The position numbers and the translations under genes are program-made. From Hippasteria phrygiana (Eukaryota; Echinodermata; Asteroidea; Valvatida; Goniasteridae), in contig JAZGUH010000225.1 in assembly GCA_037893225.1 (NCBI GenBank), positions 930,001-994,000 on the forward strand: 64,000 nt of DNA. The letters are read 5' to 3'. Below the pieces are notes generated by a model that was not told where the DNA came from, made no database searches, and was given only the letters and a program-made list of their open reading frames with translations. Positions 1 through 64,000 of this stretch are shown piece after piece (position 1 is the first letter of the stretch; the number at the start of each line of letters is the position of its first letter).

Positions 1-3000
1 ATTCTGGGAAGGGCAGGTAACCATGGCTTAAATGTGCATGCTGTTTATAAAAAGGGTTGATTTGTAGTCTTTTTTCAAGTCGCTAAATTATAAAACAATT
101 TTAATCGTAACATTCTTTTCAATATATCTACCGAACAAAACAAGATATTTTCAAAATGCTTTTTGTTATAGCTTTGGTATGTCTCAAAAATATGCCCTAA
201 AAAGCGAAAATTGTGTGACGTCATGATGACGTCATAAAAAAATATGTTTTTCAAGTCGCTAGAATATTGCCCATAGCATTTGTAAACGTTTTCTTTCTTA
301 CCGGCCACTTTGGCTACTTTTAAACTTGGCAGACACTTACCCCAACTGCTGAATTTTTGAATTTTGAAAATCGTAACATTCTTTTCAATATATCTAACGA
401 AAAAAACAAGATATTTTGAAAATTCTTTTTGTTATAGCTTTGGTATGTCTCAAAGATATGCCCTAAAAGGCGAAAATTGTGTGAGGTCATGATGACGTCA
501 TCAAAAACTGCTCACAATGTGTAACGAACGTTTACGTCATGATGACGTCATCACATGTCACGTGACGTCATCTTAAAGGGGCATTTTTCGAAGCCATATA
601 TAAACAAAAGTACAAGTCCGATTAAGTTGAAAAGTAATATCTAGGTAGCCCAGTAGGTTTATAGATGAAATTTGACTTGACATTATGATGACGTCATCAC
701 ATGTCCGTGACGTCATTTTAAAGGGGCAGTTTTTGAAGCCATATATAGACAAAGGTACAATTCCGATTAAGTTTTTTAAAAATACCTAGGTAGGCCAGTT
801 GGTTTATAGATGAAAATTGACATGACATGATGATGACGTCATCACATGCCACATGACGTCATCTTAAAGGGACAGTTTTTTAAGCCATATGAAAACAAAA
901 GTACAAGTCCGATTAAGTTGAAAAGTAATATCTAGGTAGCCCAGTACATATAGGTTTATAGATGAAAATTGACTTGACATTATGATGACGTCATCACATG
1001 TCACGTGACGTCATCTTAAAGGGGCAGTTTTTGAAGCTATATAAACAAAAGTATCAGTCCGATTAAGTTGAAAAGTAATATCTAGGTAGCCCAGTACATA
1101 TAGGTTTATATATGAAAAGTGACTTGACATTATGATGATGTCATCACATGTCACGTGACGTCATCTTAAAGGGGCTGTTTATGAAGCCATATATAAACAA
1201 AAGTATAAGTCCGATTAAGTTGAAAAGTAATATCTAGGTAGGTCAGCAAGTTTATAGATACGTTATGATGACGTCATCACATGTTACTACTACAAACAAC
1301 TTTAATTAATTTCAAAATTACCAAAGAAAACTGGCAGCAGCGCGATTCTTTGACAAACTTAAATTATTGTATTCACATTTCACATCCAAACTAAAAAAAC
1401 AAAAACGAAACAGCCCTGTGTTTGTCCACAAACACCAACCTCATGCCTCTAGTTTCTTTTTTTTTTTCTTTTTCAGCCAAATGCCCATAGCATTTGTGCA
1501 CGTTTTCTTTCTAACCGGCATTTTGGCCACTTTTAAGCAGCCGATTGGCTTTAAACTTGGCAGACACTTAGACCAACTGCTCAGAATGTCTGCCGAACTT
1601 TTACGTAATGATGACGTCATCACGTGATTTTTTATGAATTTTTGAATTTTGAAAATCGTAACATTCTTTTCAATATATCTAACGAAAAAAACAAGATATT
1701 TTGAAAATTCTTTTTGTTATAGCTTTGGTATGTCTCAAAGATATGCCCTAAAAGGCGAAAATTGTGTGAGGTCATGATGACGTCATCAAAAATTTTTTTT
1801 TTTTAAACGCATGTAAGGGTCAATCTGATTACAAAAATGTATACATTGAATTTTTCTGTACCTAATTCCAAAATTTCATGATCGTGGCTCACTCAAGTAA
1901 GAAATAACAGCCATTTCAAAATTTAGACCAAATTCAATATAACACAAAGGAATTCTGGGAAGGGCAGGTAACCATGGCTTAAATGTGCATGCTGTTTATA
2001 AAAAGGGTTGATTTGTAGTCTTTTTTCAAGTCGCTAAATTATAAAACAATTTTAATCGTAACATTCTTTTCAATATATCTACCGAACAAAACAAGATATT
2101 TTCAAAATGCTTTTTGTTATAGCTTTGGTATGTCTCAAAAATATGCCCTAAAAAGCGAAAATTGTGTGACGTCATGATGACGTCATAAAGAAATATGTTT
2201 TTCAAGTCGCTAGAATATTGCCCATAGCATTTGTAAACGTTTTCTTTCTTACCGGCCACTTTGGCTACTTTTAAACTTGGCAGACACTTACCCCAACTGC
2301 TGAATTTTTGAATTTTGAAAATCGTAACATTCTTTTCAATATATCTAACGAAAAAAACAAGATATTTTGAAAATTCTTTTTGTTATAGCTTTGGTATGTC
2401 TCAAAGATATGCCCTAAAAGGCGAAAATTGTGTGAGGTCATGATGACGTCATCAAAAACTGCTCACAATGTGTAACGAACGTTTACGTCATGATGACGTC
2501 ATCACATGTCACGTGACGTCATCTTAAAGGGGCATTTTTCGAAGCCATATATAAACAAAAGTACAAGTCCGATTAAGTTGAAAAGTAATATCTAGGTAGC
2601 CCAGTAGGTTTATAGATGAAATTTGACTTGACATTATGATGACGTCATCACATGTCCGTGACGTCATTTTAAAGGGGCAGTTTTTGAAGCCATATATAGA
2701 CAAAGGTACAATTCCGATTAAGTTTTTTAAAAATACCTAGGTAGGCCAGTTGGTTTATAGATGAAAATTGACATGACATGATGATGACGTCATCACATGC
2801 CACATGACGTCATCTTAAAGGGACAGTTTTTTAAGCCATATGAAAACAAAAGTACAAGTCCGATTAAGTTGAAAAGTAATATCTAGTTTCTTTTTTTTTT
2901 TCTTTTTCAGCCAAATGCCCATAGCATTTGTACACGTTTTCTTTCTTACCGGCACTTTGGCTACTTTTATGCTGCCGATTGGCTTTAAACTTGGCAGACA

Positions 3001-3389
3001 CTTGGACTAACTGCTCAGAATGTATGCCGAACATTTACGTCATGATGACGTCATCACGTGATTTTTTATGAATTTTTGAAATTTCAAAATCGTAAAATTC
3101 TTTTCAATATATCTAGCGAACAAAACAAGATATTTTCGAAATTCTTTTTGTTATAGCTTTGGTATGTCTCAAAGATATGCCCTAAAAAGCGAACATTGTG
3201 TGACGTCATGATGACGTCATCAAAAATGTTTTTTTTTTTTTACGCATGTAAGGGTCAATCCGATTACAAAAATGTATATATTGAATTTTCCTCTCCCTAA
3301 TTCCAAAATTTCATGATCGTGGCTCACTCAAGTAAGAAATAACAGCCATTTCAAAATTTAGACCAAATTCAATATAACACAAAGGAATT
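1..3389. repeat. 1.95-kb and 1.44-kb tandem duplicate units
   Basis: The sequence beginning ATTCTGGGAAGGGCAG recurs at 1, 1952 and 3390. Copy 2 is nearly identical to copy 1 for about 935 bp, then skips the segment matching 936-1448, joining at a shared CTAG. Confidence 0.85.
540..1290 (+). repeat. ~150-bp tandem sub-repeats
   Basis: Five consecutive units of about 150 bp, with the CACATGTCACGTGACGTCAT/CTTAAAGGGGCA junction at about 553, 697, 845, 995 and 1146. Each also contains a GTACAAGTCCGATTAAGTTG-like segment. Confidence 0.85.
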
Positions 3390-5142
3390 CTGGGAAGGGC
3401 AGATAACCATGGCTTAAATGTGCATGCTGTTTATAAAAAGGTTGATTTGTAGTCTTTGTTCAAGTCGCTGAATTTTAAAATTCTGTAAATCGTAACATTC
3501 TTTTCAATATATCTAGCGAACAAAACAAGAAATTTTCTAAATTCTTTTTGTTATAGCTTTGGTATGTCTCAAAGATATGCCCTAAAAAGCGAAAATTGTG
3601 TGACGTCATGATGACGTCATGAAAAAATTCTTTTTTTCAAGTCGCTAGAATATTGCCCATAGCATTTGTAAACGTTTTCTTTCTTACCGGCCACTTTACC
3701 TAATTTTAAACTTGGCAGACACTTACCCCAACTGCTCACAATGTGTGCCGAACTTTTACGTCATAATGACGTCATCACATGTCACGTGACGTCATCTTAA
3801 AGGGGCATTTTTCTAAGCCATATATCTACAAAAGTACAAGTTCGATTAAGTTAAAATGTAATATCTAGGTATTCCAGTAGTTTTATAAATGAAAATTGAC
3901 ATGACGTTATGATGACGTCATCACATGTGACGTCATCTTAAAGGGGCAGTTTTTGAAGGCGCATATCTACAGAAGTACATGTCCGATTAAGTTTAAAAGT
4001 AATATCTAGGTAGCCCAGTAGGTTTATAGATGAAAATTGACATGACATGATGATGACGTCATCACATGTCACGTGACGTCATCTTAAAGGGGCAGTTTTT
4101 GAAGCCATATAATATAAACAAAAGTACAAGTCCGATTAAGTTGAAAAGTTATATCTAGGTAGGTCAGCAAGTTTATAGATGAAAATTTATGTGACGTTAT
4201 GATGACGTCATCACATGTTACTACTACAAACAACTTTAATTAATTTCAAAATTAACATAGAAAACTGGCAGCAGCGCGATTGTTTGACAAACTTAAATTA
4301 TTGTATTCACATTTCACATCCAAACTAAAAAAACAAAAACGAAACAGCCCTGTGTTTGTCCACAAACACCAACCTCATGCCTCTAGTTTTTGTTCTTCTT
4401 TTTCAGCCAAAATGCCCATAGCATTTGTACACGTTTTCTTTCTTACTGGCACTTTGGCTACTTTTATGGTGCCGATTGGCTTTAAACTTGGCAGACACTT
4501 AGACTAACTGCTCAGAATGTCTGCCGAACATTTACGTCATGATGACGTCATCACGTGATTTTTTATGAATTTTTGAAATTTTAAAATCGTAAAATTCTTT
4601 TCCATATATCTAGCGAACAAAACAAGATATTTTCAAAATTCTTTTTGTTATAGCTTTGGTATGTCTCAAAGATATGCACTAAAAGGGAAAAAAATGTGTG
4701 ACATCATGATGACGTCATCAAAAATGTGCTTTTTTAAAACACATATAAGGATACGTCCGATCGTCATGAAAAGTGGTGGGTAGGTAGATACTGTCACTAG
4801 GATGCAAAATCCAAAGTGACGTCATAATGACGTCATCACGTGATTTGTTATGAATTTTTGAATTTTTAAAATTTGTAACATTCTTTTCAATATATCTAGC
4901 GAACAAAACAAGATATTTTCAAAATTCTTTTTGTTATAGCTTTGGTATGTCTCAAAGATATGCCCTAAAACGGGAAAAAATGTGTGACGTCATGATGACG
5001 TCATCAAAAATGTGCTTTTTTAAAACACATATAAGGATAGGTCCGATCGTCATGAAAAGTAGTGGGTAGGTAGATACTGTCACTTGCATGCAAAATCTGA
5101 AATGATGTCATGATGACGTCATCGTCAATTTTTTTGTGATTT

Positions 5143-8100
5143 TTGAAATTTTTGAAATTTCATTTTAATCACAATTTTACACAAAAAACAAAACAGCCCT
5201 GTGTTTGTCCACAAACACTGTACCAGATGTCTAGTTTTTTTTTTTTTTCCTTTTCAGACTTTTTGCCCATAGCATTTGTGCACGTTTTCTTTCTTACCGG
5301 CACTTTGGCTACTTTGGTACACCCGATTGCCTCTAAACTTGGCAGACACTTAGACCAACTGCTCAGAATGTATGCCGAACATTTACGTCATGATGACGTC
5401 ATCACGTGATTTTTTATGAATTTTTGAAATTTGAAAATCGTAAAATTCTTTTCAATATATCTAGCGAACAAAACAAGATATTTTCAAAATTCTTTTTGTT
5501 ACAGCTTTGGTAGGTCTCAAAGATATGCCCTAAAAAGGAAAAAAGTGTGTGACGTCATGATGACATCATCAAAAATGTGCTTTTTTAAAACACATATAAG
5601 AATAGGTCCGATCGTCATGAAAATTGGTGGGTAGGTAGATACTGGCACTAGGATGCAAAATCCAAAGTGACGTCATGATGACGTCATCACGTGATTTGTT
5701 ATGAATTTTTGAAATTTTGAAAATCGTAACATTCTTTTAAATATATCTGGCAAACAAAACAAGATATTTTCAAAATTCTTTTTGTTATAGCTTTGGTAGG
5801 TCTCAAAGATATGCCCTAAAAAGGAAAAAAATGTGTGACGTCATGATGACATCATCAAAAATGTGCTTTTTTAAAACACATATAAGGATAGGTCCGATCG
5901 TCATGAAAATTGGTGGGTAGGTAGATACTGGTACTAGGATGCAAAATCCAAAGTGACGTCATGATGACGTCATCACGTGATTTGTTATGAATTTTTGAAA
6001 TTTTGAAATCGTAACATTCTTTTAAATATATCTCGCAAACAAAACAAGAGATTTTCAAAATTCTTTTTGATACAGCTTTTGGTATGTCTCAAAGATATGC
6101 CCTAAAAGGCGAAAATTGTGTGACGTCATAATGACGTCATCAATTTATTTTTTTAACGCATGTAAGGGTCGGTCCGATTAAAAATTTATACATTGAATTT
6201 TTCTCTACCTAATTCAACAATTTCGTGATCGTGGCTCACTCAAGTATTAAGAAATAACAGGCATCTAAAAAATTGTGACCAAATTCAATATAACACAAAG
6301 GAATTCTGGGAAGGACAGAAACCATGGCTTTCATGTGGCATGCTGTCTATAAAGAGTTGATCTCTAGTCTTTTTTTCAAGTCGTTAGACAAGTCGTAGGC
6401 AGATACTTACACCAACTGCTCAGAATGTGCGCCGAACTTTTAGGTCATGATGACGTCATCACATGTCACGTGACGTCATCTTAAAGGGGCATTTTTGGAA
6501 ACCATATATCTACAAAAGTACAAGTCACATTAAGTTAAAACGTGGTATTTAGTTATGCCAGCATGTGTTAGATGAAAATGTATGTGACGTCATGGTGACG
6601 TCATGATGACGTCATCGGCTAATTTTCTATGATTTTTTTCATTTTTGAAATTTCATTTAAATCACATAATTTTACACAAAAAAACAAAACAGCCCTGTGT
6701 TTGTCCACAAACACTGCACCAGATGTCTAGTTTCCTTTTCAGACTTTTCCCCATAGCATTTGTGCACGTTTTCTTTCTTACCGGCACTTTGGCTACTTTG
6801 GTGCACCCGATTGCCTTTAAACTTGGCAGACACTTAGACAAACTGCTCAGAATGTGTGCCGAACTTTTTGGTCATGATGACGTCATCACGTGATTTTTTA
6901 TGAATTTTTGAAATTTGAAAATCGTAAAATTCTTTTTAATATATCTAGCGAACAAAACAAGATATTTTCAAAATTCTTTTTGTTACAGCTTTGGTAGGTC
7001 TCAAAGATATGCCCTAAAACGGAAAAAAGTGTGTGACGTCATGATGACATCATCAAAAATGGGCTTTTTTAAAACACATATAAGAATAGGTCCGATCGTC
7101 ATGAAAATTGGTAGGTAGGTAGATACTGGCACTAGGATGCAAAATCCAAAGTGACGTCATGATGACGTCATCACGTGATTTGTTATGAATTTTTGAAATT
7201 TTGAAAATCGTAACGTTCTTTTAAATATATCTGGCAAACAAAACAAGATATTTTCAAAATTCTTTTTGTTATAGCTTTGGTAGGTCTCAAAGATATGCCC
7301 TAAAAAGGAAAAAAATGTGTGACGTCATGATGACATCATCAAAAATGTGCTTTTTTAAAACACATATAAGGATAGGTCTGATCGTCATGAAAATTGGTGG
7401 GTAGGTAGATACTGGTACTAGGATGCAAAATCCAAAGTGACGTCATGATGACGTCATCACGTGATTTGTTATGAATTTTTGAAATTTTGAAATCGTAACA
7501 TTCTTTTAAATATATCTCGCAAACAAAACAAGAGATTTTCAAAATTCTTTTTGATACAGCTTTTGGTATGTCTCAAAGATATGCCCTAAAAGGCGAAAAT
7601 TGTGTGACGTCATAATGACGTCATCAATGTTTTTTTTTTAACGCATGTAAGGGTCGGTCCGATTAAAAATTTATACATTGAATTTTTCTCTACCTAATTC
7701 AACAATTTCGTGATCGTGGCTCACTCAAGTATTAAGAAATTACAGGCATCTAAAAAATTGTGACCAAATTCAATATAACACAAAGGAATTCTGGGAAGGA
7801 CAGAAACCATGGCTTTCATGTGGCATGCTGTCTATAAAGAGTTGATCTCTAGTCTTTTTTTCAAGTCGTTAGACAAGTCGTAGGCAGATACTTACACCAA
7901 CTGCTCAGAATGTGCGCCGAACTTTTAGGTCATGATGACGTCATCACATGTCACCTGACGTCATCTTAAAGGGGCAATTTTGGAAACCATATATCTACAA
8001 AAGTACAAGTCACATTAAGTTAAAACGTGGTATTTTGTTATGCCAGCATGTGTTAGATGAAAATGTATGTGACGTCATGGTGACGTCATGATGATTCTAT

Positions 8101-9690
8101 GATTTTTTTCATTTTTGAAATTTCATTTAAATCACATAATTGTACACAAAAAAACAAAACAGCCCTGTGTTTGTCCACAAACACTGCACCAGATGTCTAG
8201 TTTCCCATAGCATTTGTACACGTTTTCTTTCTTACCGGCACTTTGGCTACTTTGGTGCACCCGATTGCCTTTAAACTTGGCAGACACTTAGACAAACTGC
8301 TCAGAATGTGTCCCGAACTTTTTGGTCATGATGACGTCATCACGTGATTTTTTATGAATTTTTGAAATTTGAAAATCGTAAAATTCTTTTCAATATATCT
8401 AGCGAACAAAACAAGATATTTTCAAAATTCTTCTAGCGAACAAAACAAGATATTTTCAAAATTCTTTTTGTTATAGCTTTGGTATGTCTCAAAGATATGC
8501 CCTAAAAGGGAGAAAATGTGTGACGTCATGATGACATCATCAAAAATGTGCTTTTTTAAAACACATATAAGGATAGGTCCGATCGTCATGAAAATTGGTG
8601 GGTAGGTAGATACTGGTACTAGGATGCAACATCCAAAGTGACGTCATGATGACATCATCACGTGATTTTTTATGAATTTTTGAAATTTTGAAAATCGTAA
8701 CATTCTTTTAAATATATCTGGCAAACAAAACAAGATATTTTCGAAATTCTTTTTGTTATAGCTTTGGTAGGTCTCAAAGATATGCCCTAAAAAGGAAAAA
8801 AATGTGTGACGTCATGATGACATCATCAAAAATGTGCTTTTTTAAAACACATATAAGGATAGGTCCGATCGTCATGAAAATTGGTGGGTAGGTAGATACT
8901 GGCACTAGGATGCAAAATCCAAAGTGACGTCATAATGACGTCATCACGTGATTTGTTATGAATTTTTGAAATTTTGAAATCGTAACATTCTTTTAAATAT
9001 ATCTCGCAAAGAAAACAAGAGATTTTCAAAATTCTTTTTGATACAGCTTTTGGTATGTCTCAAAGATATGCCCTAAAAGGCGAAAATTGTGTGACGTCAT
9101 AATGACGTCATCAATTTTTTTCTTTTTACGCATGTTAGGGTCGGTCCGATTAAAAAAATGTATACATTGAATTTTTCTCTACCTAATTCAACAATTTCGT
9201 GATCGTGGCTCACTCAAGTATTAAGAAATAACAGGCATCTGAAAATTGTGACCAAATTCAATATAACACAAAGGAATTCTGGGAAGGACAGAAACCATGG
9301 CTTTCATGTGGCATGCTGTCTATAAAGAGTTGATCTCTAGTCTTTTTTTCAAGTCGTTAGACAAGTCGTAGGCAGACACTTACATCAACTGCTCAGAATG
9401 TGCGCCGAACTTTTACGTCATGATGACGTCATCACATGTCGTGTGACGTCATCTTAAAGGTGCATTTTTTGAAGCCATATATCTACAAAAGTACAAGTCA
9501 GATTAAGTTAAAACGTGGTATTTAGTTATGCCAGCATGTGTTAGATGAAAATTTATGTGACGTCATGGTGACGTCATTAGCTAATTTTCAATAATTTTTT
9601 TCATTTTTGAAATTTCATTTAAATCACATAATTTTACACAAAAAAAACAAAACAGCCCTGTGTTTGTCCACAAACACTGCACCATACATC
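5143..9690. repeat. Three ~1.49-kb tandem satellite units
   Basis: The landmark ATTCTGGGAAGGACAG occurs at 6302, 7788 and 9275 (spacing 1486-1487). The CAAAACAGCCCTGTG landmark begins each unit. One unit has lost about 30 bp. Divergence between units is low. Confidence 0.85.
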
Positions 9691-9714
9691 TAGTTTTCTG
9701 CGTTTCCGAAATTT

Positions 9715-10330
9715 ACAGTGGGGGTGGGGGGGTGGGGGGAGGAGACTGGGGGAGACGATTTTTATGGGGGAGTGCGCCCCCTCCCCCTTAGCTACGCCGC
9801 TGGAAATAGTTGGGGGACAATTTCCCCCATCCCCCACCCTGTTCCGATCCGCCGCCGTTGCCCGTAGGGCACCCTTGTTTGGGCCCTCCGCCCTGAGCAC
9901 GCCTCACACCAATTCCATGAAGCACTGGGGCCTTAGACCCTTTCAGAAGCTGCTGTTGGTCTTTTTTTTGGGGGGGGGGGGGGGGGGGAACTATAATTCA
10001 GTTGTAGAAGCCATGCCAAAGGCGTAACTCTAATGAACTCTAAACAAGCTGGCACGTGTGTGTGCTTCAGACGACAAAACCATTTAATTAAAGCTTTCCC
10101 AAAATCGAAAGTTCCGAAGGCGACGCCAAAAACTGTTCAAAACTTTTCTTGCGTGGTTGTGCATGCGCGTTCGTGGGTCTGGGTGCATATGGCATAGGCC
10201 TGAGGCATTTTCGACTGGATTCGTAGGCCTTCAATTTTTCGTAGGCCCTAGGCACAGCGCCTTCTGTTCCTATTGGATAATCCGGCCCTAAGGAAACTTG
10301 ATCGCACCTTCACTGCTCCGATCCTACCCA
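9715..10330. other. Non-coding stretch with G-rich tracts
   Basis: The left part is a G/C-rich repeat fragment (GGGGGTGGGGGG types), followed by a poly(G) run of 19 at 9970-9988. I see no gene in the remainder. Confidence 0.6.
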
Positions 10331-10610
10331 CCCCAGGGGTGCGTTACCCTTTGTCCATCTCGGAAATCTGATCTCACATTCTAGCTCTGGTCACCTCCCC
10401 TTTGCCAGCACCATGAATGACACCAACCCGCCGCTGGTCACCGGCCTAAATCAACTTATTTCTCGGGCCCAAACTGCAGGATGGGGAATACCCGGGCTGT
10501 ACCAATTTTTCTTAAGGGGTGGGGGGAACCTAGTCTATGGAATAGCCGCTCGTCGTGTAGGGGGAACCGTCATCAGGGAGAAAATACAGGATCATATTAT
10601 GTGCACAATT

Positions 10611-10647
10611 ACAACTGCACGTGGGGAGACACGCGGGGAGAACAGAT
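10611..10647 (+). repeat. LINE target site duplication, left copy
   Basis: ACAACTGCACGTGGGGAGAC and the following bases up to ...GAACAGAT are repeated exactly at 11390-11426, right after the (AAC)n tail. Confidence 0.85.
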
Positions 10648-11389
10648 GAAGTTAACAAATGAAGTTATCATGCATAGACTTAGACTTGGTGTATGTAAAG
10701 GCTTAAATAATTTCCTATATAGAATCGGCAAACATCCAAATGGATTATGTGAAGTATGCTCATGCACTGAGGATGTTAAGCATTTTCTCTTGAACTGTCG
10801 TAAATATAACGTCCAAAGACAAATCCTCATCAAATCACTTGGTCTCCCGCTCAATACCCAAATAACACTCCAACAACTTCTTGTACCCAAACAAAACAGC
10901 CAACATATTATCAAATATGTACGTAACTGTAATGTTAATATATAAGTCCCCGATACACCTCGCTGATGTTCTTGATATTGCATTATCTTCTGGGATGGGA
11001 AAGTGTAAATGGTTGGCTAGACATAGTATCACCAATCATCACCTGGAGGTGTTGCGGACCTGCAAATCAGCCGGCGGGGCCCGGGCCCTTAAATTGCATG
11101 GTACACGGTCCGACCTTGCAGGACACTTGTGATACTTTGTGTTTGGAGGATCATGAGCATTTTCCTTTTCCCTACCTAAATACCTGTATGTCCCCACGTT
11201 TGTAGTATCGATTCTATAGATTTCGAATAGCCCACAGAGTCGCTTATACCGCATGACCTATTCCACGTCACTATACCGCTCATCACGACCTGAATGTATA
11301 GTCGAGTTTTCTATCGTTAATGGCGCAAAGGGCATAATACAATGCCGTACGCGCCAACCCAATCTACAACAACAACAACAACAACAACA
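10648..11389 (+). mobile_element. 5'-truncated LINE (non-LTR retrotransposon)
   Basis: The open frame to 10945 encodes the C-terminus of a LINE ORF2: HRLRLGVCKGLNNFLYRIGK followed by a Cys/His cluster (LCEVCSCTEDVKHFLLNC) typical of RNase H-bearing or I/Jockey/R1-type elements. About 440 bp of 3' UTR and an (AAC)n tail follow. The insertion is bounded by an approximately 37-bp direct repeat (10611-10647 and 11390-11426), so it is a single retrotransposition event, truncated at the 5' side. Confidence 0.85.
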
Positions 11390-11426
11390 ACAACTGCACG
11401 TGGGGAGACACGCGGGGAGAACAGAT
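11390..11426 (+). repeat. LINE target site duplication, right copy
   Basis: Second copy of the ~37-bp duplication, directly after the AAC-repeat tail of the LINE. Confidence 0.85.
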
Positions 11427-11592
11427 CTGGGGAGGGGTTGGGGGAAGGTAGGCCTAGCCTACGCCACTGACGAGCCTCATCAGATCAGTGTCAATAAACT
11501 AAAAGTCATGTCATTCAAGGATCGGGGACCCGTCGGTCAACGACACTAAATACATCGCACCACTTCAGCCGTGAATTGACGGCATGGGTACT

Positions 11593-11599
11593 TATAAAA
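11593..11599 (+). promoter_or_regulatory. TATA box of the PTGR2-like gene
   Basis: TATAAAA lies 164 nt upstream of the chosen ATG. Transcription would be expected to start about 25-31 nt downstream, near 11625, giving a 5' UTR of about 135-140 nt. The position supports exon 1, but no transcript evidence is available. Confidence 0.5.
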
Positions 11600-11762
11600 G
11601 TTGTACTGCCAGGGCATTTGCCAGTCTGTGCTCTCGATCTCTGCGAGTGCAAAGCTCAGTTGGTGTGTTGGACTGCATGAGTTCGCTACCGATCTAAGCC
11701 CATCATCCAGCTAGCAGTTGTTGCACATTATTCGTTTGGTTTCTTTCGTGAATGGAGGCAAA

Positions 11763-30918
<19,156 letters not shown>

Positions 30919-30954
30919 CCCACAACAGTCGCAGACTGGTATTTGTACTAAAGG

Positions 30955-31220
30955 TTTTACTCTCTTGGATCGTCAATGCATTAAAAGGCTATTGTGACCA
31001 ACTGGGCATTGGAGCGAGAGCAGACCAGGGCGTGGCTACATCATTGTCACTTTTTGTGGAAACCAGGAGAAAACCAGGTAGTGTTTGAAATAATGATAGC
31101 ATTAAGTACTGATAAATTAAGGTAAACAAAAGTTTATACTGCAAAGTCTAAAGTGCCTTAAAATCTACAGTAATAGTCTTGGAGAGATTTTTGAGAAAGT
31201 GATGTGACGAGAGGCAAGTA
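30955..31220 (+). repeat. Long inverted repeat, left arm
   Basis: Segments such as ACTCTCTTGGATCGTCAATG, ATTAAAAGGCTATTG, CCAGGAGAAAAC and GTTTGAAATAATGATAGCAT occur in reverse order and complement at 34420-34730. The right arm has an extra ~80 bp. The arms are about 80% alike by eye. Confidence 0.75.
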
Positions 31221-31921
31221 GAAGCTGGTAACATATCCTTCTTACCTAATTTGAGAGTGTTGAGTTCGAAAATTTGTTACCACAACCTCAATTTTTAGCA
31301 CTTTACCTACAACAAAGATTTAGATATTAGCAAGACAAAGAGCAGACGATGTTCCTGCAATTATGACTTGACGTATTCGCTCCATCAACTTCGAATGTTT
31401 GCAGTAATTTTTAGCATCATTGTTGATAAGTGTGTATATAGATTTAGATTGTTAAATACAAAATGTTAGTATCAAAAGATATGGTGCGTACTGTTGAAAA
31501 AAATCTCATCTTAAAGATTATGAAGACTTCTGATTTGAATGAATCAACTACTTTTATAATGCAGGGCTATCTGAACAGACATCAGGACACATGTAAAAAA
31601 GTGTTTTGAGATTTTTCCCAATAGGTGTTCATTCTACTTTGTCATTAAAAGTGCTCACTGTTTATAATATAAAGTTAAGATTTTGATCAAAATGACCTTT
31701 GGACATCCTCACAATTGCTTGCTTTATGGAACCAGTTCTCATTTCAGAGTATTTCACCTAAAGAGACAGTGTACTAAAATACCTGAAAATTTAATTCGTC
31801 AATTACAGACAATGGGATGTTACTAGGCTTGAGCAATTCCGTGTAGGAGATGATTCTACTTGACTCAAACGTGGGAATTTGAATCGCGATTCCATTTTTT
31901 GGAGGAGTTGACTCCTTGGAG

Positions 31922-32123
31922 CAGGGATGTATTCGAGTCCATCATAAGTCCCTGCAAGTCCATCACGAGCCCTCCAATCACAAGCTATTCAAATGAGCTT
32001 TGACAAAGGCATTCCTTTGTCACTGTTAATTCAGTTACTTGTGACCAGCTTTATGAAAGGACTTCTGACTGGGCTTGCGAAAGGACTTGTAAAAGGACTC
32101 ACAGGGACTCGAATACAACTCTG
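31922..32123. mobile_element. hAT-like MITE related to 11928-12244
   Basis: The termini are CAGGGATGTATTCGAGTCC and GGACTCGAATACAACTCTG. The flanks CCTTGGAG (31914-31921) and CCTTGAAG (32124-32131) fit an 8-bp target duplication with one change, as expected of hAT elements. The interior is the reverse complement of the other copy. Confidence 0.75.
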
Positions 32124-32562
32124 CCTTGAAGTAGCCAATTTCTGCTTCCTTTTAGTAGATTCCAGGCACTACCTGTCGATTGTGAAAGTCACTAGGCTGA
32201 AAAAGACTGCACGCGGCTCTTAACAGAGCTAGCTGTTTGTCCATGAATTTAATCATGACGCTGTGCAGATTCAAAGGATACGCCACTGACGCAATTTTGT
32301 GCACGATGTTATGGAATCTATTTTGAATGGATTGGAGATTCTTGCTTGGAACCAAAGTCCCGCCACTCCAAGAATGTTGGAGTCGCCCAAGCCTAAATAT
32401 TACCTTCTGACCCTCGGATGCATTTACGTGTGTGCCACAATTTGTTGTCACAGTCCCTGTGGCTTATTCAGTAGGAAGATTACACATTGATCAAGGCATA
32501 TCTACCACACCTCAAAATTAATGACTCGGGGATGTTACCTACCACAAGGCCTTTGAACACCC

Positions 32563-32626
32563 AGTACTAGTTAAATGGGGGATAGGGCTGTCAATTGACA
32601 GCCCTATCCCCCATTTAACTAGTACT
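32563..32626. repeat. Perfect 64-bp palindrome, no spacer
   Basis: The left half starts AGTACTAGTTAAATGGGGGA and ends GCTGTCAA. The right half is its exact complement, meeting at the centre CAATTG. Read from sequence; no mismatch seen. Confidence 0.95.
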
Positions 32627-33559
32627 AACACAGATTGTTTTTGTCACGGTATTCATAGGTGTTGGTTGGTTTTATACTCACTGGAGCTTTATTTAGTTTT
32701 AACGTATTTATTTTTATATAAATACTGTACTTTCCTTTTTATTTCCTACGTGTACAGCACCTAGGAGCATTTTATGGATTTTGGATGCTATATACATTTT
32801 AATCATTGTTATTATATTTACCCTCTGTTTTATCAATCATGGATTTGTTCTGATTGATCTCATTAATGTGTAAACACTTTTTTTTATTATGATGCAACAA
32901 GTGCATTATTCTCTGTATTCAGAGTGACGTACATGTATAATATACGTCATTATTATATACTACTTCAATGAAGAAATTAATGCTTAATTTATCTGATCAA
33001 TTTATGCAAAGTAATTCTTATATTTGAATTGTCTTTCAAAAAAATGTGGTGGTGGATCCACAAAAACTTTTTCCATAGTGTACAAAGAGATGAGGGTCGC
33101 AGTAAAATTTCTTTTAAAAACCTCAGGAAGACACAAAATAGTTTTTTAACAGGTTACTTACAGTTCTGGCTGTACTTTAAATGATGTGGCTTTTTGGTTC
33201 TATATTGGGAGTGAAATTGCATGACAAATTAATTCCCAATTCGGTTACCATTTTACCAGTTGACTTTGGGCACAAAATCAAGCTGTGTTTATCCTAAACT
33301 TAAACAGTCAGTGATCAGCCTCCTGCATATGTTTAGTATGATAGTATTTCTAATCATGCATGTGCACAGCATTGCCTGAACAATTTGAAATGTCTTGTGA
33401 TCATGGGGTCTACGAATTCATCTTAGGTACCTCGGACACCACATCTGATCTTCCTTCTCTCAATACCTTCATTTTGAAACTATAGAGCCATTTCTCAAAC
33501 TTCGGCTTTAGGCTGCTTCTGCTCAATTTCAAACTGTACCCAGCTCGATTGACAATCTT

Positions 33560-33783
33560 GGGCCAATTTCATGGCCGCGATGCTCAGCACAAAAATTTGC
33601 TTAGCATGAAAAGTCTTCCTTGGTAAAAACAGGATTACCAACCAAAATTAATTTACATGTGAAGTGTATCGCTTGTGGCTGGCATTCAGCTGTTTGCTTA
33701 GCATGAAAATCCCATGGCCTTTTGGCTGGAAACCTATTTTAACTAAGCAAATTTTTGTGATTAGCAGCTCCGTGAAATTGGCC
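33560..33783. mobile_element. GGGCC..AATTTCATGG MITE, copy 1
   Basis: The left end GGGCCAATTTCATGG and the right end CCGTGAAATTGGCC are inverted. Internal GCTTAGCATGAAAA segments also pair. Related to 41697-41895. Confidence 0.65.
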
Positions 33784-33837
33784 TCTAAAGTCGTCAGTAC
33801 CTGAATAAAATGAACAGGCTCTGGCTATGGGTTCATA

Positions 33838-33921
33838 TGCTAGCACGCTATAAAATACTAACCCCCAAATCCATTTATTTCTGAAAATTACAGCAAAAGC
33901 AAATGTTGTATACTGCCTTTA
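33838..33921 (+). repeat. Dispersed repeat, copy 2
   Basis: Direct copy of 14045-14133 with few changes; identity of the family unknown. Confidence 0.8.
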
Positions 33922-34419
33922 AGTCAAATCTACACACTTGAACTTACTACCAGATAAAAAATGTCAAGTTTTATTGTACATATATTCGTCCAACATAAAC
34001 AAATTACCATAATATTGGAAGTTATGAAAGCATGTACATTGGGGCAGGTAAGTAACAAAGTCATCTATTTTATGGAAGATTATAAAAACTAATCATATGA
34101 CTGTAGCCAGAAACATGCATAGGCTGTAACGGGTGGTTAATGGTCATTGTCGATGGCCGGCTGTATGGATCAGAATTTTTCAAAGAATAATCTGTTTTTT
34201 TATGCCAGAAAAAGGCATACTACGTGCAATTAACTCATGGGAAATTGATGTTACCAAGCTTAATTTTAGTCCTTGGTGTACAAATCTGATCTAGAAATTA
34301 ACAAAAAAAATTACCAGACGAAAATAGTTGGACCTCACCTTGCCTAGAGTGGCATTATTTTTGTATATAAAAGACAGCAGACGCCAGGCAAGCTGGGTAC
34401 TTTTATTATACTAAAAATG

Positions 34420-34730
34420 CATCATGTCACTTGACAAAAATCACGCCTTGACCGTTAGATTTCAAGGAGCTTTAGACTTGCTTACCTGAACTCTCAGCAC
34501 TTTATATACAATGCTATCATTATTTCAAACATTACCTCGTTTTCTCCTGGTGTCCACAAAAAGCAACAAAAATGATGCAGCAGGTCTTCAGATAGATAAG
34601 ATCGCACATAAAATATATCTTCCACAGACATGATAGCCATAAATGAAACAAAGTATATGACCTGGTCTGCCCTTGCACTGTCGCCCAATAGCCTTTAATG
34701 CTTTGACAATCCAAGAGAGTACCTAACAGT
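34420..34730 (-). repeat. Long inverted repeat, right arm
   Basis: Complement of 30955-31220 with an insertion that includes CCACAGACATGATAGCC. It has an open 64-codon frame on the - strand that I do not recognise. Confidence 0.75.
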
Positions 34731-36239
34731 GTACAGTGAGAACCCTACAGGGCAATCTGGTTACTTTTATTAACATTGGTGTGGCTCTATCCAACCCCCC
34801 GGGGCCCCCCCTCAAAAAAGTAGCTTTGGTAGTCAAAATACAAATATAAAGGTATATTGACTCAATTTTATTTTGATTATTAACAATCTAAAAGTTTACT
34901 ATTTATAAAGATGGTATCAGTACCAATCCTCCAGGGAATTTTTTCTTCTGAAATGCTGTCATCTTCGAGGAAAATTGTATCTGAAGACCTCAAAAGATGC
35001 AGTGGCTTATTTCGAGTTCAACAATCAAAATAAGCACATATGATTATGCACAAAATCACTGTACAAACCAGTTTTTCGCGCGACTCAGATGACCTCAAAC
35101 TCTCATAAGCCTATTTCATGTATATGTTGAATCCCACAAAGTATGAACACTGCCGTTTTCAATCTCTACCAATGCTATAGTATATCATACCTTCAAAGGA
35201 CGTAAAATCAGGTGTGAAAGGATAAAATCAGGTATTTAAATACACATTATTCAATTCAAATTGTAAATGATCATGGTCTTTATATTGGCATAAAAATTAA
35301 CAGAATTATGAAGTATGTACCTGTTTAATGCACTAATATAATGGGCTATTCAATGAAATGTTTCTGTGACATTTAGAATTGTAAATCATGTAATGTAAAA
35401 TTGTCAACTCGTATAATTATTTGATACTTTTAAAGATATTTTAACAAAATGTTATCAAATCACCAAGCTATGAGCCAAGAAATAATTAAATTTGATTTCC
35501 ACAGTATAGTGGTTATTATTAGAAAAAAGTATTCTAAAAGCAACATTTTCCAGCCGAATGAGACTTTATGAATCTCTCTCACCATGTATTCAATCATGCG
35601 GATGTCAAATTTACATATTTTATTGCATTATTGTACAATAAGAAGGATAAGCCAAATTCAGGAATTTTTTTTATGAACTGCGTATTAAGTCTGTGTACAG
35701 AATTGTAAAATGGGACAACCACCCTACCTTGAGTACTAAATGATTATCAATTTTAATCCTATGCAGTTGATAGAGAGATTGTATCAATGGACTGTTGGAT
35801 GTTGTTGCATTTATCCTGTCCTTAATACTGCACACCAGATTGTATAGAAATGGCAATAAAGTGAATGAGACCCATTTACCACCCAACATGGCCCTTTTAT
35901 TGTCTTTCCAATTTGTTCATAATGACTACCAATAAGACAGGTGTGATCTTGTACACCATCCTTTGTACACATTTTCTGATAGATGACCATGTTTGCCAAA
36001 GATGATAAATTCTTTTGGTCCCCCCATAAACATGTACACAATTGGTCAAATTTCTGTAACTTGTTTTCTATATTTTGTAAGTCCTGTTTAGTGCTGTATA
36101 CACACACACACACACACCAATGTGGTGCCCCTCTTCCCATTCTAAAGAATCACAGCTATGCGAATGTCGAGTAAATCTTCAAAAGCTATTAAGAGAAATG
36201 CAGATGATGTAATATAGTAACTTGCAAAAAATAAACTAA

Positions 36240-36850
36240 AGCCATGTTCCCATTGGACTTTTTCTCCCGTCACCTTGCGGTAAGTTACTGTGATCTGTTA
36301 AAACACTCCTTCGTGCAATCATGCAGCTGTTCCTATTTGGACCTTTTTACTTGGACGCACGAGAAAAGCGTGTCATTTTTCGTGCGAAACAGCGTGCATG
36401 CATGCAGCACTTGCTCAGACATTAGTCATGATAGTACACAGTCTTGTCAGTGGCTTGGGTGGCAAGTTTGATGAACACTGTTAATGACGGTACAAAACGG
36501 GCATATGTACAAAAATCACGAATAATTTTTCTATGCACAATGTACATTGTCCATAATACACAATGGTATGAATAAGATTCTTTCACATGCTGACTGCTGT
36601 GGTGATGATGCAACACAGGAAGTGACGTACATTTGCCAGTCGTCTGCAGCGTACTGTCAGTAGGTTCTACAGCATGGAACTGTTCCCGTTGGACTAATCG
36701 GAGTCCCTGATACTGTTGCTGAGTGGAAGTCTACCGTGCCCCTAGTCAGTAACGTAACTTAATTTTCTGTCCATTCCTATTGGACTTAAATTTGTTAGTT
36801 TACACGAAAGTCACAGTAGATTGACAAAAAAGTCCAATGGGAACACGGCT
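36240..36850. mobile_element. TIR element with TAA target duplication
   Basis: The ends are AGCCATGTTCCCATTGGACT and AGTCCAATGGGAACACGGCT, flanked by TAA (36237-36239 and 36851-36853). A 3-bp TWA duplication fits PIF/Harbinger. Non-coding, 611 bp. The ends resemble those of 28809-30051 in layout (AGCC..TGT..GGACT). Confidence 0.75.
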
Positions 36851-37166
36851 TAAGGCAATTGTTGACCGCCTTGCCACATAGCAATTGAAACAATTTAAGT
36901 AAAAAAACCAAAATGTTGAACTTTATGTAAAACTAAAATCCCATGCGACCATCGGTGAAAACCTTAAAACCGTCTATATACTAACAAAAGGCTTAAAAAT
37001 TAAAACATTTAAAAAATGAACACAACTATAAATTATGATTTCAAATCAATAATGTAATCTGATTTTTATAAATGGCAAGCAGTAAACCCGCAACCAGCCA
37101 AATTGTTCAAAATCTTGACTTGCGTCTTTTTCCAGATTATGGAGGTTAAATAATTTCAAATTTTCA

Positions 37167-37336
37167 TTAACCCCGGATGACGCCATTGGCCGCCATTTGT
37201 GCAGTATCAATCCATCGTTGGATTATTGTGTATGTCATGCTTGACTGCACAAAAACATTGTGGCTGTTTCGCTTGGCTGCCAGAGCCGCCGCAACACCCC
37301 GACGTCTCCCGTAAAATACCGTGCTCAAGGGGTTAA
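37167..37336 (-). mobile_element. piggyBac-like MITE, copy B (internally deleted)
   Basis: Reverse copy of the TTAACCCCTTGAGTACGG family with the left inverted repeat largely deleted. Its right TTAA is also the left TTAA of the next element. Confidence 0.7.
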
Positions 37337-37404
37337 CCCTAACTCCCTAGGGTGTGTAGAAAATCATATTCAAATTGGAGGATTCAGGACTGTTAGGGTT
37401 TTAA
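37333..37404. mobile_element. Short TTAACCCTAAC MITE remnant
   Basis: 72 bp from TTAACCCTAACTCCC to GTTAGGGTTTTAA. It shares TTAA with copy B, as expected if one piggyBac-type element inserted at the target of the other. Confidence 0.6.
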
Positions 37405-38346
37405 TGCAAAAAGGTTCATTCATCATGATTAATACTTATTTCCAATTTCATATGTTGCAAATTCAAAAGGCAAGTGATGGTATGATGACATGTAACTATT
37501 TAAACAAGTACAGCCCCACAAAAATCACAAGGCATAATATAACAGTCCAGTGAAGTTGGAACTCATCCTGGGTTCCCTCATAAACTGAGGTTGACGGAAA
37601 AAAAAATCTGTGATTTTACCCCTATGTTTCCACTTAAAAGGTGACCACACTATAATTAAAGACATTAAACGCATGCACTTTATAGTCCACTGTAATGGTG
37701 GGTTAGGCACGCGTGCGAAATACAAACGGTATGCAAATCGTTTAGCAGTCACCAAAGGGTCAATTTCTAAATGGTATTAACCAGTTCGCGTTCACGCTCT
37801 GGCTGTTTTTATACACGGGCACGGCTGACGGGTTAAAACGTCAAGCTTGCCTCGACTCACCTGTGAAGGTGGACCGTGTGTTGAACTTGGCCGCTGTGCA
37901 CGGCCTGTTCTACAATTTACGCTCTGGTGGGCGCACCCGGAGTATTGAAATATATGAGGTTTCGGCAAGAAATATTGTACAAATACTGTTGAAATGACTC
38001 TTGCAAATCAGTATTTGTGGCGTTTGGCTGTATATCAGAAGTTGGCTGCTATATTTTGCCTTTTTTGAAAATAGAAATTTTCGGCAAAAATAATCCCGGC
38101 GCGAACTGGTTAATACCCTGTCCAAACAATATATGCTTGAGCGCTTGCAGTCCAGCGGCTAGGGTGGCTGAATGATAGAGCACTTATGGAATTACTGGTC
38201 TGCTGATGATGTAGGATTGTATCAGAAGTTCTTCAAAGCTTTAGTCATGAAATGGAGTGTACATACCAATGGGTGATGATACTCCTTTCCAGGCACAATA
38301 GCTTGGCCATGTTTGATAAAACCACACAGGTAAATTGCCTCTTTTG

Positions 38347-38569
38347 TAAACCCCTTGAGCACGGTATTTTACGGGAGACGTCGGGGTGTTGCAGCGGTTC
38401 TGGCAGCTAAATCGAACCGCTAAAATGTGTTTGTGTAGTCAAGCATGACATACACAATAATCCAACAATGGATTGAAACTGCACAAACAGTGGCCAGTGG
38501 CGTCATCCGTCCTGGTGACACTCTTTTTATTTTTGCGCCCTATGGCGTCATCCGTACGCAAGGGGTCAA
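38347..38569. mobile_element. piggyBac-like MITE, copy C
   Basis: It runs from AAACCCCTTGAGCACGG to CCGTACGCAAGGGGTCAA; both outer TTAA sites have one substitution. The interior is colinear with copies A and E. Confidence 0.75.
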
Positions 38570-38916
38570 GTACCTTCACTGTCTGCAGAGAGCAGACCAA
38601 TTGGGATCTGAAAGCGGTTTAAGGACCTAATTTGCATACCGTTGAATGGTTAACATACCATTTGTATTTTGCATGCGGGCCTTAGATTTGTTCCCACTGA
38701 ACCAAATAGGATATCAACGATTCCCCGGTATTGCACTAACTCCACCACCAATTATTGCAAACAGGGAAGTCATGTGAAAACGTCATCAATCCACAGCAAA
38801 AATCACACCAGTGAAAAAGTTGCATTCCAAAAGCTCCGTCTTTTTCTCCATCATTTAAACAGCTGCCGATACGCATCCAGTTAAACGACTAAACCAGAAA
38901 ACAGTATCGTTCAAAC

Positions 38917-39186
38917 TCAGTTTTTGTCGTCACTGATTTCCGTCTCAGTTTTTCGTTTTCTGAGTGAGGTGTCACCTGTGTCGCCCGTTGTCTGGTCTGC
39001 AGGGGGCGTGACTTTATCCTGAGTCTCCTCCCCCTCTACCTCTACCTCCTCCTCCTCCTCTTCCTCTTCTTTCTTACTCGTGACAGGTGCTTCCTCTTTG
39101 TCTTCTGATGCGGCTGCGGCTTCTGCTTCTAGGGGTCTTGTTGGTTTTCGTGTAGGACAGATAAAATCGGTGACGAAGACCAAAAT
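38917..39186 (-). CDS. TMX1: TMX1 last coding exon (acidic tail)
   Basis: 89 codons plus stop after acceptor CTAG. It starts ILVFVTDFICPTRKPTRPLE, then has an Ala-rich run, a KKEEEEEEEEVEVEGEE acidic block, and ends with RKRKTETEISDDKN. The acidic cytosolic tail is typical of TMX1. No AATAAA is evident close to the stop. Confidence 0.9.
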   Translation of the reverse strand: MLVFVTDFICPTRKPTRPLEAEAAAASEDKEEAPVTSKKEEEEEEEEVEVEGEETQDKVTPPADQTTGDTGDTSLRKRKTETEISDDKN

Positions 39187-42100
39187 CTAGATGGGGGAAA
39201 GTCGTTTTAAATAGACAGTGCCATAGGATTTTTATAACATGAATACATGTTGACAAAGTATTTCCAGGATTTTTGTAACAATTCCACAAAGTCATTTCAA
39301 AATTTGTGTTTTTTTGTTCATGTTTGTGTTTCATATTCATGAGCCAAAGTGTGACGTCATTAGAGGCACAGCGGTGTCTCTATAGCATTGTTCACAGAAA
39401 ATCTTAAGCATACTAAAAAATTGACGAATGACTAAGTATTAAGTTCAGAATCTTTCCAACGGTGCCCACATGAGTGAGGCTTGTGACTTTTCATTTCATT
39501 TAAATCCATATTTTGACATTTAAATGTTTAATTTTGACATTTAAATGTTTAATATAAACTTGTGGCATGCGCATTGCAAATTTACACAACAAAACCAAGA
39601 CTAAGATTATCAACACTCCATTTACAAACAGGAGCTCGTAACACAATATGAATACGTGCTTATTTATTTTCTGTTTGATTTTGATTAATTAAAACTTGCA
39701 GTTTCTCCACGCATTTAACTGAGAATATTTGGTTGCAGAAAAATAGTATTCAATCACTGTTGAAAACTAAATTTATCAACTTTCTGATTAATCTTCCCCT
39801 TGAAGAACTACTACCTCTTCATTATCACAGGAATTTGCACGTTTAGGAAATTACTCTGAAAAACGATGCATCTGATATTACTGTTTAAACATTCTGAAGA
39901 TTACTGAAAAAACAAAAATCTTTTAAAACACTTAAATTTTAAGAAATCACAGACCTAAGACAAGTACAATACATTTGGCAGTCCACGCACAACATTGTTG
40001 CAATAAATTCCTTTGGGTCATGCAAATGCATGCATGGACATTAAGAGAATGCATCCACGTTTAATCGTACACCATCCCAGTGTACTTAAAGTACAAATAC
40101 CTACCATTCCGAGCATAAGACCCATGCACACTGTACAGACAGCAAAGAAGCCATAGACACTCCATGCTGGAAAGCCATATTCCGTAGTCATCAATAAATG
40201 AAAGGTCTGTCACAGAAGTCAGAAACAATCATTTAAACACACCTGTTTGACATTTGCATCAAAAATTCAAAATGGAGACAAACCACACGATTGTATCCTC
40301 ATCGAGTGATTCCCACAGTGTCGCCTCCCAGGTTGTATCGTAAAGTTGGGGCGTGGTCCCTGGCTGCACGGCATTATGGGTTAAAGAACAAAAACTCTGA
40401 CAATTTGGGAGACGCCAACATAAGGCAAGACAGCTTAGTTGGTATTCCAGAGGTCGCAGGTTCAAACCCCGCCCCTGCCAGTTTTCTTTGTTCACCTTGA
40501 GAATGGAGACAAGATTATGGTTATTACACTCATCAGATTTTATAGCATGCTATGCATAGTAATATAAAAAAACAAAGAGACAAATGAACTGAAGACGGAG
40601 GAAATGCCATATTTGGCCAAGTTGAGTGATCACCCGACTCTTTAGACTATAAATATCACCATAGCTACGTGTAAATCTGGACGAACAGATAAATAGCTTC
40701 ATACAGGGCGATTCCAAAAAGTATACCGAATCCGAGGACCATATATGTGACCCGCTCTGCAAAAAGGGCACATAAGTCGCTGTATGCTTTTACGAGTTAT
40801 GGGCCGTTCAATGTGAAGAGGGTGAAACATTCTTCAAACAAGTGATTTTGAAGGGAGGGGATTTTTTGCATCTTTGATACCTATATTATTCTATTTCATA
40901 ACCAAATTCTTTGATTTCAGCTAATAAAGTTGGAAAAAGAATGTGTTTTTGTCAAGTGCTTCCATCTATTGCTTTGCTTTTTGTTTTTTTAAATGGCTTG
41001 TTTCTCCTTAAGTCATTTCAAGAAATTCCTGAAAACAAACATGCAAATTTCAAAATATCTCGTGATTGCAAAATGCTACAGACCTCAGACATATACCATA
41101 TGAAAGCTTATAAAATGGCCTTTCCAGCCATATATAAAACACTCTTTTCAAATTTTGCAACATAAGTGCCCTTTTTGCAGAGCGGGTCACATATATCCAA
41201 TATTAATCAAACCGATGTCACCAAATTGCTATCATTGTGTAGCCTGAGATCTTCTCTTTAACCCCTTGATGAGTACGTTTTTTTTACGGGAGACGTCGGG
41301 GTGTCGCAGCGGCTCTGGCAGCCAAGCGAAACGGCCACAATGTGTTTGTGCAGTCAAGCGTAACATACACAATAATCCAACAATGGATTGAAACTGCACA
41401 AACAGCGGCTGTAGGCGTCATCCGGCCTGGTGCCACTGTTTCTTTTTTTTTTGCATCCACAGACGTCTTCCGTACACAAGACCACGGATTGCTGAGCATA
41501 AGGTGTCTGCGCAAAACTAGTTAAAACAAATTCTGGGTCAAAGTTTGTGTAGGATTGAGTGATGCTGACTGATGATTAATGTACGTGAAAAACATGCCTG
41601 CCTGCTCAAACACAGTCAACATCACATACAGTAATCCTACACTAATTTGGACGCATACTTTTTACTGGTTTTTACATGCTCAGTAATACGAGACCTGGGC
41701 CCAATTTTATGGCTCTGCTAACCACAGATTTCCGCGCTTACGATCACCATTTTGCGCTAACAACGGGATGTACGCATGCTCAGGAGCCAAAATTCCCCGC
41801 TAACACGTGAAATACGCTGCCGTAACCACAGAATTTTCTGCTACAGTAAGCGGGGATTTTTCGCTAACGGTAAGCAGAGCCATGAAATTGGGCCCTGATC
41901 TTGGTGAGTGACCTATCATTGTAAAGAGTTGTAATTTGTGTACTCGCCCTGTATGTGTATGAATGATGATTTTACATTAGACAGAAAGGGACAGAAAGAG
42001 AGTTCCGAAGTAAGGCAGTGCAAAAAGAAACTTTTCTTTATGCAAGTTCGCCCCAAACAAGGCTAAAAGCCACTCAAGGTATGGAGCTACAAGGAAAAGG

Positions 42101-45100
42101 AAATCAAAGATGGAAGAGATAGGAATTAACATTCCTCTTGAAACAGGAGAAATCATAAGATGCATCAGCAAAGAGTTCCACAGAGATACAGAACGAGGGA
42201 AAAGGCTACTGGCATAGCTTTTCGTTCTACATCTAGGTACAGTCAGAGAATATTGGTGGGAACAGGCAGAGAGCTATAAGGAACCAAGCTGGACAAGCCG
42301 GTGGAACATTTACCATGAAAAATACCTATAGAACAGACTATGTTTATCCTTTGTATAGTTAGGTTGAAAGAGTGGCTACCTTTGGCTACTTGAACAGATT
42401 CTTATGCAAGAGATTAGCAACCTACATGTTCTTAGTAACGACATGGCAGAGTCTTTGCTTTGCAAGGATAGCCTCGCCTTGGTTTTAATATGGTGGTACT
42501 ATACAATGAGTGAACGGCTTTTCATCCTACAGTTTCAATAGTTTCATCAGCCACAATATAAGGATGTGCAGAGGTAATAAGCAGAGTCAAAATACCAATA
42601 ACAAGAGGAATCAAGTTGGAAATAGTAGAACATTTTCCATGAAAATACTGATAGAAAAGGCTTGGGGTAGCAATCAATTCCTTTTAATTTCATTATTTTT
42701 CAAAAAATGAAGATAATTATTAACCCAAAATAACACTGCATCTTAATTACTCTTAGTATTTGTATGTGGCTTTAGCAGTACATTTTTACCCATGCATGTA
42801 CATGTACTACCAAACGAGCAGAACTGTAGGCATTTTGCCTTCAAAATTTTGTTTCCTTGTAGTATACATTTTTCTAACTTTACTTTCAATTTCGTTGGAT
42901 CAAGAAAAACAAAATATATAAAATGTGAAGATAGAATCTTGTGCCAGGAGTGATGTAAAATTTAAAATAATGTTTTCTCTTCCTGATGTGGTGTAAGTAA
43001 AGTGCTGTCCGAGAGCCTGTGGGAAAACCTTAAGTCTTATTCGTGCCAGTATCAAAACTCATGACCTCGTGCTTAAATGCAGATGTCTTATGTGCAGATC
43101 AGCTAGCCGACCCAGCAAGCTCGGTGGTTGAGTGGTTAAGACATCTGCACTAGTAAGCAGGAGGTCATGGGTTCAGGTCCTGCCCGAGTAAGCCTGTGAT
43201 TTTTTTTCCCCACAGGCTCTCAGAAAGTACTGAGCATCCAGTGCTTCTTAAACTACGCCAGGAAGAGTAAAAAAACAAAAAACTTCTAATTTACAAAGGA
43301 AATGTGGTGCTAGCCAAACGTAATACATACCCTCACTTTCATGGACAACTTGAAAATTAACGAAACGACTGTCATTCTGTAAAAGACAGCAAAGGTACAC
43401 AGAAATATCAAACATTGCTGGAAATGCATTTTAACCCTAACCCCCCCCCCCCCCCCCCCCCCCAAGGCATTTTTACTGGGAGGCTTCCTGTCAAAATCCA
43501 ACACTGTGCAGTAAACCTGTGGCACATTCTTTGGACTTAGACAAATTGGGGCATCATAGCTTCATGTAAAGTAATGGTGCCAATTAGCCCCACAGTACTG
43601 AACCCATCAAAATTAGACAAAACCTGCTGTTGGAGTTTGTAAGGCTTCGGGTGGTTAGGGTTAGACATTTTTGCTCTATAGATTTCAAACAAGCCATTAT
43701 TAGAAAATTTGACTACTCACATAATTGAGTTGGGTGCTTTCCATGCCGAAACTGGATCGAGCTCCTTGTATCGCTGGTGTGCGATGTAACTTACAAAGTC
43801 GTCTTTGCTCCGGGAACCAGCATAGACTCTGAACTCACCATTGCGGACGCTGAAATCAAACGGGCCAATAAATTGGTGAAATGGAATCCATGCAAAAAAA
43901 ACAACGTACAGATAAACATCGCCCCAACTTAACTGAAGAGGCAGTAAAACTTAAATACATTGCCTTGGAGGCACAAAAAGTGTTCATCCCAAAATCGTTA
44001 TGGTTGGAAAGATCATTCAAAAGTAGAAAATAATAAATGCACCATTTGTCTGAAAATCACTTCCAAAAAAAAAACTATTCGAACTATCCAGTTTCCCACG
44101 GTCCAACTTTTTCGAAAGAAACTTTTGTCAGTGTTATAACAGCATATTTACAAGGGATGGCCATGTACATTATTATATATTCTCATTTTTAATATTTCCA
44201 ACCCTAGTAGTTTTAGGACAAACACCTGCGTGTCCCGAATATACCGAATAGTCAAATAGACCATCAACCGAATATTTGAATACCTTTTTGCCGGATCGAA
44301 TATTCAAAAAGAAATATGCACGTACAGATACGACTGATGCTATTTTAATAGAAAAGTTACGGCGCTTAGCAGTGTCAAATGCAGCATTTTTGTCGACGGT
44401 AGCGTTTTGTGGACGGAGGTTATTGTTCCAGTCTGTAAAAAAAACACGACAGGCTGGAGTTTGGTTTCTTGTTACCGTAATTTTCGGAATATAGGCCGCG
44501 CGGAGTATAAGCCGCAGCACGCAAAAATCTGTAAATTAAGATTTAAAGTTGGCGTATTAGCCGCACCGGGGTATAAGCCGCACCGCGGCGCTGTCGACGA
44601 CGTCCAACCACAAGTCATCGTGCTGCATGCTGAAGCGCTAGTCGGACTCCCTATTAATTATCGCGGCATCGGAAATTACTCCTTTTTTTGCGTTGCCAAC
44701 CGTATGGCGATTGTTCATCAGGCATTAAGGACTTCCTGCTAAGTTGTATAAAAATGATGATTATAAAATTTTGTGTCGGGACTTTTATTGAGTTTTAATG
44801 ATTTTTAATAAATTATGTTTTGCCTCACCGTGTCTGCTAAAAAGTACCGTCTTTATTTTAACATAAATCTTCAATGGTGGTCTGTCCATGGAAGTTCTAT
44901 TGTCTGGTTCCCAATCTACAGCTACATGTACAAATGCAAAATGACGCCGAAGGACGATATTTCCACCGCGAAATCGTAAAAACTTACGGGAGCAAAATGA
45001 CAGTGTAGTAAAAAAATAAAACGTGTAACGACGACGCACCGTGTAAAGTGAATGGCGCCCCCAATCGTCAATCAGTAGACTTGTCTCAGTGAATTTTGTC

Positions 45101-48100
45101 GCCTTCCGGGGGGGGGGGGGGGGGGGGGGACAGGACAGGGTGTTAAGAAATATCCTGCAGGCCTAATCGTCTTTAATCAACTTGAACTTGACAGGGAAAA
45201 TATCGTACTTTATTCAGGGGATGTTTTGGTCAAACATTAACTATGAATAAAAAGTTCAGATCATTGTAAAAACCACTTCCAGTACCGCGATAATACAGAG
45301 TCTGTACTCCGCCGAGCAACGGCGAGCATGTCTATTTTCACCGGCATCGCGAAGCAAATTCCCTTATGCATCATGCATCATGTATGAGCACGTGTCGCTA
45401 GTCGTTGTTTTGATTGGCCAAAGTAGATTTTGTTGCGCGCTTACATGTACGTGCTGGCAACCATTCATAAATTTGGGGACCTTGCTAATTCATGCAAAGG
45501 GATGTTTATTGGTTTCGGCTTAAGATTTCAGTATAAAAGTAATTTTTCTTTAAATTTGATATAAAGCAAATACGCCTGGAGGCAAGTAACTTCTTTTTCA
45601 AACACAAATATGATTTTTATTTCCCACATTATCATTTACTCCACTTGACAATGTTTTCGGAAATTCAACAACATCCCTCGTAGCATATTTGGTGCAATCC
45701 AAAACTAGGCACGCTCATTAGATCTGAAGAAAATAATTCGTTTTGCTGTAAACGAAAGATGATTTTTGTCTGGATTTTTCTCCACTTCAGGGAACATACG
45801 AGGACGAAATTAAATCGCCAGAATGACAATTGATAAATAATAAATATATATGCAGATAGATGAATATATTTTACTGAAAGATTTCAGCGGATTGCAATGG
45901 ATTGTAATATTTCGGTAAAAATTCTCCTAATGTGAAAATGAACGTCGCATGGTGCCCGCGCGCAATTTTGTTACTACGGACAATACTGGTACCCGCGCCC
46001 CGGAAGTACGTGACTTTTTCGCAAAGATGTGGCGACAAAACATTATTGCAACAATATTTTGTTTACTTTAGAGGACGCTGGAAATGGAAGTTGTGTACGT
46101 ATTAAAGCCTACAATTATTGTAGGCTTTAATACGTATATACACAACTTGTATTTTTTTGTCACATTCGCAGACCGCAGATGCGGTAGATTAAGCCTCAAA
46201 GCGGTAGAGGTATGTGTTTATCATGATCCTTAATACTAATAATAGTTGACTAGCGCTTCGTTTAGAGTCCCAGAATTTTGACATTTTGACATCGAATATA
46301 ATCGATGTTGGACCTCCGATGTATCGATTATTGAAAATTCTGATAGCCGGACCCTACGTTAACCAGTGAAATAATAAACAACATGGATTACACAACGATA
46401 AAACAGACAAAAACGAACAGACGCACCACACGATTTGTGAGGTGTGAACGGTACTTACGGTACATTTGCAAGTCAATTCGGTCCCTCTGGACTGGTTTCC
46501 GTTATTTCCAACACGCTGAGGCGCGGCTTCTGTGACTGATTTTATTCTTCAAATGTTGCTGTATAAGCCGCCCGGAGTATAAGCCGCAGGGACATTTTTC
46601 AGCGTGAGAATCAACGTATAAGCCGCGGCCTATATTCCGAAAATTACGGTATACGTCCCGTAATGATCTTGATACAACAGGCACATGCAAAAAATGTCGA
46701 TCGGTAGTTTATCGATTGCTGCACGTAAAACACCGGCGTGCTTTGCGTGCAACTTTTTACCGGCGCAGCAGCTGACGTGTGAAAAACTTGATCGACGAGT
46801 ATTGAATATTCAAATATTCAGTCAAACCTAGTTTCGAATAATCAAATACTTAATTATTCAAAAATAAACAGCCCTAACTCTTACCTTGCATCAAGTACTT
46901 TGCTTGATGCAGGGACCATGGATCTAGCAATATCCAACAGCTAATGAACTGTGAAGCCTGCTGAATCCAATAGAATCTAACAGCTAGAACTGAATCTTTT
47001 ATTCACCGCTCAGATCAAAAAGATCCAACAGATATTTCCTGCTGTTTGATCTTGGTGGGTTCAGCAGGGTCAGATTAACCCTAACCTCCTGTGTACTTTT
47101 GCCAGGAACCTTCCCGAACCCTCCAAAATCCACCACTGTCCAGTATCCCAATGGCACATTCTTTGTACAAAACCATCAAAAGAAATTAAAGCCTATGCCG
47201 AGTAATACTCTCCTTAATCCTGCAAAATCCTCCAAAACCTCTACGTGGATTTTGAAGGATGTTGCAGGGTTAGGGTTAATACATCTATAGGCAAAAATGC
47301 CCCCGTCTTTTTAAATACAGAATATAGAAGAATGGTTCCATGTCTTCAATGACAGACCACAACATTTAAAATCTTGAATACGGACAAAGGCCATGGCTGC
47401 AGTTTGAAAATAAAAAGACCACTTGGCCAGTTGTCATCTATATACGCACATTTCTGCGCATATTCTATGCATTGTTTGACTATTGTTTGCATTACGCTTG
47501 GCTGCACAAGCCTGTATTGGCATGTACATGTACCAGCACCCCCATTAACCCCATGAGTACGGTATTTTACGGGAGACGTCGGGGTGCCGCGGCGGCTCTG
47601 GCAGCCAAGCGAAACGGCCACAATGTGTTTGTGCAGTCAAGCGTAACCTATACACAATAATCCAACAATGGATTGAAACTGCAAAAACAGCGGCCAATGG
47701 CGTCATCCGGCCTGGTGGCACTGTTTTATTTTGGCGCCATATGGCGTCATCCGTACGCAAGGGGTTAATATACAGCCAGCAAGAAGGGGTGAAAACCTTT
47801 CAGTTGACAAATTTGGCTCCAGATTTCCAAAGTAACCATGGCATCAAATTTCGAACAAATCATCTAGATGAAACTGATATCATCTTTGTGCTTTATAATC
47901 TGTTGTGGATCCCATAATCTTCACACTTTTTCACAGAAAACAAAATCCACAGATTTCACGAACACTCATTTATTTTTTGGGTACTCACTGGTAGATGGTC
48001 GGCAAGGATGTGACCAGAAAACGCCCACTGAGTCCAGGTGAGGCACTCACGTCAATCTCACCCACTTGGATCCCAAGTTTTTTATCCTCCGAAGAAAAAT

Positions 48101-48150
48101 CCGTCCAGACGGGGGCTATGGCCTTGCAAGCAGGACACCAAGGGGCATAG
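38917..48150 (-). CDS. TMX1: TMX1, transmembrane thioredoxin (5 exons, 5'-partial)
   Basis: TMX1 is a type I ER membrane oxidoreductase of the PDI family that acts on membrane-associated substrates. In transcript order the exons are 48150-47989, 43849-43721, 43376-43331, 40206-40105 and 39186-38917, and all splice phases agree. The exons give the active site YAPWCPAC (CPAC, as in human TMX1), PGLSGRF, the cis-Pro loop SLPTIY, GEFRVYAGSRSKDDF, a short juxtamembrane exon (IFKLSMKVR), a transmembrane helix around FPAWSVYGFFAVCTVCMGL, the cytosolic FICPTRK and a Glu-rich acidic tail. The signal peptide and first thioredoxin strand are missing; they must lie upstream of 48150 on the - strand. The gene converges on the PTGR2-like gene. 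Confidence 0.9.
40105..40206 (-). CDS. TMX1: TMX1 transmembrane exon
   Basis: 34 codons between GTGACAG and ATG|GTAGGT. It encodes TFHLLMTTEYGFPAW followed by the hydrophobic SVYGFFAVCTVCMGLMLGM, the single membrane helix. Confidence 0.9.
40282..40500 (+). mobile_element. tRNA-like element, 5'-truncated monomer
   Basis: It starts inside the unit at CACGATTGTATCCTCATCG and ends after a tRNA-like domain (40424-40479, anticodon arm deleted) and TTTCTTTGTTCACCTTGAG. AATGGAGACAA flanks both sides (40271-40281, 40501-40511), so the tRNA-like end is the element's 3' end. Confidence 0.85.
40746..41191. mobile_element. TGTGACC MITE, copy 4
   Basis: Inverted ends as in 20286-20720. It is flanked by TATA on each side (40742-40745, 41192-41195), so the duplication is TA or TATA. 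Confidence 0.88.
41258..41480. mobile_element. piggyBac-like MITE, copy D
   Basis: It begins TTAACCCCTTGATGAGTACG. The right end decays after CCGTACACAAG. Core segments match copies A, C and E. Confidence 0.75.
41697..41895. mobile_element. GGGCCCAATTT MITE, copy 2
   Basis: The ends GGGCCCAATTTTATGGCTCT and AGAGCCATGAAATTGGGCCC, plus GCTAACC/GGTAAGC inside, make an almost full-length foldback of 199 bp. Confidence 0.8.
42995..43265. mobile_element. Inverted pair of second-family tRNA SINEs
   Basis: A reverse copy (GAGAGCCTGTGGGAAAACC to GACCC) is followed at once by a forward copy (CAGCAAGCTCGGTGGTTGAG to CACAGGCTCTCAGAAAGTAC). Confidence 0.75.
43331..43376 (-). CDS. TMX1: TMX1 46-nt micro-exon
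   Basis: Acceptor TTTTACAG and donor AGG|GTATGT. One base completes the Ile split by the previous exon, then MTVVSLIFKLSMKVR follows in phase 0 into the next exon. It aligns with the family's juxtamembrane LFxLSM segment. Its short length hides it from ORF searches. Confidence 0.85.
43431..43664. mobile_element. TTAACCCTAAC MITE in TMX1 intron
   Basis: It runs from TTAACCCTAAC, through a poly(C) run of 23 (43441-43463), to GGTTAGGGTTAG. It sits between the TMX1 micro-exon and the preceding exon. Confidence 0.7.
43721..43849 (-). CDS. TMX1: TMX1 exon, end of thioredoxin fold
   Basis: 129 nt with acceptor TTTCAG and donor AT|GTGAGT. It encodes VRNGEFRVYAGSRSKDDFVS and then YIAHQRYKELDPVSAWKAP, matching the last strand and helix of the TMX1 thioredoxin domain. 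Confidence 0.92.
44474..46649. mobile_element. 2.2-kb element with perfect 27-bp TIRs
   Basis: Each end is TACCGTAATTTTCGGAATAT followed by AGGCCGC, inverted and exact. The subterminal motif TATAAGCCGC is repeated several times at each end (for example 44508, 44571, 46562, 46577, 46616). No transposase ORF is visible, so it is non-autonomous. Superfamily not assigned. Confidence 0.85.
46088..46149. repeat. 27-bp hairpin with a TATA bulge
   Basis: AAGTTGTGTACGTATTAAAG..CCTACAA pairs with the mirrored right half across TTA; the right arm has four extra bases (TATA). Confidence 0.9.
47075..47279. mobile_element. TTAACCCTAAC MITE
   Basis: TTAACCCTAACCTCC and GCAGGGTTAGGGTTAA at the ends, TTAA outermost; 205 bp, non-coding. 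It shares CTTTGTACAAA and TCCAAAATCC segments with other family members. Confidence 0.75.
47545..47768. mobile_element. piggyBac-like MITE, copy E (best preserved)
   Basis: The ends are TTAACCCCATGAGTACGG and CCGTACGCAAGGGGTTAA. TTAA is intact at both edges; 224 bp. This copy defines the family. Confidence 0.85.
47989..48150 (-). CDS. TMX1: TMX1 exon with CPAC active site
   Basis: 162 nt encoding YAPWCPACKAIAPVW through LSGRFLVTSLPTIY. The acceptor is TTCTAG and the donor CA|GTGAGT. It begins one base into a codon, so the previous exon should end in two bases of Phe, as the family EFYAPW requires. Confidence 0.93.
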
Positions 48151-49797
48151 CTAGAACGAAGCAACGATATTTACAAGAGTTAGAAACTACACGACATAGT
48201 GCATGTGTATTGTTTTACTTAGTTGTAGTAACTAAACCAGGGATTCCGCAAATGTCTATACATGTAGCTTGAAAACCTGTATAAATGTTCACTTTTATAG
48301 TTGGGAGGAAAACTCCAAGAAAATATTCGGGGGAAAATCAGAAAATGAACCCTGGCCTATAGAAATTTGTGTCCTCATATTATTTTGAAAGAAAAAATAA
48401 TAAATTGAGGAAATATTATTCACATTCTCCAGAATCTCCACCTTTGTTTTGAAAATCTTCACATACAAGTAGCACTAGGTTCCCAACAGAACAAATTTCT
48501 CTTCACGTTTTAGATCATGCAGGAATATACCTGCACAATTGGTATACAAATGCATATGGTATATGGGACAAACTCTAATCAATAATCATAACCCTAGTTC
48601 AGGCATGCAACTTGGAATTAACAAAAAACAAGGAAATTCCAATCTTGACAAGACTTTGTACAGTGTTTTTCAATTTTCAATGGCATAAGTGTGAAGTGAA
48701 AAAGGAGGAAATCAGCTGATCCGAGGAAAAGTTGCATGCCTGCTAGTTCCCGAACACTTCTACCTATATTTCTTGGGCATCCACTAAATAGTGAATTTCA
48801 CAAATGTGACCCGTCACCACAAATGGGCAGTAAAGTCATACCCCATCAATATTGAGATTTTATACTTAAATCATAGAGCATTTTATTAGCTTTAAAACAA
48901 GGGGTCAGCCATGTCAATTGGAGTTCTAGTTCAAAAGTTACAGCATTTTGAATGGATCCATTTCGGGCGCATTAATTAATCGCAAAGCTGAGAAATACTA
49001 GAGAAAACATATCGGGTGAATTTCATATTGCAGTACCATAAAAACAACATAGCAACCGACAGTTGTATTTGTCAAATCATTTTGAAACTGCACACATGTT
49101 CTTCAATGTTTACTTTATCAGCAAAATGCATTAGTTTAGTCAACAGGATCCACTGAGGGCAGGGGTGCCACAAGGGAAGGTGGTGTAACCGGGGGGTGGG
49201 GGGACACATTCCCTCCCCCTAAATAAATTGTTGACCCCCCCCCCCCCCCCAGTCTCCCCCTAGAAATTGTTTAAACGGAGTTGTAAACTAATAGTATTAT
49301 TAAGAAATATACTGTTGGGTGCCCCCACTATAATATCCAGCCCCCCACTCCCCCTTGCCCCCCACTCCCCCTTGCCCCCCACTCCCCCTTGCCCCCCCAC
49401 TCCCCCTTGCCCCCCCACTCCCCCTTGCCCCCCCACTCCCCCTTGCCCCCCCACTCCCCCTTGCCCCCCCACTCCCCCTTGCCCCCCCACTCCCCCTTGC
49501 CCCCCTCCCTCACCCCCCTCCCCCCAGGGGCGGATCTAGCCTTTCATTTAGAGAGGGGTTGTACCCGCCTATACAGTGTACAGTGTATGGACCAGCGGTA
49601 TACCAAACAAGGATGTGGTTTAGCATTGCTTATCACAACTTTGCTCAGCATCCCGGGGGGGGGGGGTTAGAACTCCCACAACCCCCCCCCCCCCCCAGAT
49701 CTGCCCCCTGCCTCCCCCACTCCCCAATACGAAGAGAGCCCTTCCTATGCCACTGCACACTTTTTTTGCAAATACGACGAAAGTAAAAATGCAATTC
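48151..49797. other. Non-coding stretch upstream of TMX1 CPAC exon
   Basis: Apart from the minisatellite and poly(C) tracts I see no coding exon. A lone TGTGACCCGTCACC near 48806 may be a single end of the TGTGACC family. Confidence 0.55.
49341..49505. repeat. 17-18-bp C-rich minisatellite
   Basis: About nine copies of CCCCCCACTCCCCCTTG with homopolymer length changes. Proline-rich ORFs across it are artefacts. Confidence 0.95.
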
Positions 49798-50165
49798 TTA
49801 ACCCTAACCTTCCCAAATCCTCCAAAATCCTCTTTGCAAAATGGAGGAATTTGGAGGATTGAGGGCACTTGGAAGTTGATGCATCGGAGGATTTTGCAGG
49901 ATTGAGGTTACTAGGGGTTTTTGCCCTGCAGGAATATGGAGGATCCAGGTTATCAGGCTCAATGTGATACATGAGGATTTTGGAGGATTGAGGTTACTAG
50001 GGGTATGCAAAAAAAACCTGGAGGATTTTGGAGGATTCATGCTATGGTCCCCATAAGAGGATTTTGGAGGATTCAGGTTATATGGAGTTTTAACACTTTG
50101 AAATCAGAGGATGTTGGAGGATTCAGGTTACATGGGGGGAAAATGATGTAGGGAGTTAGGGTTAA
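49798..50165. mobile_element. TTAACCCTAAC MITE with GGAGGATT repeats
   Basis: It runs from TTAACCCTAACCTTCCCAAA to GTTAGGGTTAA, with internal GGAGGATTTTGGAGGATT iterations. Its first 138 bp recur inverted and nearly unchanged at 52693-52830. Confidence 0.75.
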
Positions 50166-50469
50166 TGGACAATAAACAACAAACTTGTTTTGCTTCATGG
50201 CCTCAAAAATGCATAGAATAGAACCATTTACGGACTCTGTTGTCCCTGGGCCCACTGTGGGTTTAATATGTCGTACTAGGGCCCCAGACAATCAACAGAA
50301 GAGCAAAGTAAGATCGCCATGTGTTAAGTATTTTCATGCACATCCAGCTCAAAACGGGCCAAAATCTCAACAAAGACTGGACAAAAATATCCTTTACAAC
50401 GTCTCCTGGCTTTTACATATGTATCAAAGTTAAGTATTGGGGATTCAATGGGACTCACAATCATTTCTG

Positions 50470-50580
50470 GAGCTGCAAATCGAGGGAATTTGACGAGTTT
50501 TACGTTACGAACCACAGTGCCAGCCGTCCATGTTTTCATCACAACCCGGAAGACAACGTTCGATCGTTCCGCGCATTCTC
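50470..50580 (-). promoter_or_regulatory. Possible - strand promoter/first exon
   Basis: On the - strand an ETS-type CTTCCGGG lies just before ATGAAAACATGG, with CCAAT-type boxes near 50607 and 50734 and a GT donor (ATT|GTGAGT) near 50470. This resembles a TATA-less promoter with a short first exon, but the encoded peptide is not recognised and does not look like the TMX1 signal peptide. Confidence 0.2.
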
Positions 50581-50791
50581 ATTTGGTCAGCTGATCGATT
50601 ACAGCCAATTGCGCTGGGTGTTTAGGCCGCTTAGTGACGATTGTTTACGTGAAATGAAAAATCAAAGGCTGAGAAAGGATCGATTTAATTGGCTTTTTTT
50701 GTGTGTATTCTGGGTAATCCGTTACTTTTGACCAATCAGAGAGAAGAACTTATCAATAAATACACAGATTCCGTCAGAAATGGTGACTTAC

Positions 50792-50838
50792 AACTCGAAA
50801 TAATGAAGGTAAAGATGGCTCATTTCCCTTGTTGAAAA
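50792..50838 (-). CDS. Candidate next upstream TMX1 exon
   Basis: A strong donor GAGTT|GTAAGT would supply exactly the two bases needed for Phe before TATGCC of the CPAC exon, giving LYLHYFEFYAPWC. The hydrophobic strand is acceptable for a thioredoxin fold, but the Trp usual in this family (xWMxEF) is absent and the upstream acceptor (CAACAAG) is weak. The stretch abuts a MITE at 50846. This is an inference. Confidence 0.3.
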
Positions 50839-50845
50839 CAGTGTT

Positions 50846-51066
50846 TTAACCCTAACCTTCCCTAACCTGCCAAAATCAAACACCCTATTTGTGTTGAATT
50901 TTGTGTGATTGGGTACTGTAGAGCCTTGGCACCATCACTTTGCATGGGACTTGATGCCCTGATTTTGTCTAAGTACAAAGAATGTGCCATTGGTTTACTA
51001 CACAGTGTTGGAGTTTGTGTGGTTAGGGAAGGATTCTAGTAAAAAGCCTTGGGCTGTTAGGGTTAA
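50846..51066. mobile_element. TTAACCCTAAC MITE
   Basis: TTAACCCTAACCTTCCC and GGGCTGTTAGGGTTAA ends with TTAA outermost. It contains AGTACAAAGAATGTGCCATT, also seen complemented near 47160. Confidence 0.75.
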
Positions 51067-52692
51067 TCGATTTCTAAGCTATTTCTAATCCATTTCTTAC
51101 ACGACGTCTCACTTAAATCACTGATTATTTGGATTTTAAAACACTTTTAGGCTTTCAAACTCAACAGAATGTAAGTTTGATGTTCAAACTTTTCAATAAA
51201 ATAAAAATCGTATTTTGGACAGGAAAATGCATTTTGACCTATTTTCGACTGTATATAATAATTAGCTATTGCGGGTTTACGGCCCGTTCGTGATGACAGG
51301 TCACAAATTCTGAAGTCCTAGTGCCCATAAAAATGATACCAACTGTGTCTCATATGTACTTACAATTTAAATGTTTCATTCAGGTTCAATTTTAAAGGCA
51401 GTGGATATTGGCCTGTGACAGCAAAACAACCAGAAACGATATTTCGCTGGCAGTTTTCTCAAAAAAAAATTGTCTGCTTCCGATTACATGCCTTTCAAAA
51501 ATAGGGTAGGTAGGTCGAAAAATTATTTTTTTTGGCCAATTTTTTGTGTGCTGTTTGAATAGGGTATTATGCAAATTTCAGTCTGAACTATTTCCATTTA
51601 CGCTACGAAAGCTATACAAAAATGGCCACAAAAAGTGATAAAAACTTGCCTTAATGTAAAAAATACTTAGTCGATTAAGGCTGTTCGATATCCATTTATT
51701 TTGATAGTGAAATATCGGCCAAAAATATCGCGATATTCGATATTATCGTGATGTCACTTTTTCCTTTTTAATACCGGAAGAAAGGAGGAATAAAAAAAAT
51801 ACATGATGGAAGTCACCAAGGCATCGTGAGATCGGGGGCATTGTGAGATCGGGGCCACCGGGCCCGCCGGAATTGAGCTCAGATCCGCTAAAATTTAATA
51901 TCGGGGCCGGCCACCGAGATCGCGAATCGGGCCGGGGCTGGCAAGTTCGGGACCGGGACTGGCAAGATCGGGGGCCGGGACCGGCAGGAACGGGTTGACA
52001 AGGCTTCCCTCCGCTCATTGAGTACTTGGAGTATTACGACATTTACCTTCAGTTGGCTTCTTTATGGCACTCCAGAAAGACTAGCATTTGTTTCTATTTC
52101 AGTATTGTTGATTAGTAACAGATAATAATACCGTGGACGATCACATGCGAGCTGGCAAAAAAGGATCGTATCGTTCGTATCGTATGTATTGTTTTGTGAA
52201 GACGACATTGCACAATGTACAATGGATGTGCGATCAGCAAACAGCCATTGTATATCGAGCCCCGAGGCGCGTGCAGTGCCACTGGCCGATTATCGAAAAC
52301 ATTGTTCAAGTTCAAAAATCCGCTCCATTACTTTGTGCACAGCTGGTTTGTGCATGCACCGAAGTTGCACGAAAAATTCACTTTTTTTCGGGTTTAACTT
52401 TAGCATATATTCTCATTTTGAGGGGATCACAAGCTGCATGAATTACTACTTTGCCGGTAAGGTGAGTGTTTGGTTGATATATTTAGGGAAACAGAAGATA
52501 ACGGATCATATCGGCAAAAAAAACAACACACCGCTGAAAACCCAATACGAGTGTTTCCAGCTCTAAACGGCGAATCTCCCATGTCATGAGCCTAGAGCTG
52601 GAATTTTGAAGCTAATGTCGAACAGGTTTATAAACCTTTTCGACATTTTCAATGCATTGTGGGTTTGGAGTAGCTTGAAAATTCCAGCTCTA
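51067..52692. other. Unassigned repeat-like stretch
   Basis: It includes ATATCGCGATATTCGATATT near 51725 and G+C-rich GGGGCCGGCC..GATCGGG iterations at 51830-52000. I see no supportable gene. Confidence 0.5.
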
Positions 52693-52830
52693 TTCCTGCA
52701 GGGGCAAAAACCCCTAGTAACCTCAATCCTGCAAAATCCTCCGATGCATCAACTTCCAAGTGCCCTCAATCCTACAAATTCCTCCATTTTGCAAAGAGGA
52801 TTTTGGAGGATTTGGGAAGGTTAGGGTTAT
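52693..52830 (-). mobile_element. Partial inverted copy of the 49798 MITE
   Basis: 138 bp ending GGAAGGTTAGGGTTAT, near-identical complement of 49798-49935. The other end is lost. Confidence 0.75.
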
Positions 52831-53789
52831 AAAAAATTTACTTTGTGTGCCGCTAATTTGACCATAAAGGCATTTGCGGTAGCCCATTTCATAAAAGTTA
52901 TGTAAATATGTAAATTTATATATCAAAATGAAGCTACTAATGTGAGGAATTCAGGGATGTTATTTGCCTTCAAATTAACCTCTTACTTCTTGAGATATTA
53001 GCTTTTAAAGTTGTGTGCACTTGAAGAAAAAAATAAAAAAACTTGATATTTTTCTTCAAAATCTCGGCACTACTTTTTTTACTTTTTTAATAATACATTA
53101 CATGTAGGGCCTATTTATGGTAAAAGCATATAGAAATAAATAAAACCATAATCATTCAGGCCTGGACTACATGTTATAAAAAAAAAAAAATTTTTAATAT
53201 ATTTTACACTTTACTGTTAAAATAATATTAATAACTATGCAAGTCTAGAGCGGATGAACAATGAGCAAATCTTCACATGAGCTTTAATATTAATTCGAGA
53301 CCGCGCGGTTGCATATGGCAGGTTCTAAAAAATATAGACCATTTCACAACTTCATATGCCATTTAAAAAACTGATTTTATGGGGATGCCGGATGTTTAAA
53401 ATGATGAAATATTTCTTCAAGTTTAAAAAAATGCACATGTAAGGAAAGTTCATGCAGAAGTTAGCTTGTAAGTTGTTTTCATTGTGTTATGGTGTATAGT
53501 ACTTAACTTTCAAAATGAATGTCATTTTTGTTTCCGTTTGAAAGTCGTACAGGAATTATGGACGAGCAGCAATATTATGTTCATGCAGGAAGGCCAAAGG
53601 ATATATTTTCAAATAATAACACTTGAAACTACACCGAATGGCTGAAAAAAGTTGCCAGCCTGAAACTTACAAGCTTATTATTGACGGAAAATCAAGACAA
53701 ACTTTGCCTGGTATATATGTATTATTGGCACAATACGACTGCAATTCTCCCGACATGGTTTTGATCCCACCTACCTTAAACCCGTCCAA

Positions 53790-54500
53790 AATATTCACTT
53801 TACCAGGCTCCATTGAAAAGATACTATTTGACGAACATCGAATTTTCGAACGTCATTATTGACGGATTTTTGGTGACGTTCGAGAAATTGGACGGACTTT
53901 ACATGACGTTCGATACTTTTTATCACTTCATGCAAACCTGACTAGACAAACGATGCCACGCATTCAAGATCGTCGGAGGGGTGTTACAGGAAGTTGTTGC
54001 ATTACAAAACAGATGTTCGGAAGAACCCTTTCGATTCACTTTCAACAAAAAAGGCAACTCTGAAGAAATAGCAACATGTGGATAGACTTGAAGAGACGTC
54101 ATAGCAAAAAACGTCACTTGTTTTTCAATAATGGGAATAAATCGCCACAACTTATTTGGAAACAAAGGTACTTGCGCTTTGAATCAGTAGCGGTTTTTGG
54201 TTTATGTGCAGAAAAACGCGGGCTAATATTATTTATAGCCAATAAATTGACGGACATGGCATGACGTTCGAGAATAACAGTTGCGACGGCATACTTGGTT
54301 GATGAATCGGCAATGCGTTAATTTTTCTTCAGATGATGCAATAATAATCCGAGCTCGTCGTTTATATGGTCGCGACACCGGCATACGTATGGATTGGTGC
54401 CTACGCACAGACGCGGATTTGTCTCGTGTGCACGCGGCGGTGGTCCAACGTACCATCATGAACGCGGTGCTCATGTTCGTTTTCGAACGTCAAAAAGTAC
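53790..54500. repeat. CCGTCA/GACGTTCGA module cluster, copy 1
   Basis: GACGTTCGA or TCGAACGTC occurs near 53837, 53875, 53906, 54263 and 54484 (last truncated), usually 10-20 bp from GACGGA or CCGTCA. The same pairing occurs at 62706-63600. Confidence 0.7.
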
Positions 54501-54746
54501 CGAAGTGATGACGTATTTCTGGTTCACGCGCTTGAATTGTATGTTTAAAAGATTTATGGTAAAGACATGAACACGTGAACCAACACGCGCGCGTTCTCCA
54601 TTCGTTTGCACTACACTTCCCGGTAAAAATAACCCGGAAGTGTAGTGTAAACGAATGGAGTACGCATGCGTTTTGGTTCATGCGCTTTTGTCTTTTACAT
54701 ATAAAATTTGTGCGTGTGAACCAGAAACACGTCATCACTTCGGTAC
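54497..54746. mobile_element. Full-length foldback MITE (GTACCGAAGTGATGACG)
   Basis: The ends GTACCGAAGTGATGACG and CGTCATCACTTCGGTAC are inverted, continuing with TTTCTGGTTCACGCG. The centre pairs again as CTCCATTCGTTT..ACACTTCC against GGAAGTGTAGTGTAAACGAA. The element can fold over nearly its whole 250 bp. Confidence 0.85.
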
Positions 54747-54805
54747 TCTATATCGCCGCTGCTTGGTACCCACCTCAAACAACCGGTTAAGGCAGAATTT
54801 ATTAA

Positions 54806-55024
54806 TTAAAACCGTTTGCGTACGGAAGACGTCCTAGTCGCAAAAAAACACTGCCACCAGGCCGGATGGCGCCATTTGCCGCTGTTTGTGCAGTTTCATT
54901 CCATTGTTGGATTATTGTGTATGTTACGCTTGACTGCACAAACACATCGTGGCCGTTTCGCTTGGCTGCCTGAGCCGCCGCGACACCGACGTCTCCCGTA
55001 AACAAAAAAGTACTGAAGGGGTTA
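54806..55024 (-). mobile_element. piggyBac-like MITE, copy F
   Basis: Reverse copy with the left end TTAAAACCGTTTGCGTACGG and the right end near CTGAAGGGGTTA. Core matches copies A-E. Confidence 0.75.
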
Positions 55025-56210
55025 TTAAAATTAATAGACCCGGCACTATGAGGTCAATATTTTGTTCAGCATTTTGGCGTCATCATGTGCGTCGTTTCAT
55101 GTGGTCTAAATAGCGTGTTTGCTGCATGATATAAAAACAAACCAAAAAGGTTTGCGGTTGATGTTCATACGTAAATCATGTAGAGATCGTTGGATTTCTG
55201 AAATACGCGCGAGCGCTGAATTCTGGTCCATCTGCGGGGGGGCTTACACGCGATACTAGAACGCTATTACCCGATACACAAAATTGTGATGCCTCTAGTC
55301 TTAGCCATAGCGCTTCTGCCTGTGTATACATGTACATTACATAGTAGGCCTATACGTTCGCGTTACGTTTGGGGATACGGCTATGGATGGAGTGGTAATG
55401 TGGCGGACGGCCGTCTACAACTTGAACGGCCAAAGCGCAATCCAGATTTTTATATAGAGATCAGTGGGCGCGACCCGCATGATGAAAGCTTTTAGCCGGA
55501 GTGACCTTTCACCTGAAGCGCCATCTTGTTCACGGGCAAAAAGAACAGGCGTTACTACTACTAGACGCGAGCGCATTTTGGAATAAACGCATGGTTACTT
55601 GGAAGCGTCAAAGTTTTCGATTGATGATGCGTACAAAGCAACGCGTGTAAATTTGCTCCGTAAGCAAGATGGCGCATACTATACCGTGAAAGTGCTTATA
55701 TGTCTGTTAAAAAAACAGGTTCTGTTGTTCTGAATGTAGCAGGGCTTGTTTTGGAAACATTTTGGAGGCAAAGTGCGCAAGTCAAAAACGTTGCCTTGGC
55801 TGTATGGAAAATGTGAAGGAAAGCATTTAGGGTATGCCTAACTAGGCAAACGAGGAGGCCACCTACATGTAGGCAAATGAGGGGTAGGGCCTACCAAGCA
55901 GATGTGGACGGACGGCACAAGACACATGGAGGACACCGAGGCATGGGGAGAGCATCTTACCTATATAGGCAAATGAGGGGCCCCAAGGAATGGGGAGGGC
56001 ACCAAGGCAAATGATGGAAGGCACCAAGGCAAAGAATGGAGGACACCAAGGAAACAAAAAACAAAATACCCACCTTGTCTGTACAATCCAAGCTTTACGG
56101 CCCCCCCCCCCCCCCACCCCCAAAATATAAACCCGCATCGCCGGATCAATTCCTGAACTTTGGTCTGACCAGAGACCAACTATTTGTTTGGTTTTGGCCT
56201 AATAGCTCCA
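55025..56210. other. Non-coding stretch
   Basis: It contains iterated GGCACCAAGGCAA(A)TG-like phrases at 55920-56050 and a poly(C) tract at 56101-56115. A 69-codon ORF at 55286-55495 has a hydrophobic start but no other support. Confidence 0.5.
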
Positions 56211-56218
56211 ATTACAAT

Positions 56219-56455
56219 AGACTAATCCGACGAGCAAAATTAGAAGCCATCTTTGGGTACCCAATCAAGCGGTGTCATACACGCGCGCTCGTTATACGCG
56301 CGCACTCAGTGCGCCTTTGACCAATAGGATTGCCAAAGTAAACACGCGCCTCAAAAGTAAGAACGCGTATGACGCGCGCGCGAGCGCAGAACCGCCCGAT
56401 TGCGTACCCAAAGATGGCTTGTCTAGACTAATCCGGCGACCACAATTAGAAGCAT
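56219..56455. repeat. Foldback between 29-bp direct repeats
   Basis: AGACTAATCCGACGAGCAAA at 56219 recurs as AGACTAATCCGGCGACCACA at 56427. Between them AAGCCATCTTTGGGTACCCA pairs with TACCCAAAGATGGCTT, and the middle is rich in CGCGCG. Confidence 0.75.
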
Positions 56456-56499
56456 TTACTGCGGTGGCGAGGCGCTCGCGTGCGTGTAAAAATGTCGTC

Positions 56500-58039
56500 A
56501 TTTCCAATGTGAACAAAGAAACTGGCACGAGCGGGATTCGAACCTGCGACCTCCGGGTTACCGTACCGGCGCTCTACCAACTGAGCTATCTTGCCCTATG
56601 TTGGCGGTCTCCCAAATTGTCAGTATCTTTGTTCGAGTGGGCGCTAGTCAGAAGTCATAAACCCAGAATGCCGTGTAGCCAGGGATCACACCCAATTTTA
56701 CGATACAACCTGGGAAGCGACATTGTGGAGATCACTCAATGAGGATACGACTTTTTAATTTATAATACGTCACACAATCCACAAGGGAAACTGACTAGGT
56801 AAATTTGAATACATTTCCAATGTGAACAAAGAAACTGGCACGAGCGGGATTCGAACCTGCGACCTCCGGGTTACCGTACCGGCGCTCTACCAACTGAGCT
56901 ATCTTGCCCTATGTTGGCGGTCTCCCAAATTGTCAGTATCTTTGTTCGAGTGGGCGCTAGTCAGAAGTCATAAACCCAGAATGCCGTGTAGCCAGGGATC
57001 ACACCCAATTTTACGATACAACCTGGGAAGCGACATTGTGGAGATCACTCAATGAGGATACGACTTTTTAATTTATAATACGTCACACAATCCACAAGGG
57101 AAACTGACTAGGTAAATTTGAATACATTTCCAATGTGAACAAAGAAACTGGCACGAGCGGGATTCGAACCTGCGACCTCCGGGTTACCGTACCGGCGCTC
57201 TACCAACTGAGCTATCTTGCCCTATGTTGGCGGTCTCCCAAATTGTCAGTATCTTTGTTCGAGTGGGCGCTAGTCAGAAGTCATAAACCCAGAATGCCGT
57301 GTAGCCAGGGATCACACCCAATTTTACGATACAACCTGGGAAGCGACATTGTGGAGATCACTCAATGAGGATACGACTTTTTAATTTATAATACGTCACA
57401 CAATCCACAAGGGAAACTGACTAGGTAAATTTGAATACATTTCCAATGTGAACAAAGAAACTGGCACGAGCGGGATTCGAACCTGCGACCTCCGGGTTAC
57501 CGTACCGGCGCTCTACCAACTGAGCTATCTTGCCCTATGTTGGCGGTCTCCCAAATTGTCAGTATCTTTGTTCGAGTGGGCGCTAGTCAGAAGTCATAAA
57601 CCCAGAATGCCGTGTAGCCAGGGATCACACCCAATTTTACGATACAACCTGGGAAGCGACATTGTGGAGATCACTCAATGAGGATACGACTTTTTAATTT
57701 ATAATACGTCACACAATCCACAAGGGAAACTGACTAGGTAAATTTGAATACATTTCCAATGTGAACAAAGAAACTGGCACGAGCGGGATTCGAACCTGCG
57801 ACCTCCGGGTTACCGTACCGGCGCTCTACCAACTGAGCTATCTTGCCCTATGTTGGCGGTCTCCCAAATTGTCAGTATCTTTGTTCGAGTGGGCGCTAGT
57901 CAGAAGTCATAAACCCAGAATGCCGTGTAGCCAGGGATCACACCCAATTTTACGATACAACCTGGGAAGCGACATTGTGGAGATCACTCAATGAGGATAC
58001 GACTTTTTAATTTATAATACGTCACACAATCCACAAGGG
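56500..58039 (-). repeat. Left arm: five 313-bp units
   Basis: tRNA-like domains lie at 56524-56595, 56837-56908, 57150-57221, 57463-57534 and 57776-57847. The outer edge is the 3' end GTTTCTTTGTTCACATTGG plus AAA, as in the dispersed copies. Confidence 0.95.
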
Positions 58040-60072
58040 AGACCGCCAACATAGGGCAAGATAGCTCAGTTGGTAGAGCGCCGGTACGGTAACCCGGAGG
58101 TCGCAGGTTCGAATCCCGCTCGTGCCAGTTTCTTTGTTCACATTGGAAATGTATTCAAATTTACCTAGTCAGTTTCCCTTGTGGATTGTGTGACGTATTA
58201 TAAATTAAAAAGTCGTATCCTCATTGAGTGATCTCCACAATGTCGCTTCCCAGGTTGTATCGTAAAATTGGGTGTGATCCCTGGCTACACGGCATTCTGG
58301 GTTTATGACTTCTGACTAGCGCCCACTCGAACAAAGATACTGACAATTTGGGAGACCGCCAACATAGGGCAAGATAGCTCAGTTGGTAGAGCGCCGGTAC
58401 GGTAACCCGGAGGTCGCAGGTTCGAATCCCGCTCGTGCCAGTTTCTTTGTTCACATTGGAAATGTATTCAAATTTACCTAGTCAGTTTCCCTTGTGGATT
58501 GTGTGACGTATTATAAATTAAAAAGTCGTATCCTCATTGAGTGATCTCCACAATGTCGCTTCCCAGGTTGTATCGTAAAATTGGGTGTGATCCCTGGCTA
58601 CACGGCATTCTGGGTTTATGACTTCTGACTAGCGCCCACTCGAACAAAGATACTGACAATTTGGGAGACCGCCAACATAGGGCAAGATAGCTCAGTTGGT
58701 AGAGCGCCGGTACGGTAACCCGGAGGTCGCAGGTTCGAATCCCGCTCGTGCCAGTTTCTTTGTTCACATTGGAAATGTATTCAAATTTACCTAGTCAGTT
58801 TCCCTTGTGGATTGTGTGACGTATTATAAATTAAAAAGTCGTATCCTCATTGAGTGATCTCCACAATGTCGCTTCCCAGGTTGTATCGTAAAATTGGGTG
58901 TGATCCCTGGCTACACGGCATTCTGGGTTTATGACTTCTGACTAGCGCCCACTCGAACAAAGATACTGACAATTTGGGAGACCGCCAACATAGGGCAAGA
59001 TAGCTCAGTTGGTAGAGCGCCGGTACGGTAACCCGGAGGTCGCAGGTTCGAATCCCGCTCGTGCCAGTTTCTTTGTTCACATTGGAAATGTATTCAAATT
59101 TACCTAGTCAGTTTCCCTTGTGGATTGTGTGACGTATTATAAATTAAAAAGTCGTATCCTCATTGAGTGATCTCCACAATGTCGCTTCCCAGGTTGTATC
59201 GTAAAATTGGGTGTGATCCCTGGCTACACGGCATTCTGGGTTTATGACTTCTGACTAGCGCCCACTCGAACAAAGATACTGACAATTTGGGAGACCGCCA
59301 ACATAGGGCAAGATAGCTCAGTTGGTAGAGCGCCGGTACGGTAACCCGGAGGTCGCAGGTTCGAATCCCGCTCGTGCCAGTTTCTTTGTTCACATTGGAA
59401 ATGTATTCAAATTTACCTAGTCAGTTTCCCTTGTGGATTGTGTGACGTATTATAAATTAAAAAGTCGTATCCTCATTGAGTGATCTCCACAATGTCGCTT
59501 CCCAGGTTGTATCGTAAAATTGGGTGTGATCCCTGGCTACACGGCATTCTGGGTTTATGACTTCTGACTAGCGCCCACTCGAACAAAGATACTGACAATT
59601 TGGGAGACCGCCAACATAGGGCAAGATAGCTCAGTTGGTAGAGCGCCGGTACGGTAACCCGGAGGTCGCAGGTTCGAATCCCGCTCGTGCCAGTTTCTTT
59701 GTTCACATTGGAAATGTATTCAAATTTACCTAGTCAGTTTCCCTTGTGGATTGTGTGACGTATTATAAATTAAAAAGTCGTATCCTCATTGAGTGATCTC
59801 CACAATGTCGCTTCCCAGGTTGTATCGTAAAATTGGGTGTGATCCCTGGCTACACGGCATTCTGGGTTTATGACTTCTGACTAGCGCCCACTCGAACAAA
59901 GATACTGACAATTTGGGAGACCGCCAACATAGGGCAAGATAGCTCAGTTGGTAGAGCGCCGGTACGGTAACCCGGAGGTCGCAGGTTCGAATCCCGCTCG
60001 TGCCAGTTTCTTTGTTCACATTGGAAATGTATTCAAATTTACCTAGTCAGTTTCCCTTGTGGATTGTGTGAC
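58040..60072 (+). repeat. Right arm: six and a half 313-bp units
   Basis: tRNA-like domains lie at 58055-58126, 58368-58439, 58681-58752, 58994-59065, 59307-59378, 59620-59691 and 59933-60004. The outer edge stops inside the unit at GGATTGTGTGAC, not at the element's 3' end. Confidence 0.95.
58055..58126 (+). other. Representative tRNA-like Pol III domain
   Basis: The acceptor stem GGCAAGA/TCGTGCC pairs at six of seven positions. D and T arms are standard. The anticodon arm CCGGT-ACGGTAA-CCCGG has one mismatch, and would place GGT (Thr) as anticodon, but lacks the universal U33. It is therefore better read as a tRNA-derived Pol III promoter than a working tRNA gene. Confidence 0.75.
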
Positions 60073-60086
60073 GTAAAAATGTCGTC

Positions 60087-61800
60087 GGCGAATTCCTGTA
60101 TAGGCCTATTATCATACTGCAATCCAGCTCCATGGGAAGTCCAAATATGTTCTGTTTTCAAAACAGTCCATGAAAGTTAAATTATATTTGTCGATATTCC
60201 ATAAATATTCCCAGGAAAATGTAGTTGACAAAAATCCCCTTTTCAACATTGCCAACAAAATAGTATATGTAGTTCTTTTGTTCGGTTGCCATGACAATTC
60301 TGTTGCATGGATACGGCGAGTTACTGCTCTGATTGGTGCCATGTACTTGCAGTGCACATGATGGAAAATTCCACAGATGCTTTTTGATCCGGCCACGTGC
60401 GAAGGTACGTGTGCACCGCGGCTGTTTAAGTTTCGGGTCACTGACGTGAGGTATACACTTAATTATTGTTTGTGACTGCAGGAATCTTATGTGATGCATT
60501 AAATAGCCGTGACACCCAGATACGAACAATGAACTCATGAATATCACGCAAGGAGGGCGTGTACGCCCAGGCCCTTGCAAGTACATGTACGCTAGTCTTG
60601 GGCCCAAGACAATTGTGTTGTTTTTACCTGCTGGGGATGCAACGCGTGCATGCTAGCGCAGAGCTGAGGCGTGTCCCGTCATGCTGCCAGCCGACCACGG
60701 AGGCCAGAAGTGTATCGGTTGGTGCGGTGTTTATCGCCACGTACTTATAGAAAAATTGTATGGGGAATTGTATGCGTGGACATTAGCAAACATATTGAAG
60801 TTGATGTCATGACTGTGCAGCATCGTTTGCAACAACTCAAAATCTTAGCAATCAATATCATCTTTAGATGCATCACATAAAAATTCCTGCAGAGAACGAA
60901 AGTCACAAACAGTAATTTGTAAAAAGGACCGGAAAAACTTACGATGTGCTCTTTGAAATACATAGGCCCACATGTACTCCTACCATTGAGGAATTGAAGA
61001 ACATGCCCCACTGAAACTGCCGCGGTGCATGCACACCTCTGCACGTGTTGCAAGTCTCGGGGGAATCCCATTTTTGCCGTATCCATGCAACAGAATTGCC
61101 ATGGAAACAGAACAGTCTAGACTGTAGAGTTAATTTTCTTCTTGGCAATGTTGCACACGTAATTTTTGTCAACTGCATTTTCCTCTGAGTATTTATGGAA
61201 AACTGTTCTGAAAACAATGGGCAGTAGGCCTGTCCTATAACTCCAACATAAAAAAAAGAATTTTAAACCGTATACCTTATTTTGAAGACAAATTTGTAAA
61301 ATTCAGGATAAAAGAGTTATTCCAGTTGTTGTAATTGTCATCCGCTAAAAAGTTGCTGTATAGAATCCACCATGCCCTCCCCTTCCCCCTCTCTGTCCAC
61401 CAACACCGATTAAAGCACACTTTTTCCCCTGACATGTCTGAGGAGCCCGCCTCCCCAAACAATCAAAACACAAACGAAAATACAAACAATTAAATAGACA
61501 GACAAAAACAATTTCCCACACACAAAACCAAAATATTCCGGGCACACAGAACAAAAACCCTAGAAAGAAATAAGGGGATGGGGAAAGAAATGGGGAAATA
61601 TACAATCATTTTATGCCCATTACACTAAAACACCCAGCCTTATCATTATATAGCTTTGCAATTGTAAAAATAAAATTTGAATTCTAATTGAAACCCAATA
61701 GAATGCACATATGGGTAGATTTAAACGAAGTATTATAGACGTTGATACAATTGAAAGGAGCATCTACTTAGAAAGAAAGAAAAATCCTGCTTTTATTTTT
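60087..61800. other. Non-coding stretch right of the array
   Basis: An inverted pair is visible: TTCCATAAATATTCCC..TTGACAAAAAT near 60197-60235 against ATTTTTGTCAACTGCATTTT..TATTTATGGAAAAC near 61155-61205, with TTGCCATGACAATTCTGTTG mirrored by CAACAGAATTGCCATGG near 61087. This suggests a ~1-kb element at about 60125-61215. No gene seen. Confidence 0.55.
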
Positions 61801-61808
61801 GACGACAG
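61801..61808 (+). repeat. 8-bp hAT target duplication, left
   Basis: GACGACAG, exactly repeated at 62323-62330. Confidence 0.9.
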
Positions 61809-62322
61809 CATGGGCGTCAACAGGTGGGGGACGGGGGGACATGTCCCCCCCCCCCCCCCCACTTTTGAAAGTGGGGGATATCATATCGTTTGTCCCCCCA
61901 CTTTTCAGAACAATAATTTAAGAAAATGGCAGGCATGACTCAGATGAGCATGTGAAATACTAACACAAATGTTGGGACAGGCAAAAAGCAGATATAATCT
62001 GAATTATTCGTGGAATTATAATAGAACTAGGACCTTTAATTCAGGAGCGGATGATCGCGGATCCAGGGGGGGGGGGGGGGGGTTCAGTTTTTTGTAGCAT
62101 GATTAGTTTGAACAAATAGTATAAATTTCAATATTTTGTCTTCAAGAAATATACAATTCTTTAACAAAAAATATAGCACCATTTAGCACCTAAGCACCCT
62201 TAATTATGCAAACAATATCTAAGGGCAAGGGGACACCCCCTCCCCTTAGATAACTCCCCAGGACACAGATCACTAATTGGGGCTCATGTCCCCCCACTTT
62301 TCATAAGCTGTTGACGCCCATG
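61809..62322. mobile_element. hAT-type MITE with 8-bp target duplication
   Basis: The ends CATGGGCGTCAACAG and CTGTTGACGCCCATG are perfect inverted repeats. GGGGGACATGTCCCCCC-like subterminal tracts pair with ATGTCCCCCCACTTTTC at the right. GACGACAG is duplicated on both sides. There is no transposase in 514 bp. Confidence 0.92.
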
Positions 62323-62330
62323 GACGACAG
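62323..62330 (+). repeat. 8-bp hAT target duplication, right
   Basis: GACGACAG, partner of 61801-61808. Confidence 0.9.
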
Positions 62331-62374
62331 TTTCGGAGTCTTCGTGTCTTCCAAACCATCGGCACACCTGTTGG
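62331..62374 (-). CDS. Possible terminal exon interrupted by a hAT MITE
   Basis: After CCCAACAG the frame continues from the exon above as CADGLEDTKTPKLSS. It then runs directly into the MITE at 61809-62322, which supplies MGVNSL and a stop. Acceptor phase is compatible with the upstream donor. The unidentified gene may therefore have gained a TE-derived C-terminus. Confidence 0.4.
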
Positions 62375-62469
62375 GAGAAATAGAAAAATACAATCAACAG
62401 TAACAGTGCAGCATATGTTCGTGATTTTATTTGTAAAATGGTATACAGTTTCATTGGACATTTGCACTA

Positions 62470-62577
62470 ACCTGTTGCCGGCCGGGATGAGCCTTTCCTC
62501 TACAGAGATCACATGGTCACCGACTCCGCGGATATATACGTCCGCATAATTTCTTAGGTGAATTAAATGCATGTATC
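62470..62577 (-). CDS. Unidentified - strand coding exon
   Basis: An acceptor (AAATTCAG) and a donor (AACAG|GTTAGT, near 62475) enclose an open frame. It reads RNYADVYIRGVGDHVISVEE and then RLIPAGNR. The balanced composition suggests real coding sequence. I do not recognise the family. The rest of the gene would extend past the window. Confidence 0.5.
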
Positions 62578-62705
62578 TGAATTTCGCACCAGAGCTTTAT
62601 GATGTATTTCTGAACAATACTTTTAACAGTTTTTTAACATTACCGTTACAATTTCATGTTATTGCAAAAACCTTGTTCTCATTGTTCTCATAGCGAAAAC
62701 CTTGT

Positions 62706-63600
62706 TCTCAGTCCGTCAAAAATGACGTTCGATGTTTGTGTCCGTCAATATTGCTGACGTTCGATTGGTAATCTGTCAAAAAAATGACGTAAGGGAATTT
62801 CTCTGTCACAGTAATAACGTACGAGAGCATTATTGCGTGAACGCGTTGCGCGCGAAGACTCCACAGTAGTGATTGGCTATGCTGCAAATAGAATACGTTC
62901 GCGGCAAGAAATGCCGTATTTATGTTGTCAAATAGACGTTTTGGATTTATGAAGGAACTGCTCTTTTGTTTTCGAACGTCAGTCTTTGTCGTTCGTCATT
63001 TATTTGACAGATTTTCTTCAAGCAGACCTATAATAAACCAGAAAATTGCTGGAGATTTGAACTTACGCGGGAAGCTCTATGTGCATAACGTGTATGAGAA
63101 AGACGGTCGTCTGTCGGGCCATGTCAAAAGGTCAGTTCGCATGCGGACCACCAATTTATCGAACGTCAGTATTTTATCGTGACGGACAATATAATTTTAA
63201 GTTGGTTGTAAATTTAGGCCAGTGGCTTATGCTAATTGTGAAGTAGTTATCATAATTATTATGAATGTGAAATTATCGTTATTTAAACATGTGTCTATGG
63301 CAATTTTGGCGACTCTGTTGATTATTTATATTTTGGGTACTCGGCCTTGTGTTATTGTTGACATTTTGACGGAATCAAATGACGTTCGCAAATGTTAAAA
63401 AAATCATAAAAATTATTTCGGAAGCCACTTTTCATTTTGTTCCTACTAGCTGGAAAAATATTTGTAGCCACCCTCTGCTGCCTGCACATGCCAAAGAGGA
63501 AAAAAGATGTGGTGACAACATGTAGTTCTAATTGATAATATCAATGACCAAATCCAGAAGTAGTTGAAGTCCGTCAACAGTGCTGACGTTCGAGAGGTTA
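62706..63600. repeat. CCGTCA/GACGTTCGA module cluster, copy 2
   Basis: GTCCGTCAAAAATGACGTTC (62708), CTGACGTTCGA (62754), TTCGAACGTCAG (62970), ATCGAACGTCAG (63159), TGACGTTCGC (63383) and GTCCGTCAACAGTGCTGACG (63570) recur in both orientations. The two outer ones are direct, not inverted, repeats. Confidence 0.7.
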
Positions 63601-64000
63601 TTTTCAGGACTCCATTTAAGTTGAAGGACTTGTATGGCCAATGTTATGCACTATAACATGTCAAGTACTTCTAAATTTATCACACAATATAAATGCACTG
63701 TACAGCCCTTGCACAATAAAATATGAGCATCTGAAATGTCATGTACACAAATGAGCCATTATTTTTAGAATCTGCCATATGCCATTATACTAGCGCAAAC
63801 AATTGACCATATGAAATGACCTCAGAAAACATGTTCATGGGGAAGTTAGCGATGTTTTTCACAGAAAATGTGCGTTGATATTGCTCAAAAACAGTCCAGA
63901 CATTGTACTAATGTGTGAATCCAAGGCGGGGTCATTGGTTTTATGTCAGTTTAAACACGTTTTACTTCAAATACACAACTTTTTTTTAGATAAAAATGCC
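63601..64000. other. Window end, nothing recognised
   Basis: A+T-rich DNA without an ORF, splice-bounded exon or clear repeat. Confidence 0.5.

Follow-up and report, generated by a model that had tools for sequence, protein, structure and literature searches.

How Penelope-like elements (PLEs) are mobilised is poorly understood, and in the cited sections of the literature a role for circles has so far been proposed from hammerhead elements. According to the part of the Anolis study cited here, purified PLE protein cuts and extends both DNA strands and reverse transcribes from two adjacent internal RNA sites, the interval between them being the genomic 'tail'; the start site of PAc is reported there without a strand difference (PMC11167929). 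The cited portion of the rotifer work describes PLE inserts that may end in inverted pLTRs, most often head-to-head, one of the inverted pair bearing a 31-bp tail, and pLTRs that could carry an unrelated gene in trans; duplications are given as 8-10 bp or absent (PMC3846280). For retrozymes, circularisation of the RNA is attributed to tRNA ligases in the passages cited (PMC7229834).

The locus considered here is a block at 56486-60086 of a 64-kb window (the whole stretch of DNA that was analysed). It consists of two opposed, perfect arrays of a 313-bp unit, with 100% matches, no indels, and arms identical over 3.6 kb, for a total of 11.4 units (4.9 in the left arm and 6.5 in the right). The tRNA sense strand is directed outward in both arms, and the 5' ends converge centrally. 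We distinguish two classes of outer end, A (unit 108-116) and B (unit 156-164), which are about 47 nt apart. The features of the block, with TSD denoting the target-site duplication, are:

56486-56499, no strand: left TSD copy, 14 bp, GTAAAAATGTCGTC
56500-58040, minus strand: left arm, 4.9 units, sense leftward; outer (3') end at unit 114-115 (A end)
56523-57847, minus strand: five tRNA-like domains (56523-56595, then every 313 bp), from ARAGORN and Rfam
58037-58040, no strand: central junction of the two 5' ends, which have GGGA in common
58037-60075, plus strand: right arm, 6.5 units, sense rightward; outer (3') end at unit 158-161 (B end)
58055-60005, plus strand: seven tRNA-like domains (58055-58127, then every 313 bp), from ARAGORN and Rfam
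60073-60086, no strand: right TSD copy, 14 bp, GTAAAAATGTCGTC

The left-arm alignment spans 56499-58043, and is perfect as far as 58040 with one mismatch beyond. ARAGORN recovers 12 tRNA-like domains (5 on the minus strand and 7 on the plus strand), each scoring 57.2 bits with the Rfam tRNA model, and the A and B boxes of a putative Pol III promoter are recognisable in the domain by eye. A sequence-only reading of this DNA had described two opposed arrays of a 313-bp unit with 5 and 7 tRNA-like domains, which ARAGORN, Rfam, and the array alignment confirm, and a 14-bp direct repeat around the whole block, which is indeed present, although its left copy begins at 56486, two bases to the left of the start given in that reading. 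The possibility raised there that the 14-bp flanks belong to the unit does not hold, as they lie outside it and overlap it at the junctions by only 1 bp (left) and 3 bp (right). The block is a recent insertion event of the proposed tRNA-headed retroelement. A functional tRNA gene cluster was considered and rejected on the anticodon (GGT), the C at position 33, and the mismatched acceptor stem (by eye), as well as on the occurrence of multimers at dozens of dispersed sites.

Five further copies of the family lie within the window, and a duplication is visible in three of them (14, 11, and 10 bp, the 10-bp one with one mismatch); at 14696-14792 and 17204-17512 a target duplication was looked for and not found. 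These copies are:

26647-27104 (element 26660-27092), plus strand: older insertion, a short inverted piece and then 1.2 sense units
26647-26660 and 27091-27104: TSD of this copy, 14 bp, AACAATTTATTTAG
28832-29405, minus strand: older insertion of about 1.9 tandem units, with a degenerate 10-bp duplication (one mismatch)
about 40271-40516, plus strand: older copy, shorter than one unit
40271-40281 and 40502-40512: TSD of this copy, 11 bp, AATGGAGACAA
17204-17512, plus strand: old copy covering roughly one complete turn of the unit (from ~166 through to ~158)
14696-14792, plus strand: old fragment, unit 77-172

The 944-Mb genome containing the window (1285 contigs) was searched at the DNA level with the unit, and 40 of 814 first-look candidates were scored. 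This gave 36 young blocks, comprising 37 fetched regions plus the window block, less L034 and L035, which repeat L033 and were left out as a segmental duplication on contig C375. The survey of unit number, arm orientation, and flanking duplications that the earlier reading had suggested could thereby be tabulated for all 36. The blocks contain 1.4 to 15.4 units (median, 3.7), or 172 units in total counting arms of >97% identity, and the sample is the best-matching, and hence the youngest, part of the family. The contrast with monomeric SINEs drawn from the window block stands, but the block is not the oddity that it was taken for: multimeric, often head-to-head copies are the usual form in the loci examined. 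Assemblers readily collapse or duplicate long identical arrays, and such an artefact had been allowed for; it is unlikely to the point of being negligible, as the blocks have different flanks at dozens of loci, with 28 matched duplications and block-private variants among the 36, although the unit numbers, given as assembled, may still err.

Of about 40 older loci scored, 12 were fetched, and nine of these contain a continuous stretch of more than one unit. Three of the 12 have a duplication of at least 12 bp (L089, L092, and L093), with A and B ends at L089 and L092, and a single arm with a B end at L093. Still older relatives (40 of 5216 first-look candidates scored) lie in tandem and in -/+ pairs as judged by coordinates, and the multimeric insertion mode of the family looks long-standing. 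Exact 25-base pattern scans of viral and bacterial/archaeal contigs returned nothing, and the antisense frame of the 313-bp unit had no match when searched as protein.

A word of 12-16 bp is common to the left and right flanks in 28 of the 36 blocks, compared with at least 12 bp in only 5 of 1260 control pairings in which the left and right flanks came from different blocks, and the flank duplications are therefore not due to chance. The lengths are 13 bp (n = 13), 14 bp (n = 11), 16 bp (n = 2), 15 bp (n = 1), and 12 bp (n = 1), of which the longer can take in overlap with the unit; no duplication of at least 12 bp is present in L011, L013, L015, L017, L021, L024, L040, and L041 (8/36). The duplicated target stretch is AT-rich in the 28 blocks, and a GTTAG half-site (at least four of five bases) lies directly outside the duplication on 14 of 56 sides, both sides pooled, with 0-3 of 56 at the other offsets printed; because the motif was taken from the same sites, this enrichment is a description rather than an independent test. 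Occurrence of GTTAG on both sides might be a pattern such as a dimeric endonuclease could leave.

The sequence-only reading had missed that the element has two fixed outer ends, and that its anatomy is Penelope-like, unlike that of LINE-driven SINEs. Two recognisable outer ends are present in 24 of the 28 blocks with a duplication of at least 12 bp, and in 23 of these 24 an A end is paired with a B end; the exception, L010, pairs A with unit 145, and there are no A/A or B/B blocks. The A end is on the right in 14 of the 24 and on the left in 10. Among the one-ended blocks, L016, L042, and L045 have A only and L027 has B only, with L016 counted here because its would-be second end is a 9-nt match. 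Junction overlaps are 0-6 bp. Two two-arm blocks lacking a duplication, L011 (A and unit 2) and L040 (unit 192 and A), are not of the A+B type. The inner (5') ends are scattered and form two clusters, at unit 160-173 (9/63; binomial p, 0.002) and 291-304 (10/63), both windows having been chosen after inspection of the data.

The pairing of unlike ends bears on how the two arms arise. If a single cDNA folded back and copied itself, head-to-head arms would also result, and self-priming of this kind is proposed for the inverted junctions of rotifer PLEs in the cited portion of that study (PMC3846280); moreover, by our reading, the inner ends lie within 12 nt of each other in 5 of 25 two-arm blocks. 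Self-priming, however, predicts equal outer ends and one meeting position, whereas A differs from B and most inner ends differ, and we rejected it, as a most improbable account, because it is contradicted by the A+B pairing in most blocks. Large inverted arrays within a target duplication are also what a foldback-type DNA transposon would leave, with inverted repeats built of tandem repeats. Its symmetric terminal inverted repeats are not what we see, however: the termini fall at different unit positions (~114 versus ~160) and are not mutual inverted repeats, and one-arm blocks exist (L016, L042, and L045), so that foldback transposition was rejected with virtually no probability left to it.

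A third possibility is that a tRNA SINE was inserted by LINE machinery, through twin priming on linear multimers. The element has the tRNA head that this calls for, and 5' inversion together with short-overlap joins resembles LINE twin priming. Nonetheless, no poly-A or simple-repeat tail was seen at the tabulated ends, the 3' end takes either of two fixed positions, a different one on each side, and linear multimers would not produce the one-monomer bottlenecks described below; we regard LINE-driven insertion as very unlikely.

To follow the units within blocks, we set every unit of the 36 young blocks against the family majority, after trimming 14 nt from the outer and 6 nt from the inner ends and discarding arms at or below 97% identity. 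Coverage by at least two units is available for 41 variant sites, which divide into 17 block-wide variants, 23 confined to a single unit, and a sole intermediate (L012, 8/9). The block-wide variants include 15/15, 12/12, 12/12, 11/11, 11/11, and 8/8 units, although 3 of the 17 rest on two units, as do the sites of 8 of the 23 single-unit variants, and they occur in both arms wherever both cover the site. Six variants are private to one locus of the 36 (12/12, 12/12, 8/8, 3/3, 3/3, and the 8/9 of L012), and others, such as those at unit 106 and 291, mark subfamilies. Across 179 unit-to-unit passages there is no variable seam, and only one indel persists along a whole arm, an extra A at unit 170 present in 8/8 units of L045. 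A single-unit change in a parent array can reach every daughter unit only if the template is a single unit, which argues for one monomer per insertion; the invariant passages, in turn, imply a template that is closed or endlessly repeated. The all-or-one pattern thus indicates that one 313-nt monomer with joined ends, that is, a circle, served as the template for each insertion. Had the template been a linear RNA of several units, or had copying jumped between templates end to end, mixed units or variable joins should have resulted.

The sequence-only reading left two options, that the multimer was inserted as such or that a single insertion grew inside its own duplication. The former is supported by the same anatomy at many sites and by variants that are block-wide in both arms, and these same features speak against the latter. 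Tandem arrays are able to expand and homogenise, and conversion between inverted arms is known, so that an insertion of one or two units might in principle grow in place by unequal exchange and be homogenised by inter-arm conversion. We consider this improbable: block-wide variants are found in both arms at many loci with only 1 of 41 sites intermediate, the arms of the window block are identical throughout, and the units of the older array at 28832-29405 carry separate changes, showing that it has not homogenised.

The blocks thus record one seamlessly re-read monomer each, a staggered break, an A end on one side and a B end on the other, and a head-to-head join. From these sequence features, we think it probable that the family is a non-autonomous tRNA-headed retroelement that would be mobilised by a PLE through rolling-circle reverse transcription from a 313-nt circle. 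The unit comprises the tRNA-like domain, a body of about 220 nt, and the ~47-nt 'tail' between start sites A and B. Pol III read-through transcripts would be made, cut once per unit, and ligated to a closed RNA circle, perhaps by host RNA processing such as tRNA-processing enzymes, or by an unrecognised ribozyme. A GIY-YIG PLE would then supply endonuclease and reverse transcriptase, presumably as a dimer on both DNA strands. As the anatomy of the blocks shows, insertion takes place at a break with a stagger of mostly 13-14 bp. Where both ends are readable, the two sides of the break differ in where copying begins, one using A and the other B, and the two cDNAs meet head to head and join.

The putative Pol III boxes, together with the finding that none of 196 units in the 36 young blocks, once the arms are trimmed, contains a sense TTTT, suggest that Pol III could read through. 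The main rival shares this step: 313-bp DNA minicircles derived from the arrays would serve Pol III as an endless template, and the PLE would copy the resulting linear multimeric RNA. Such a minicircle predicts the same one-monomer bottleneck and seamless units, is equally in keeping with the lack of sense TTTT in the trimmed arms, and makes RNA ligation unnecessary. It would, however, be required for every insertion, and TTTT occurs just after the tRNA in 11 of 18 readable old copies (20 fetched), some old relatives still being tandem by coordinates; we judge it unlikely, though it is the alternative to be taken most seriously.

Returning to the RNA circle, an Rfam search with three units (E ≤ 10) returned no ribozyme family among its matches, and the CTGANGA hammerhead core is absent from both strands of the majority unit. 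We accordingly rejected the presence in the unit of an Rfam ribozyme, the hammerhead included, and closure of the circle would have no known agent. A hairpin in the body is paired in 98% of cells, yet covariation is no greater than in shuffles, and we therefore make no structural claim for it. More tentatively, and leaning slightly against it ourselves, we can envisage the family as a ribozyme-free counterpart of retrozymes, with the circle closed through its own tRNA-like domain by host tRNA-processing enzymes; it would then be the first SINE-like PLE passenger, with a reverse transcriptase dimer starting simultaneously at A and B, one per strand, on the same circle.

Several observations concern the link to PLEs. 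The paired starts about 47 nt apart on both strands appear to match the published PLE 'tail' signature, and two adjacent start sites giving tailed and untailed head-to-head ends are seen in 23 of the 24 two-ended, duplication-bearing blocks. The two sides of our element differ (A versus B), whereas PAc start sites are alike on both strands, and this counts against the PLE model. The proposed model is further weakened by duplications longer than those given for PLEs in the cited part, by the eight blocks that lack one of at least 12 bp, by the two two-arm blocks with other end pairs, and by the low share of older loci with such a duplication (3 of 12). GIY-YIG PLEs are present in the genome, with at least 30 matches (150 of 1100 candidates scored), and RVT_1 and GIY-YIG are found in both PLE frames scanned; the closest named protein relatives of a PLE from this genome are from the echinoderms Asterias, Apostichopus, Strongylocentrotus, Amphiura, and Lytechinus (best 120 of 4622), so that the host is probably an echinoderm as well. 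PLE ends occur in 2 of the 38 loci compared: at L037 a GIY-YIG PLE end directly adjoins the duplication of the block, and at L019 a fragment lies ~48 bp away. At L079, a PLE fragment and a copy of the tRNA-headed element occupy the same target, CTAATATTTTT, beside GTTAG. There are also 74 hammerhead matches (74 of 126,038 candidates scored), from which six hammerhead-bearing copies were picked for lying in -/+ pairs; in these, which we infer to be PLEs from the motif, one arm ends farther out, by ~51 nt (n = 1) or ~63 nt (n = 5) as judged by eye. Shuffle tests of the element tail against the tails of two PLEs, the only two compared, were not significant (p, 0.40 and 0.13), and so no helper was identified. 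When the tail was locally aligned with 34 loci at GIY-YIG matches or next to them, scores stayed close to the shuffled maximum with two exceptions, L079, where the match is a stretch of the element itself, and L059, an AT-rich match scoring 49 against a shuffled maximum of 39.

With dozens of recent clean insertions, the start sites, break geometry, and template of such an element can be read from DNA alone. The family suggests that a closed template and PLE capture are possible without a hammerhead, and opens the 'circle first' model for retrozyme-like elements to testing. Among the literature matches listed, beyond which lie most subscription journals, neither a tRNA-bearing element of this kind that lacks a hammerhead nor a PLE-mobilised SINE is reported.

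In the cited parts of the retrozyme literature, animal retrozymes are short non-coding units (150-450 bp) present as dimers to long multimers, with target duplications, when present, of >4 bp, a PLE as proposed helper, and a circular RNA template (PMC7229834, PMC7761336), and our element is alike in its units and duplications and would probably share the helper and the template: its ORF-less tandem units are 313 bp long, with 1.4-15.4 per block in the 36 blocks. Retrozymes are defined by a hammerhead, whereas none was detected in the tRNA-headed element by Rfam (three units) or core search (majority unit); they are reportedly without promoters, whereas it has a tRNA-like domain and putative Pol III boxes; and head-to-head arms with two fixed ends are a feature of the element that is not seen for retrozymes in those parts (PMC7229834, PMC7761336). 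The described elements Helenus and Ajax (TRIMp3) are likewise retroelements other than SINEs that contain a Pol III promoter derived from a small RNA gene, but according to the section cited they are LTR elements with PBS and PPT, and Ajax has 5-bp duplications (PMC10886601); identity with TRIMp3 was rejected on the 12-16 bp duplications in 28 of 36 blocks, as against short LTR-type ones such as the 5 bp of Ajax.

The element resembles tRNA-derived SINEs in its tRNA-like head, Pol III A and B boxes, lack of an ORF, and many dispersed copies, and by sequence it has a tRNA-derived Pol III promoter of putative activity (ARAGORN and Rfam, with boxes by eye). It differs from them in being multimeric and circularly permuted, with PLE-type A/B ends and no A-rich or simple-repeat tail seen, rather than a monomer running from tRNA head to LINE-like tail. 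With PLEs, as described in the cited portions, it has in common tandem and head-to-head copies, an optional tail on one inverted end, and two adjacent reverse transcription starts, and it would also share cutting and extension of both strands and the carrying of unrelated sequence in trans by PLE ends (PMC11167929, PMC3846280). Unlike PLEs, it has no RT + GIY-YIG ORF, for which the 313-bp unit is too small (the window's ORF list holds only a flank-entering frame), and no detected hammerhead; its duplications are mostly 13-14 bp versus the 8-10 bp given for PLEs in the cited part, and it has up to 15 units per block and the A+B pairing. The family is intermediate among animal retrozymes, PLEs, and tRNA SINEs, and is a new variant.

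The inner (5') cDNA ends of the 313-bp element cluster at unit positions 160-173 and 291-304, and these two clusters possibly reflect a site of RNA processing, a protein bound at B, or pauses of the reverse transcriptase. A TTTT run follows the tRNA 3' end in 11 of the 18 old copies of the element that could be read; in the young blocks, the best-matching insertions, the tRNA 3' end is followed only by TTT. Loss of a Pol III terminator may have favoured multimers of the element. One block is present together with its flanks as four near-identical copies on contig C375 of the same genome (G000:C375:634500-658600; loci L033-L035), and this is a recent local segmental duplication.

Hammerhead type I motifs have at least 74 matches on the contigs of this genome (for example, loci L080-L085), several of them as -/+ pairs. 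The six copies inspected are short and head-to-head, with (AT)n stretches adjoining most of them.

The window also carries other repeats, as follows:

539-9114, arrays detected by TRF, with unit lengths of 141-150 bp and 286 bp, in which the palindrome GATGACGTCATC is abundant
15244-15930, 322-bp unit, 2.1 copies, also carrying this palindrome
27274-27397, GGTT repeat, 31 copies
49341-49505, C-rich 18-bp repeat, 9.3 copies

An inverted relative of the 539-9114 arrays, with 75-81% identity, lies at 14977-16143. For the 322-bp repeat, no clear target duplication could be distinguished from the unit sequence.

A histone 3' stem-loop match close to threshold (32.5 versus 34 bits) is located at 1135-1180 of L063, a locus on the window's own contig, near a match to the GIY-YIG endonuclease domain. 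Within the window, an open frame at 10421-10945 resembles, by eye, the C-terminal portion of a protein encoded by a non-LTR retrotransposon. Copies of the 313-bp element at 26.6-29.4 kb sit within and around a putative gene whose putative exons (25521-25925 and 27577-27780) resemble, also by eye, a gene of the prostaglandin-reductase type.
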